64,000 bases of DNA from Telopea speciosissima (taxonomy: Eukaryota; Streptophyta; Magnoliopsida; Proteales; Proteaceae). The stretch lies in NCBI RefSeq assembly GCF_018873765.1, contig NC_057922.1, positions 9,871,563-9,935,562 of the forward strand, given 5' to 3'. Shown here piece after piece: positions 1-64,000 of this stretch. Within the stretch, counting starts at the first letter, position 1; every line of letters starts with the position of its first letter. The notes below the pieces were generated by a model. That model worked only from the letters and a program-made list of their open reading frames with translations, did no database searches and was not told the DNA's origin. The position numbers and the translations under genes are program-made.

Positions 1-1360
1 AGATAATCTAACATGATAAGTGATACACCTTGTGAGGTGCCAGCAAGTTGAATTTCCTACTGCTGCTTTAGTCTTGTTCTAACAATATTTCTAATTATTC
101 TGTCACCAACCCGAAGTAACTACGATAAGACTTGTTTGATTTAAGCTATTTTATTTCTTTATATATTTAAGATATTTTAGATGGTTGTGTCTCCATGGAT
201 TGATTCTACTAGTTTTTTTTTTTTAATTTTTTGATAGGTACTTAGGAAAAAAAGAGAGTAAATCTTCAAGTTATCTTGCTGAACATCACGCTTTAATAGT
301 TAGAGCCCATGCCACATATTAAGATAACTATATACAAAGACAATGAAGTAAATCTACCCTTAAAATAAAATTTTCGATTGGTTTTTTCTTTTATTTGGGG
401 GGGGGGGGGGTGGTGAGGTACTACAACTATTGTTAATGGTGCAAGTCAATCTCTTATGTTGAAAAAGTGTCTAGGGCACAGCTTGTGGTGCATAAAAACC
501 CATATTTACTAGGAAGTAGTCTCCTTACAGCCAAAGCGAAAAGATCACACTGCAAAATTACAAAATTTTAAGCTATCCAAATGACACGTAGTAAAAAAAT
601 AAAAAATAAAATAAAGAACTAAGTTTTCCTTCAGTCACGGTGAATGAGAATCTATTTTTTATTGTAATATGAATTATACATGAGAGAGGTTTTCCATAGC
701 CTCAGAGTCAAAGTTGTTTCTTGGGTGGCAGCATAGAGGTTAAACTTATTGACACCTCTTTTGGAATCAGTCTTGTGGCTCACAAAGAGCAACATGCAGG
801 AGAAGATGCTTGTTTTGGAACATCACACACCTAAAAGGTTTCCATGCCTGATTCTTCCATGTTACCTTAATGGTGAAGAAGATTTCCTTAATTACTTGGA
901 GGGTTTTTTTTTTTAAATTTTTTGGTAAATAATTACTTGGAGGGTTTGAATCATATGATGTAATAATTAATGCATCATATATATGCTTATTTATGATGAT
1001 ATCTTCCACTATGAATAACAAAACGTATACCATACTATTTTGAAAGAATTAAAAAAAGGGCAGAAACTTTAATTACAAAAAATAAAAAATAAAAATGATA
1101 TAGTAAAATACATTACAAATCAAACAATATGTTAACAATCAGAATCACTTGGTTTGCACTTTTCAAACCAAATAATGTCTATTTTTGTAGAGTAATTATT
1201 AGGAATTTGGGTAAAAACATTCTCAAAAGCTAGCCATTAAGGAGAGGATGTTCAAGTACCTATTAAATCATCCACATCCACATTCATATCCGATGTGAGA
1301 TTATTTTTTCGCTGAAACCTCAACAGTATTAACTATTAACAATTAAAAGAGGAAAAAAAA
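1..1360. other. AT-rich intergenic stretch, no gene seen
   Basis: No coding exon, RNA gene or clear transposon is recognisable on either strand. The stretch holds A/T-rich sequence and a poly-G tract near 397-410. The short open frames here have no familiar motifs and look like chance. Confidence 0.5.
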
Positions 1361-1369
1361 ATTGGGTGA

Positions 1370-1735
1370 ATATTTGTATAAACATTTTCTTAAATCAGTT
1401 CACAAAGTTATTCTTTTTGTTTAAGGTTTTAAAAAACATTTTTAATAAATATTCTAATTGTTCTCCGATGGACCTTGAAAGGGATTGGTCAGATCTGCTA
1501 AAAAGAGCTTCGGACAGCGTGGTGGAAAGCTTGTTGGAGATAGAGGCAGAAGGAAAAAGTTTCGGGAATCAATAGAAACATAGATCTCAATTCATGAATT
1601 AAAATTTGGATTAAACAAATATAATTATGTTGTACAGAGAACTCTTAAGATTTCTTCATATTTACTATATGCGTATGCAAGTGAACAGTTTCCCCGTTCT
1701 AATTAAAGTTAAAATTAATTCCCTTTATTTATTAA
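1370..1735 (+). repeat. Dispersed repeat family R1, copy a
   Basis: This copy contains a block around 1480-1560 shared with copies near 2430-2560, 13740-13860 and 25920-26050. The shared core reads roughly WSDLLKRASDSVVE when translated. A second block (about 1665-1735, containing atgcgtatgcaagtgaac) also recurs near 12570-12640. The frame closes soon after the core in this and other copies, so I treat it as a repeat, possibly derived from an old exon, and not as a gene. Confidence 0.5.
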
Positions 1736-1889
1736 ACTAATCATATTATATAACAACAATATGAAATAGATACTAAAACTTGATCATGGCAGCTAGCTAA
1801 GAATTTCATTCCTCGCAAAAGCTAAAGCTAAGAATGCACTCTTGACAAAAATGAGAATTGACTCAAACAATTAGGTAATGCCACATTAC

Positions 1890-2560
1890 TTAATTGGAAA
1901 TCTAGGCTGTGTTTGGTAAAGTTTTCCTTCCCTGCGATTTATGTGCTGTTTCTTTTGCCCTTTGGTACTTTTTTTTTTAATGAATATTTTAGTAAATCTA
2001 GGCTGTGTTTGGTATGCATTCCCATTCTGAGATTGCACAACCTCATTCACAGATGGCAGAATACATTCTTGAGTGAAAATGAGAACATTGCTTGGATACA
2101 TATTGGCTAAAATGGATTTTTTATTTTAGAATGCATTTTAGCATTTCATCGAACAACTCATAGGCAATCTCAGGTACACAACTCAATTGACTAAAATCAG
2201 TGCATAACAAGAAAAAGCTAAGACTCTCTGATTATAGATTTGGAACAATTTCTGGGATCTGAGAACGAGAATGCAAAACAAAGAACATTTTTTATATTCC
2301 AGAATGTGTACTTGATGCAGAATGCATACCAAACATAGCTCTAATCGTTGAGTGATTCAAATTTTTTTTTTTTAATTTTCAAGTTCAAAAATTGAGAATT
2401 TACCTCAATTTTGTACAATTTTGTCCATTGTTAGTGATTTGTCGGATCTGCTAAAAAGAGTTTCGAACAGCGTGGTGGAAATCTTTATGGAGTTATAGAT
2501 GCAGATCGAAGAAAAGAAGGTAACGACGTCAATACAAACAGACATCTCCATGTATTAAGT
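1890..2560 (+). repeat. Dispersed repeat R1, copy b, split by a MITE
   Basis: The left half (about 1925-1998, ending in a T-rich run and a gaatattttag-like stretch) matches the segments before the core in the copies at 13.6 kb and 25.8 kb. The right half (about 2430-2560) carries the WSDLLKR-like core. Between them lies the TIR element at 1999-2340, so that element is younger than this repeat copy. Confidence 0.45.
1999..2340. mobile_element. hAT-like MITE
   Basis: The ends are inverted repeats of about 20 bp: left TAGGCTGTGTTTGGTATGCA, and on the other strand at the right end AGCTATGTTTGGTATGCATT. The core GTGTTTGGTATGCATTC is the common end motif of plant hAT-type MITEs. The 342-bp interior has no coding capacity. 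I could not see an exact 8-bp target duplication. A similar start (ctaggctgtgtttggta) also occurs at about 1904 as a solitary end. Confidence 0.6.
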
Positions 2561-2691
2561 ATTGTATGGCCAAAGCTAACTCAAGCAGAATAGTTTTCGG
2601 AAAATTATCACCTCCAATTCGCTGTGAGTTTCATTTCTTGCAATTCTTCTAATTGGGGGAGTGGACCCCACCTTGGGCAATGTGTTCTGGT
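2561..2691. other. Short spacer, nothing recognised
   Basis: Spacer between repeat copy R1b and the next MITE. Nothing is recognised in it. Confidence 0.4.
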
Positions 2692-2845
2692 AATTTTTTT
2701 TTTATGCGGTTCTTCGGTGCCTCTCACAAGAGGATGGTGGACCCCACCCGAGCAGAGTATTTGGTCAATGCCCCGGGTGGGTCCCACCCCATTCGTATGA
2801 GAGACACTAGGGAACCGCATCAGCCAGGGAACCGTAGATAAAAAC
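2692..2845. mobile_element. Fold-back MITE, family M2, copy 1
   Basis: The right end (ccagggaaccgtagataaaaa) is the inverted complement of the left end (tttttatgcggttcttcggtg) with a few changes. The same fold-back layout and end motif (tttttatc..gcggttccctg) recurs at 14838-15002. There is no coding capacity. The interior has GGGTGGGTCC-like palindromic pieces. Confidence 0.5.
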
Positions 2846-2999
2846 GATTTAGAGATAGGGTGGTCATTTCTATCCCCTATGATAGAAATTGTAGGTAATG
2901 AAACGGACAACAAATTGGAGACATGAAGGGGATAACGATTCATAGCTTTCCCGATTTTTAAACTTGTGCATGGGCGCTTGAGCTGGCCAACCGCAGGGT

Positions 3000-4617
3000 G
3001 GGCCTCCCCTTTGATTTGTGCACACCCCCTCAAAGTATCCAATATCTCAGAAATTTATCAAACTTGGTTAAAATGTCACAGACACCCCTTATTTTTATGA
3101 ATTTATTTCAACTTAGTGCACTCCGTTAATCTATGCAGTTAAGTATCTGTTAACTCTTTTTAAATGACAAAATTACCTTTACGTGTGAAATTTCCATAAT
3201 ACCCTTAAAGGGTAAAATCCCAAATACAAACCATTCTCTTCATGGGACCCACCATTTCTTCTTCTTCGTTTCTTTATGCTCCACCGCTGCAACCTCCGAC
3301 CACCACCGATTCAAGAACATCTGTGTTACTGCGAATCATGGTGGGCAGTGGACATCAAGTTTTGCCATCCTCCACCCTTGCCTGCTCTCCCCTCCCTTGC
3401 CTCTGTCCTTGAGTTGAGTTCCTCTGCAACTCAACTCTGCTGCCCCACGGCCTCCACTGCTCCTGCATCTCATTAGCGAAACAATGTTCTACAGCCCCAA
3501 AGCTTGCAGCCACGATCCAAGCTCTGCTTGTCGAACTCATTTTCTGTTCTTCGCCACTCGCTACTGTTATTGCTTCTCTTTGAATCTCAAGAATCAAGTA
3601 GAAGAGATGGATGCAGTGACTGTAATCTGGATGTTCTCTAAAATTCTTGCTGATATCGGATACTTGATATCAAACTCAGGCATTCAAATAGTAGAGACTT
3701 CTTCTCTGACCTTTTGGCTTCTGCAACACTTGAGGGTATAAATCCAAGAGACTCATGTCACATAAGAGAGAAGCTATTGAAGCGTGTTGCCATATTGGGC
3801 TGCGAAGAGGAACCCAAAGAGTTGGCCGCTGATCTTAATGTTATCGGAAATCATCACTCCCCGCCCCCCTCGACCTCGCCTCCCATTCTCTGCACAGATC
3901 TATTTCCAGCCGAAAACCCATGTTCATAGACCCGCAAATGTAACCTAGGAGATTAAACAAGCGCATAGTGATCTCAATTGATTAAGTCTTGGGTCCATCC
4001 ATGATTTTAAAAGTCAAAATCAAACCAACAGAATCATCCGCGTATGTAACCTAGGATATTAAACAAGCGCAAAGTGACAAACTCCCACCCCCATTTTCCT
4101 TCTTTTTTTTTTTTTTTCCATCACCATCATCCGCTAATTACAGAAAGGAACAAAGGCAAGAAAATTTTTTGAGTGTTTTTCTAATCTAGAGATTCTTAAG
4201 CCAAGAAATCCAAATCCTAAGGAAATCTATTCCCACCCCTTTCAAGATCCTATTTTCGTTCGATGCAGAACCTGAATCCATGGAGGTTGTCACTTACATA
4301 CACTCGTTATTCTTTGATTTTAAAAGAAGAAAAAATCATGTTACGTACCGTGCCATCTTTGGCTCCCGCCAAAGGAGCCGGAGTCAAGATGGAGGGGAAA
4401 GGGAGAGCCGGGGCCGATGTGAGGTAGAGGGAACTTATAATTTAGGTACCTTAAGTATTATTTACCTATTTTTTATTTAAATAATTAAGAGGATAGAATC
4501 GACATTTTCTCTTAGGGGTAACCCTGCTTAACGTCTGGGGTATCTGTGACATTTTGATCAAGTTTGGTAAGTTTATGAGATATTAGATACTTTTAGGGGG
4601 TGCCTGAAATTTTCCCA
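3000..4617. mobile_element. Mutator-like TIR element with gene-like filler (Pack-MULE candidate)
   Basis: The left end (about 3005-3085) and the right end (about 4520-4617) are inverted repeats of about 80 bp. They share accccct..aaagtatc.aatatctca, then a block around aaacttg.t.aaaatgtcacaga.acccc. The interior (about 3240-4000) is richer in GC and includes an open stretch at 3714-3929 with a good-looking segment (INPRDSCHIREKLLKRVAI, then LGCEEEPKELAADLNV) that looks like part of a real but unidentified plant protein. No transposase is visible. The left outer end is eroded and no 9-bp target duplication is visible. A related end occurs alone at 7489-7620. Confidence 0.55.
3714..3929 (+). 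pseudogene. Captured gene fragment, unidentified
   Basis: An open stretch within the TIR element at 3000-4617. The segment around LASATLEGINPRDSCHIREK followed by a charged region reads like a conserved exon of a plant gene. Upstream, 3607-3740 (QVEEMDAVTVIWMFSKIL) may belong to the same donor. I do not recognise the family. No start context, splice pattern or downstream continuation supports a working gene. Confidence 0.35.
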
Positions 4618-4772
4618 AAAAATAAATAATTACACAAAGGCTTTGTTTGTTTGTTCACATGCAAGACCCCAAGAAGATCTGAACTCATGACCTGTTGGTC
4701 TTTGTCAACCAAGCTACCTTGTTGGGGTTCCTACCCAAAAACAAAAAAAATGCCCTCTTGGGGTCAAAAGAA

Positions 4773-4844
4773 AGGTTCCACCGAGATTTGAACTCGGGTT
4801 ACTGGATTCAGAGTCCAATGTCCTCACCACTAGACCATGGAACC
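4773..4844 (-). tRNA. tRNA-Gln(CUG): tRNA-Gln (anticodon CUG)
   Basis: On the minus strand a 72-nt cloverleaf can be drawn. The acceptor stem GGTTCCA/TGGAACC is perfect. The D-arm region is TGGTCTAGTGGTGAGGACA. The anticodon stem TTGGA/TCCAG carries loop CTCTGAA, with anticodon CTG reading CAG codons. The T-arm is CCGAG-TTCAAAT-CTCGG and the discriminator is U. The A box (TGGTCTAGTGG) and B box (GTTCAAATC) fit an internal Pol III promoter. A run of eight or more T follows about 20 nt downstream on the minus strand (plus 4741-4750) and would serve as terminator. CCA is not encoded, as expected in a nuclear gene. Confidence 0.95.
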
Positions 4845-4928
4845 TCTTTGTTTATGTCTTACTTTACTTTCCAAATGCCTCTTCGATTTGAAAAGAAAAA
4901 TATATATTACATTTGAAAAATATAATTA

Positions 4929-5099
4929 GAAGAGAAAAAGATCTCTCTCTTGGGAGTGTGGCCTATGCCAGCACTCCCATGAGTCTACTCTCTCTTCCTT
5001 ATGTGAAAAGACACCTCTACCCCTTGTTTTAAGAAGGAGAGAGATAGACACATGGGAGTGCTGGCATAGGCCACACTCCCGTACAGAAAACTACTTCCC
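4929..5099. mobile_element. Mutator-type fold-back MITE, family M1, copy 1
   Basis: The left and right halves are near-perfect inverted repeats around gggagtgtggcctatgccag / ctggcataggccacactccc, with a short loop carrying acacctctaccccttg. It is flanked by an 8-bp repeat TATAATTA (4921-4928 and 5101-5108). A second copy lies at 36839-37006. The G-rich ends (GGGAAG..) and the 8-9 bp target duplications suggest the Mutator superfamily. Confidence 0.8.
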
Positions 5100-5261
5100 T
5101 TATAATTATGGTAGAAGTTTTAAGTGGGTTATCTTATCAAAATTTTTTTTTAAGTAGCTTATACAATCAAGATTATAAAAAATTCATTTGAAAAAAAAAA
5201 ATCAGTTCCATTTCCCTTCCTTTTACTTGCAACAATACACAACCTATATAAATGTATTTTG

Positions 5262-5845
5262 TAGCAAGGTTTGGGTTTGGGTTGGGCTTTTACAATCTTA
5301 GGTCACATATTTGAGGTAATCATCAATGTCATGTAAAGGTCTTCTCTCTCCAAGTGCTCTGTAAATCCGAACCTGCCCTGAGCCTGAACAGGGCTTGGGC
5401 TGAGATATTTGGCCCTGAGGGCGGGTCAGGATTTGAGGCCAGACTTGAGGCCTCAAGCTAAGACTTGCCCCGGCCGGCCCGACCTTGTTTTAAGTTATGC
5501 TATAAAATATATATATTGATGTAATATATATTTTATAAACTAAACGTCACCCACATTTTGTTATATGATATATTATATATGAAGATAATATGTGATCAAA
5601 TATATTTTATTATAGTTTACATAGAATTGATAATTTTCTCCCCGACCCATTCCAGCCCATGCATTCCCTTTCCCCTTCCCATGATTAGGATCAATCAAGG
5701 TCAGCCCGACCCCACCCTAAGGGCGGGTCAGGATTAGATTTTTCAGGCCCTGAGTTTGGGTCGGGCCTGGGCCCAGTTAAGGGGACTTAGGATTAGACTA
5801 GGGTTCTACAAAACCAGGCCCAACTCGACCCTGTTGCAACCCTAC
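5262..5845. repeat. GC-rich repeat with weak terminal inverted ends
   Basis: The left end (tagcaaggtttgggtttggg) and the inverted right end (tagggttgcaacagggtcga) share a tag-start and the motif ttggg. Inside are several gggcgggtcagg, ggcctgggcc and ccggccggcc blocks separated by an AT-rich middle. This looks like a non-autonomous DNA element of the kind common in plant genomes. No gene is seen. A related GC-rich patch occurs at about 19255-19440. Confidence 0.4.
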
Positions 5846-5849
5846 TAAA

Positions 5850-6329
5850 GTGTTTTCTTGCACTATTGCTCTAAACCCCTGAAAAGCAAATTATTATTTG
5901 AAAAACTACGTAATATATCATGAGAGTGATACACCTTTGCTAATAAGTCAAGTAGTATGTAACCGATTTAGCGAAAACAGGCATATTCCTAATTACCTCC
6001 AAGGGGTACGGTGAGTGTCTTTTGTGAAATTCCTAGAAGCTACTAGAGGATATTCTAGTATTTTAAACATTATATGATCTTCTAGTACTTTTTTATCCTG
6101 AACTGAACTGGTTGAGAAAAGAGTGGGTACTCAATGGATTTTTATCTCCGGCAAATCTGACACCCTACAAGTCCCTACAATTCCTCACATGGGAGTGAAA
6201 TGACCACTTACCAATTGCCTTTCACTCCCCCTTAAACGGGACGATTACTGAAGCAATCACCCTCATAAATTCCTCTTTTACGCTTCGCGTGAGTCCTTTT
6301 TTTAGCTTTTAACTTTTACTTTGTTCGTA

Positions 6330-6360
<31 letters not shown>

Positions 6361-7019
6361 CTTTTTCTTGCTCTGCAAGTGTTGCTTAGGGGTTGGGTTG
6401 CAGAAGGGGGTAGCGACACTTGATCTATTCAACTTCTTTTCCATCTTTTCCATCCCGCACCAAAGAAATCACACATAAGCACTTGGTTTGTTAACTAAGC
6501 ACCAGGTACTCGTAACCGGTCAACAGAATTAAAAAATGGTGGAAGATAAAAAGAAAAGGAAGAATGGAAGAGAGAGGGGAGCTATCAAGCTCTAGGGTGC
6601 GAATTAGCGAAAATGAAATGTCTTTTTCTCTCTCCCTTTCCCTATAGATTTTCTCTCATCTAGTCTCTCTGGTTTTCTTGATTATTACTCCAAAATTTTA
6701 TTTTTTTTTAATTTCGTTCCCCTTCTTCTCCTCATCTTATCAATTCAATTCTCTCTTCTATTGTTACTGAATTGGCAGTAATTTTTCTCCGATATAGACG
6801 TCATCTGCAGAGGGAGGGGGGAGATGGGAGGATGAGACGTGGTGGGGTTGGGTTGCAAAAGGGGGTAGCGGCGGGTGGGGTTGGGTTGTAGCAGGTGCTG
6901 GGGCTAGTGGGGTTGCGGAGGAGGAAGAAGAAGGAGAAGAAGAAGAAGAAGAAGGGCCGGTGATGGGGTGGGTCCCATTAAGTTTATTTTAAGTGTAAAA
7001 TTAGAAAGAAAAAAAAATT
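5850..7019. other. Intergenic, microsatellites only
   Basis: No coding exon is recognised. A (CT)n microsatellite lies at about 6331-6358 and a GAA/GAAGAA tract at about 6918-6955. The phrase ggggttgggttgca occurs near 6390 and is repeated near 6845 and 6880. Confidence 0.4.
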
Positions 7020-7262
7020 TAGTGTTTCATACAAACGGGGTAAATATGAAAAAACACCTTCATTAAGTAATAGGGATGCCTTATGGGCAAAATGGTAAGT
7101 TCAGCCCAAAAGGGGTATATTTGTCATTTGAGGGCAAATTTAACTAACATCGTAATATCTAACTAACAGAGTGAGAATTTAGGGGGTGCGGTTGTATAAT
7201 TTAGAAATACAGGGGGTCTCTCTGTATTTAGTACAAACCTCAGGGGGTGACAGTGTAATTTT
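7020..7262 (-). mobile_element. Solitary Mutator-like terminal repeat
   Basis: Read on the minus strand from 7262, the sequence starts gaaaaaattacactgtcacc, then accccctgtatttctaaattatac and accccct. It closely parallels the ends of the Pack-MULE at 39331-41425 (ggataaattacagtgtcacc...tttccaaattatacagctacaccccct). I could not find its partner end upstream, so the element is probably truncated. Confidence 0.45.
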
Positions 7263-7488
7263 TTCAAACAAAAAAGATGAATTATTTCAAGCAAAATCAA
7301 TGAGATAGAATAGTTTTAATCAAAACAAGCTATTCCAAATACAAATACCTCTAGAAATCGAAGACCACATGGAATTATCAAGGCCATAGTATTAAGGGTG
7401 AGGCCTAAAATTCATGATCACCCAGGTGCATTACCTCTTCATGATCACCCAGCGATGACAGTGATCCAATTTTTTGTTTTTTTTTTTT

Positions 7489-7620
7489 TTGGAAAAATTT
7501 CACAGACACCCCCTAAAAGTATCTTACATACCAGAAACAGACCATATTTGGTCAAAAAAGGCATAGACTATCTTTATTTTATGAAGATATATGAACTTAG
7601 TCCACTCCGTTTGGCGTAGC
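7489..7620 (+). mobile_element. Solitary end of the 3-kb TIR element family
   Basis: The stretch ggaaaaatttcacagacacc followed by ccctaaaagtatct, and further on a cttagtccactccgtt block, matches the left end of the element at 3000-4617 (accccctcaaagtatc..., cttagtgcactccgtt). No matching inverted end is seen nearby. Confidence 0.4.
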
Positions 7621-9660
7621 ACAAGTCGGAGCTTCTTCCTCTCACTTTATGCGTAGCAGAAGTCGGAGGTCGGAAAAAAAATCCAGATGCACATTTGGGT
7701 TCAACCTTTTGGGAAACGACAAACTCGCTCTCTCTCTCTGTTTGTGTGTGTGTAAATGTGAAATTTTGTGGTCATGCACGAGGCACTGGCAACAGTTTCT
7801 CAAGTGAAATTTTGTTGGAGTCTGACCGAATTGATAGAGAATCGATCCAACCATTATCGCTTAAAATAGAACGTTAGGTAGGCTCAACCATTGGCGACAG
7901 TTTCTCAAATGTGTTTGTTTATTTGAAAGAAGAAGAAGAAGAAGAAGAAGAATGTTAGGTAGGCTTGGTCAAGGCTGGCGGTGGCGTCGACGTTGGCTCT
8001 CGTCTCCCAATTACAATTTCCCAAAAATTAATTGGCAACTCTGTTTGATTTCCTCCCCCAAAATTCTCCCTTTTTCTTTTCTGCTAATTCTCAATTTCCA
8101 TTAATGGAGATGCTTCAGCCTTTGAAGCCTCCTTGAGAGTTTCAGCAAAAAACCAGAATCTTCTCTCCCTTTCTTTCTTTGGGTAATTTTCATTTGTTGT
8201 TGATGGGTGCTTCAGATGGTCAGGGGTAACTCTCCGCATCCTCATTTCCAAGTCTTTTTTTCCCCAATTGAAATAAACATTTATGGGCCATCGTCACTCA
8301 GAAGCAGATCCCACCGTCGTTTGAGGACAGAGAGAAGAGGACTGAGGGACTGAATTTCAATAGTGGGTTTATTGTTCTTGTTCTTCTTCAGAGGATTTCC
8401 TCTGCTACTCTACACAGAGGAATTAATCGTATCCTAATCACCTAATAGTATCACCAAGAATCAAAAAGAAATCTGAACTGCATAGTTAGGAGGAACCAGA
8501 TTTAGAGAGAAAATACTACATTCACAATCTGCTGGTCAGATGGACTAGGTATGCCGGTTGAAGGGTTATAATTTTCAATATTAGGAGACAATCCACTGGT
8601 CATATGGTTAGTTACGATCTGGACAAAAATTAGTAACTTTCTAAAAGAGTGATCCTCAGTTCTGTAACTCCTTGCGCAGAACAAAGATAGGGTCTGTTGT
8701 GATAAAGAATTTAATATGCTACTATTTTCTTATATTGTTGCAAGGTTATTAATAAAGGAGTTGGGGATCATACTATCCCACGATTTGAACAATTCGTAAA
8801 GGTTACACTTGCTGATTTCTGCAAGATGCATGATGTGAAGTGCTATTGTATGATGTAACAACAAACTTGGTGGGATGCCAAGAGGACTGGTGAGATGCTG
8901 GTCAATTTCTAGGTGGGATGCCTAGTCCATATCCTTTTCCTTTCTTATATCTTATATTTTCTTCTCCTTTTTTCTTTTCAAAGTCAGTTTCTATTACTCT
9001 AATTCATGCGTATATCAGTTACTATTCTGTTTTAATCTTCTGAGTGTTATTTCTATCCTCTAACTTCTGTTGAGTTCTATTCAGTTCCACAGAACAGATT
9101 CTAGGGATGACAGTACCATCTTTCTCTCCCATCGATTCCACAATCTGTTGGCAGAACACTGCCTATACCTGACTCCTGCAACAGCAACATAATTTGTTTA
9201 GAACTCTAATTTGCTGCTGATTTCTATTTCCTATCTCGCTAATTCGTTTCTTTAGTTGCTAAGTCTAAACCCATGTTTCTATTTTGGTTTCTCTTGCTAT
9301 TCTATGGTTCAATTATTATTTTCTCAACTTCTTCATTAGTTTCTATTCTGTTAGTTCTCACTTACTATTTCTCAGTTCTGTTGCTAATCTCTGTACTTAC
9401 TTATTCTGAGAATTTGCTTCTAGCCACTTTCTATTTTGATGAATCATTTATATCTCTGAATGTAGCCATTGGATTAACTTCTAAATTTATGGAAACATTA
9501 CTTATAGTCGTCAGATCCATCGACTAGGATTGGAACCAGATCTGATCATCCTTTATTGGGGTCTGGTATTTCTCTATTTTAGGGTTATTGTTGATCTGCG
9601 GTTCTAGATCTCATGTTGCTTTTCTAATCCTTGCCTTTGGGATTATTAGATAGAAATTAA
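7621..9660. other. Intergenic T-rich stretch, no gene seen
   Basis: There is a (GAA)n tract near 7928-7951, a CTCTCT tract near 7728, and a long pyrimidine-rich region (8930-9520) whose open frame at 9273-9527 is only Leu/Phe/Ser-rich low complexity. A tggtcttagagccatggc phrase at about 9664 resembles a tRNA-Met primer site, but no convincing LTR pair goes with it. Confidence 0.4.
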
Positions 9661-11700
9661 ATTGGTCTTAGAGCCATGGCAGAACAAAGCACTTAGGTGG
9701 AGGTGTAGGGTGGATTTGCAAGGAGAAGGGTGGGCCGGGATTGCAGGGGAGGGGGATCGAGGGAGTGGTTGGTTCCGTCGAAGAAGAAGGAGACAGAGAG
9801 AAGGATGTTGGGGCATTTTGGGTATTCATTCAACTTCTTTTACTCACATGGGGGTTTGGTAAATCTTTTTAAATCAATTCTACAACTCTTCTCCATTCTC
9901 CTTCCAACTTCGTCGTTTCTTTTATTTTCTTTACTCTCCAATTTGCTACATAACATCAAAATTGACCAGCAATTCCATCCCTGATAATCTCTTCTCAAAC
10001 CCCACTGTCCAGCCTAAACATAACCCTTCAAGTTTAGCCCCACCATACTTGTCAAGGCGATGCCTAGGTGGGTGCTTTGGACGCCTTGTTGTTGGTGCCT
10101 TGCATCTGGACTCCCTCCAATGCTTTGGGTTGCCTAGATGCCGTGACAACTATGAGGTCCACCCATTAGCCGACCTGTCTCTTTTTCTTTTTTTTTTGTC
10201 TTTTGGGGGAGGGGGTGGTTTGTTTTCTATGTTTCTAATGAAATTTGTCTATAAGGAAAAAAATATTCTCTTTCCTTGGGGTTTTATTTTACTTTTGAAA
10301 GAGTTGAATGGTAAATTTGTCAGCTAAGACAGCACTACAAATAGTGGAGTACTATTATAAAATTGGGATTTATGGACCTCATGTTATAAATTCCCTTAAC
10401 CTATTTGTACAATAACATCTACCTCAATATCAGCATCATCAATCTCTTTCCCAATACTTAAGTATCATAGTCTCCAGTCATTTCACATCTTTTCATAAAC
10501 TAAACAGAAGAATTAATCCATGTGATTCAAGTTTCATACATCAACAAATATTCTTCTCATTTCCTACTAAAATTCTCTATGGCAACAAAAAATGGTTGCC
10601 ATCAATGTTTTGAAACCCAGCAAGCTCAATAACCATTATGGAGACCAGGTGGCAGGTTACTGGGTTGGCCAACAGATCAACTGGAGGGTTGGAAAATTCT
10701 ATGTTCAGACAATAAGTAGATTTATAAATTGATATAAATAAAACAAAGGAATTAGTTATAAACATATGAGATTTCTTGCAGTAGTAAAACATTAAAATGC
10801 ATCTTCTGTGACATCAAGCATTCAAGAAAGATAAAGATAATATTTTCTTCTCATTTTTTTATGTAAAAGAAATATATATATCCAATGATATAACGGAACA
10901 TTTCCTTGTAGTGGGTAGATAACAGTTTGGTTGGTTGAATCACCAGCTCAACCAACCTTGAAAGAATCTTCAAAATCTTAATGGGTTTAGCTAAAGATAA
11001 AATCATCAGAGATGATCTCCCTGTTTTAGGGGGCAGGTTGTGGGTCAGCCAGTCAACCTGCCAGTCCTGGTGGGATCTTAGAACACTGGTTTCCAAAGTA
11101 ATAGAAATGTCTGAAAATTCATATCTATAGATTTCAAGGGAGCAACAGTTATGCCTGCAACAAAGATTCATCTAAGTAGCAGGTCATAGGGTTATAGAAA
11201 TCTTTATCAAAGCATATTAACACATAGAGTTTCCTCCCCCCACCACCACCTCCCCCCCCCCCCCCCGCCCCGCCCACCCAAAAAAATGTCTGACTTAAAA
11301 GACAGTTTCCAACATATGGACCACATCTTCCCACTCTTACCAAAGAAATGCTTGCAATCATCCCATTGGACGCATATGAGGAACAGAGAACTAAATAATT
11401 TACCATTAATAGAAACATCTCACAGTTGCTTTCATTGGAAATAAGGTAACAAAGAGCTTTGTCCTCGTCATCTCACTGAAATGAACAGGCTACATAAATA
11501 TAGGACTCCAAAGAAAATTCTAGCACAAAAGCCAAAATCCTCACCTAAAAATGGAACAACCAAAGCAGGCAATGTATCCAGGAATTTATATATTCTGGCA
11601 AAATAGCACACAGGGATAAATATTTAGATATCATAAATCACCTCAGCATAAACTTTTCTTAACGAATTGAAAAACAGGGTTTTTTTACATCCAAGGTACT
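9661..11700. other. Intergenic, no gene seen
   Basis: This stretch has a purine-rich patch at 9715-9810. Around 10600-10700 and 10915-11080 there are loosely related cca.ctcaaccaacc and tgggttggcc motifs typical of dispersed plant repeats. A C-rich run lies at 11237-11270. No recognised coding exon is present; the short frames lack family motifs. Confidence 0.4.
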
Positions 11701-11721
11701 CAGAAAAGAGATAAATCTCAC

Positions 11722-11828
11722 CGGTAACCAGAAGCAATCCAGACGGAAGTTGCTTCAAGAAAACAACCCTTTTCCCCTTAAACCTCCCAACAAGGATAAT
11801 CAAAATCGTTCCAGGTGCAATACTCAAC
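11722..11828 (-). pseudogene. Orphan exon of 60S ribosomal protein eL6 (RPL6)
   Basis: On the minus strand a 107-nt segment, with acceptor TTTTAG before it and donor CCG|GTGAGA after it, encodes [20 protein letters not shown] followed by [16 protein letters not shown]. This is the highly conserved KOW-type core of ribosomal protein eL6, which in the ribosome binds 25S rRNA. The expected neighbours (N-terminal exons, and a downstream exon encoding a PFK.NGVPLRRVNQ-like stretch) are not found within several kb on this strand. The intron borders are preserved, so it is a genomic fragment and not a retrocopy. It could be an internal exon of a gene with very long introns, but a stranded copy is likelier. 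Confidence 0.7.
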
Positions 11829-12014
11829 CTAAAACGTAAGAAAGAGGAAAAACTAATTAAATGGACAACTCATAAAAACAGAAGAGTCAATTTTATAATG
11901 CATAAAATGAGAAAATGAGAGAAAGAAACAGAGAACTACAGTCGAAACCCTAGTTATATGAACAATGATTTCAAATAAAGGAACAAAGATCGACAGGAGT
12001 GGGATAGACGTCTA

Positions 12015-12310
12015 ACCTTCACAGTATACTGACATTTTGAAGTGATCAACTGAAGGATCGCCTGAAGATGGATTGCCGAAAAACACAGATCGCGAGCTTC
12101 GTCCTCCAAAATTCTTTTTTTTCCCTCTTTTGAATATAATTCCCTCCGGTGTACCGAGATTTTAAGGTGATCAATCCATCCGTTGCCTGAAAATGGATTG
12201 CCAGAATCACAGATCGCGAGCTTCGTCCTCCAAATTTCGCGACCTTCGTCCTGAAGATGGATTTCCCTTTTTTATTTTTTTAATCAATATAATTCCCTCC
12301 AGTATTTTCC
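12015..12310. repeat. Tandem duplication, about 140-bp unit
   Basis: Two adjacent units share tgatcaa.., gcctgaagatggattgcc, cacagatcgcgagcttcgtc and ctccaaa. They span about 12035-12110 and 12160-12235, each followed by an aatataattccctccgg-like stretch. A third partial piece (cgaccttcgtcctgaagatgg) follows. No protein was recognised in them. Confidence 0.6.
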
Positions 12311-12489
12311 GGTTTTTTTTTTTGTTTATTTGTAACCAGTTAACTAAGTTTAAAATGCCGGTTTCCCTGTCAGTGTTTTCAACGGTTGCGATTAACAGGA
12401 TAGATCTCAACGGCTCAGATTCATCCGTTGAGTTTAGTATCGCGTTTAAGATACTTTATACGTCGCGCTGCGACTTTTTCCCCTTCAAA

Positions 12490-13499
12490 TTTTTGAAACT
12501 TGTACGTATTGACAACTCTACAGAATTCTTTATACCTTTTTTTTTTTTTGGGTAGAAGAATTCTTTATACTTACTACATGCGCATGCAAGTGAACAATTA
12601 TCTGATCCAATTAAAATTAAAAATAATTCCTTTTGAATTCCCTTCTTTAGGATTCCATTTGTTTGGATTAATCCTTCAAAGTGTACAGCCATGAAGGATT
12701 AATCCTTCAAAGTGTTCTCTCTCTCTCTCTCTTTCTTTGTGATCCGCATCGGCCTCTGATTAATGAAACCATTTTCTACGAGTTCAGTTCTTCTGTATAT
12801 GTCAGAAGCCAACACATGTTCTATTGTTGCAATTTACAAGGTAAAGAGGGGTATTTAAGGGAACAAAAAGGACAGTTGTTGGTTTCTAAGGTGCACAAAT
12901 GGATCCATTCTCATTTTCTATACTCCGATTGGTATTGTTGGCTTTTTGAGATATTTGTTGCCGGTTCAAAGTTTTGAAATAGCCTCTCTTCCAAAACAGG
13001 GGTACAGCTAGGCTACATTTGCCCCTTCCAAACCCTGTAATACCGGGAGTTTCGTGTAATGGGATGCTTTGTTTTTTATATTCTCCTTTAAAATATTTAA
13101 GCATAAAAGCTTTTTAAAAATTTTTTTTTGTGTGCAAGGTTGGCCCTGACTGAACCACTCTAAAATTTCAAGGCATCGGATGATTATGTTTTTTCCATAC
13201 CGTAAACTGGCCAAGATTGAGATTTTCAAGCCTAAGATCATACCAGATTGGTCTTGGACTCAGGCCTATGGTTTAACCTAGTCTTGACCGCTGCATAATC
13301 TACAATTTTGTAATTGCATTATTTTTATTCAATTGGTTGGAAAAATTTTTGCAGCTACATAATGTTCCTGCTACTACAAGGCTAGCCGCCAAGGAAATAG
13401 ACCAATTCACTCCGTTTTGGGTTTATAAATACCCTACTAGGTTTTTATATTTTCTAAAATACCCTTTAAGATTTCATTTCCTTGACTTTGATCAATCGA
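12490..13499. other. Repeat-derived intergenic stretch
   Basis: It contains a block (about 12570-12640) shared with 1665-1735. A perfect short direct repeat ggattaatccttcaaagtgt occurs at about 12667 and 12692, and a CT microsatellite lies at 12716-12733. No coding exon is recognised. Confidence 0.4.
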
Positions 13500-13880
13500 T
13501 CAAAAAAGTAGAGTTCATCTTGCATGCTACAGCCAATAGGGGTCCTCTCCTCTCACTCAATAAAATTTGTTTAGGACGATTGATTACTCTCCTTTTGTTT
13601 CATGCACTGTCCTTCGATACTTTTATTTTTTAATGAACATTTTAATAAATAATGGTCTCTACATGATTCAATTTCTTAAAACTAAGAAATTTTCCCTGAG
13701 ATTTTGAAACCTTTTGACGATTGTTTTCTCTGATGGGTTTTCAAGGGCTTGGTCGGATCTACTAAAAAGAGCTACAGACAGCGTGGTGGAAAATCTTGAT
13801 GGAATTGGACGCAGAAGAAAACACGACACCGGCGTTGCTAGAAATAGACTTCTCAATGTATTAAAATTTTTGTTGTTAAT
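13500..13880 (+). repeat. Dispersed repeat R1, copy c
   Basis: This copy begins with aaaagtagagttcatcttgc and ends with the core that reads AWSDLLKRATDSVVENLDGI. The same order of blocks (gtagagttc.tc.tgcatgc.acagccaat, gagattttgaaac.ttttga, core) is found at 25505-26070 with larger spacing. It is a gene-like but unidentified repeat. Confidence 0.5.
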
Positions 13881-14104
13881 GTTAATAAAACAGGTTAATA
13901 ATAATTAAATTCACACATAATTTGCTTACATAATTTCTTCCACGGATTTCACTCTAAGCAGCTCTCACTCTGACTTCGGTTGATAACCCTTTCCTGCTTT
14001 CTTGATGGATTTATGTATTATATGCTTATTGATTGATCATTGTTAAAATTGGCCGGATTAGGTTTGCCTATTTTATGTATTTAATAAATGCTGCTCAGTT
14101 AGAG
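13881..14104. other. Short spacer, nothing recognised
   Basis: AT-rich spacer with no recognised feature. Confidence 0.3.
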
Positions 14105-14707
14105 ATGCTCATACCAAACTAAAGCATAACTATGGCAGAAAATGCTGCACAGAAAACCAGACAAATCAAATGTTTGGGTGGGGAACTCAAACTTCATTCT
14201 CACATCCCAGCGACTGGTTTCTCTCATCAAATGACCCTTAATGGAAGTCTAGGCTGGGTTCCATTTTGGAACACCACCTGTTATACCATACTTTCCACTT
14301 TAAATCATGAACGTACACGGGGACTCGCCAGGAGATGTGACTTGGAAGGTACGCCTACAAAGTCCCATGCGCGTAACAGCTATGGGGGATGGCGGTTAGA
14401 GACCCCCTTGAGAGAAAACTCCCACGTGGACCGGGAATCTCGAAGACAGAAGGGGGACCATATCCTGAACGGAAGTACCAAAAAACCGTGCGATGAGGAA
14501 AGACCATGGGTTACGAAGAATGGGCTATTGCAGATCCCCACCAACTATATAAATACGGGGCAAGCCCCTGATGAAGAAGGGGACAATTTTTCTGTATTTC
14601 TTTGGTTCCATCATTTTCCACATTTTCCAATCTTCTGTAACAGTTTAAGAACTGTGTTTGTAACAAGGATTCTCTCCAGCAAAAATTCTTGTACAACACC
14701 ACCCTAA
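14105..14707 (+). other. LTR-like or promoter-like segment with a 191-codon open frame
   Basis: An uninterrupted frame runs from 14132 to 14707, but its translation has no recognisable domain. Near its 3' end there is a good TATA motif (TATATAAATA, 14546-14555), then tacggggcaagcccc and a pyrimidine-rich stretch ending ttcttgtacaaca, a layout like the promoter and downstream part of a retroelement LTR. I could not identify a second LTR or a primer site, so this may be a solo LTR fossil or an orphan reading frame. Confidence 0.25.
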
Positions 14708-14837
14708 AGAATGATTCAAAAAGAAGGGGACGAGGAACAGGAGGAGACTGTTGACCTTCAGAGAGAGAGAGAGAGGTGCCAGTGCATGAAGACCGGATGG
14801 GTTTTCAGATCACTTGAAGAGGGGTTGTCATGGACCT

Positions 14838-15002
14838 TTATCCTCTGAGGTTCGCTGACTGGTACGGTTGTGCAATTCCTCTCATAGGGGGGCTGAAATT
14901 ACTATTCCACCCCTGACCAAAAACACTGCCCTGGTGAGGTCCACCCACTTTTATTCGAGGCACTAGGGAATCGTACCGGTCAGGGAACCGCAGGTGATAA
15001 AA
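14838..15002. mobile_element. Fold-back MITE, family M2, copy 2
   Basis: The left end (ttatcctctgaggttcgctg, then actggtacggtt) and the inverted right end (tttatcacctgcggttccct, then gaccggtacgatt) pair along about 35 bp. The same family occurs at 2692-2845. It is non-coding. Confidence 0.55.
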
Positions 15003-15786
15003 ATTCGACTGTCAGGAACAGTAAAATGACCAGAAGAGATTAATCATCAATAGGTTTCTGTTTTTACTCGAATAAATTTATGGGTAATGAGTGGGGAAAA
15101 CCACCATGGAAGGTGCTTGAAAATAAGGACAGCAAATAGATTGTGATAAACATATAGCAGTGCTCAGAAGGAAAATATGTTGGGAGGTTTCCTACTTAGG
15201 GGAGGTTTTCCTCTCAAGAATATATTTCGATATAAAAATTTTATACATACACTGATTCATTGTTCCTCAGACCTGTTCCTTCAGCCTCCATGATCTGAAT
15301 TTTGAGGTTGTACTGATTATTTTGTATATATGTCATATATCCAGTTCGATCACTCGAATGTTTCGCCCCCTCAATTCCATCTTCACTTGAGGAGTTCTGT
15401 ACTTTCTCGATCTACAGGCTCTCCATTCCTCTTCTTCAGCTGACCTGCATACCCATATCCGTGAACAGAGTACTTAATTTTGTCATGAGGAGTCTCCACT
15501 TTCTTCAGGTGCATCATATTCATCTTAAATGGTCTTGCAAGTTTCTAAAACATGAATCCTATGACTGAGTGGGTTGGAGCTGGAAGAGTGACCAGATATT
15601 TTTTTATACTTATTTCTTGAAGAATCCATATAGTGCATAAAAGTGAACTGAAGGATTGATGTTGTTGGAACACTTGATATAACTTCAAATAAAGACCTGG
15701 AAGCTAAGGGATGGCTAAATGTAGATGAATTGATTCATACAACATGTGTGGATGGTTAAGAGATAGGCAAGAAGGGTTAAGAAAAA
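15003..15786. other. Intergenic, nothing recognised
   Basis: No exon, RNA gene or element boundary could be supported on either strand in this AT-rich stretch. Confidence 0.4.
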
Positions 15787-16336
15787 AAGCTTTATCTATT
15801 ACATTAAAATGAAACCTTTACAAGAACAGGGAGGGGGAATAATTGGTTCTATCCAAGAACCTAAAACCCTCCAATCCCTTGTGCTCATATAAGATTATAA
15901 TTCTTCTCTTTTCATTTATCACAAAACATTCATAAGTAGGAAGGGAATTGACTTAGTTAATTACCATAACTGCTTGACAATTGTCTGTCTCTACATGGGC
16001 TTTTCATGTGGAAGGACTTCCCAAGGGTTCTCTGTATGCTTCCACAGTTGTTGTGATGCTGTGGCAGTGAGTATTGGGCGGGAAATAAAAATATAAAACC
16101 CAAATGGTTTTAGACCCATTTGAACAGACCTCATCTACATGGTCGACGGCTGATACCAACTTCTCTTTTTCTCACAAACCTCAACCACCCTTTCAAAACC
16201 CTAACAGGAGATATTGCTGATGATTTCATGGATTCTATAGATCCAGTAGAGCTCAGTGACAAGAAATGATTCATGCAGAATCAAACCTTTCTTCCATAGT
16301 TGTATGCACAACTATTCTTCAAAAAAAAAAAAAAAA
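15787..16336. repeat. Dispersed repeat D1, copy 1, ending in an A-tract
   Basis: About 550 bp align closely, by eye, with 26515-27081. Shared blocks include ccctccaatcccttgtgctc, caattgtctgtctctacatg, gtggcagtgagtattgggc and aaatggttttagacccattt. Both copies end in gcacaactattcttcaaaaa followed by an A-tract. On the minus strand each contains agttggtatcag, reminiscent of a tRNA primer site, so a non-autonomous LTR relative is possible. A retroposed transcript is another. No protein is recognised. Confidence 0.6.
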
Positions 16337-16739
16337 TGAGATGGTTCTGAAAGAGATGTAAAAATTTAAACTCTGTCACTAAAGGCAGCAACAAACAGGA
16401 GGATGATTCAGATCCTCTACTGCCAAGAGCTTACCGACTGTCATCTAGCCCTCAAAGTTAGTAGTAACACTATTCTTTGGGAAAGAACAACCAAACATTT
16501 GGAAAATACAAGAAATTAAGTGGACAAAAGATGTACTCTCTCACATTGTCTTGACAATCAAACATAGTCTCACAACAGCTATGTCAAGTTGCTTAACCAT
16601 CCTATATGAGTTTTATTGATAAGATCTTGTTGAAAAATTTCCCCATCATTATGTGTCATGGAAAGAGAATCTGTGAACAAAATCAATGAGATCATCAATA
16701 TGAACACCCAAGTGAGGAGGTAATACAGGATCTAAATAA
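16337..16739. other. Spacer, nothing recognised
   Basis: No supported feature between repeat D1 and the copia gag fossil. Confidence 0.35.
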
Positions 16740-18370
16740 TGTCGTCGTTTAAGTAGACGGCGATGGTGGTGGAAGCAATTTCATCTGTCTTCTCTTCATC
16801 GTCTTTTTCTTTTTTTTTTTGAGTCTCTTTTGAGTTTCATGCACTCCTTTTTCATATGCCTTTCTTTTTTGTAGACGGCGATGGTGGTCAAACCGTATTC
16901 ATCTGTCTTCTCCTCATCATTTTTTTTTAGTCTCTTTTGAGTTTTCTGCACTTCTTTTTCATATGCCCTTTTTTTTGGCAGTAGTGACATGTAATCTTCT
17001 TCCTTGATTTGTTTTTACTTCTCTCTTGATTTTCTGTGACAAGTGTTTCTTGCTGAGACGAGCCCAATGATATTTTTCTTATCTCTTCATTCAACAATCT
17101 TCCTGTTACTGGACTCATCGAAAGCATTCTATTTGGTGCAGAATTGCTAAGAGACACCACCAATGTTTTCCAACTATTAGGCAACTAGTTGAGAAGTAAG
17201 AAGACTTGTAGTTCATTGTCAAGCACCATTTTCATAGAGCAGAGTTTATTCACAATATTTTGCACCTCATTCAAATGTTTTGCAACTGAGGCTTCATTAT
17301 CTGAACTTCAGGTTCACAAGCTTTCTGATCAAGAAATCTTTATTGCTAGTAGTCTTTCTTTTGTACAAACTCAGCCTTATCCCAACCTAATGGAGTCTGC
17401 TACACGAATCCAAAAAAAAAACAAAGTAGGTAAAACCGAGTTCTAAACAAAAAAGGGGAATGAAGAGGAGGGAAAAAGAGAGATGGGGCATGTGAGGAGA
17501 ACTGAACAAAAAAAAGAGGAAAATGACGAATGAAAGATTGAAAATAGAAGGTAGATTAAAGATGAAAGATGAAAGATGAAAGCAAGAGGAAAGAGGCACA
17601 ACCCAGCCCAATAGTCTTCCTTTTGTAGAATTCTTCTAATTTCTTATATAGTGATTGCATTGACGTCTCAGTGGATACTCATGAAAAACACTATCATTCA
17701 CAAATTGTCAGATAAATCCATTGACTTTTTGATCCATGGTCTTCCATTCAGCATTAGTCATCTCTTTGGGTTTCACTGCATCACCCTCTACTGATGCATA
17801 CAAATCCTTAAAATCTAACACATCTTCTATCTTTGCTTTCCAAATCATCTAGTTGCTCTCATTGAAGCTAATCATCCGTTTTGATATGTTTCTCTCCCAC
17901 TTTTTGCATATGAATCAAGAATCTCGTTTCGTTACCACTTGTTGGGAAAAATAACAATTTCACACATGTGTGCAAGTTAACGAAGATTCACAATGATAAT
18001 TAAATATGTATAAAATAATAACATATTAAAATAAATTAACCCAATCTACAAAAACAGACAACAATTTTAACGTGAAAAACTCTTCTAAGAATAAAGAGAA
18101 AAACCACATGATTTCGTCCAGGTAAAACTTTTAGTATGAAATAATAATAAGATTATAATATTTCTCTCTAGATAAACTAGGCTACCAAGTATAAGAGAAA
18201 TAACCTATTCTTGGATCTCAAAATATATCTCACTAAATAATAGGGTCGATTCATAAAAAAAAAAATTAACACTTTCAACTCAATACGGACAATAATAAAT
18301 GTGGGAAGATTTCTCATGCCATTAAACTGTTCGATCGAATTCATATACAAAGTACAAACAATAGAGTACT
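16740..18370 (-). mobile_element. Ty1-copia fossil: LTR plus gag region
   Basis: On the minus strand the segment 17935-16740 encodes a copia-type gag, including a zinc knuckle (CHYCQKKGHMKKKCRKLKR near 16927-17000). Just outside it, plus 17940 begins TGTTGGGAAAA. Read on the minus strand this is an LTR end (..TTTTCCCAACA) followed by AGTGGTAACGA, a plausible initiator-Met-tRNA primer site. The LTR seems to run toward about 18370 but its outer edge is unclear. Pol domains are not seen, so this is a broken, partial element with several breaks. It is old, judging by its decay. Confidence 0.65.
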
Positions 18371-18409
18371 CAAATTACTGAAATGCTGTTTTTCCTCTCC
18401 GTTTCTCCT

Positions 18410-18970
18410 GAATACAAATTCTCGCGAAAGGTCGACTTTGAGAACCAATAAACAGAACGTAAAAATAAGAGATGATCACACGGCTTGGAAACGGGAAAAA
18501 GAATGAGACCGTTGGTTGTTTAGTCACCGCCATCTCTCTGTTTATGAAAGACAAGTGAGAAAGCGATTTTCGAGTACCGCCTATAAAAGGTGAGCTCCCT
18601 CCACGGGATGAGGTGTCCAAAGAACGTACGATTAAATGGTATCAGAGATTTTTGAGCCTTGAATAGTGGCGAAATTATTGAGCCATGCAGCGTATAGAAA
18701 AAAAATCTCGCGGAAGGTGGATTTTGAAAACCAATAAACAAAATGTTAAAAATAAGAGATGATCACACGGCTTGGAAACGGGAAAGAGAACAAGAGCGGT
18801 GGTTGTTCAGTCACCGCCTTTCTCTCTGTTTATGAAAGACAAGTGGGAAGCAACAATCAAGCCCCGCCTATAAAAGGACGCGAGTGTACGACTGACCCAA
18901 AATTGAAGAGATTTTTGAGCCATGAATAGAGGCGAAATTATTGAGCCATGCGCCCTATAGAAAAAATATC
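18410..18970 (+). repeat. Tandem repeat with two TATA boxes and a primer-site-like motif (TRIM-like)
   Basis: Two adjacent units of about 260-290 bp (about 18410-18705 and 18706-18970) share agatgatcacacggcttgga, tctctgtttatgaaagacaa and a TATA box cctataaaagg (TATAAAAGG at 18582-18590 and 18869-18877). They also share gagatttttgagcc.tgaata and ggcgaaattattgagccatg. In the first unit tggtatcagag (18637-18647), the usual plant initiator-Met primer site, follows the TATA block by about 50 bp. The layout resembles short LTRs with a tiny internal region, as in TRIM elements. Coding capacity is nil. Confidence 0.55.
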
Positions 18971-20159
18971 TCTTGGGAACAAATTGATGATAAACCACCC
19001 ATTTGGTTATATGGATAGCTTAACAGAGATTTTAGACGTTGGCAGGTTTTTAACATTAAATATTATTCAGAAAAGAATATCCCTCGTCAGCATCATTGAA
19101 ATCCTTTTCGATCTGGTAGCAGATTTGATTCCATCCCTTGTCCATTTCCTCTAAACAGTACCTATTATACCTACCCAATAAGAATCTGGAAGAATAAATA
19201 CTGTCAATGTTCCTTTCATCCGCTAATATAATGGAAACATATTATTACATATATAGGGTAAGGCTTGGCCTGGCCTGAGGCCTTGGGTTGAGCCCAGCCA
19301 ACCCAGTTGACACGGACTGAGAAGCCAAAACCAGCAGCCCTTGAAAATTTTGGGTGGCCACTGGCCCTCCGAGAAACAATATAGTTGGAGTCAGGGAAGA
19401 TGTGGGGCTGTCTTAAGGTGCACGATGGATAAGTGTGTACAAAATGCCCATTCCATGGCAAAAATATCTATTTTGTTGATGGATGTGTTTCCACTAAAGT
19501 TAGCATTGACGGTGTGAATTGAAGATGCCACAAAATGAATTGAATCAAGTAGTGGGTTCTATTAGTGCCTTGGCAATTCAAAGACTTTTCAAAACAAATG
19601 CAAAGATTGCAATGCCAAGAAAAAGAAAAAGAAAAAGAAAAAATCAAATTAATTTACTCTTCAAATATAACTATGGTAAAATATTTACAAACCCTCCATT
19701 AACGCCCAATGATGCCTCTTCTGAGATGCTCCCATCTTGCCATTGAAGGACTGTAGAGATCTTCAATTTGACTAAGAATATAGTACTGTTAAATTAAAGA
19801 GTAACCTCAATAGGTTCTTTTAAGGAAAAAAACAGGAACCATTTACAATTACACTACTCCAATAAATGAAAAGATAAAAGATAAAGATAAATTGCAAATT
19901 GTTTGATTGATTTGTGGAACCCTTCTTCAATGCCATCATCACTTATATAGTTGTAAGTGGCAATCCCTTGTAGTCATTAGGTGGTTAAGTAATTTTCCAT
20001 CTCCATCACTTTACATTTGAATTTAAATTTGAACACTTGTAGGTGGTTACGTAATTGCACATAACCTCCTTCACCATCTTCCCACTTTGTTGTTCAAATT
20101 TCAAAAAGAAACCCATTACATGGCATGTGCAATGCACGGCCTTGAAGTATGCATGGTCT
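18971..20159. other. Intergenic, no gene seen
   Basis: It contains a GC-rich patch (19255-19440, cttggcctggcctgaggcct) related in style to the repeat at 5262-5845, and an A-rich AAAGAAAAAG tract near 19618-19640. No coding exon is recognised. Confidence 0.4.
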
Positions 20160-20300
20160 TTGACCATTGATCGTTTTTTGACCTTTTTCGGTCATGATCG
20201 TTTTTCTAACCGTTTTCGATCATGGCCATTTTTTGACCGTTTTCAGTATTGACCGTTTCTGATCGAACTGACCGTTTTTCGACTGTTTTCAGTCACTGAC
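20160..20300 (+). promoter_or_regulatory. Cluster of W-box cores in degenerate GACCG repeats
   Basis: Four TTGACC cores, the binding core of WRKY factors, lie at 20160-20165, 20178-20183, 20233-20238 and 20249-20254. They sit within a run of imperfect tgaccgttttt / tttcggtcatgatcg repeats. The cluster is 340-435 bp upstream of the terpene synthase start codon. Terpene synthases are often wound- or elicitor-responsive through WRKY factors, which makes a regulatory role plausible. The sites may equally be a by-product of the repeat. Confidence 0.4.
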
Positions 20301-20518
20301 TGCTTTTTCGATCACTAATTAACATATTAGTCTTGATTGAAATAGATTTTGGTTTATATTTTCTATTAACCGAAATAGACCGAAAATAGGATATTAACAA
20401 GGTATAGATAGTTTTTGAGAGTAAGGGGATGATTAAACCACTCATTTGCCTCAACAATTAGGTTCTACTGGGCAGATATATCTGATCTGATCTCTACAGG
20501 GTATGTATTTCAAAATAT

Positions 20519-20527
20519 TATAAATTA
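20519..20527 (+). promoter_or_regulatory. TATA box of the terpene synthase gene
   Basis: TATAAATTA lies 68-76 bp upstream of the start codon at 20595. It is the best TATA match in the proximal upstream region and leaves room for a short 5' leader. Confidence 0.45.
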
Positions 20528-20594
20528 AGTTCTTTTGGCGCTCAAGATTCATTAAGAATTTCCTTGTCAGTGAGTTCTGTGGAATTCATTCTTT

Positions 20595-23015
20595 ATGGCC
20601 TCCTTCCATGGTAACATTTTTGCTTCTTCCACTTCTCCATCTCCCACAAATAGTTCCCAAGAATTTGGAAGAACCAGCAGTAGTGCTGTCAATATGGTAA
20701 GAATTGAACTTTCTTAGTTTCTCCAAGAAATGGGCAACTATATAATTAATAATATTTTTGTCCAACAACTAATTTAAGACTCTTCTTGCTTTTCACTATT
20801 GTAGGCTGAAATTCAGGTCAAACACAATGAGAGATGTGAGGAACTAAGGCGAATTCTGGGTGAACTTGTTGATGAACCATTAGAATGTATGATGCTGATT
20901 GATGCACTGCAACGCCTCTGCATCGATTACCACTTTGAAGATGAGATCAAAATATTCTTAGACAAACTTTATTATGGAAGCAGCTTTAAATCTACTGATG
21001 ATAAATCTACTGATGACAAAGTGGAATTGCATGAAATCGCGCTGCATTTTCGACTGCTGAGGCAAGCTGGTTATTTTGTTCTTACAGGTACGTAGCTCGA
21101 TCTCACTCCTTAATTAATTACATGTTGAAATTAAGTGTATACTAAGTATCTGATATAGAACTATTGGTGTAATTATAGATGTTTTTGAGAGCTTCAAGGA
21201 CAAGGAGGGAGAGTTCAAACAAGAATTGAGTGAAGACATAAGAGGACTGATGAGTTTATTTGAAGCTTCACACCTTGGAATGGAAGGTGAAGATGAAGAC
21301 ACACTACTTGATCAAGCCAACTACTTCTCTCACAACCACCTTACTGCTGCTAAGATGAGTACTACTACTACTACTACTCTGGAATTAGAACCTGGACTTG
21401 CCAGAGCTGTGGGTGATACCTTGAAGCATCCCTTTCACAAGAACCTTGCTAGATTCAAGGCCAGACACTACTACTACGACCTCATTAGTAGTACTCATGG
21501 CACATATGGATGGGTCAGTCTTGTACAGAAATTTGCAAGGATGGATTTTAACATGCTTCAATTCTTATATCACCAAGAACTCCTTCAGATTTTTAAGTAA
21601 GTTGAGCTTGGTTGCCAAAGTTTATTAGTTGATTCGTTTTAATTTGGTTGTCCCCTTCCTTAATTGATGATAAATAATGTTTTCTTTTGCCATATGTACA
21701 TAATTAGGTGGTGGGAAGAGCTGGGTCTATCACAAGAGTTGAAGTTTGCTAGAGACCAACCACTAAAATGGTATTTGTGGTCCATCACAGCTCTCCCAGA
21801 ACCAAAGCACTCCCAGCTAAGATTGGAGCTCACAAAACCCATCTCACTTGTCTATATAATTGATGACATTTTCGACGTTTATGGGACACTCGATGAACTC
21901 ATTCTCTTCACTGAAGCAGTAAACAAGTAGGACTACATACGATACTGGTGACATTGATGACATTTAATTTCGACTGTCTATAATCAAATTAGTTCTCTGT
22001 TCTTACTGGGATCAAATTAAAATAAATCATGTTGATTAATTCAGGATTAATGATTTAATTAATGGATTTCTGTACCTATATATAGATGGGAGACTACCAC
22101 CATCAAGGAACTGCCAGAATACATGAAGATTTGTTTCAAAGCTCTTGACAGCATCACCAATGAAATAAGTGATAAAGTCCTTAAAGAACATGGGTGGAAC
22201 CCCATCACCACCCTGCAGAAAGCGGTACAGTACTACATTAAGCACCCAATTAATACTAAATTAACTTTGAGGTTCTTGCTAAATTGTATGTTTTATAAAG
22301 AACCTTCTAATTGCTGTGTATGAAATTGATTACACATACAGTGGGCAAGCCTTTGTGATGCATTTCTAATTGAAGCCAAATGGTTTGGGTCTAAGCTGGT
22401 GCCTAAGTCAAAGGAGTACCTGGAGAATGGAGTAATAAGTTCAGGAGTGCCTCTGGTTTTAGCTCATTTGTTCTTTCTACTGGGCCAAGGTCTAACCCAG
22501 GAGAGTGTACTATATTGTGTGGAACACAACCCACCACTCATATCTTGCACAGCAACAATTCTTCGTCTATGGGATGACTTGGGAAGTGCCAAGGTATATA
22601 ACATCTTTATATAAAGATCGACAACCTATCGATCTATATTTACAAAATCCAAGTGTAGTAGTAGTAGTAACTATTCTATATTAATTTTCTAATTAAGTTT
22701 TGTGATTTGATTGGTTGATAGGATGAGAAGCAAGAAGGACACGATGGATCTTATATAGAATGTTACATGAAAGAACAAGAGGGGGGTTCTTCAATTGGAA
22801 GTGCAAAAGATCATGTGTTTGGAATGATTTCAGATTCTTGGAAGCAACTCAATAGAGAATGCATTTCAAAAAACCATTTCTCACCCTCCTTCAAAAGGGC
22901 CTCACTTAATATTGCGAGGATGGTTCCTTTGATGTACAGTTACAATGACAATCAAAACCATTCAATCCTTGAGGAGTATATCAACTCACTGCTCAGCGAA
23001 AGTGTTCCTTTCTAA
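20595..23015 (+). CDS. TPS-g type terpene synthase, seven exons, 568 aa
   Basis: Exons with GT-AG borders: 20595-20696, 20805-21087, 21179-21596, 21708-21926, 22086-22224, 22342-22593 and 22722-23015. They splice in frame to 568 residues, a normal length. The enzyme ionises a prenyl diphosphate (GPP or FPP) with Mg2+ to make a mono- or sesquiterpene. Metal-binding motifs are intact: DDIFD at 320-324, and the NSE/DTE motif at 465-473 (DDLGSAKDE). The N-terminal RRX8W motif is absent, and FARDQPLKW (281-289) replaces the usual RDR; both are hallmarks of TPS-g enzymes, which mostly make acyclic alcohols such as linalool or nerolidol. The 34-residue first exon is Ser/Thr-rich and could be a short transit peptide. 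The product is not predictable from sequence alone. It looks functional; a TCA-rich and ACT-repeat stretch in exon 3 (a run of Thr near 183-188) is slightly unusual. Confidence 0.9.
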
Positions 23016-23252
23016 TTGGAATTTTTCATAATTTTGGTACTATACGGAATAAAAAAAGTGTGGTTCTTTCTGCTTCTCACTATGAAGAAGAGTGAAATAG
23101 TTCACTTCACTACTATTTTATCTTATCTACCACAATTAAAATGAAAGGGTAAAATCCGTAAATTCACCAATAATAGAATCTTGGGAAAGAGATCCTTCAT
23201 GATGGGTGTGGTGTGCTGTCCCTACGCCCAATCACAGGTGCATGCAGAATGT
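23016..23252 (+). other. 3' flank of the terpene synthase gene
   Basis: Presumed 3' UTR and flank. A possible polyadenylation signal (ggaataaaaaaag) lies at about 23046-23058. Nothing else is recognised. Confidence 0.35.
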
Positions 23253-23504
23253 GATCTGGCTGCTGTCCAGCCGTGGCGGGAGCTGGACCGTCCAGCACCC
23301 ACCTAAGATTCTTACACCTAGACAGGTTTACATCAAACGGTCCTAAATTTGAAAGGAAAGTTTTAACCCATCTTCCTATCTCACCCTCTCCTTTGACGAA
23401 ACCCGATCCAACTTCAGAACATATTCCATCTTCCTCTCCTGAAAAACCATTCGTTTCTCTTCATCTTCCCCCCATATTCTACTCATCTTCTCTGGAATCA
23501 TGGA

Positions 23505-23690
23505 AACAACTGGTTTATACCCTTTTCCTAAAAGAATTATGTCTCATGAGGAAGAGAATAGAATAAGGTGGAAGTACATCTGGAGTTCTGTTACCAGTCT
23601 TGACTGTGATGATGGGTTGTATAATGCTGAAACAGGGAAGAAGCGAGTTAGAGCAAAAGTGGCAGATTTCATGAATTTTGTGGATAGCCA
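23505..23690 (+). pseudogene. Captured F-box/LRR gene fragment, part 1
   Basis: The frame encodes RWKYIWSSVTSLDCDDGLY and ends ADFMNFVD. This is the segment just after the F-box in plant F-box/LRR (often FBD-type) proteins, where a ..RW+.LW..V..LDFDD.. motif and an FVDRVL motif are usual. After FVD the sequence changes abruptly into the 5' leader of the PDI piece. It is a fragment only, without the F-box itself. Confidence 0.65.
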
Positions 23691-23955
23691 TCTTCAGAGA
23701 AGAAAGAGACGAGACAGGCGCGGACAGTCCATTTTCCGCAGATAAGAGAGAGAGAGCGCTCTAGCCATGGCGTCTAGGGTTCCGATCTGCTTCTGCATTT
23801 TTGTTTTCTGTCTTTTCATTTCGTTTCATAGATTAGTCTCTGCTGCCGAAGAAGAAGGCAAGGCTGGGGAGTTTATGGTCACCCTTGATAACTCCAACTT
23901 CACTGATACTGTTAACAAGCATAACTTCGTTGTCGTTGAGTTCTATGCTCTATAG
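23691..23955 (+). pseudogene. Captured protein disulfide isomerase exon 1 (5' leader, signal peptide, start of thioredoxin domain)
   Basis: After a purine-rich leader (aagagagagagagcgctcta), an ATG at 23767 opens MASRVPICFCIFVFCLFISF, a clear ER signal peptide. It continues with VTLDNSNFTDTVNKHNFVVV and EFYA. In PDI family proteins this runs directly into the catalytic PWCGHC motif; here the frame ends just before it. The match is to the N terminus of PDI-like thiol oxidoreductases of the ER lumen. The piece interrupts the F-box/LRR fragment on both sides, so it was acquired separately or inserted later. It cannot encode an active PDI. Confidence 0.8.
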
Positions 23956-23984
23956 TATTGCTTCTTGTTCTTTTCGTTATTTTA

Positions 23985-24310
23985 TTCTGCGATGCTGATC
24001 GAATTGATGTATCTGATCGGTCTTTCCATCTCAAATGTGGTAGCTCCTGTGATTTAGATCACATTAATGCTTGGATATGTACTGCTATTACTCGTTTGGT
24101 TCACCAGCTCTGTCTCTCGATTTCTGTGAAACAGTTCCTTAAGTTGCCACACTACCTCTTTACTTCTGAATATCTGGTTAAGTTAGAATTGGTTGGAAAT
24201 TTTGTACTCAATGTTCCTTCTTACATCTGTTTATCAAGACTCATTATCCTCTATTTTGGAAGAGTTACTTTTCTTGATGTTATCTCAGTGGAACTACTCT
24301 TTTTAAGCTA
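23985..24310 (+). pseudogene. Captured F-box/LRR gene fragment, part 2
   Basis: The frame encodes SFHLKCGSSCDLDHINAWIC, then KQFLKLPHYLFTSEYLVKLE, then a segment ending GRVTFLDVISVE. This is the LRR part of plant F-box/LRR proteins (typical pattern: F+L.C....C....+.W+..A..R..., then ..LP..LF....LV.L.L..., then ICL..L..L.L..VTF.D). It follows on from part 1 once the PDI piece is set aside, so both parts probably came from one donor gene. The frame stays open into the right TIR to 24503. Confidence 0.7.
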
Positions 24311-24661
24311 TACAACACTTGGAGAAGATGAGTGGAATATAGAAAATGAGAGAGAAGAATACCTGGTTAGCCTCGTCATCGTTGGAATCAACTTTGAAGA
24401 AGATGAGTGGAATATAGGGGAAGATGGAGATTCTCGCAGAAAGGGGGAAGATGAAGATAAACGAACGGTTTTTCAGGAGAGGAAGATGGAATATGTTCAG
24501 TAGTCGGGTCGGGTTTCGTCAAGGAGAGGGTGAGAGAGGAAGATGGGTTAAAACTTTCCTTTCAAATTTAGGGCCGTTTGATGTAAACCTGTCCGGGTGT
24601 AAGAATCTTAGGTGGGTGCTGGACGGTCCAGCTCCCGCCACGGTTGGACAGCAGCCAGATC

Positions 24662-25504
24662 CATGAAGAATGACCACCGCCGCACCTTTGAAAATTTCGG
24701 TCTTTCCATGGGATGCGCAGGATGACTGCCGTGCCTCTGAGAATTTCCACCTTTCCATGGGGATACAGCAATCATTCCGCGCCCAGGTAGTGTTCTTTCC
24801 AAAGGAAGAACTTTGGAACTCTCCGGTTCTCTCCCCTGCTTTTTTTCCGGTCTCTATTGCCCCGTCACTCTGCAACTTCACGAATCCCACCCCTTGACTC
24901 CCTTTGCAACTAAATGCCCCGGTCCTCTATTTCTCCCTCATCATCCTTCTCCGGTGGTTTTGTAATTCGTGCTCCTCAATTAACTATCAACCCTGAAATG
25001 GTTATAATGGTAGCGACAGAGAGAAATCTGCTTCCCGTTCAAGGAATTTCAGGAGTTGGTTGCACGTATCGTAGAAAACATTAATTTTTGAGTGGTACTC
25101 GTTAAGCCGGTTACGATATCGTAGATGCTTGTTTTGGCGCGAGAGAGAGAGATTTCAGTGAGCCGATCCCTTCTTTTGAGTACAGCAACACTGGGAAACT
25201 GGCTCCAGCAACACCGAGAAGGAAACCGAGGGAGAGGCAACTTTTCATCCGAGCCTTTTACAGCTTCTCCACCACACGTACATGGAGTTCACATCCTCTA
25301 GTTCCGCCCTGCCCGGAAGTTTCCGCCTTGCTTGTGTGTGGGGCGCACACGGCAGTTGGTGCAGGCGAAAGTAGAAGACGTGAATTTCACGTACATGAAA
25401 ACGCTCAGGCATAGGTAAGGCGATCAATGTGCACACCCATGTGTCTGCACCGCTCAGCCTGCTATAGGCAGTAGATCTCGATCTATGTAATTTGCTTATA
25501 AATA
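24662..25504. other. Intergenic, GC-richer patch
   Basis: Just outside the Pack-MULE, two adjacent units of about 47 bp (24670-24765) share gccgc/gccgtgcct.tga.aattt and cctttccatggg. No coding exon is recognised. The open frames are continuations of TIR sequence or low complexity. Confidence 0.4.
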
Positions 25505-26070
25505 AATAAACTCTTATAAAAAAGTAGAGTTCGTCCTGCATGCAACAGCCAATTAACAGGTGCTCACTCCTTTTCTCTCGGATTTGGATCCTCTACGGTG
25601 CAGTTGCTCGTCTTGCTTATGTTATATGGACACAAGGCTACGTGCAAACACCACCTTGCTCCTGCCCGAATGCCTTGACCAAATAGGGGTAAGGCAATCT
25701 TTGCACGTAGCACTATGTCTATGTAGCGCAGGTAGGACGGGCAGCATAGAAGATCTGGATCCTTTTCTCTCCTGCCATGCCTATTTGGTACTTTTTTTTT
25801 TTTATATGAATATTTTAATAATTCTGGTATCTAATAAGAGTGATTCAATTTTTATATGAAGAAATTCCAGAGATTTTGAAACATTTTGACTATTGTTTTC
25901 TAGTCTATGTTTTTGACTTTTGAAGGGATTGGTCGGATCTACGAAAAAGAGCTTCGGACAGTGAAATAAAACTCGACGGAGTTGGATGCAGAAGAAAAAA
26001 AGATACAGGCGCTTATAGAAACAACAGACCTCTCCTTATTCATGTATTAAAATTTTGGTGGTTATTATTA
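25505..26070 (+). repeat. Dispersed repeat R1, copy d
   Basis: It starts with aaaagtagagttcgtcctgc, continues with a T-run and gagattttgaaacattttga, and reaches the core at about 25925 (DWSDLRKRASDS when translated). The order matches 13500-13880, but an extra segment of about 200 bp (25560-25780) separates the first blocks. Confidence 0.5.
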
Positions 26071-26514
26071 TTTATAAGAATAAAAATGAACAACATAATC
26101 ATCCTACCTAACAAGGAAAATTAAAACCATTGAAGATCACAAATAGGGTTATGCCAAAGATCGATGTCATATCAAAGGAATGAAGAACTTGTTTCAATAT
26201 CATTCTAGATGGGAGTATCAAGTGGATTCTCTGGTCGGTTGGAGCAAGCAATTTTGAGAATATAGAGATTCTTAGAAGCCACAAATACGGTAGAAAAAAC
26301 AAATCCATTTTCATCCTTCTCCAGGTACTGTTAACTTTGCACTCAAACTTGTACACTTGCAGACCTCCATGACCCTCCTAAGAAACTCCAATCACTTGCA
26401 GACCTCCATAACCATTTTGTCGTTGTGGGTTCCAGACAGATTGATACAGCGTGAGATTTATGATTTCAAAGATAAGAGATGTGCATCGGCACATGTGGAA
26501 GGAAGCTACTCCAA
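26071..26514. other. Spacer, nothing recognised
   Basis: AT-rich spacer with no supported feature. Confidence 0.3.
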
Positions 26515-27081
26515 AAGCTTTGATCTATCACATTAAAAAGGAACCTTTACAAGAAGGGGGGGAAAATAACTGGTTCTATCCAAGAGGAGCCTAAAACCCT
26601 CCAATCCCTTGTGCTCCTATAATATGGAACCAAATCAAATTCTTCTCTTTTCATGCATCACAAAGCATTCTTAAGTAGAAGGGTATTGACTTGGTTAATT
26701 CTAAAACCACCAGAACTGCTTCACAATTGTCTGTCTCTACATGGGCTTTTCATGTAGAAGAACTTCTCAAGGGTTCTCTGTATACTTCCACAGTCGTTGT
26801 GGTGCTGTGGCAGTGAGTATTGGGCAGGAAATAAAAATATAAAACCCAAATGGTTTTAGACCCATTTGAACAGACCTCATCTACATTGTCGACAGTTGAT
26901 ACCAACTTCTCTTTTTCTCGCAAACCTCAACCACCCTCCTTTCAAAACCCTAACAGAAGATATTGTTAATGATTCCATGGATTCTAAATATCCACTAGAG
27001 CTCAGTGACGAGAAGTGATTCAGGCAGAATCAAACCTTTCTTCTATAGTTGTATGCACAACTATTCTTCAAAAAAAAAAAA
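26515..27081. repeat. Dispersed repeat D1, copy 2, ending in an A-tract
   Basis: Second copy of the repeat at 15787-16336, in the same orientation, with the same 3' end gcacaactattcttcaaaaa and an A-tract. The two copies differ by scattered substitutions and small indels, so the duplication is not recent. Confidence 0.6.
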
Positions 27082-27351
27082 CATGTCAGCTAAGTACGAG
27101 AAATATGACTCAAATTAGAGGACAGTTACCACTTTGACCAAAGACAGGCAGTGACTACTAAGTTCCCCAACTATAATACTACAAACAAATGGTTCCATCC
27201 ACCAAACGACTATGGTTAATTGAGAAATCCAGTTAGAGATACCTACTTAATCACAAAAACATTCACAGTACAGTGATCTATCAAAAAGTTGCATCTTTCC
27301 CATTTCTTTTGGAGTGTGACAGAAACGCCCCAAAAAAATCCTTGTCACAGC

Positions 27352-30300
27352 CTAAGTATTCTCCATGACCGCATTGTCAATTTCATCCGCATGATCCCGA
27401 AGTACCTTCCACTTCAAAAGGAATAAATGAAAGTGTGAATAGATTGTTGACATCCTAGGGTCACAAAAAGGAGAGAATTTTGGAGGGAAAGAGGATACCT
27501 GATCCATGCTCAATGAAATGCCTGTTGCAATATTAAATAGCAAAACTATCAGTACTTAGCAGAGAAAAGTTGAAATAGCCAACATAACTCAGAAACATCA
27601 CATTTAAGATATCATTTCTACATTAGATGAAATTAAACATAAGAATGTGTACAGGTACCAAGTTGTAGAAGTATTATGTTTCTAAGGACAGGCCTCTTAA
27701 GAAGAGGGTGTGTGTGTGTTTGGGGGGGAGGGATATATCTTGTCCCTACTATAAAGAAAACTCTTGTTATTCTTGAAATCAAACTGAAGTAAAAGTGCAT
27801 TCAAGGATTATCCTACTAACCTCACACAAATTGCCGTAAAACCATCTAGAGGTTAAGCAAATAAAAAGGGAAAAAGGTTTAACCTACAACCAACTTAACA
27901 GCTGATTGGACAAATTACAACAAAACATCAAAAGTCACTTCATCTCTGGGGGATTTTTCTTCCCCACATAAACTCCTCAAAACCACCAGTGTTGACCTGA
28001 TCAGTAATGTTAATACTCTTATAGAGCTGTAAAGGGCATACCCAGTGCATGAGACTCCTGCCACTGCGGGGTCTGGGGAGCGTCATAATGTACAGTCTTA
28101 CCTCCGCTTCACGGAGAGGCTGTTTCCTGACTCAAACCTGCGACTACTATGTCGCAATGGAGCAACCGTATCATCATGTGAGGTAAGGTTGTTGGTAAAT
28201 GAGTTAGTAAAGTTGGTACACAGTCCTAGGTCACCATACCAGATATTATCCTCCCAAACCACCACAGCAATATAATAAATTACTTTTAGATAAATAAAAA
28301 TTACCTCCAGAGATTGGGGTCATATATTCTAAACAACAGAGTAGGTGTTGCAAAAGAGAGAAAAAAGACCTAAGATGCTCTTTCTGAATGAGTTTGTGAA
28401 GTTGTTACACAGTCCTAGGTCACAGCATACCAGATATCCTCCCAAAACATAAATGTCATGAACATTAGTATTTCCTGATAACTGAGAACCTATAACAAAG
28501 TACCCAACTATTGATCTTACTCACAATTGGTTGCCACCAAATTCTTGGAGATGAAGTTATCTACAAAGACATAAGCTTCCAACAAGTAGATAAAAGTGAA
28601 AATGATGTGGAAGCAGAAAATTGAAAGTAGTGCCAGAAATTAAAACCTTTGGTGATTGGAGCAATATCTTCTTGAGAAAAAGTGGGGGAGGGAGAGGGGG
28701 AGGGGAAGGAGATACTCTTTTTCCATATGAAATGGTGCCCAGGGGAGGAGAGAATCATTAGATTTTCTTCTAGGTTTCTCCTCCCTCTCCCCCCACCGCC
28801 CCGCAAAAAAATTCATGGACTTGTCTGCATAGATTGCATTGGAAGAACATAAACATGCATTTGGAAGCAGAAGATACTATGGAAAAAGCGTAGAAAATCA
28901 TTTCTGACACTTATCCCTGACCCAAGTGCACATTTGGCCTTTCTTTTTTAACCCTGTGACTAGTCATCCAACCTTGTGAACTTTCATATGTAGATATCCC
29001 CGACTTCTCCCCACTGGTATGTCTTTTCTCCATAGTTATCAAGGGGGAAGGCGACCAAGACACCCATGGCGACCAAAGATCCTAGACGCCAAGGCGACAC
29101 CTTGATAACCATGCTTTTCTCTCTTTACACCCCTCCCCCACAAAAAAAGGGTGTCAAGTCGCTCTCTTTAAGCTGAAGACAGCATCTACAGAATTAGACA
29201 TGGACACATGGTTAAGTATACCAAAATGAATTGAGAGTCTAGATTTTATCCTCTTTTAAAAAGAGGAGGGTGGGGAGGGGAGGGGGGGGGGGGGTTGGAG
29301 AAAAATTGTAACCTTTAAAGAACAATATTAGACATTTATCTGAAACTTGGATTCCACACCATTAAGCGCAGCTGCTCACTAGGTGGATGTTAGAAATCTA
29401 GAGCCAGTATGTCATCAAGCTTCAGAAAACTCGGTTAACATTGCATTAGCCCAGCCAACAACGTACTTCAGCAGTCATGGCCCAACTAATTTGAGATTTT
29501 TTCCTTTCTGCAATTGAGCTAAAAGTAGGCTCATAGACAAGCATCCCTAGGAAGAGTAGAGATAAATAGCAGAGTCAACTCAAAGCATGTCAAATTGTCA
29601 ATATTCATCTGTGTTTGAAGGTATCTTTTCAGAAAGTCTAGTAAATTTTTTCTTTGGCATCTTTATTAGGACTTGACGAATGTTAAAAGAACCTCTGAAG
29701 AGCTTCAATTTTCTGGGCTGAATTGTAAACAAGGGTATGGGGACCTTCTGCTATATACTCAATAATTGCCTAAGTAGCAATTTCACCACCTCTCTTTTGT
29801 GACAGCATTTTGTTCTTTTAAGAACTGAAAGGAGAAATCATTCTCCATCAACCTATGTGCTATGAAGGTGGCTCCTGATTTTCAATACAGCAAAAAATCA
29901 GAAACCCCTGAACCCTCTGTAAATTTTAATGATTTTGGTCCATTTGGATTTAAAGATTAGCCTCACAAACACTGATTATACATGGAGAATCACATGAATT
30001 CCTTTTTCTTTCCCATGCATGACAGATATTCTCACCAGAATTGAAAAATGTAGACTAGAAGGATATGAACAAAATAGTATAATCTATAAGCACAAAATAT
30101 CATATTACAACTAAAAAAGCTGTAACCATGAGAATATATATTACATATAATTTATCCCAAAATATGTGAATTTGACCTTGAATATCTTAAACATTTCACT
30201 AAGAATCTTCCCTAACAATTGATCAATGTTCTACAAACCCACATCCAACTGTTGTCATTGTCTGGAGTAATATTTACACTTCAAATCATGACATAGCTAG

Positions 30301-33300
30301 GACATTGACCCAGTATGTATTTCTGTTTTGAGCTTAACCTTCATTATTTTAAGTTCAATTTCCCATCAGAATTTAATCATAATAGATAAGAAAGAATTTG
30401 AGTGAAAAGTCTATTTGAGGAAACAAGGGAAAAGGGGGATGGACACCTGGACAGACCCATGAAATTAACCTCGACAAATTGCTTTTTGGGTCCAGTAGGG
30501 CTTTTTAGTTTATTTATTTATTTAGAGTTCTATTATTTGGATTTATCTTGTAATCTACTGTTTTAGTTTTAATAGGCTAAGTAGTGGTAAGAGTATGATT
30601 TAGGGTTTTATTCCAGTTTTAGAGTCCAAGTTAGAGTCAAGTTTTATTTTAGTTTTGGTTAAGGATTAGAAGTCCTTTATTTTCCTCTTTAAATACATGG
30701 TTGTAATAAAGTTTAGACAGATTTATGAATGAATTTTATTTGAGTTGTTTATGGTGCCGGATTGGTATGATACCATAGGTCATGTGACCTCTTCTCTTCC
30801 TTTCTCTGAAACCTCTCTTTCGTCTCTGGATTCTCTCTCACATCTCACCTTCTTCTATCCTGATCCTTTCTTTTCTTCTATTATTCTTCCCTGTCCTGTT
30901 TCTGGGCACCCTAACAGTTTGATAGGAGTCAATCGATCTCCCTCATCCTTTTCCTATTCTCTATCACCCGTTGGGTGAGAGTTTCCCTACCTAAAGCTTC
31001 AGAGCCTTGGCTGCTGAAACCTCTGAAACCATTCCTGTTGACAGATCCATTACCTGAACCAAAATGGAGCACTTCCTTCCGCCTAGAGCAATTTCAGCAC
31101 TTGTTTTTTTTTATTGACACTTGCTGATTGGAGTTTTTTTAGGTTTGGATTCAATAGGGTTGGGGATTACGAACCTCATCCCATAATTTCATTGGATTTC
31201 AATTCAAAGGGTGAAAGTTCTCTCCCTCACAAGCCATCTCTCCCCTTCGCTGGTTCTGTTGTTTTGATCGAAGGTTGAAGGCAACCTTATTTCAGGTTTG
31301 TGTTAAAATAAAATTATCTTGTTATGCCATAAAGACCCTTGTGTTTCCTATTAAACCAAAGTCTGTCCAACCCCTATAGTTGCTTCCAACTCTATTCCCA
31401 TACAAAACATATAAAAGACCTTTGAGTCCTAACCCACATCCACCTTCCAAAGTAGCCCTTTACAATTCTGGTTATCTACCAGATTACCACTCCCCACTTT
31501 GCTACCCTTGATATATTTACAGTTTTGCCATTACATTTAATTGTTGAGCTATTTAGAGACTGGGTGGGCCCATAAGCGATCAAAGACGGATTTTCAAACC
31601 CCGGATCCACATCAGAATAACTAGCGAGTACCTAGGCCATCATTATCCCTCATATATTTCTCAGGATCATCTGCATGAAGGCTTCCTACCAGAAGAGGGA
31701 CCTAATAGACTAATGTCTAAAATTAGCAAAATGTTAATCTCTGCACCTTCCCTTGTACGCAAAGAATGCCTTCACAACCCATCGTTCTATTTAATTCTTT
31801 TATTCTCGATGATATAACAAAATTTATAAGTAAAGAAGAAAGGAAATAATCATAATACACAAATAGATAGGCCTGAATAACTAACCTCAAAATACCACCC
31901 CCCCCACCACCCCCCCAAAGAAAAAAAAAATCCATCCCAAGTCCCATCCTAATCCTCACCTAATAGTCACCCTAAAGTTTCCCAACCTATGCATCTAATG
32001 ACAATGACACAAGGTGTGAACAAACACTTTGAAAGCTTCTATCAGTCTATCAGAATGCATCAATCTGAAGCTTTATTTCAAACCTAAATCCTAAATTATG
32101 CAGTATGAATTTTTATGAAACTCAGGTGTAACAAAAATAGGATGCCTAATCTACAGTTAATCCACTAAAATAAGAAAATCAGTGATTTTAAGTTTGAGTC
32201 TACACTCTTATGCAGCTAAAGTCCTAATGAATAAGATAAAACTGATTCTATTTCTAGAAAATAAAAATCTCACTCTGCACAAACAATGCCCGCTGTACAT
32301 TACACTCACTGCAACATAACTTATCATCAACAAAACTTCCAAGTTCCTACGATTCTTTCAGCTTCCAAATTTCTCTCTATAGCATTTTCATTAATTTATA
32401 AGATTGCCACATGCAATTACTTAGCCCGTGCCTCAAGAGAACTATGCATCATAGCTTGATTCTAGATCCACTCTCTCTTAATGCAACTTCTTCAAAACTT
32501 CAATTGCCACTCCATGAATAGGGATATTGAGGATTATCCAGAAAGTCATTTGGGAATTGCTCTGATTCTCTCTCACTTTGTTCTTCTTGTAGAAAGAAAG
32601 GATCCCAAAGAATTGATCTTTCTCTTAGTTGCTTAATCTCTCTTTAATTGGTGAAAGTGTGATACTCGATCTTCATCACGAATGGAAAGGAAACAATCTC
32701 TGGATAGTCTAGAAGATCCTTTAAACTCTATAGGATGAAGAAGTCTATTATTGTGATCAGGGAGACTCCAACCACACAGTCTTGGGCACAAATGTTAACA
32801 CCTTCAATCTTAAATCCCAGATCAGTCTGACAATCCCCATTGTCTTCCTTCTACAGTACTGCAGGTAAAAATATTTCTTATTCTCTCTATTTTAATTTAA
32901 TCTAATTTCTGAGCACCCTATAAAGTGATATAAATCCTATCTTATAGATCTTACAATACAGGCAATAATGATCTCAGCAATCAACCTTGGAGGAAAAAAT
33001 CAAGCCACATATATTTATGTACAAACCTGGAAAATAACCCACACCAATGGATAACTTCAAGTGCTTAACCCTATACTATTCTGTTCAAAACAATTCAGTC
33101 CTTAAAATAGGCCATCCATCTTTTAAATCCTTCAAACTCTGTTTCTACTAGCTCAATCCAGACCAGCACTGCAAAACAGCCAATCTACTGCTTCCAGAGC
33201 ATGTATTTCCTCTGCACTTTCGATTGAAAGAGACCTGTACCTAGAATTCTTGTTTGCTGGCTACTGTCAAGTGTAGGATATTAGGTTATAGATTTATTTA

Positions 33301-34563
33301 GGAGAAAACTACATAATTTTACTCAAAATTGACTTGTAAAATTAAAAAGAACCAAAGAAAAAAAAAATCCTTTCCCTTCACCAAATCAAGGGTTCAAATC
33401 TTTCATGCCTAAGGAATTCCTAGATTTGAGAATTAGCATTACAGGAGAATGGCTAAATGCACTACCTATTTTGGACAAAATCTGTATTCCATCAGAAATT
33501 GGATCAAGCCCAAAAGGACATAGAAACCTTCAGGAAAACCATCCAATACAAGGCAGTGCATCCATTACCAATTTGACTTCTAACACTAAGTTAAAAAGCT
33601 TGCTTACATAAAAGAGAATTCGAAAGTTGATACATATAACTCAATGATGATTCAATTACCTATGATTCCCATAATTTACCAAACTATTACATTTGACCTT
33701 CCCCAGACCCTGCTAAACGCGGAAGCCTTGTGCACTGGGTACGACCTTTTATATCTTCGAGAGTCCATGTATCCATTTATGTTCTAGCTCTAAACCTCTA
33801 AACAATCGAGCAACCTTGCACACTAAGCAGAAATGGAGTATACGCATGACAAATGATGAACTCAAACCAATAACATACGTATTTACGTGTTATGCGCCAA
33901 CTCCCCACCCTCCCAAGAAAAAATTTTAAATAAATAAAAAAAACATGGCAAATGATGAACTCAAACCAATAACATACATGGTTATCATGTTATACTCTAA
34001 ACCCCCCCCCCCCCCAAAAAAAAAAAAAAGAAAGAAAGAAAGAAGAAGAATTGCAGAGTTAGTTGCAGTGAATTAATAGGCCAATTTAAGCTCTTTCCGT
34101 CCCTATTCCATGGAATGGGGAGAAAACCCACAAACCTCCACGAACAGATAAATGTAAGTAAAGCACATTTTTCGTATTTCCATAAACAATGCAATAGGAG
34201 GGAAAAATATGACGTAATCCAAAACGGGAATACCTTTTTTCCCAGGCAATTCTTTTCCATCTTTGTAGTAAAACTCACGGATGTCGACCATAATCTTCCC
34301 TTGAAAGTTCCTCACTTTGACTCTCCTAGTCTTCGAAAGCTTTACAAACAATAAGAAACAAAGTGAGAAAGAACAAGAGAGTAAGGCTATCAGACACACA
34401 CAGATATATATAGAGAGAGAGAGAGGAGTACATCACAAACGACAATATCGTCGGAGTCATCAGAGCCTTTCCGGGCGTTCTTCTTGGCCGGAGCACCACC
34501 ATGGTCGGAGTCACCATCGGAGGCGAAGCCCCCTTCGTCCTTCCTCTTTCCCCATCTCGACAT
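27352..34563 (-). CDS. KIWI: PC4-family transcriptional coactivator, KIWI type, four exons, 106 aa
   Basis: Exons on the minus strand: 34563-34432, 34339-34234, 27521-27499 (23 nt) and 27411-27352. All borders are GT-AG and phases agree, giving 106 residues, close to Arabidopsis KIWI (about 107). The N terminus is acidic and Ser-rich ([10 protein letters not shown], then [11 protein letters not shown]), as in plant PC4 proteins. The C-terminal PC4 domain (about 42-104) shows [38 protein letters not shown] and [14 protein letters not shown]4 proteins are nuclear, bind single-stranded DNA as dimers and help activator-dependent Pol II transcription. The start is the first ATG of the family-typical N terminus. 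Odd points are the 6.7-kb second intron full of repeats and the 23-nt third exon. The gene appears intact. Confidence 0.92.
28031..28200 (-). mobile_element. Au SINE (tRNA-derived)
   Basis: On the minus strand it reads ggttgctccattgcgac.., a B-box-like caggtttgagtcaggaaaca, gcctctccgtgaagcggagg, and ends cccagaccccgcagtggcag...ctcatgcactgggtatgccc. These are the diagnostic body and end of the Au SINE widespread in plants. It lies inside KIWI intron 2. The tail is a short t-run, as usual for Au. Confidence 0.8.
33690..33745 (+). mobile_element. Au SINE, 3' fragment
   Basis: The plus strand reads ttccccagaccctgctaaac..gaagccttgtgcactgggta followed by cgacctttt, the 3' end of an Au SINE. The tRNA-related 5' part is missing, so the copy is 5'-truncated. 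It lies in KIWI intron 2. Confidence 0.75.
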
Positions 34564-36227
34564 CTCTCAAACTATCAGAAGATGATCAGTGAGAAAAAAT
34601 TGGAAAACCCTCGAAAAGGGCTTGAGAACAAACACAGGTTAATAAGAACTGAGGATAATAACATACAAAAACAGTTGAAGAAGACGACCTCAAAAGCTTC
34701 GGCCTCTCTCTCTTTCTCTCACTCTCTATCGCGTCTGGTTGAGCGGTTCTCCCCTTTCTAGTAACAAAGCGCGGGCATCTCTTTTCAGTGTCCCTCTCTT
34801 CCTACCCTTTTAAAATCGAAGTGATCTGAAATCTGCTCCGTTTTGCTTACTTTTTGTAAGGGTCCGTTTGGCTGATTTTTCACTTCGAGTCCAGTCGAAA
34901 ACTCATATGTATGCGAAAACTAGTGAGAGGACGATATTTTTATTCTCCTATGTATTAAAATGATGCCAGGTGGACTTTGACAGGTGGGCAAAGAAATAAA
35001 AAATTAAATCAATGCAATACCGTTTTTTTAATTTGTATTGTGAGATACTGGGAGGATAGAATTTTATTCCTCCCAAATGTCATGCTAGTACAACTCTTGA
35101 ACATGATTAATGATTCGAGTGGGCTCTCTCGTGTTCCCAGAACTTTCCACTTCCCACCACGGTTGGTGTGGGCCGTGGCCCGTGGCGGTGCAACTCAGAC
35201 AGTCAGACCGGCCCATGAGAAATATGGGCTTGTTTTCGAACTAAATTGGGCTCGACTACAGACTCCATCCCATTTAAAATTGTTCAATAGCCCAATCCAG
35301 CTTGACCTAAGTTGTATCCAACCCCAGCCGACCACCCTTTTTTTTCTTTTGGAGTAATACCGTAAATAGAAACAAACAAGAATGGGAAAAAGAACGTTCG
35401 CGTGGTTCCTGAGTCCAAAGTACAGAAACAGGATCAGATGAAATTACCATTCAACCCCCAGTAAAATAAAAAATCTCATTCAGACAGATCCTCCTATGTG
35501 CATTCCCATTGGACCCTGTACTGCTGCGGCACTACACGACCAGTCTGCGATCTCTTGCCCATATAAGCAAAGGAAAAAAAGGGCTTCGACGTTCCACGCA
35601 TGAGGACCCAATTCTATACACAAGTATTTTAAGGACGTTCTTGTCATCCTAAAAATAGAGGAATCATAGACCACAAATCAAAGGATAAAAAAATCAAGGC
35701 TAGCATCTCCAATGTATTTTCGACTTAGAGATGTGCAAATTTGTAGTTTGTTAGCCATCCAGTTGTGCTTGTACATTCCCTTTTTCCTTGTTTTTTTTTT
35801 TTTTTTTAATAAATTAATATTAATTATCAAAAAAAAAAAAATTTGCAGATTTTTGAACTAGGATTTTCTGGGGAGAGTTCTTCCTGCCGTTTTGGTATGT
35901 AACTTCACTTCACTCCTAATTTTTTAAGTTATGCAATCTTTTTTTTTTTTGCCCTAGTTCATCTCACATTTGTTGTATAAATTATCCTTTGTATGACTAT
36001 TTAAAACCCAGAAGCTAAAATTTTTATTATGCTTTCTACCTCTCTGACTATGCTTCTTCTTGATTACCTGTCTTTACATCAGCATAGGTTGGTAGGAATT
36101 CTCCATATTGATCTTCACAGTCAAACTTTGTTGGTTCATGACCATAGTTGATCTTCAACAAAATAGTGAAGCTAGACACATAATGAGTTTTATTCCAGCA
36201 ACAATAACTAAGTGGAAAGTATTACAT
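34564..36227. other. KIWI 5' region and intergenic stretch
   Basis: 34564-34760 is the likely KIWI 5' leader (pyrimidine-rich agagag on the minus strand). A TATA-like TTTTAAAAGG lies on the minus strand at about 34808-34820. 34860-34960 has a lone gggtccgtttggctg end like those of hAT MITEs. From about 35870 the sequence matches the 3' flank of O-methyltransferase copy 3 (about 46430-46560), so the array's duplication unit reaches this far. Confidence 0.45.
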
Positions 36228-36838
36228 CTATTTATAGAATTCTATGACTGAGAAGGTGTAAGCACAACACGCCACATTAATACCAGCAAATCCAGCTTCT
36301 CTTGCTAAAGCAGAAAATTCTTCTTTTGTCCTCTCCTTTGCTGTAGTGTTCAATATAGTTGCAATGAACATTTCCATTTGTAAGATGCCTTTAGTAGCAA
36401 CATTTGTCTCTGGGGAGGTTTGAGCTATCAAATCCACAATAATCACTTTTCCAAAATCTGGTAATGCTTCATAGCAATTTTTTAGTAACTTCAGACATTG
36501 TTCATCACTCCAATTATGAAATATATTCTGCAAGTTTTATTCAAAACCCAGCTGATTAGTTAAATTTGGTGATATTTTTTTTCTTCAAATTAGTGAAAAA
36601 ACACATCTAACTAATAGAAATGAATGCTGAGGAGCACTACAAGTATTCCTGTAAATCAAGGATATCCATGGTTCATGTATTAACAAAGAATAAAAGCTTA
36701 CAATAATAATGTTATATCCTGACATATATACCTTCATAAAAATTGCATCTCCTTTCGGAATACTTGTAAACATATCTCCTCCAACATGTTCCACACCTAC
36801 AACAAAATCATCCCTTATCCTTCAAGTTATTTAAATAA

Positions 36839-37006
36839 GGGGGAAAGTTCTCTGTCCGGGAGTGTGGCCTATGCCAGCACTCCCATGAGTCTATCTCTCT
36901 CTTTTCCATTTGAAAAGACACCTCTACCCCTTGTTTTGAGGAGGAGAGAGATAGACACATGGGAGTACTGGCGCAGGCCACACTCCCGGACAGAAAACTA
37001 CTTCCC
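36839..37006. mobile_element. Mutator-type fold-back MITE, family M1, copy 2
   Basis: Its sequence closely matches the element at 4929-5099. Terminal inverted repeats span gggaaagttctctgtccggg / cccggacagaaaactacttccc and the long stem tgtggcctatgccagcactc. A perfect 9-bp target duplication TTTAAATAA lies at 36830-36838 and 37007-37015. It sits in intron 2 of O-methyltransferase copy 1 and would fold into a long hairpin in that transcript. Confidence 0.88.
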
Positions 37007-37342
37007 TTTAAATAATTAAAAAAATAAAATAAACAAAAAAGATAAAATAAAGTTTGGAACCCTGACCCAACCACTAACCAAAAACAGATATAAGAGTTAC
37101 TATTTTAGCAATCTTAGTTCTAAATGATGGAAAGCTAGAAGAATCAAGGTTTTATAACTCGAAACCGGACATTGATTCTGATCCAATTTCGATTCAAATT
37201 AGTGGAGAATTGACTGGTTCTCAATATGGTTGCTTTGTTTACTCTGTTTCTGTTCTCTCATTATTCCAACATGTGACTTGTTTTATTTCAGAAGATATCA
37301 CTAGTGGTGTTATGGAGTAGTATGAGTTATTGCTCTCATGTA

Positions 37343-37872
37343 TTTTGGCTCCGTGCTGATCTCTTGGAGCTCGAAGAAATAGAAGACTGTTTCGCGGTCC
37401 TCTACCGAGGTTGAGTACCGGGCTGTTGCTTCTGCTGCCTACTAATTAGTTTGGCTTCGCTCTTTACTTCAGGAACTTGGCATTTTCTTAGCTCACCAAC
37501 CGATCGTGTGGTGTGATAATGTTGGGGCCACGTTCCTCTCTGTGAACCCTGTGTTTCATGCCCGGATGAAGCACATTGAGATTGATTATCACTTTGTGCG
37601 TGATATGGTTGCTTCTCGGCATCTTGCTGTTCGCAATGTCTCCACTGTTGATCAGTTTGCCGATGTCCTCACAAAGGGACTTTCTCGTGTTCGATTTGCA
37701 TGGCTCAATGGCAAGCTCACTGTTGGTACACCCCCACTGAGCTTGAGGGGGGCTGTTAGAGATGTCCATTAGAGGTTGCCAGTGTATGGTTCTATGGTAT
37801 TCTAGACCTCATTTATTGTGTGTATATAGACACATTGATTCATTAATGAAATATAACCTTGAGTTTATAACA
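37343..37872 (+). mobile_element. Ty1-copia fossil fragment (RNase H and 3' LTR-like end)
   Basis: The plus strand encodes the C-terminal RNase H part of copia pol (VSRSSTEVEYRAVAS; WCDNVGATFLSVNPVFHAR; DMVASRHLAVRNVSTVDQFA). A polypurine tract (gcttgaggggggc) and an LTR-like end starting TGTTAGAG at 37754 and ending ataaca at 37872 follow. It is a broken 5'-truncated remnant with a few breaks. Comparison with intron 2 of the sister genes places its left edge at about 37343 (after tgctctcatgta) and its right edge 11 nt from the 5' splice site of the intron. It is opposite in orientation to the gene. Confidence 0.75.
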
Positions 37873-38760
37873 GTTAGCCATACCTGAACAAGGGGGAGCT
37901 CTTTCTATGACATGAGGCAGATCGAAGTTGATGCCCTTAATGGATGGATATTTGGAGATGATCATGCTGAGGAGTTGTCCATTCCCTCCGCCTACATCAA
38001 CCAGAATTTGTAGGCCTTCGAACCCTTTGTATGTGTCAAGAACCCTCTTCATGAAGAGGACATTGTATTCAAACGCAGCGCTTCCGAAATCCTTACTCCA
38101 TTTAGGGTCCTTCCCAAGGAAGTCTGGAACGTTCTCACCATGTGCCCTGTAAAATGGAAACTCACCTCCTTCTAGAATTGACTCCTTCAAGTGGTACCTG
38201 TGAACAGGGAATTAATAATCAGGGATAAGAATCACCTTAATTATTATACCCATTACAAACTATGATGATGATGACTGAAAAATAATTACCAAAGTTCCTT
38301 TTGTTAATTTCTCAATAAAATCAGTTAAACTCAGTACAAAATTTTAGTCTTTTAAATGGATAATGTATAAACGAATACCAGCTCTTGATTAAAGCGTGAT
38401 CCTGGATAAAAAGTAGAAAGAGGGCCAAGGACCCTCCATCCTTCTCCTTAACAAACAGTTTGGAGGCAGGTGCCAAGCCATAGATCCTGTGATCATGGCT
38501 GAGGACACTGCAAGTGAGAAGAGAGTGGGAAACCAGAAGACGCAGCATACGATCGAGCAGATGGGGTGCATCTGGGTTCTGAGTGGGAGCCGAGATGCGA
38601 TGTCTAGAGGGGAGAGGCGTGCGTCGGGACCGGCTTCGGCTATTATGTCGAACACATGGAGCTCGATTGCTGTTTTCAATACCATGGGCAGAACAGAAGC
38701 ACTAACCATTTGCATGGCCAACAACTGACTCTCTTCTTCTTCTTCCCTTGCGAAAGCCAT

Positions 38761-39330
38761 ACTACTAATTTCACCTCTTTCAGCCATAACTCTTTCTTCT
38801 AATCTTTAATTTCTAAATACAACAAGAGGAGTATTTAAATTGCTTCCCCACTTGAGGTCTTCAATTTGAAGTCTTGATGAATTGAACCAAGCAGTTCCCT
38901 TCATTGTTTGCTTTTTTGTTCATGCGTCGTATACAAACCTACCAAGTATGGTTGAATAGAGAATTCTGTATACAGTCAACTGGCGTGCGGGAGATCGATC
39001 TCTCTCTCTCTCTCTCGGGAGATCACAAAGCCGACTACTTAAATGGTGTCATGGTGGTGCCATGTTGTTGTCATCTGGGGCCTCGAACAGTGAAACAGAC
39101 CCTCTTTCTCTCTCTCTCTCTCTCTCTCGGGAGATCACAAAGCCGACTACTTAAATGGTGTCATGGTGGTGCCATGTTGTTGTCATCTGGGGCCTCGAAC
39201 AGTGAAACAGACAGCACCAAAAATGAGAAATTCACCCATCCAGTCCATCGCCATGCCACCATTTCTTACCAAATGAATAAACATAGGTGAACCTGCGTGA
39301 AAAGTGTCCATTTCAGACCCAAAAAATAAA
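38761..39330. repeat. Upstream flank of copy 1 with a 112-bp tandem duplication
   Basis: A CT microsatellite plus an 85-bp block (cgggagatcacaaagccgac...gaacagtgaaacagac) is present twice, at 39016-39100 and 39128-39212. The two blocks look identical. The block contains the ggtgtcatggtggtgccatg motif conserved upstream of the other O-methyltransferase copies (about 44980, 49705, 58090). Confidence 0.8.
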
Positions 39331-41425
39331 GGATAAATTACAGTGTCACCTCCTGAAGTTTGTATAAAGTACAACATGACTCCCTATGTTTCCAAATTAT
39401 ACAGCTACACCCCCTCAGCTGACATAAGTGGATGGTGTTAACTTATACATTTTATATACGAACTTTGCCCTCGTCTAATATGCTGTTTAAGCTTAGTCGA
39501 AATTCCATCTTTACCCTGATGTAAGATTATAACCCAAACCCTTTTTACCGTTTTCTTCCACAAATATGAAGTTGCCTCCATCGCTGGCTTGCAAATCCAT
39601 CGCTGACCTGCAACTGCAACTCCATCGCTGACCTGCAAATCCAAATGTGAAGTTGCCTCCATCCCCATTGGTGAATTACGACTCCATCGTACAGGTATAC
39701 ATCTATTTCTCTCTCTCATCTATTCTCCCTCTATGCTTGCTCTCTCCGATTTTTTTTCGTTTCTCTCAGTCATTAGCTATTAACCCTAAAAAAACCTGTT
39801 CCAAAACAAGCAGGTCAGAACTCAGAACTAGAGAAATGAACTTCTCCTCTCGATCATCTCTAGCTATCTAGTTAGTTAATAATTTTCTTCTAGCTAGCTC
39901 TAATTAATTAAGGGGTTTAATTGGTTTGAGGTCGCAAGGCTGCAAGGTGTGGAAAGAGTTGCAGACTGAGATGGCTTAACTACCTAAGACCAGAGCTGAA
40001 AAGGGGTTCTTTTTCTGAACAAGAAGAAAGAACCATCATTGATGTTCATAGAATTCTAAGCAAAAGGTTTGTTTGTGTGATCAAATTCTTTAAAATCCCA
40101 ACCCATCAAATTTCTCAGCATTTTCGATTTCTCATCAGATGAAGTTCCTTAATTTATTTATTTTTCACAGATGGGCCCAAATAGCTAAGCATCTACCAGG
40201 AAGAACAGATACTGAGGTGAAGAATTTTTGGAACTCATGCATTATGAAAAAGCTGATTGCAAGGATTGGATCCAAAAACTCACAATCTCCTCCCTTCTCA
40301 TCAGTTTACCAGCAAAAAAAATAACAATGCATGCAATAATCTTCATATCTACCAAGAACCCACTTCAATTTTCTCAGTAAATTCACAGATGAGAGATGGA
40401 CCAATGAACACAAATTCACTTTTTATCACATTGCCACCACCACCACCTCCTCCTCCTCATCCATCTTTTGCATATACTGCTTCTACTCAAATTTATACTC
40501 CATTTCATGAAACCATGACAATTATTAATCCCTCATATGAATACCAAAATCCCAATCTTGCTTGGAATGTTAAAGGCCAAAACTTGCAGGTTTTTTTTGA
40601 TTTTGCTAGACGATCTTCTATTGATCAGAGCATACCCATCTCCTCATCTCCAATAATTCCATCTGGGTTTGGGTTTTTAGATGAGAATCTCATGTGGGGT
40701 GCTTGTGCTGTTGAACCCTTTGAGCCTCCAAGGCAGGAAGAGATGCAACCATTACAGCAAGAAAGAGAGCCCAGGAGGTATATGAAGCTGAGTTCGATGA
40801 AACTAATGAAGTGAAGGGTGGTGGTGGTGGTCATCAGGATATGCAGATTGGTATATGAAGCTGAGTTCGATGAAACCAATTATTAATCCCTCCTATTAAT
40901 ATTGCGGGAACCTAAATATTAAAACTCCATATCTGACCATCAGAACTTGATCAGAGTGTGTGGAGTTACTCCTACCTACTAGAGTGACCTTCGTCGTAGG
41001 TTGTGGTCGCAGGTTGCAGATCTCGGTGATGGCTTTCCAACGTTGCAGTTCTCAGAGATGGATTCACGTCGCTATAGTGGTCGCACACTTCTCAAATCAT
41101 CTAGCAGGGATGGGATGGCGATGAACCTTCCCTGTATACATCACCCTCTTGTGAAGTTGCAGAGAATTAGAACAGGGAGGGAAGCTCCTTAGTTCGAGTA
41201 ACAGGACAGGGAAGGGTGTGGGAAGCTCAAATGACTATTAAGGGTAAATTAGTCATTTTAGGTCATGAATTATCATCTAGTACAACATAACGGGAATGAT
41301 ATAACGGAATGGGGCTGACTGTAACAAATCATCAAAACTGAGAGGGTGTAGCTGTATAATTTGGAAACACAGAGGGTTGCATTGTAATTTATACAAACCT
41401 CAAGGGATGATACTATAATTTTCCC
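39331..41425. mobile_element. Pack-MULE-like element carrying an R2R3-MYB fragment
   Basis: The ends are inverted repeats of about 95 bp: left ggataaattacagtgtcacc, right on the other strand gggaaaattatagtatcatc; both continue with gtttgtataaa.tacaa and gtttccaaattatacagcta followed by cacc. A perfect 9-bp target duplication AAAAATAAA lies at 39322-39330 and 41426-41434, the size made by Mutator transposases. There is no transposase inside; instead a piece of an R2R3-MYB gene with its intron is carried (39931-40814). The element sits between O-methyltransferase copies 1 and 2. Confidence 0.88.
39931..40814 (+). pseudogene. Captured R2R3-MYB gene fragment (MYB26/MYB67-like)
   Basis: Exon 2 of a MYB gene (about 39931-40066) encodes [20 protein letters not shown], then [18 protein letters not shown]. 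An intron with GT-AG borders follows (40067-40170), then exon 3 (40171-40814) with [20 protein letters not shown]. The spacing [23 protein letters not shown] resembles the subgroup of Arabidopsis MYB26/MYB67, regulators of secondary wall and anther development. The first exon (most of repeat R2) is absent. Near 40260 the frame shifts by the loss of about two bases between KKLIA and GLDPKTHN. The remainder is open to 40814, with proline-rich and Gln/Glu-rich stretches. Because introns are kept, genomic DNA was captured. It cannot make a full DNA-binding domain. Confidence 0.85.
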
Positions 41426-42707
41426 AAAAATAAAAGTATATCAAAAAGTCTATCCAGATTTCAAAGTGGTAAAAAAGAAAAGTTAACACTTTCCATATGT
41501 GACGGAAAGGAACATCAGAGGTTATCTGTACCCTGTAGATTCACAATATATGACGGAAAGGGACATCAGAGGTTATCTGTACTCTGTAGATTCACAAATT
41601 CAATCGCTTCAAGCAATTTTAATCCTTCCACAAGTGTCTTTTTCTATCACGGAATCAATTTCGTTCAATTTGCCGTTCAATGTTGATCATTTCTGTCGTC
41701 GTTGTCTATATACCTCCTTCCACCTTGAGTTTATTTTTCAAACAAAATTGAATTGGAGTGATGAGACACGTTCTCACAACGTTGCCCCTTTCTCTCCCTT
41801 ACCAAAAAATGAGTATTAAGACTGACCGTACATTATTATCACGATCAAAAGAGACATCAACAGTTGGTGCACCAAAACTCGCAATGTATCACCACATTGA
41901 CAAAGATCCCTAAGTCAAAAGACTGACCGTATATTACTATTACGAATTTCGTTCCAATATAGCTGACAATAATAAACATGTGAAATTCTCATATGATCTA
42001 GTTCAATGTATACCCATCTTATATACATGTGCCAAAAATATCCATTACTAGATACACACAGTGCGATGACCATATGCACGACGTGTCCAATCCAATCCCT
42101 AGTCGTGAACAATTTAAGTTAAAGCCTCAGGACTGTGTTGTATGAATTCTCTCTCTGAGATAAGTGAAAATAATTACTAATATATACTATGTGGGAAGGG
42201 GATGTTGCCATGATGCATGGTCCCTCACCAATGCGAGAACCAATGGTAGAGCGCATAGGGCCGGGGCAACAAGAAGGATTTAATTTTTCATTTGACGAGG
42301 CGGACAATCATTTCGCCCTCCTATGTCAGTCTGGGTGCATCCACCACATGGCCTGATAGCCTTCTTTTTCCCATATTATATTATAAGTTTTTTTATTAAT
42401 TTCCATTTTCTTCTATGGTGGAACCACACAGGTGGAAACAACACATTTTTGCATTCTTGTTTGCCATGACCATGCCGATCATTATGATTGCCAAATTTTC
42501 ATCGTCTAAGCCTCTAGATCTTTGTACCATATGTTTTTTTTTTTGGTTTAAATGCAATATGATTCAACTTTAAAAGCAAAGTGGGTTTGTTTCAATAATA
42601 TGTTTTTTGGTTCAAGAACATCAGTTTTTTAAACAAAATAGTGAGACTAGACACATAGTGAATTTTATTCCAGCAGAAATAAGAAAAGTGATATCTATTA
42701 CATGGAT
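41426..42707. other. Intergenic stretch between copies 1 and 2
   Basis: It contains a direct duplication of about 58 bp (tgacggaaaggaacatcagaggttatctgtaccctgtagattcac at about 41500 and again at 41550). No exon is recognised. The part after about 42590 is the 3' flank shared by the array genes (agttttattccagca-like). Confidence 0.45.
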
Positions 42708-44535
42708 CTATTTATAGAATTCTATGACTGAAAATGTGTAAGCACAACACGCCACATTAATACCAGAAAATCCAGATTCTCTTGCCAAAGCAGTAAATTC
42801 TTCTTTTGTCCTCTCCTTTCCAATGGGGTTCATATTTGCAATGAACATTTCCATTTGCAAGATGCCTTGAGTAGCAACATTTGTCTCTGGGGAGGTAGGA
42901 GCAATCAAATCCACAACAATCAACTTTCCATTATCTGGTAATGCTTCGTAGCAATTTTTCAGTATCTTCAAGCATTGTTCATCACTCCAATGGTGAATTA
43001 TATTCTGCAAGTTTAATTCAAAATTTTGGTAAGTCAAATGTGGTGAAATTTACCAAATAATAATAATAATAATAGTTAAAACAAATACCAAGCAACACGG
43101 AAGAAAACAAAACAGAGCAAGATGACACATAGATTTAATGTGCCTCAAACACCAATGTGATATGCTAGATCCACGGACGAATTCGAAGATGATTCATTAT
43201 GTAATGGAAGAAAAATATAGTGGAGATCTCTCAAGAACACCAAAACACCGGCAACAACTCTCACTCAAAAAACCCCAAATCTCACGCTTTTTAACTTATG
43301 TATACAACGAGACAATAAGACATAGGGATAAATGAATTCCGAGGAGGTATACAAGTATATGTAAATCATCTCTCTTTCTCATCTCCAGTTCTTCTGTTTC
43401 TTGCAATAAAGTAAGATCTTACATACCTTCATGAAAAGTGCATCTCCTTTTGGAATGCTTGTAAACATATCTCCTCCAACATGTTCCACACCTACAACAA
43501 AAATCATCCATTGTCCTTCAAGATACTCATCTAAATAAATGAAAAAATAAACAGGGTAAATAATCAAGGTAGAACAGAATAGGCCAGGAATTGGAATCCC
43601 TAACTTGCTACTAACCTTAAACTAAGGATGCCAATTATGAGGTAGAACCGATAAATAGAACTGAAATCAGCCATTTAAAATCAAACCAAACAGATCAGTA
43701 AAAAGTCCCATGTAGTTAACCATACCTGGACAAGGGAGAGCTTTTTCTGTGACATTAGGCAGATCAAGGTTTATGCCCTTTATGGATGGATATTTGGAGA
43801 CGATCATGCCGAGGATTTGTCCATTCCCTCCTCCTACATCAACCAGAACTCGAAGACCTTCAAACCCTTTGTATGTGTCAAGCACCTTATTCATGAACAG
43901 GGCATTGTAATCAAATATACAGCTTTTGAAATTCTTAATCAGTTCAGGGTTCTTCCCAAGGTAGTCCACAGCATTCTCTCCGTGTGCCTTATAGAATGGA
44001 AACCCACCTCCTTCTAGAATTGATTCCTTCAAGTGGTACCTGTGAACAGGGAATTAATCAACTTAATTACACCCATCAGCAACTATGATGATTATGAATG
44101 AAAACAGAGCTTAACATATAAATGAATAATGATCGAATTAAAGTAATACCAGGTTTTGATTAAAGCGTAATCTTGGATAAGAAGCAGGTAGGGAGCCAAG
44201 GACCCTCCATCTTTGTTCTTAAGAAACAGTTTGGAGGCAGGTGCCAAGCCATAGACTCTGTTGTCATGGGTGAGGACAGTGCAAGTGAGAAGAGAGTGGG
44301 AAACCAGAAGACGCAGCATACGATCGAGATGAGCGGGGGCATCCGGGTTCTGAGTGGGAAGCCGAGATGCAATGTCTAGAGGGGAGAGGCGTGCGTTGGG
44401 ACCAGCTTCGGCTATTATGTCGAACACATTGAGCTCCACGGCCGCTCTCAATACCATGGGCAGAACAGAACCACTCACCATTTGCATGGCCAACAACTGA
44501 CTCTCTTCTTCTTCTTTTTCCATTGTTGAAGCCAT
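42708..44535 (-). CDS. COMT-like O-methyltransferase copy 2, intact, 353 aa
   Basis: Exons on the minus strand: 44535-44150, 44039-43726, 43491-43427 and 43004-42708, with GT-AG borders and consistent phases, giving 353 aa. It transfers a methyl group from S-adenosylmethionine to a hydroxyl of a phenolic or similar small molecule, most likely in the cytosol. The N-terminal part (about 20-130) is the dimerisation domain. SAM motif LVDVGGGNG lies at 194-202, [10 protein letters not shown] at 234-243 and catalytic His at 259 ([10 protein letters not shown]). The residue equivalent to COMT Glu297 is Asp287 and that of Glu329 is Glu319 (GKERT), by my alignment. HDW is HHW here. Of the five copies this is the best candidate for a working enzyme. 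The substrate (caffeoyl, flavonoid, stilbene, alkaloid) cannot be told from sequence. Confidence 0.9.
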
Positions 44536-44654
44536 ATTACTTTCCCCCCTTTTCTTGGTGTGAGGACTGATATGAGGTTTAATATAAAATACCCAGTTAG
44601 AAAGGCAATTGATGAAGAATGAAGGAGAGGATAGGATTAGTTGAAATAATGATA

Positions 44655-44662
44655 TATTTATA
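44655..44662 (-). promoter_or_regulatory. TATA box of O-methyltransferase copy 2
   Basis: TATAAATA on the minus strand, about 120 bp upstream of the ATG. The same block (gatatatttatat on plus) is conserved upstream of copies 3 and 5 and missing in copy 1. Confidence 0.6.
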
Positions 44663-45267
44663 TGTTAGTGGGGTCTCCTACTGAGTTGTGCTCACCTCTT
44701 TCTCCTAATCTTTAATTAATTCCTGAATACAAGTAATCCTTCTAGAGGAGTGTTGAAATTTGTTACCCACTTGAGTTCTTCAATTTGAAGTTATGAATTG
44801 ACAATAACGGCTTCGTTTCTTAGTCTACATTGTAATCTCAATCCCTCTCTGGCTGTGGCCCTCCATACAGATGGGCCAATGAGATTGCATGCTTAAGAGT
44901 TAAGACTCCATTCCAGTCAACCCTCTACTGTCCAAGCCTCCCTCTAATATCATTCACAAGCCCGATAAATTTTATGGTGTCATGGTGGTGCCATGTATGG
45001 TCTGGTGTGTCATCTAAGAACTATTCTAATCAACCAAAAATAAGAAATGCACCTGCCTTTCCGTCACCTTGTCGCATTTTATTCATTTCCCAAAGAACAA
45101 ACCTGGGCGGGCGGTGAGCCTGCGTGCCCTTTGACGAAATTGAGAAAGTGATCAAAATTGAAAAAGTCTAGGCACGTGCCCGGGTTGTGTCAGTCTTTCT
45201 CCCACATCCAGGGCCTCCTGGAAAAAGAATACTGCTTGGTCGCATGGTTCCTATGCTCAACCAGTCT
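44663..45267. other. Upstream flank of copy 2
   Basis: It shares atggtgtcatggtggtgcca, a gaaat.cacctgcc.t.ccgtcacc..gtcgca block and a gggcgggcggtg block with the flanks of copies 3 and 5. It is probably the common upstream part of the duplication unit. No gene is seen. Confidence 0.5.
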
Positions 45268-46020
45268 CTCTTTTTTCTTTTTTCTTTTTTAACCCGAATA
45301 TTATCTGAGACCCAGCCAGCTTCTACGATTTTATAAAATTGAAACCAAAATAATAATGAATTCAAAGGGGGGGGGGGACATTCCTGCTTAACCCCAAGCT
45401 CAAGCGAAAACATTAGCACACAAACACTCAAAGAAAGAGCTTACAACCAAACCCAAACAGAAACAAATTTATAATCTTAAAACTGGAAGACCACTTGCAT
45501 CCTCGCGAGAAATCCTTCAAAGATTCTGATGTAAGCTAGATTCTCCGTGAAAAACCGTATCCTTCTTCGAATCACAAGCCAAATTAGCCAGAAAACCCGC
45601 AGCCCTATTCCCTTCACGGTATGTGAAAGAAATCATAGGTTTAAGAAAGTTAATCAGCCCCAAAACTTCCTGAAACCAGTACCAACCTTTCCAAAATTCG
45701 CATTTTCTTTTCGCAATGCACTGAACAGTTGCCGCCGAATCAGAGTTAACATGAAAATCCTTAATTCCCAAACTCTCACAGAGCTTAAGACCATCTCTTA
45801 GCACTCTCAGGTTAGCAATGGAATTGGTGCACTCACCATAGAAATTTGCAAAGGCAGCAATAACCCTTCCCTCCGTATTCCTTATGATACCCCCACCCCC
45901 TCCTACTCCCGGATTACCTTTGCAAGCACCATCCACATTAAGCTTAAGAGAGGAAAAAGGGGGACACCAGAACACCGAAACCGATGTTTTAATGGCTACC
46001 GCCCAATTCATCTTGAAATA
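45268..46020 (-). mobile_element. 5'-truncated LINE with an open RNase H domain
   Basis: On the minus strand an open frame (46059-45517) encodes the RNase H domain found at the end of plant LINE ORF2: KLNVDGACKGNPGVGGGGGI, IRNTEGRVIAAFANFYGECT, LRVLRDGLKLCESLGI, VNSDSAATVQC and ISFTYREGNRAAGFLANLAC. The 3' UTR leads into an A-rich tail (aaaaaagaaaaaagaaaaaag, plus 45268-45292). The 5' edge is about 46020, where sequence resembling 51020-51090 begins; the reverse transcriptase and upstream parts are absent, as is normal for LINE insertions. The open RNase H frame suggests a fairly young insertion. Confidence 0.75.
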
Positions 46021-46684
46021 AAGTCTCATCCATGTTGATACCCCTGTGCATGTTCTCATTGACCCTTACGCTAGTAAAAGGGCTACACGATCAAACAACA
46101 ATCTCTTGCCCTTAAATTTCCATTTATGTGTTCTTGTTTACCATGGTCATACCTCTACTGATTGTTGCCAAGTTCTCATCATCAATACCTTTAAACCTTA
46201 GTACCATATGCTTCAATGTTAAAATAAAAATAAAATAGTTTAATAATACAAGCGAAATTTATCTGTGTAAAACTCTTTTTGGGTAATCGTGTAGTCACCC
46301 GAGGGAGGATGGATTCTTTATCCACCCAAACTCATTCTGTTGTTCTGTTACTAGTAGTCTAGTAGACTCGTACTTATCAAAGATTTTTGGGTGATTTTGG
46401 ATGTCATAAGAAACCATGTTAATGGTGTGATATTTAACTTCACTCCCAATTTTTAAGTTAAGCAATCGTTTTTTGCCCTTATTCATCCCATTTTACTTGT
46501 ATAAATTATCCTCTGTATGACTATTCAAAACATGGTGTTCTTAATTCTCTGTAATCTGTATTGCTATTCACAGTCTAACTTCGGTTCATGAACAAAGTTT
46601 TCAACAAAATAGTGATTCTAGCCACAGTGTGCACACATTGTGCATTTTATTGCAGAAAGAATAAATGACTGTTAACTATTACAT
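46021..46684. other. Downstream flank of copy 3
   Basis: Sequence shared with other array flanks: 46021-46110 resembles 51025-51095, and 46430-46560 resembles 35910-36010. This is the 3' part of the repeated unit. Confidence 0.45.
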
Positions 46685-49242
46685 TTATTTACAGAATTCT
46701 ACGACTGAGAAGCCGTAAGCACAACAAGCCACATTAATACCAGCAAATCCAGCTTCTCTTGCTAAAGCAGAAAATTCTTCTTTTGTCCTCTCCTTTCCTG
46801 TAGCGTTCATCATATTTGCAATGAACATTTCCATTTGTAAGATGCCTTGAGTAGCAACATTTGTCTCTAGGGAGGTTGGAGCAATCAAATCCACAACAAT
46901 CACCTTTCCATATTCTGGTAATGCTTCATAGCAACTTTTTAGCAGCTTCAAGCAGTTTTCATCACTTCAACAGTGAATTATATTCTGCAAGTTTCATTCA
47001 AAACCCACATAAGTTAAATTTGGTGAAACTTACAAAAAAGAAAAAAAAAATAGTGAAAAGACACATCTAACTAATAGAAAAGAATGCTGAGGAGCAATAC
47101 AAGTATGTATTCCTGCAAATCAAGGATATTATCAATGGGCCTATGCAATAATGAACTTTTAAATTCACAATATATTGTTTCAGTAAAATGACTATATATG
47201 ACACAACATTATGTTGGTGTTCAATACTCTAGCTCATAGATCTGTATTACAACATAGGGTCATCTGCAGTTAGTGTTTTAAGAAACGATAAACTTGCAAT
47301 AATAATGTTAGATTTGACATACCTTCATAAAAATTGCATCTCCTTTCGGGATACTTGTAAACATATCTCCTCCAACATGTTCCACACCTACAACAAAATC
47401 ATCCCTTATCATTCAAGTTATTTATCTAACCAATATAGCAATCTTAGTTCTCAATGATTGAAGGCTAGAGGAATTAAGGTTTTATAACTCAGTCCTTATT
47501 GATTCTGATCCAATTACGATTCAAATTAGTGAAGAATCAACCGGAATCCTAGTTCTCAATTTGGTTACATTGTGTACTCTGTTTCTGTTCTCTCATTATG
47601 CAAATCAGTGAATTGTTTTATTTCAGAAGATACCATTAGTGGACATTTGCACTAGTTCCCAATGTTAATAACATTGGGTGATTTCCATCACACACTAACC
47701 CAAGAGTTTTACATGCTGACAGATGATTTGATTAGCCCTGGGTAGATTGGAATTTTCTGGGTAGGCCAGTTGTCAAATTTCCTACCATATATGGATTCTC
47801 TTTCTCTCTGTTTCCTTTTTTTTTTCTTGTATATATACTTTGATCCCTCTTCCTCGGGTAATGAAATTGTAGATAAAATTAGGATTTCTCAAACAATTTT
47901 AGAACATTGTATCAACAGATAGAAAAGTTAGATTGGTTTATAGATGAACTGTCAATGGATGATCATGTCAACAAACCGTAAGAATTAGAAAAATTCAATA
48001 TTCAACCTGTTTGGGGGGTGGGGTGGGGTGGGGGTGGAAGGTATATAGTTTTTTTTTTTAAATGTTCTGTTTGTTTCGAAGTAAAAGACATGGAAAAACA
48101 AGATTTGCAAGTAAAATCTGTATTGAAAGTAAAATAATTAACTTAAATTTTTTTCCTTTCTATGTGTGTTCTACTAGGAAACAAATGAAGCATAAGGTGA
48201 AAAAAAGTTAAAGAGGCAGAGCTACCGACATGAACGAAATAGTGTAGTATTATGAGAGCTCAATCTAGATGTAGTTAGTCATACCTGAACAAGGGGAAGC
48301 TCTTTCTATGACATGAGGCAGATCGAAGTTGATGCCCTTTATGGATGGATATTTGGAGATGATCATGCTGAGAAGTTGTCCATTCCCTCCGCCTACATCA
48401 ACCAGAACTCGCAGCCCTTCAAACCCTTTGTATGTGTCAAGAACCTTCTTCATGAAGGGGACATTGTATTCCAACAGTAAGCTTCCAAAAACCTCCTTCA
48501 GTTTAGGGTCCTTCCCAAGGTAGTCCACTACGTTCTCTCCATGTGCCTTGTAGAATGGAAGTCCACCTCCTTCTAGAATTGATTCCTTCAAATGGTACCT
48601 GTTTACAGGCAATTATACCCATTACAAACTATGATGATGATTGAAAACTAATTGCGTAATCTCCATTTGTTTCTCAGTAGAATCATGTAGAAAAAAAAAA
48701 CTTAGTAAAATCAGTACAAAGAATTGGAGTTTTTACATGAAAATTTTAGTCATTTAAGCAGTGTGGGTGTGTTTATTTGTTTGTTTTTCCCCCTTTAATA
48801 AACCTAGAAACAACTAGATTTTTAACATATATATTGATGGATACTGTATAAAGGAATACCAGCTCTGGATGAAAACGTGATCCTGGGTAATATGAAACAT
48901 GGGAGCCAAGGACCCTCCATCCTTGTCCTCAACAAACAGTTTGGAAGCAGGTGCCAAGCCATAGATCCTATGATCATGGCTGAGGACAGTGCAAGTGAGA
49001 AGAGGGTGGGAAGCCAGAAGACGCAGCATACGATCGAGGAGACCGGGTGCATCTGGGTTCTGAGTGGGGAGCCGAGATGCGATGCCTAGAGGGGAGAGGC
49101 ATGCGCCGGGACCAGCTTCGGCTATTATATCCAATACATGAAGATCCATAGCTGCTTTCAATACCATGGGCAAAACAGAAGCACTAACCATTTGCATGGC
49201 CAACAATTGAATCTCTTCTTCATCTTCCATTGTGGAATCCAT
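46685..49242 (-). pseudogene. COMT-like O-methyltransferase copy 3, nonsense codon
   Basis: Exons on the minus strand: 49242-48860, 48598-48285, 47387-47323 and 46984-46685; splice borders and phases are all intact. SAM motif [12 protein letters not shown] is kept. In exon 4 the Trp codon of the conserved His-x-Trp-Ser-Asp motif is TGA (plus 46967-46969), so translation would stop at about residue 260, just after the catalytic His, losing the last ~95 residues. Beyond it the frame is open to the normal end (SVVEFCK). The single defect implies recent loss, or a sequencing or haplotype difference. Exon 1 is slightly divergent (GIASRLP, LASHPLL). Confidence 0.87.
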
Positions 49243-49353
49243 ACTACTTTCACCCCTTTCTGGTGAGAATACTTATGAGGTTTTCTATCAAACACCCAGT
49301 AAGCAAAGCAAGTGAAGAATATACGAGGGCATTGCTTGGAATAATGATATATA

Positions 49354-49361
49354 TATTTATA
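49354..49361 (-). promoter_or_regulatory. TATA box of O-methyltransferase copy 3
   Basis: TATAAATA on the minus strand about 112 bp upstream of the ATG, in the block conserved with copies 2 and 5. Confidence 0.55.
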
Positions 49362-49520
49362 TGTTATTGGGATTACCGATGGTTGTGCCTAAATACAAAT
49401 AATCCTTCTAGAGGAGTATTGATATTGGTTGCCAACTTGAGTTCTACAATTCGAGTCTTTAACGCAAAGCAGCTTCCTTCCATCGTTAGTTTTCTAGTCT
49501 ACATTGCAGTTACCAGCTTC

Positions 49521-49553
<33 letters not shown>

Positions 49554-50068
49554 GCGCCAATCAGTCCATTAGGAAATCCATGACGACAGCCATTACATCC
49601 ACTTGGGGACTAATCAACAAAGATAGCCAAGACTTCTTCAATCTAGTCAACCCTCTGCGGTCCAAGCTTCTCGTTCCACATCGCAACGCCGATAAATTAA
49701 ATGGTGTCATGGTCGTGGTGCCATGGAGTCATCTGCGATCATTCTATATCCCCCTAAAAACTAAGAAATTCACCTGCTGCCAGTCCATCGCCATGTCGCA
49801 ATTTATTTCCCAAACAACAAACAATGGGCGGGCGGTGGGCTGCATGCTGAGTACACCACCTTGTGTAATGAAGTTCGTTAAATTGTATTCAAATTTACCC
49901 AGAATATATAAAGGGAGGAATAAGCACACCACCTGTGAAAAAAAAACTACCGGGCAGCACAGGGGCGAGGGATGGGGGGTATCAGGCGCTCAGGGTCATT
50001 CCATGGGGTGAAGAGAGATAGACATAGGGGACAGCTCACGGTTTGCAACTTGCAAACGGTGTGTCCAA
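49362..50068. other. Upstream flank of copy 3
   Basis: It has a CT microsatellite at 49500-49552 and the conserved flank blocks (atggtgtcatgg, gggcgggcggtgggctgc). No gene is seen. Confidence 0.45.
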
Positions 50069-50531
50069 CCCAGGGTTTGAGGTATCGGATCAGATTGACC
50101 GATATTGGCCCGATCGGATCAATATAGGTCGAAGCTGATCCTAAGATTTGACCGATACAACAAGGTTTGACTGGATCATTTATTGGATTGCCCAACTCGG
50201 TTGGATCGGCCGATCTGATCCTTGACCGATCCAACTGAATATATTTTTTTTATTTTTTCAAAATTTTTAAGTATTTTTTTTTTTGTTTTTTATATTATCT
50301 TGACCGATACCAACCGATTTTGATCGATCCAATCCAGATAATATCGGTCGATTCAATCCCGAGATCACAACACCCACCTACTCTGGTCGATACATGACCC
50401 GATCCATAAAAAAAAGGATTTTGGGAGGGGGTGTTGACCGATCCTGATCGATTTGGACCGATCCGATCCCAATCCGGAAAGGTTTCAGTCATAACCGATC
50501 CCAAGTGTGATACCTGGATTTTGAACCTTGG
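50069..50531. repeat. GATCGG-rich element with inverted ends
   Basis: The left end (ccagggtttgaggtatcgga) and the inverted right end (ccaaggttcaaaatccaggt) are related. The interior is dominated by ccgatc/gatcgg units in both orientations (gaccgatattggcccgatcg, tgaccgatcctgatcgattt). It looks like a non-autonomous DNA element built from short palindromic units. Non-coding. Confidence 0.5.
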
Positions 50532-50783
50532 TCTAACCTCAACCTCATTCAATGGTTGTATGCACGATCGTGCACCATACACGGTTATGCACAAAACCTT
50601 TCTCTTTATTTTTATATAACATGGGACTTGACTGATAAAATGAGTGTGAAATTCTCAATTGCATAGTCCAACCTATATCTGTTACCTTTTATACATAACC
50701 ATCTCTAATTTTTATTGATTCCTAAAATAAAGGGTACAAGGCCAACAGCCTTTACAGTCCCTTCCATGGGTCCCACGTTATGA

Positions 50784-50955
50784 CCTGGCAAGAGTTGGAT
50801 CTGACTCTTCTCCAGGGCACATCGTGCGGTTGGGGGGGCTCCGATCCACACCATTACATGCATCCCGATGTAGTGGCATGTGGATCGAAGCCTCCCCAGT
50901 CGGATGATGTGCGCTGGACATCGACCCACGCGGGAGAGGAGCTCAATCCATGTGT
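50784..50955. repeat. Imperfect fold-back repeat
   Basis: Left (gttggatctgactcttctcc ... gctccgatccacac) and right (gtggatcgaagc ... gggagaggagctcaatcc) halves are imperfect inverse complements around a short loop (cattacatgcatcccgatgtagtggcat). It is probably a decayed MITE. Confidence 0.4.
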
Positions 50956-51019
50956 TCAAGTTCTGTGGTTTTTTTTTGGTAACTAGTTCAAGTTTTGTGG
51001 CACACACCAACAAGAGGTT

Positions 51020-51685
51020 TGTTTGATTTCATCCATGTTGATGCTGTTCGTGTGTTCTCATTGGGGCTACACGGCCAGACAATAATCTCTTATCCTAACT
51101 ATTATTAAAAGCAACTGCGCTCACTGGCTCAGTCCACCACAATGGGCTGGTGTAACTCCACATATTGATACTTTCCGTGCGCTCTCATTGGGGCTACATG
51201 AACTAGTTTGTAATTTTTTTGTATTTCTATGTTTCCTAAATTGTTAGCGACGTGGGTTATTAGGATTACGGGAATTCTTTGTAAATACAGAGAAACGTGA
51301 GTAAGAGAGTGTGTAATCCTTTTCTATTGCTAGGGAAACTACTATCATCTCTCCATTACATAGGCAGCTTGCCTAACCATATATAGCCAGAGTTTTAAAA
51401 CATAATTGGGTATGGAATCTGCCATTGGTGATTCTGATTCGGATCGGATCAAATTCCCTTCAAACGGAAAATAATGTAAAATAAAATCTTTTGTACTTTT
51501 AATAAGTTTCTCTGACTATGCTTCTTCTTCTGGATTGATTGTCTTTAAATCTGCTTAGGATGATAGGAATTCTCCACATTGCTCTTCACAGTCGAACTTT
51601 GGTTCATGAACATAGTTTTCAACAAAATAGTTATGCTAGCCACATAGTGCATTTTATTCCAGCAAGACTAAACGAGTGGTAACTT
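51020..51685. repeat. Downstream flank of copy 4 with a ~125-bp tandem duplication
   Basis: A block ttgatgctgttcgtgtgttc + tcattggggctacacgg at about 51038 recurs as ttgatactttccgtgcgctc + tcattggggctacatga at about 51163. A further match lies at 46025-46090. The 3' end (about 51520-51680) is the conserved array flank. Confidence 0.45.
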
Positions 51686-53457
51686 TTACATATATTTACA
51701 GAATTCTATGACTGAGAAGGTGTAAGCACAACACACCACATTAATACCAGCAAATCTAGCTTCTCTTGCTAAAGCAGAAAATTCTTCTTTTGTCCTTTCC
51801 TTTCCTGTAGTGTTCATTATATTTGCAATGAACATTTCCATTTGCAAAATCCCTTGAGTAGCAACATTTGTCTCCGGGGAGGTTGGAGCAATCAAATCCA
51901 CAACAATCAGCTTTCCAAACTCAGGTAATGCTTCATAGCAATTTTTTAGTAACTTCAGGCATTGTTCATTACTCCAATTATGAAATATATTCTGCAAGTT
52001 TCATTCAAAACCCAGATAAGTTAAATTTAGTGATTTTTTTTTTCAAATTAGTGAAAAAACACACATAACTAATAGAAATGAATGCTGAGGACCACTACAA
52101 GTATTCCTGCAAATCAAGGATATCAATGGGCTACGCAATAATGAGCTTTTAATTCAAAATATATAGATCTGATACAACATAGGGTAAGCTCTCTATGCAG
52201 TTCATGTTTTAAGAAAGGATAAGCTTGCAAGAATGTTAGATCTTACATACCTTCATGAAAATTGCATCTCCTTTCGGAATACTTGTAAACATATCTCCTC
52301 CAACATGTTCCACACCTACAATAAAAATTAAAATAAACAAAAAAGGTAAAATCAAGGTATGATAAAATAGGCCATGGAATTGGATAGATTTGTATTGGAA
52401 ACCTGAATTGAACCAACCTCTAACCTAAAACAGATATAATTAAGAGCTACCACTTTAGCAATCTTACTTCTCAATGATGGACGGCTAGAGGAATCAAGGT
52501 TTTATAACTCGAATCCAGACATTGGATCAGTCTCCATTGATTCCAATCCAATTTTGATTCAAATTAGTGGAGAATCGATTGGAATCTTAGTTCTCAATGT
52601 GGTTGCTTTGTTTACTCTGTTTATGTTCTTTCATTATTCTAACCAGTGCATTGTTCTATATCAGAAGATATCATTAGTGAACATTTGTGCTAGTTCCCAA
52701 TGTAAGTAGAATTGGATGTAGAACATTGTATCGACAGAATAGAAAAAAGTTAGATTGATCTGGAAAGGATGGGAGATATATAGTTTCTTTGATGTTCTGT
52801 TTGTTTCCAAGTAAAAGCCATAGAAAAACAAGATTTGCAAGTAAAATCTGTAGTGAAAGTTAGACTAGTATGAGTGCTCTCATGTAGTTAAGCAATACCT
52901 GAACATGGGGGAGCTCTTTCTATGACATGAGGCAGATCAAAGTTGATGCCCTTGATGGATGGATATTTGGAGATGATGATGCTGAGAATTTGTCCATTCC
53001 CACCGCCCACATCAACCAGACCGTGCAGTCCTTCAAACCCTTTGTATGTGTCAAGAACCTTCCTCATGAAGAGGACATTGCCTTCTAACAGTACACTTGT
53101 GAAAACCTCACTCAGTTTAGGGTCCTTCCCAAAGTAGTCCACAGCGTTCTCTCCATGTTCCTTATGAAATGGAAGCTCATCACCTCCTTCTAGAATTGAT
53201 TCCTTCAAGTGGTACCTGTGTACAGGCAGGCAATTAATCATTGAAAAGCAACACCTTAATTTTATCCATTACCATTTACCAACTATGATGTATAAAGGAA
53301 TACCAACTCTGGATTAAAGCGTGATCTTGGGTAATATGAAACATGGGAGCCAAGGACCCTCCATCCTTGTCCTTAACAAACAGTTTGGAGGCAGGTGCCA
53401 AGCCATAGATCCTGTGATCATGGCTGAGGACAGTGCAAGTGAGAAGAGAGTGGGAAA
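51686..53457 (-). pseudogene. COMT-like O-methyltransferase copy 4, 5'-truncated
   Basis: Recognisable exons on the minus strand: exon 1 remnant 53457-53304, then 53215-52899, 52315-52251 and 51991-51686. Exons 2-4 are open, with SAM motif [12 protein letters not shown] and NIFHNWSNEQ. Exon 2 has one extra codon (GGDELPF) and the C terminus is two residues longer (FCKYM). Homology to the sister exon 1 ends sharply at 53457, after codons for [13 protein letters not shown]. The start codon, the N-terminal ~77 residues and the promoter are gone, replaced by unrelated sequence. It cannot make a complete enzyme. Confidence 0.88.
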
Positions 53458-54700
53458 TTAAATTTCCTCAGGATGGAGCGGTAATTTTGTGTGCCCCTGT
53501 GGGCATAGGATCCACATGATCAGATAGCGTTTTTTTCCCCGAAGAATAAAGAGAAGCGGTTCATTGGTCGGCATTCCATTTACTTTTAAGGGCATTTTAG
53601 AGAGAGAAAGTGTGAAACACAAAAATTGAGGGCAGTTTCGATGATTCGTCAAATAAGGGCGGGTTTTATTCCATTTCTGTGGTCTACAACACTAGACCAC
53701 AGATTTCCTTACCATATCAATAGACCAAAAAACTTTTCTAAAAAGAAAAAAAAAAAGGGAAAAGATTGCCATTTGGCTGATCCATGTTGTGAAAAAACCC
53801 TACCACCTCCTTGGCATAGTTCCAATCCTAAATAAAGATTAAAAAAAAATGCCTCCAAATTGTATTCAGAGTGACCCAAAAATTCTCTCCAATTCCCAAA
53901 AAACACATTGTGGTTCAGTTCGAGGTTGAGAACTCAACACGTGGAAGATACTCCATCACATGATCAACTTATTTGTATTGGGGAAAAGCATCTGAGTGTG
54001 GTGGTGACTTCCAAATGCAGTAAAGCACTAGCCTAAGTCCAAGGGAGAGGTCACTTGTTCGACTCTCCCCACCATCGATTGCTTGACATCTTGTAATTCC
54101 CCCCCTAGCCACTCTCTTGGGCTGCCATCTAGGGGCCTATGGACCCTCACTAGGATTGACCAAAAAAACATTGTCTATTAAAGTAGAACCAACACCTTAT
54201 ATATTGGCATGCAAGTCAATTCTTGTTGTGTGTGCAACAAGAATTACATGTTCTAACTGAAATACAGTGTACCCTAGCCTATTTTAGCCAAGGATTCCAT
54301 GAACAAGTGTGTCTTGGTTGTAAGTCACACTACTCTGAAATGGGGTAAAAGTGGGTGTTAATGGAGGGCAAAAAGAATCTGAGCAGTCACAGAAATGAAT
54401 GAAAGAAGGTATTGTGAATTTAGAATGCCTGATCTAGGATTTTTTGCTATCTGAAATTTTTTTTTGGAATTGGGAGGCTTTATATATAATTTACTTTTTT
54501 AGTAGGGAGGGGGGAAGGTACCAGCCAGGAGATTCAGCACTCGAGACCTCCTGGGCTCCTGGTGAGCATGGGCATGAAGTGCACCACAGCTCACCAAATG
54601 CACTAGGCAGCTGTTGGTTACCTGTAAATTGCAATACGGTGATGTATTCCGAAACATCCCTTCCATTAATGTGGCATTTCCTTATATGATGTCATAGTGG
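53458..54700. other. Unrelated sequence at the copy 4 breakpoint
   Basis: No gene is recognised. Around 53990-54170 there is a SINE-like stretch: a B-box-like cttgttcgactctcc (54054-54068) follows a tRNA-like gtggtggtgacttcc... region, with a 3' end gattgaccaaaaaaac. Poly-A and poly-T runs occur at 53742-53758 and 53838. Confidence 0.4.
53990..54170 (+). mobile_element. Possible tRNA-derived SINE
   Basis: There is a Pol III B-box-like GTTCGACTC, an upstream tRNA-like region with a weak A box (about 54010-54030), a body containing gccatctaggggcctatgga, and an A-run at the 3' end. No clear target duplication. Confidence 0.35.
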
Positions 54701-54869
54701 ATATAGCTCACTTGGGTGTGAATGAATCCCCTAGTATATTGCCCAGAGGATATACTACTTCTTCTGTAAATTCTTTATATCTATCTTCACAGTCCAACTT
54801 TGGTTCACGAACAATAGATTTCAACAAAATATATTGCAAGGCTAGCACCAGCAGCCACATGGTGCTTTT

Positions 54870-55143
54870 GTTTAAGGTGAATGGAAACTTTATTAACAGA
54901 AAGAAAAGAGCAAGCACAAGCACCCCTAACAAAAAAAACCCAAAATCACCCTACTGGAGAAAAGTTAATTAATACAAGCAAAAACTATCGAACTTCCCGA
55001 GCAAGCATACAAATCAGCCTCATGGGAGTAGGGAACAAACTGAATGGAAAGATCCCAAGAGGAAGAAATATGATGGTTCCTTACAAATAGAGGAGGGAAG
55101 AGCTTACATATGCCTAAACTCGAATCTATGGATCTCCAAATCT
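54870..55143 (-). mobile_element. Short 5'-truncated LINE insertion with target duplication
   Basis: The 3' flank of copy 5 is interrupted after gccacatggtgctttt (54854-54869) and resumes with gccacatagtgcatttt (55144-55160). These are two versions of one ~16-bp site that is uninterrupted in copies 1-4. The 274-bp insert, on the minus strand, ends gttaataaagtttccattca + ccttaaacaaaag. It looks like a LINE 3' end with a short A-rich tail. Confidence 0.6.
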
Positions 55144-55196
55144 GCCACATAGTGCATTTTATTCCAGCATCAATAAAAAGAAAGGAACAATTACAT

Positions 55197-57744
55197 CTAT
55201 TTATAGATTTCTACGATCGAGTAGGTGTAAGCACAACAAGCCACACTAACACCGGCAAATCCAGCTTCTCTTGCCAAAGCAGCAAATTCTTCTTTTGTCC
55301 TCAGCTTTCCATAATGGATCAGATTTGTCATGTACATGTCCATTTGCAGGATGTTTTTAGTAGCAACATCTGTCTCTGGGGTGGTTGGAGCAACCACCTC
55401 TGCAACAATCACCTTTCCATGATCTGGTAATGCTTCGTAGAAATTTTTCAGTAATTTCACGCTTTGTTCATCACTACAATTATGAACTACAGCCTGCAAA
55501 TTTCATTCGAAATTGAAGTTAAATCTGGTGAAACTTAAAAAAAAAAATGTGAAAGGCACATCTAACTAATACGAATGAATGATGAGGAGCACCACAACTA
55601 TTCCTGTAAATCAAGGGTATCAATGGGCCTACACCATGATGAACTTTTATATTCACAATAAAGGTTTTGGTGTTCAGGAGCACCAACACTGTTTCTCATG
55701 TTTTAAGAAAGGATAAGCTTGCATAAAGTTAGATCTTGCATACCTTCATGAAAATTGCATCTGCTTTAGGAATACTTGTAAGCATATCTCCTCCGACGTG
55801 TTCCACTCCTACAATAAAATCATCTCTTATCTTTCAAAATATATATTTTTTAAAATATAAAAATAGAATTAACAAGAAAAGGGGGCGGGGTGGTAAACTC
55901 AAATGTACAATATAGACTAGGCCAAGGAATTGGATGGTTTGTATTGGAACCCTGAACCAACCACTAGCCTAAAAGTGATCTAAGAGCTACTATTTTAGCA
56001 ATCTTAGTTCTCAATGATGGAAAAACAGAGATTGCAAGGTTTTAAAACTTGAAATTGGACATTGGATCAGAGGAAAATCATGTAAAATTGGGACCTAGTC
56101 GGACTTCATCAGAAAACTTTTTTAGAATCAGGTGAAAACAGGATCTGGGTCAGGCGATTCCTATTCAAATGGGACAACATAACATATCCCATCCCACTTT
56201 TTGAAATCTGGGAAGGAGGGGATAGTGCCAACAGAGAGCTCCAATCCTTCTACAAGTGCATTCCAAGGATAGCCCTGCAAGCCACATTCAGAGGGAAGAA
56301 GAAAGGTATTTTATAATTTTATGGTCAATTCCATGTAAGAAGTAAACAAAGCTGATCCTCCCCTATCAAGGACAGGCCCAAGAGGAAGGGAGGAGAGCAA
56401 CAGGGAACCAAGAGATACACAAGCCCAAAAGGAAAAACAGCAAACTCCATACAAAATTTAAGATATTACTTTATTTATTTATTTATTTATTTATTTTTTT
56501 ATATTGGTTTTATACCAGCAAACAAATGGAACCTAAGGCTGCCTTTGTTTCAACATAAAAAAATTTATTTATATATTTTTTTCTGTTGAATATGATTAAT
56601 GAGCACATTTGAAAATGGTTGAGGAAAAGAATCCAACCAAAATGGATGCCAAGAGCATCAATACTCAAGATACCATATCTTTATTTCGGGGAAACAATAT
56701 CCTAAAAATTGAAATTAATATTGTTTTTCAACCTTTTGTATTATATCTCAGAAAAATATATATTTCCCCCCTTGGCCCTTGCCCCTTGCCCCTTTTTATA
56801 CATGTATAAATATGGATTAATTTTCAACTAACCCCATAAAAAATTTTATAGCAAACAAACGCAGCCTAAAAAGGGGATTCTAAAAGATTAAGAAACAGAC
56901 ATGGCCGAAATAGTGGAATTATGTAGTAGTAAGAGAGGTCTCACTCATATTGGTAGTTGGCCATACCTGAACGAGGGGGAGCTCTTTCTATGACATGAGG
57001 CAGATCGAAGTTGATGGCCTTTAGAGATGGATATTTGGAGACGATCATGCTGACGATTTGTCCGTTCCATCCACCTACATCAACTAGAACTTGCAGGCCT
57101 TCGAACCCTTTGTAAGTGTCAAGAACCTTCTTAATCAAGAGTACGTTGAATTCAATCAATGAGCTTCCGAGAACCTCCATCCGTTTAGGGTCCTTCATAA
57201 CGTATTCCACAATGCCCATTCCATGTGCTTTATAGAATGGAGTCCCACCTCCTTCCAGAATTGAATCCTTCAAGTGGTACCTGTAAACATTAAATTAATC
57301 AGTGAAAGAAAACCCAGAAACAATCAGAGCCCTAACATATAAATGTATAAAGGAATACCAGCTCTTAATAATATCGTGATCCTGGATCCGACGCATGAAG
57401 AAGGAAGCCAAGGACCCTCCATCCTTGTCCTTAAGAAACAGTTTGGAGGCAGGTGCCAAGCCATAGACCCTGTGGTCATGGCTGAGGACAGTGCAAGTGA
57501 GAAGAGAATGGGAAACCAGAAGACGCAGCACACGATCGAGAAGACGGGGAGCATCTGGGTTCTGAGTGGGGAACCGAGATGTGATGTCTAAAGGGGAAAG
57601 GCGTGCGCCGGGACCAGCTTCGGCTATTATGTCGAACACATGGAGCTCCAAGGCTGCTCTCAATACCATGGGCAGAACTGAAGCAGTAACCACTTGCATG
57701 GCCAACAATTGATTCTCTTCTTCTTCTTCCATTGTGGAATCCAT
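55197..57744 (-). CDS. COMT-like O-methyltransferase copy 5, open frame, divergent catalytic region, 353 aa
   Basis: Exons on the minus strand: 57744-57359, 57280-56967, 55808-55744 and 55493-55197; borders are GT-AG and phases match, giving 353 aa. The fold is that of the other copies, but several key sites differ. SAM motif I reads LVDVGGWNG (Trp200 for Gly), and the Trp after the catalytic His259 is Cys (AVVHNCSDEQ). The Glu297 equivalent is Glu287 (VIVAEVV), where the other copies have Asp. The Glu329 equivalent is Leu319 (GKLRT). Either the enzyme has lost SAM-dependent activity without yet losing its frame, or it has changed function. The ATG at 57742-57744 is chosen because MDSTMEEEEE matches the sisters; the frame is open further upstream to 57810. 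Confidence 0.82.
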
Positions 57745-57833
57745 AGTACTTTCTTCTCTTTCTGGTTTTATATCAAATACCCAGTAAGCAAAGCAATTGA
57801 AGAATGACAAGAAGACTACTTGGAATAAGGATA

Positions 57834-57841
57834 TATTTATA
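57834..57841 (-). promoter_or_regulatory. TATA box of O-methyltransferase copy 5
   Basis: TATAAATA on the minus strand about 90 bp upstream of the ATG, conserved with copies 2 and 3. Confidence 0.55.
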
Positions 57842-59182
57842 TCCTCCTGAATTTACCTCACCTCTTTCTCCTCCTGAATTTTAATTCATAAGTGCAAGTA
57901 GTCCTTATAGAGGAGTATTAAAGTCGTGAATTGATCAAAGCAGCTTCCTTGCATCTCCATTGCAATTAGTCAAACAGTTCTCTGTCTCTCTCGCACACAC
58001 ACACAGTTCATTAGTCCATTAGGAAATCCTTGACGGCATACAACAATTACATCCACCAGGGGACTAATCAATAAAGATAGAGCCAAGACCGTCATAGTGG
58101 TGCCATGGTGAGAAATTCACCTGTCAGTCCGTCACCGTGTAGCAATTTATTTGCTAAAGAACAAACATGGCGGTTGGCCTGCGTGCAGAATATACACCAA
58201 CCTTGTCTTGTTGGACAATTTTCAGATCGAAAGTTCGAAATAAGTAATAGGGAAAATTACGATATTAGCTATAAATGAGTTTCATTTTACAAAACCATCT
58301 ACTCCATCTTTAATTTAACAAATATAACCAAAGAAAAGATCACAATTACAAAAATAGGCAAAACAGTGTTATACAATCCTAGTTACAACACTCATATTTT
58401 TTTTGGACAATTTTACCCTTCCACCTTTCCTTCTCGATTACCATGTCCGCCTTTGTAACCCTACTGCCCTACCACTGCTACCACATCCCACCCCTGTTGC
58501 CATTCCACTCACCCACCGTTCAAACTAACCCACCACGTATGGTTTCCTCTGCCACCAACGTCCCTGCATCTCACCTTTGTATGACAAATTAGCACAGCCG
58601 CCCTATAGGCTTTGTCGGCCAGCCTAGCACCGTATTGTTGCAGGGCATTGGATCTGTGGCGTTGTCCACCATCTTTGCGCCGCTGGCTCTGCAACCGGAA
58701 ATGGATAAGTAGGGGATTGGTATTTTTTGGTTTTGGATGGTGGTGGGGGTGAGCAGGTGAAGGTAGAGAATGGGATTTTACATGTGGCAGGGAAGAAGAA
58801 AGTACGCTTCTGCAGCGGAGGCAACATGGACGGATGGGGAAGAGGTGATTCACCTAATCTTGGAACCTTCCAACGTGGCTTTGCCATGTCCGAAATGGAT
58901 GGAGAACAAAAACTCAGCCAAATTGGTCATCGCACTCATTTCCCGAATCGAATCAAAGAGAACTTGTGTTATGTTAACTTTTTTTTCATTGTAAAAATTT
59001 TTTGAGAAAATAACTGGGGAACGGAGCCCCTGTTTTCCTATTCAAATCGAAGAGAGTTTTGATTTGGTAACTTTTTTATTTGATACAATTCCTATTCGTT
59101 TAAAAGTAAAAGGTGGATCAAAATCTTTCTCTATTAAATCCCATGCTAATATATTCTCTTTGGTCATAATTAGTTTGAGCGA
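57842..59182. other. Upstream flank of copy 5, then a lone Mutator-like end
   Basis: 57842-58200 holds the conserved array flank (gtggtgccatgg, gtcagtccgtcaccgtgtag). At about 58253 a terminal-repeat-like agggaaaattacgatattag followed by a caaaaccatctactccatct block begins, like plant Mutator-type ends; no partner end is found before 59183. 58430-58900 is GC-richer with open frames on both strands (for example minus 58887-58624), but no family is recognised. Confidence 0.4.
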
Positions 59183-59886
59183 TGTTAGAAATCTGAACAA
59201 AAAGGAGAGGACAGAAAGAAGGCCTAAGTCGAACGAAATCGTTCTGGCCCTTAAGACAAGATTTGCACCCTCCTAATCCCGCAAAGGGTTGCGCAAACCC
59301 GCCTCCCAAGATAAATCAGCGGATCACATCGGTTGCGGTGGACAAGAACACTCGTGAAGCTATCGGAGATATTTTGATCATCTGGACTGAGAGAATTCGT
59401 GGCCCATTTATAGGCCCACAAGGCCTGCTTCGGATGAGTCACACCCATTGGCTCATATGACTTGACTGAAGTCATGACTATTGGGCGGGCTCCCTTGGTG
59501 TTCGTGTGGGTCGCAACTCTTGGGGTCAATGTTAAACCAAGGGTTGCACTCCCTCTTTGATTTGCCACCGATCCAACGGTCGGATCGATCTTAAGCACCC
59601 TTGATCGGACACCGCCGATCCCGAAAAGATTAAGGCGACATATCGCGACGATGCGAGTGCAAAGTGCGCCATCAAAGCGCCACATTCGCCACGCTCACGC
59701 GCGCCAGCAGACGCATACGCGCTCGGACGGTACCGCCCTCACCGCAAGTGCACCGCATAATCTCTTCTAGCATTACATGTGATAATAATAACTACTTACT
59801 ACTAACACATATAAACCCAATGAGCTTTCCTTTCATAGCCGATGTGGGACTAAAAGTCCACATCAATATTTTGAAAAATTCCAACA
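59183..59886 (-). repeat. 3' LTR of the copia fossil
   Basis: Read on the minus strand it starts TGTTGGAATTTTTC (plus 59886) right after the polypurine tract, and ends ..GATTTCTAACA (plus 59183), so TG...CA ends are present. Length is about 704 bp. Its middle (about 59560-59760) is strikingly CpG-rich compared with the surroundings (gcgacgatgcgag, cacgctcacgcgcgcc). Confidence 0.7.
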
Positions 59887-62800
59887 ATTTCTCCCAATTT
59901 TTTAAAATAATTGAGCCTCAATCAAGAAACTCTCTGTACTTTAAATCATACTTACATAAAGGTGTCTTTCGACTTGAACCTTTATGTTGTCAAAATACAT
60001 TAGTACTTGTCAAAAACGAAGTAGCCGTAGCCTTGAACTTAGAATTTTATAGCGACAAATCTAATATACTAGACGTATGACTTACTTGAACATAGTTTCA
60101 ATAACACCCGCACATTTATGGCCTTGTGCTTTCATCTTAGGTTTTCATAAGTGCCTTAGAGACAAGCTTTGAATCTCTGCAGCGGCCCCACTTCCCGCAC
60201 TTATATAGGTGAATCTAATAAAATGCAATTGTATGACTTGCATTTCCTATAAGGCATAGACTCATTGAAGGACTGATCCTACCCTCTGACGGTTTCTCCA
60301 TACAAACATGCACTACCTTGAGATGTCAAGAGATCTTATCTCTACTAGTTGAGTGCATAACCGGTTATTACTACAAGTGTTTTTCCATTGAACTAGTTGA
60401 CTAGATGTTGGTCTAGTGTCTAGTTGGTTTTCACTTGCAGTTACCTCTCATTTAAAAGCTTTAAACCCATCTCCTGGAAGTCTTCCATACCACATCCCTA
60501 CCAGTGCCTTTTGTAAAGGGATCACCAAATTTTCCTTTGACTTTACATAACTAATAGTCACAACTCCTTTGATGAGTTGTTCTCTTACATAGCTATGTCT
60601 TAAACTCGATATGCCTTGACTTTCCATTGTAGACTTTATTATAAGCCCTTGATAATGTTGCTTCATTATCACAAGATATTGATATAGCAGGTATTGGCTT
60701 AGGCCACAGAGGAATCTCTGTTAAGAGGTCCCTAAGCCATTTCGCTTCCTTTATCGCCATTGCTAAAGCGATAAATTCGACTCCATAGTGGAGTGTGAAA
60801 CTACAATCTGTTTCTTGGATCCCCAAGAAATTGATCCTCCACCCAAGGTAAATATCCAACCACTTGTGGACTTTGATTCATCGGATCCTCGTGATCCAAT
60901 TAGCATCCGTGTATCCTTCTAGTATCAAGGGAAAATCTTTATAACTTAATGCATAATTCATTGTGCCATTTAAGTACTTAAGTACTCTAGAAACCGCATT
61001 CCAATGAATTTGTCCAGGGTTATGAGTAAACCTACTCAAAACACCAATCGCAAAAGCTATATCGGGACGAGTGCAATCGCATGGCATACATTAAGTCGCC
61101 AATGATACTAGCGTATTCCAATTGAGATATACAATTTCCTTCATTAGAAATTAATCTAATAGAATGAATCATATGGGGTAGCAATCGGTTTTACATCTCA
61201 TGATTGAATTTCTTTAATATTTTCTTTATGTAATGAGACTGTGTTAAAGAAATACAATCAGAGGATCTAACAATTTTGATTCCCAAAATTATATTTGCTT
61301 CACCCATATCTTTCATATCAAAACACGAAGATAGGAAAGCCTTTGTCTCCAAAACAAAGGCTTGTATTAGTACCAAAGATTAACATATCATCAACATATA
61401 AACATATTATAACACCATGTCCATTCTTGAATTTAGAATAAACACATTTATCGATTCATTTATTCTAAATCCATTTGCTACAACCTTTTGGTCAAATTTA
61501 TCATGCCATTGCTTAGGAGCTTGTTTTAGACCATATAAAGATTTGACTAGTTTACAAACCTTACTTTCCGGCCTTTCAAAACAAACTCTTCAGTTGTTCC
61601 ATGTAAACTTCTTCTTCTAAATCTCCATTTAGAAAAGCAGTTTAACATCCATTTGGTGTATAACAAGTTTATTAATCGATGCTAAAGCAATTAACAATCT
61701 AATCGTACTAATTCTAGCAACAGGAGCATATGTATCGAAATAATCAATGCCTTCTTTTTGCTTAAAGCCCTTTGCTACAAGCCTAGCTTTAAACTTATCA
61801 ATGGTTCCATCGCCTTTAAGCTTTCGCTTAAAAATCCACTTACAACCAATAGATTTAAATCCAGGAGGTAAATGTGTTAAAACCCATGTTTTATTACCCA
61901 TGAGAGAATCCATTTCATCATTTATAGCTTTTTGCCAAAAAGGAATCTTGAGAATTCATGGCTTCTCGAAAAGTCAATGGATCATGTTCAACATTATACA
62001 CACAAGAATATGTAACTTCATTTCTGTTTCCTTCTACCAAGAATTGATAGAAATCGACCAAAGGATTTTTCCACTCTAATTCTTTTACTTCTTCTAAGTT
62101 CAACACTCTCATTATTCTCAATTTGATTGAACAATATCTTGATCCTCCTTGTTTGTGTTTTCATTCTTCCGTTTCCTAGAGAATGAATCCTCAAAGAACT
62201 CAAGATCTCTAGATTCCAAAATTATATTTTGGCTAACGGTCTCTGAGATTCCATCGTTAGACATCTATAGGCCTTGCTATGTTGGGCATAGCCAATGAAA
62301 ATACATTCAATTGCCTTTTCACCTAATTTAGGTCTTTTAGGATCATCAATCTTACCAATGCTCTACATCCCCATACTTTGAAATATCCAAGAGAAGGTTT
62401 TCTCTTCATCCAATATTCATAGGGAGTGATATTAGTCTTTTTATGGGGTATACGGTTAACTATATGACAAGCATCATTAATGCTTCCCCCATAAATTCTT
62501 TGGTAAGTCGAAGTAAGTAAAAGTGTATTCACCATTTCGTAGAGTCCTATTTTTCCTTTCGCTACTCCATTCGTTGAGGACTATAGGGTGCCGTTGTTTG
62601 ATGGATAATTCCATAAACTTCACAAAAATCATCAGTGGACAAGTATTCCCTTCCCTATCGTTCGTAAGATTTTAATCTTACGATCCAATTGGTTTTCCAC
62701 TTTGGCTTTGTAGATTTTGAATTTCTCCAAAGCCTCATCTTTAGTCCTTAAGAGATATACATATGTGTATTTTGAACATCATCTATAAATGTGATGAAAT

Positions 62801-64000
62801 ATCTTTTACCACCTCTAGTTAGAATACCTTCTAACTCACACAAATCGAATGTACTAATTCTAAGAGTTGTGTATTCCTTTCTACTTTCTTAAAAGATTTC
62901 CTAGCAATTTTAGACTTGATGCATACGAACATTTGTCATGACTAGAAGATGTGCATTTTGGTAATAAATCTAATTTAACCATATTTCTCATGCACTTATA
63001 ATTAACATGCCCAAGTCTAGAATGCCATGTATCAAAAGTAGAAACAATGTAAGGTAAGATGAGTTTTCATTAATCATATTAAATTTATACATCCCGCTCG
63101 ATGCATATCCTTTCCCAACATAAACTCCCCTTTGGACACTATGATGTTCCCGACTCAAACATGATTTTAAATCCATGTTTGTCAAGCAAGCTTACAGACA
63201 TTAAGTTCTTCCTAATATCAGAACATGAAGTACATCATTCAAAGTAAGCTTTTTCCCGGATGTGAGATTCGTAACCACTCGTGCCTTTACCTATGACCTT
63301 AGCAGTTGAAGAATTTCCCATAAAGAGATCTTGTCCATCTGCTATAGGTTCATAAACTTTGAACAAATTTTTGTTCTTGGCAACATGTTTGGTTGCACCG
63401 AATCGATCCACCATTCCTCATCATCACCCACCGCATATACCTCGGATATCATAGCAGCCCGGTCATCATTGTCAACCATGTTGGCTTGGTCCTTTTGTTG
63501 CTTCTCCTTGATATAAACTCTGTTGTTTCTTGAAATGACCGGCTTTTCCGCATTTCCAGCAAGCCGCTTTGGGGTTAATAAATGTACCCTTTTTCTTCTC
63601 GTAAATGCCTTTCCCATCATACTTTCTCTTCTTGCCCTTAGAAGATGCATTTTCTATGACATGAGCTTTTGGAGATTTTTCCTCCAATTCAAGTTTATCC
63701 AGTTTAGAGAATTCTCTTCAACTTGGATATACTTAATCAACTCTTGCATAGTCATTGCATCCTTCTTCTATTTCAACTCTTTCCGACAATCTTTCCAAGC
63801 AAAAGGTAACTTTGAAATAATAGATGACACTTGGAAAGATTCACAAGAGAATGGCCCTCGTGAGATGATTTGATTCATGAGACCTTGCAACTCATAGGTT
63901 TGTGAAATAATAGACTTATCTCCTATCATCCCGTAATCAAACAACTTACTTATAAGAAACTTCTTGTTGCCAAGATCCTCAATTTTGTACTTTTTATCGA
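59183..64000 (-). mobile_element. Ty1-copia retrotransposon fossil, 3' part; continues beyond the window
   Basis: On the minus strand the domain order is that of Ty1-copia. A gag zinc-knuckle region lies at about 63690-63470, and a protease-like segment (EEWWIDSVQ) near 63410. Integrase-core-like segments follow (about 63190-62320), then reverse transcriptase (TWVLTHLPPGFKSIGCKWIF, KARLVAKGFKQKEGIDY; about 61913-61190) and RNase H (CTRPDIAFAIGVLSRFTHNP; about 61087-60448). A polypurine tract (aattgggagaaat) and one LTR complete it. Coding is broken in many places, on the order of ten. The 5' LTR and primer site lie outside the window. The element is moderately old. Confidence 0.85.

Follow-up and report, generated by a model that had tools for sequence, protein, structure and literature searches.

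The window (the whole stretch of 64,000 nucleotides of Telopea speciosissima DNA that was analysed; positions are counted from its first letter) carries a chimeric element of 1411 bp, terminal bases included, at 23252-24662 (G000:C7:9894814-9896224; genome of 823 Mb). The element is very probably a non-autonomous Mutator-like Pack-MULE whose cargo, a piece of a protein disulfide isomerase (PDI) gene nested in a piece of an F-box/LRR gene, spread in trans and then drifted. The cargo comes from two donors in nested order, the F-box fragment lacks 34 bp and 102 bp of its donor, and the unit spread with separate target duplications. The features are collected in Table 1.

Table 1. Position and basis of the features of the element and of its surroundings (window positions).
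Feature	Position	Strand	Basis or remark
Terpene synthase, last exon (neighbour, outside the element)	22722..23015	+	Pfam PF19086 over cut-off; PF03936 just under (this exon alone)
Left target-site duplication ATGCAGAATG	23242..23251	.	9/10 identity to right flank
Left terminal inverted repeat (TIR)	23252..23491	+	Inverted arms I1-I3; TIR family of 455 termini
F-box gene fragment, 5′ part, starts just before ATG	23490..23687	+	Matches C6:13036923-13037003 and 13037097-13037222
F-box-derived ORF, 81 aa	23500..23745	+	Ends in PDI 5′ UTR at a stop private to the window copy
PDI fragment: 5′ UTR, exon 1, first part of intron 1	23696..24026	+	Matches C7:16126659-16126994 minus, 93%
PDI-derived ORF, 62 aa, MASRVPICFCIF...EFYAL-stop	23767..23955	+	ORF comparison across copies
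Start of PDI intron 1 (first 72 bases), 5′ GT retained	23955..24026	+	Alignment with C7 donor
LRR part of the same F-box gene	24024..24321	+	Matches C6:13037257-13037557, 94%
Inner TIR edge repeated at right junction	24319..24355 (second copy 24394-24430)	+	Direct repeat D2, inverted repeat I4
Native right subterminal region and right TIR	24341..24662	-	Matches in relatives run from about here to the end
Right target-site duplication ATGAAGAATG	24663..24672	.	9/10 identity to left flank ATGCAGAATG

Borders, inverted ends and family

The TIRs of the window element are about 240 bp each. They include three pairs of inverted arms: 23253-23393/24521-24661 (141 nt, 96%), 23393-23472/24443-24522 (80 nt, 93%) and 23469-23491/24398-24420 (23 nt, 91%). 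Aligned with each other as DNA, the left and right ends of the window copy score E 5.2e-91. The long inverted ends claimed by an earlier, sequence-only reading are thus confirmed by alignment; its borders, 23253-24661, do not include the terminal bases and are corrected to those given above. The outermost bases are GGATCTGG...CCAGATCC in most relatives; the window copy begins with T. The element begins 236 bp downstream of the stop codon of the terpene synthase gene (23013-23015), in agreement with the 240 bp of the earlier reading. A 37-nt repeat present twice (78% alike, 49 bp apart) lies just right of the element (24676-24761).

Other copies of the TIR pair, whose search that reading had advised, are numerous. 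A search for a 25-base TIR-end pattern, with at most 3 mismatches allowed, gives 233 forward and 222 reverse matches, i.e. 455 termini genome-wide; the reversed-pattern control gives 0 matches. Target duplications of 9 bp recur in the family. The flanks were compared in 19 elements whose two ends are both visible, including six copies of the chimera itself; the C2 and C9 copies of the chimera, the second right end in L022, L025 and the single-end loci were left out of this count. Flanking 9-mers agree at 9/9 positions in 10 elements, at 8/9 in 3 and at 7/9 in 3. The other three are the C8 copy of the chimera (5/9) and two elements that agree in a 10-bp register: the window element (9/10) and L044 (8/10). 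In the control with mispaired flanks (342 pairs of different elements), the maximum is 7/9, reached by 3 pairs. In L025, CCCCTCTA is common to both sides, one base out of register.

Mutator-like elements (MULEs) have long TIRs and target duplications of 9-10 bp. The family is assigned to the MULEs according to the length of its TIRs and its target duplications, not according to a linked transposase. Within this class, the window element has what is characteristic of a Pack-MULE: a target-site duplication of about 9-11 bp, long TIRs common to a MULE family, gene fragments with identifiable non-transposon parents (F-box/LRR on C6, PDI on C7) and no transposase of its own. Its three main ORFs have no Pfam match to a transposase, and the two donors explain almost everything that lies between the TIRs. 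It also moved as a unit: the duplications of the window, C10, C1, C3 and C9 copies all differ. Elsewhere in the genome, MULE transposase domains are common (827 candidates, of which the 150 scored are over the Pfam cut-off). No transposase-bearing partner with the same TIRs was found when 97 of the 455 termini were compared with 150 of the 827 MULE-domain candidates, the nearest lying about 115 kb away.

Two other classes were considered. Pack-CACTA elements have CACTA ends and a 3-bp target duplication; they are ruled out by the ends GGATCTGG and by the 9-bp duplications. hAT Pack-TIR elements have an 8-bp target duplication; they are ruled out since the 8-bp register gives at most 6/8 in the 19 elements.

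Another member of the family carries a fragment of a DUF868 gene (C11:38413486-38413791; Pfam E 2.7e-13), which indicates that this TIR family captured genes more than once. Among six stretches of cargo of relatives searched with Pfam, only DUF868 is over the cut-off (1/6); PPR and Herpes_UL73 are below it. Two 4.3-kb members, C5:66782168-66786420 (L022) and C3:65819735-65824065 (L023), have a common interior of 3 kb (94.5%) without any long reading frame.

Donor genes, captured pieces and junctions

According to the earlier reading, an F-box/LRR piece is interrupted by a PDI piece. Both pieces were matched to genes of the same genome, on C7 and on C6 respectively (Table 1). No TIR of the element's family was found in the 6 kb examined around the F-box/LRR donor or in the 8 kb examined around the PDI donor.

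In the F-box/LRR donor, the stretch that the element matches from 23490 begins at C6:13036923. The open first exon of this gene encodes 321 aa, with a Pfam F-box match (E 3e-8) and LRR matches. The captured 5′ piece carries a net deletion of 102 bp (34 codons), in frame, at about 23562. The gene had been correctly identified from the letters as F-box/LRR, but the deletion removes most of the F-box motif from the fragment. The donor is collinear across the PDI insert: the match ends at 23687 and resumes at 24024, with 34 bp of donor lost.

The captured PDI exon 1 runs from the signal peptide (by eye) to EFYA. In the C7 donor, further PDI-like stretches follow in order (by eye); the next one contains a thioredoxin domain (E 1.1e-8). 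The 62-aa ORF taken alone has a Thioredoxin match below the cut-off (E 0.03) and weak matches to PDI chains (E 0.072 or worse); its naming as PDI therefore derives from the match to the C7 gene. The window copy has CTATAG in place of CCATGG, so that its PDI frame ends at EFYAL. This change is private: CCATGG is found in 6/6 other copies holding the stretch. The C8 copy has a PDI-frame stop a few codons before that of the window copy.

Another PDI copy, beginning at C10:55091007-55091283, has no intron: its exon 1 is joined straight to exon 2 (by eye), and it is probably a retrocopy. Just where the left junction falls, the element resembles the 5′ UTR of this copy more closely than that of the C7 gene (CATCTYCAGAGAAG). 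The C10 copy is ruled out as donor because it is without the intron that the element carries. A PDI relative at C1:59326996 was considered as a second Pack-MULE and rejected: a TIR end lies about 1 kb off but faces away from the PDI stretch.

The junctions differ in their overlaps. PDI-to-LRR: clean 3-bp overlap TTC. F-box deletion: inexact overlap AAGG, from which the element itself differs by at least one base. LRR-to-subterminal joint: TTGAAG in the donor and in the inner TIR, against TTGGAG in 7/8 copies, again an inexact overlap. Comparison of the two left junctions gave no overlap worth naming. With only one clean overlap, a mechanism by template switching has little to rest on at the junctions; that microhomology led the repair there is a guess.

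Copies of the chimera and their coding potential

The chimera was found at eight places, which rules out a unique single element: six near-full copies (window, C10, C8, C1, C6 and C3), one split copy (C2) and one hybrid (C9). Searches with the 201-bp F-box 5′ piece gave eight candidates, all of them scored (8/8): seven elements and the donor. With the LRR piece, the nine candidates scored (9/9) were eight elements and the donor. The PDI piece matches eight elements, the donor, the intron-less copy and three weaker relatives (13/13); in the C9 copy, only the last 57 bp of this piece are matched. The F-box/PDI arrangement was also looked for outside TIRs: every place found with both donors bears the right TIR of the element's family. 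No other TIR-borne PDI piece was found among the loci examined, C344:10490-10633 (77%) being left out. Target duplications are imperfect at the C6 (7/9) and C8 (5/9) copies.

Two copies proved to be other than they first appear. The C2 copy was considered as a plain partial copy and this was rejected: it is near-full, with a left TIR split by a 6.5-kb insertion. Its outermost bases (about 14) have diverged and its target duplication is not visible. The insertion (C2:44313718-44320251) contains reading frames that look Ty1/copia-like by eye. The C9 copy (C9:11310022-11311077) was considered as a truncation and this was also rejected: it is a hybrid between the left end of another MULE-like element and the half of the chimera that contains the PDI intron, the LRR piece and the right TIR, and it has its own perfect 10-bp duplication, GATTTCATAT on both sides. 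Over its leftmost 316 bp, the C9 copy resembles C2:1042760-1043076 at 94% (a second comparison gave 91% over 346 bp); no second end was found at that C2 locus. The hybrid shows that ends are swapped in this TIR family. The C8 copy is nested in another MULE-like element (about C8:20117319-20119157), whose outer ends are GGACCTGG (left) and GGATCTGA (right).

Coding potential was compared in the seven copies with a left half. Three of them (window, C8 and C6) have the F-box ATG and the PDI ATG in one reading frame. The F-box frame is open past the PDI ATG in two (C6, 185 aa; C8, 148 aa). In the window copy, which has two private stops, one of these ends the F-box frame upstream of the PDI ATG; in the C10, C3, C1 and C2 copies, this frame is shifted or stopped. 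If the PDI 5′ splice site were joined to an AG within the LRR piece, the hypothetical product would be 215 aa long in two copies (window and C10) and 59-94 aa long in the remaining five; these lengths are arithmetic and not evidence of splicing.

Selective constraint on the cargo, as expected of an expressed chimeric gene, was not found. For the F-box piece (7 copies), pN/pS is 1.54 (shuffle median 0.94; 259/300 shuffles at or below). For the LRR piece (8 copies), it is 0.94 (median 0.79; 223/300). For the PDI exon (23767-23953; 7 copies), it is 2.12 (median 0.69; 297/300), above the 95% range of the shuffles (0.35-1.66). Selection maintaining the cargo is rejected, the three values being inside or above those of neutral shuffles. 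The high PDI value reflects too many replacements, contrary to what constraint would produce; since it comes from seven copies that are related and is uncorrected for CpG decay, a candidate cause, it is not read as positive selection. Compared with the donor, copies have 4-5 synonymous and 4-11 replacement changes in the F-box piece, and 0-4 synonymous and 14-19 replacement changes in the LRR piece. Judged from these comparisons, the copies look like drifting passengers and not like a new gene.

A functional new gene, either an expressed F-box/PDI fusion or a spliced protein with a signal peptide and LRRs, kept by selection, is accordingly put forward here as a very unlikely reading. The two copies with a frame open past the PDI ATG and the two that could yield the 215-aa product would speak for it; the lack of purifying selection and the stops or frameshifts that vary among copies, two stops being private to the window copy, speak against it. 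For the same reasons the useful new transcript expected by the sequence-only reading did not find support. It is highly improbable, and a shade more so than a gene of that kind, that some copies are transcribed and either spliced from the PDI 5′ splice site to the LRR AG or left unspliced as an F-box/PDI fusion (185 aa in C6). If this were true, the spliced product, whose frame is kept in the window copy and in C10, would be an LRR protein with a signal peptide that enters the ER or is secreted, and a transposon would have built new proteins out of two unrelated genes.

Origin of the chimera and comparison with known systems

According to the proposed origin, the donor pieces would have been taken up while repair synthesis, with template switches, closed a break in the element. 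The finished chimera would then have been mobilised by a transposase supplied in trans. One insertion reached the site behind the terpene synthase gene, and the copies have drifted since, with no sign of constraint.

The pieces may have been captured in one step or in several. Capture in a single event would involve one repair tract going from F-box to PDI and back to F-box 34 bp further on, with no two steps at any time; this is a serious candidate, held at somewhat below even chances. It fits the same nested structure in all 7 copies with the left half, the collinearity of the F-box donor with only 34 bp missing, the lack of any intermediate found, and the similar lengths of the donor branches in the copy tree (0.038 for F-box/LRR, 0.044 for PDI). 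The intermediates may simply be lost, however; the second scar in the F-box fragment (the 102-bp loss) makes several repair events easy to imagine, and the C9 hybrid shows that later remodelling does occur in the TIR family. Stepwise capture, as asserted by the earlier reading, is possible but unproven, since the genome searches, by a method that skips very common words, gave no element with an unbroken F-box piece; the likeness of the donor branch lengths does not favour it either. Ordering the two captures by divergence was tried and rejected as uninformative. In the tree, internal branches are short (at most 0.009) and supports range from 26 to 95; the tree was rooted on the donors by choice, so that it is no test of the donors lying outside the copies.

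A read-through transcript would be predicted to fold the long inverted ends into a hairpin RNA. It is unlikely that the element thereby acts as a silencing element, with stems of about 240 bp from which small RNAs would act on the F-box and PDI donors. In the predicted single-strand RNA fold of the element, both TIRs pair over their length, which is expected of any such inverted repeat, and maize Pack-MULEs are among the siRNA reservoirs able to silence donor genes (a review of gene capture and small RNAs, PMC13317346). The captured pieces, however, sit in the loop and not in the stem, so that the hairpin itself would give small RNAs of the TIRs and not of the donors. As for a retroposed or ordinary pseudogene chimera lying by chance between repeats, a separate intron-less PDI copy does exist on C10, but part of an intron is present in the captured PDI piece, and the chimera is found repeatedly between these same TIRs, its insertions having separate target duplications; this explanation is already contradicted and has almost no chance of being right. 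A Pack-MULE with nested cargo, mobilised in trans and drifting, is the reading retained.

Rice has over 3,000 Pack-MULEs (PMC13317346). In the Oryza survey, about 5-10% of the MULE-derived putative genes have two or more parents and most evolved neutrally; the GC content of donors is stressed (PMC4858842). The window element resembles these MULE-derived genes and Pack-MULEs in being a non-autonomous MULE with pieces of at least two parents; it is unlike the Oryza cases in that the piece of one donor interrupts an otherwise collinear fragment of the other donor. Among Pack-TYPE elements, which belong to several TIR superfamilies, some contain material from more than one locus (PMC8903248); compared with that survey, the window element has the long TIRs of MULE type and target duplications of 9-10 bp. 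Gap filling and FoSTeST models have been set out for animal elements, and their value for plant Pack-MULEs was called worth exploring (PMC8277862). The animal cases are alike in their capture by template switching followed by transposition, in their multiple copies and in their distinct target duplications; unlike the window element, they are mostly hAT and TcMariner.

In the literature searched, no paper was found that brings together Pack-MULE, protein disulfide isomerase and F-box. Multi-donor Pack-MULEs are already published, so that the chimera joins a known kind: it is a real, well-preserved chimeric Pack-MULE, ordinary in kind, and taken alone it adds one example to the Pack-MULEs. What makes the case unusually clean is that a single genome preserves both donors along with several copies, the target duplications, the scars at the junctions, the hybrid derivative C9 and the nested copy C8. 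A comparison of related species could tell whether nested multi-donor cargo of this type formed in one event or stepwise.
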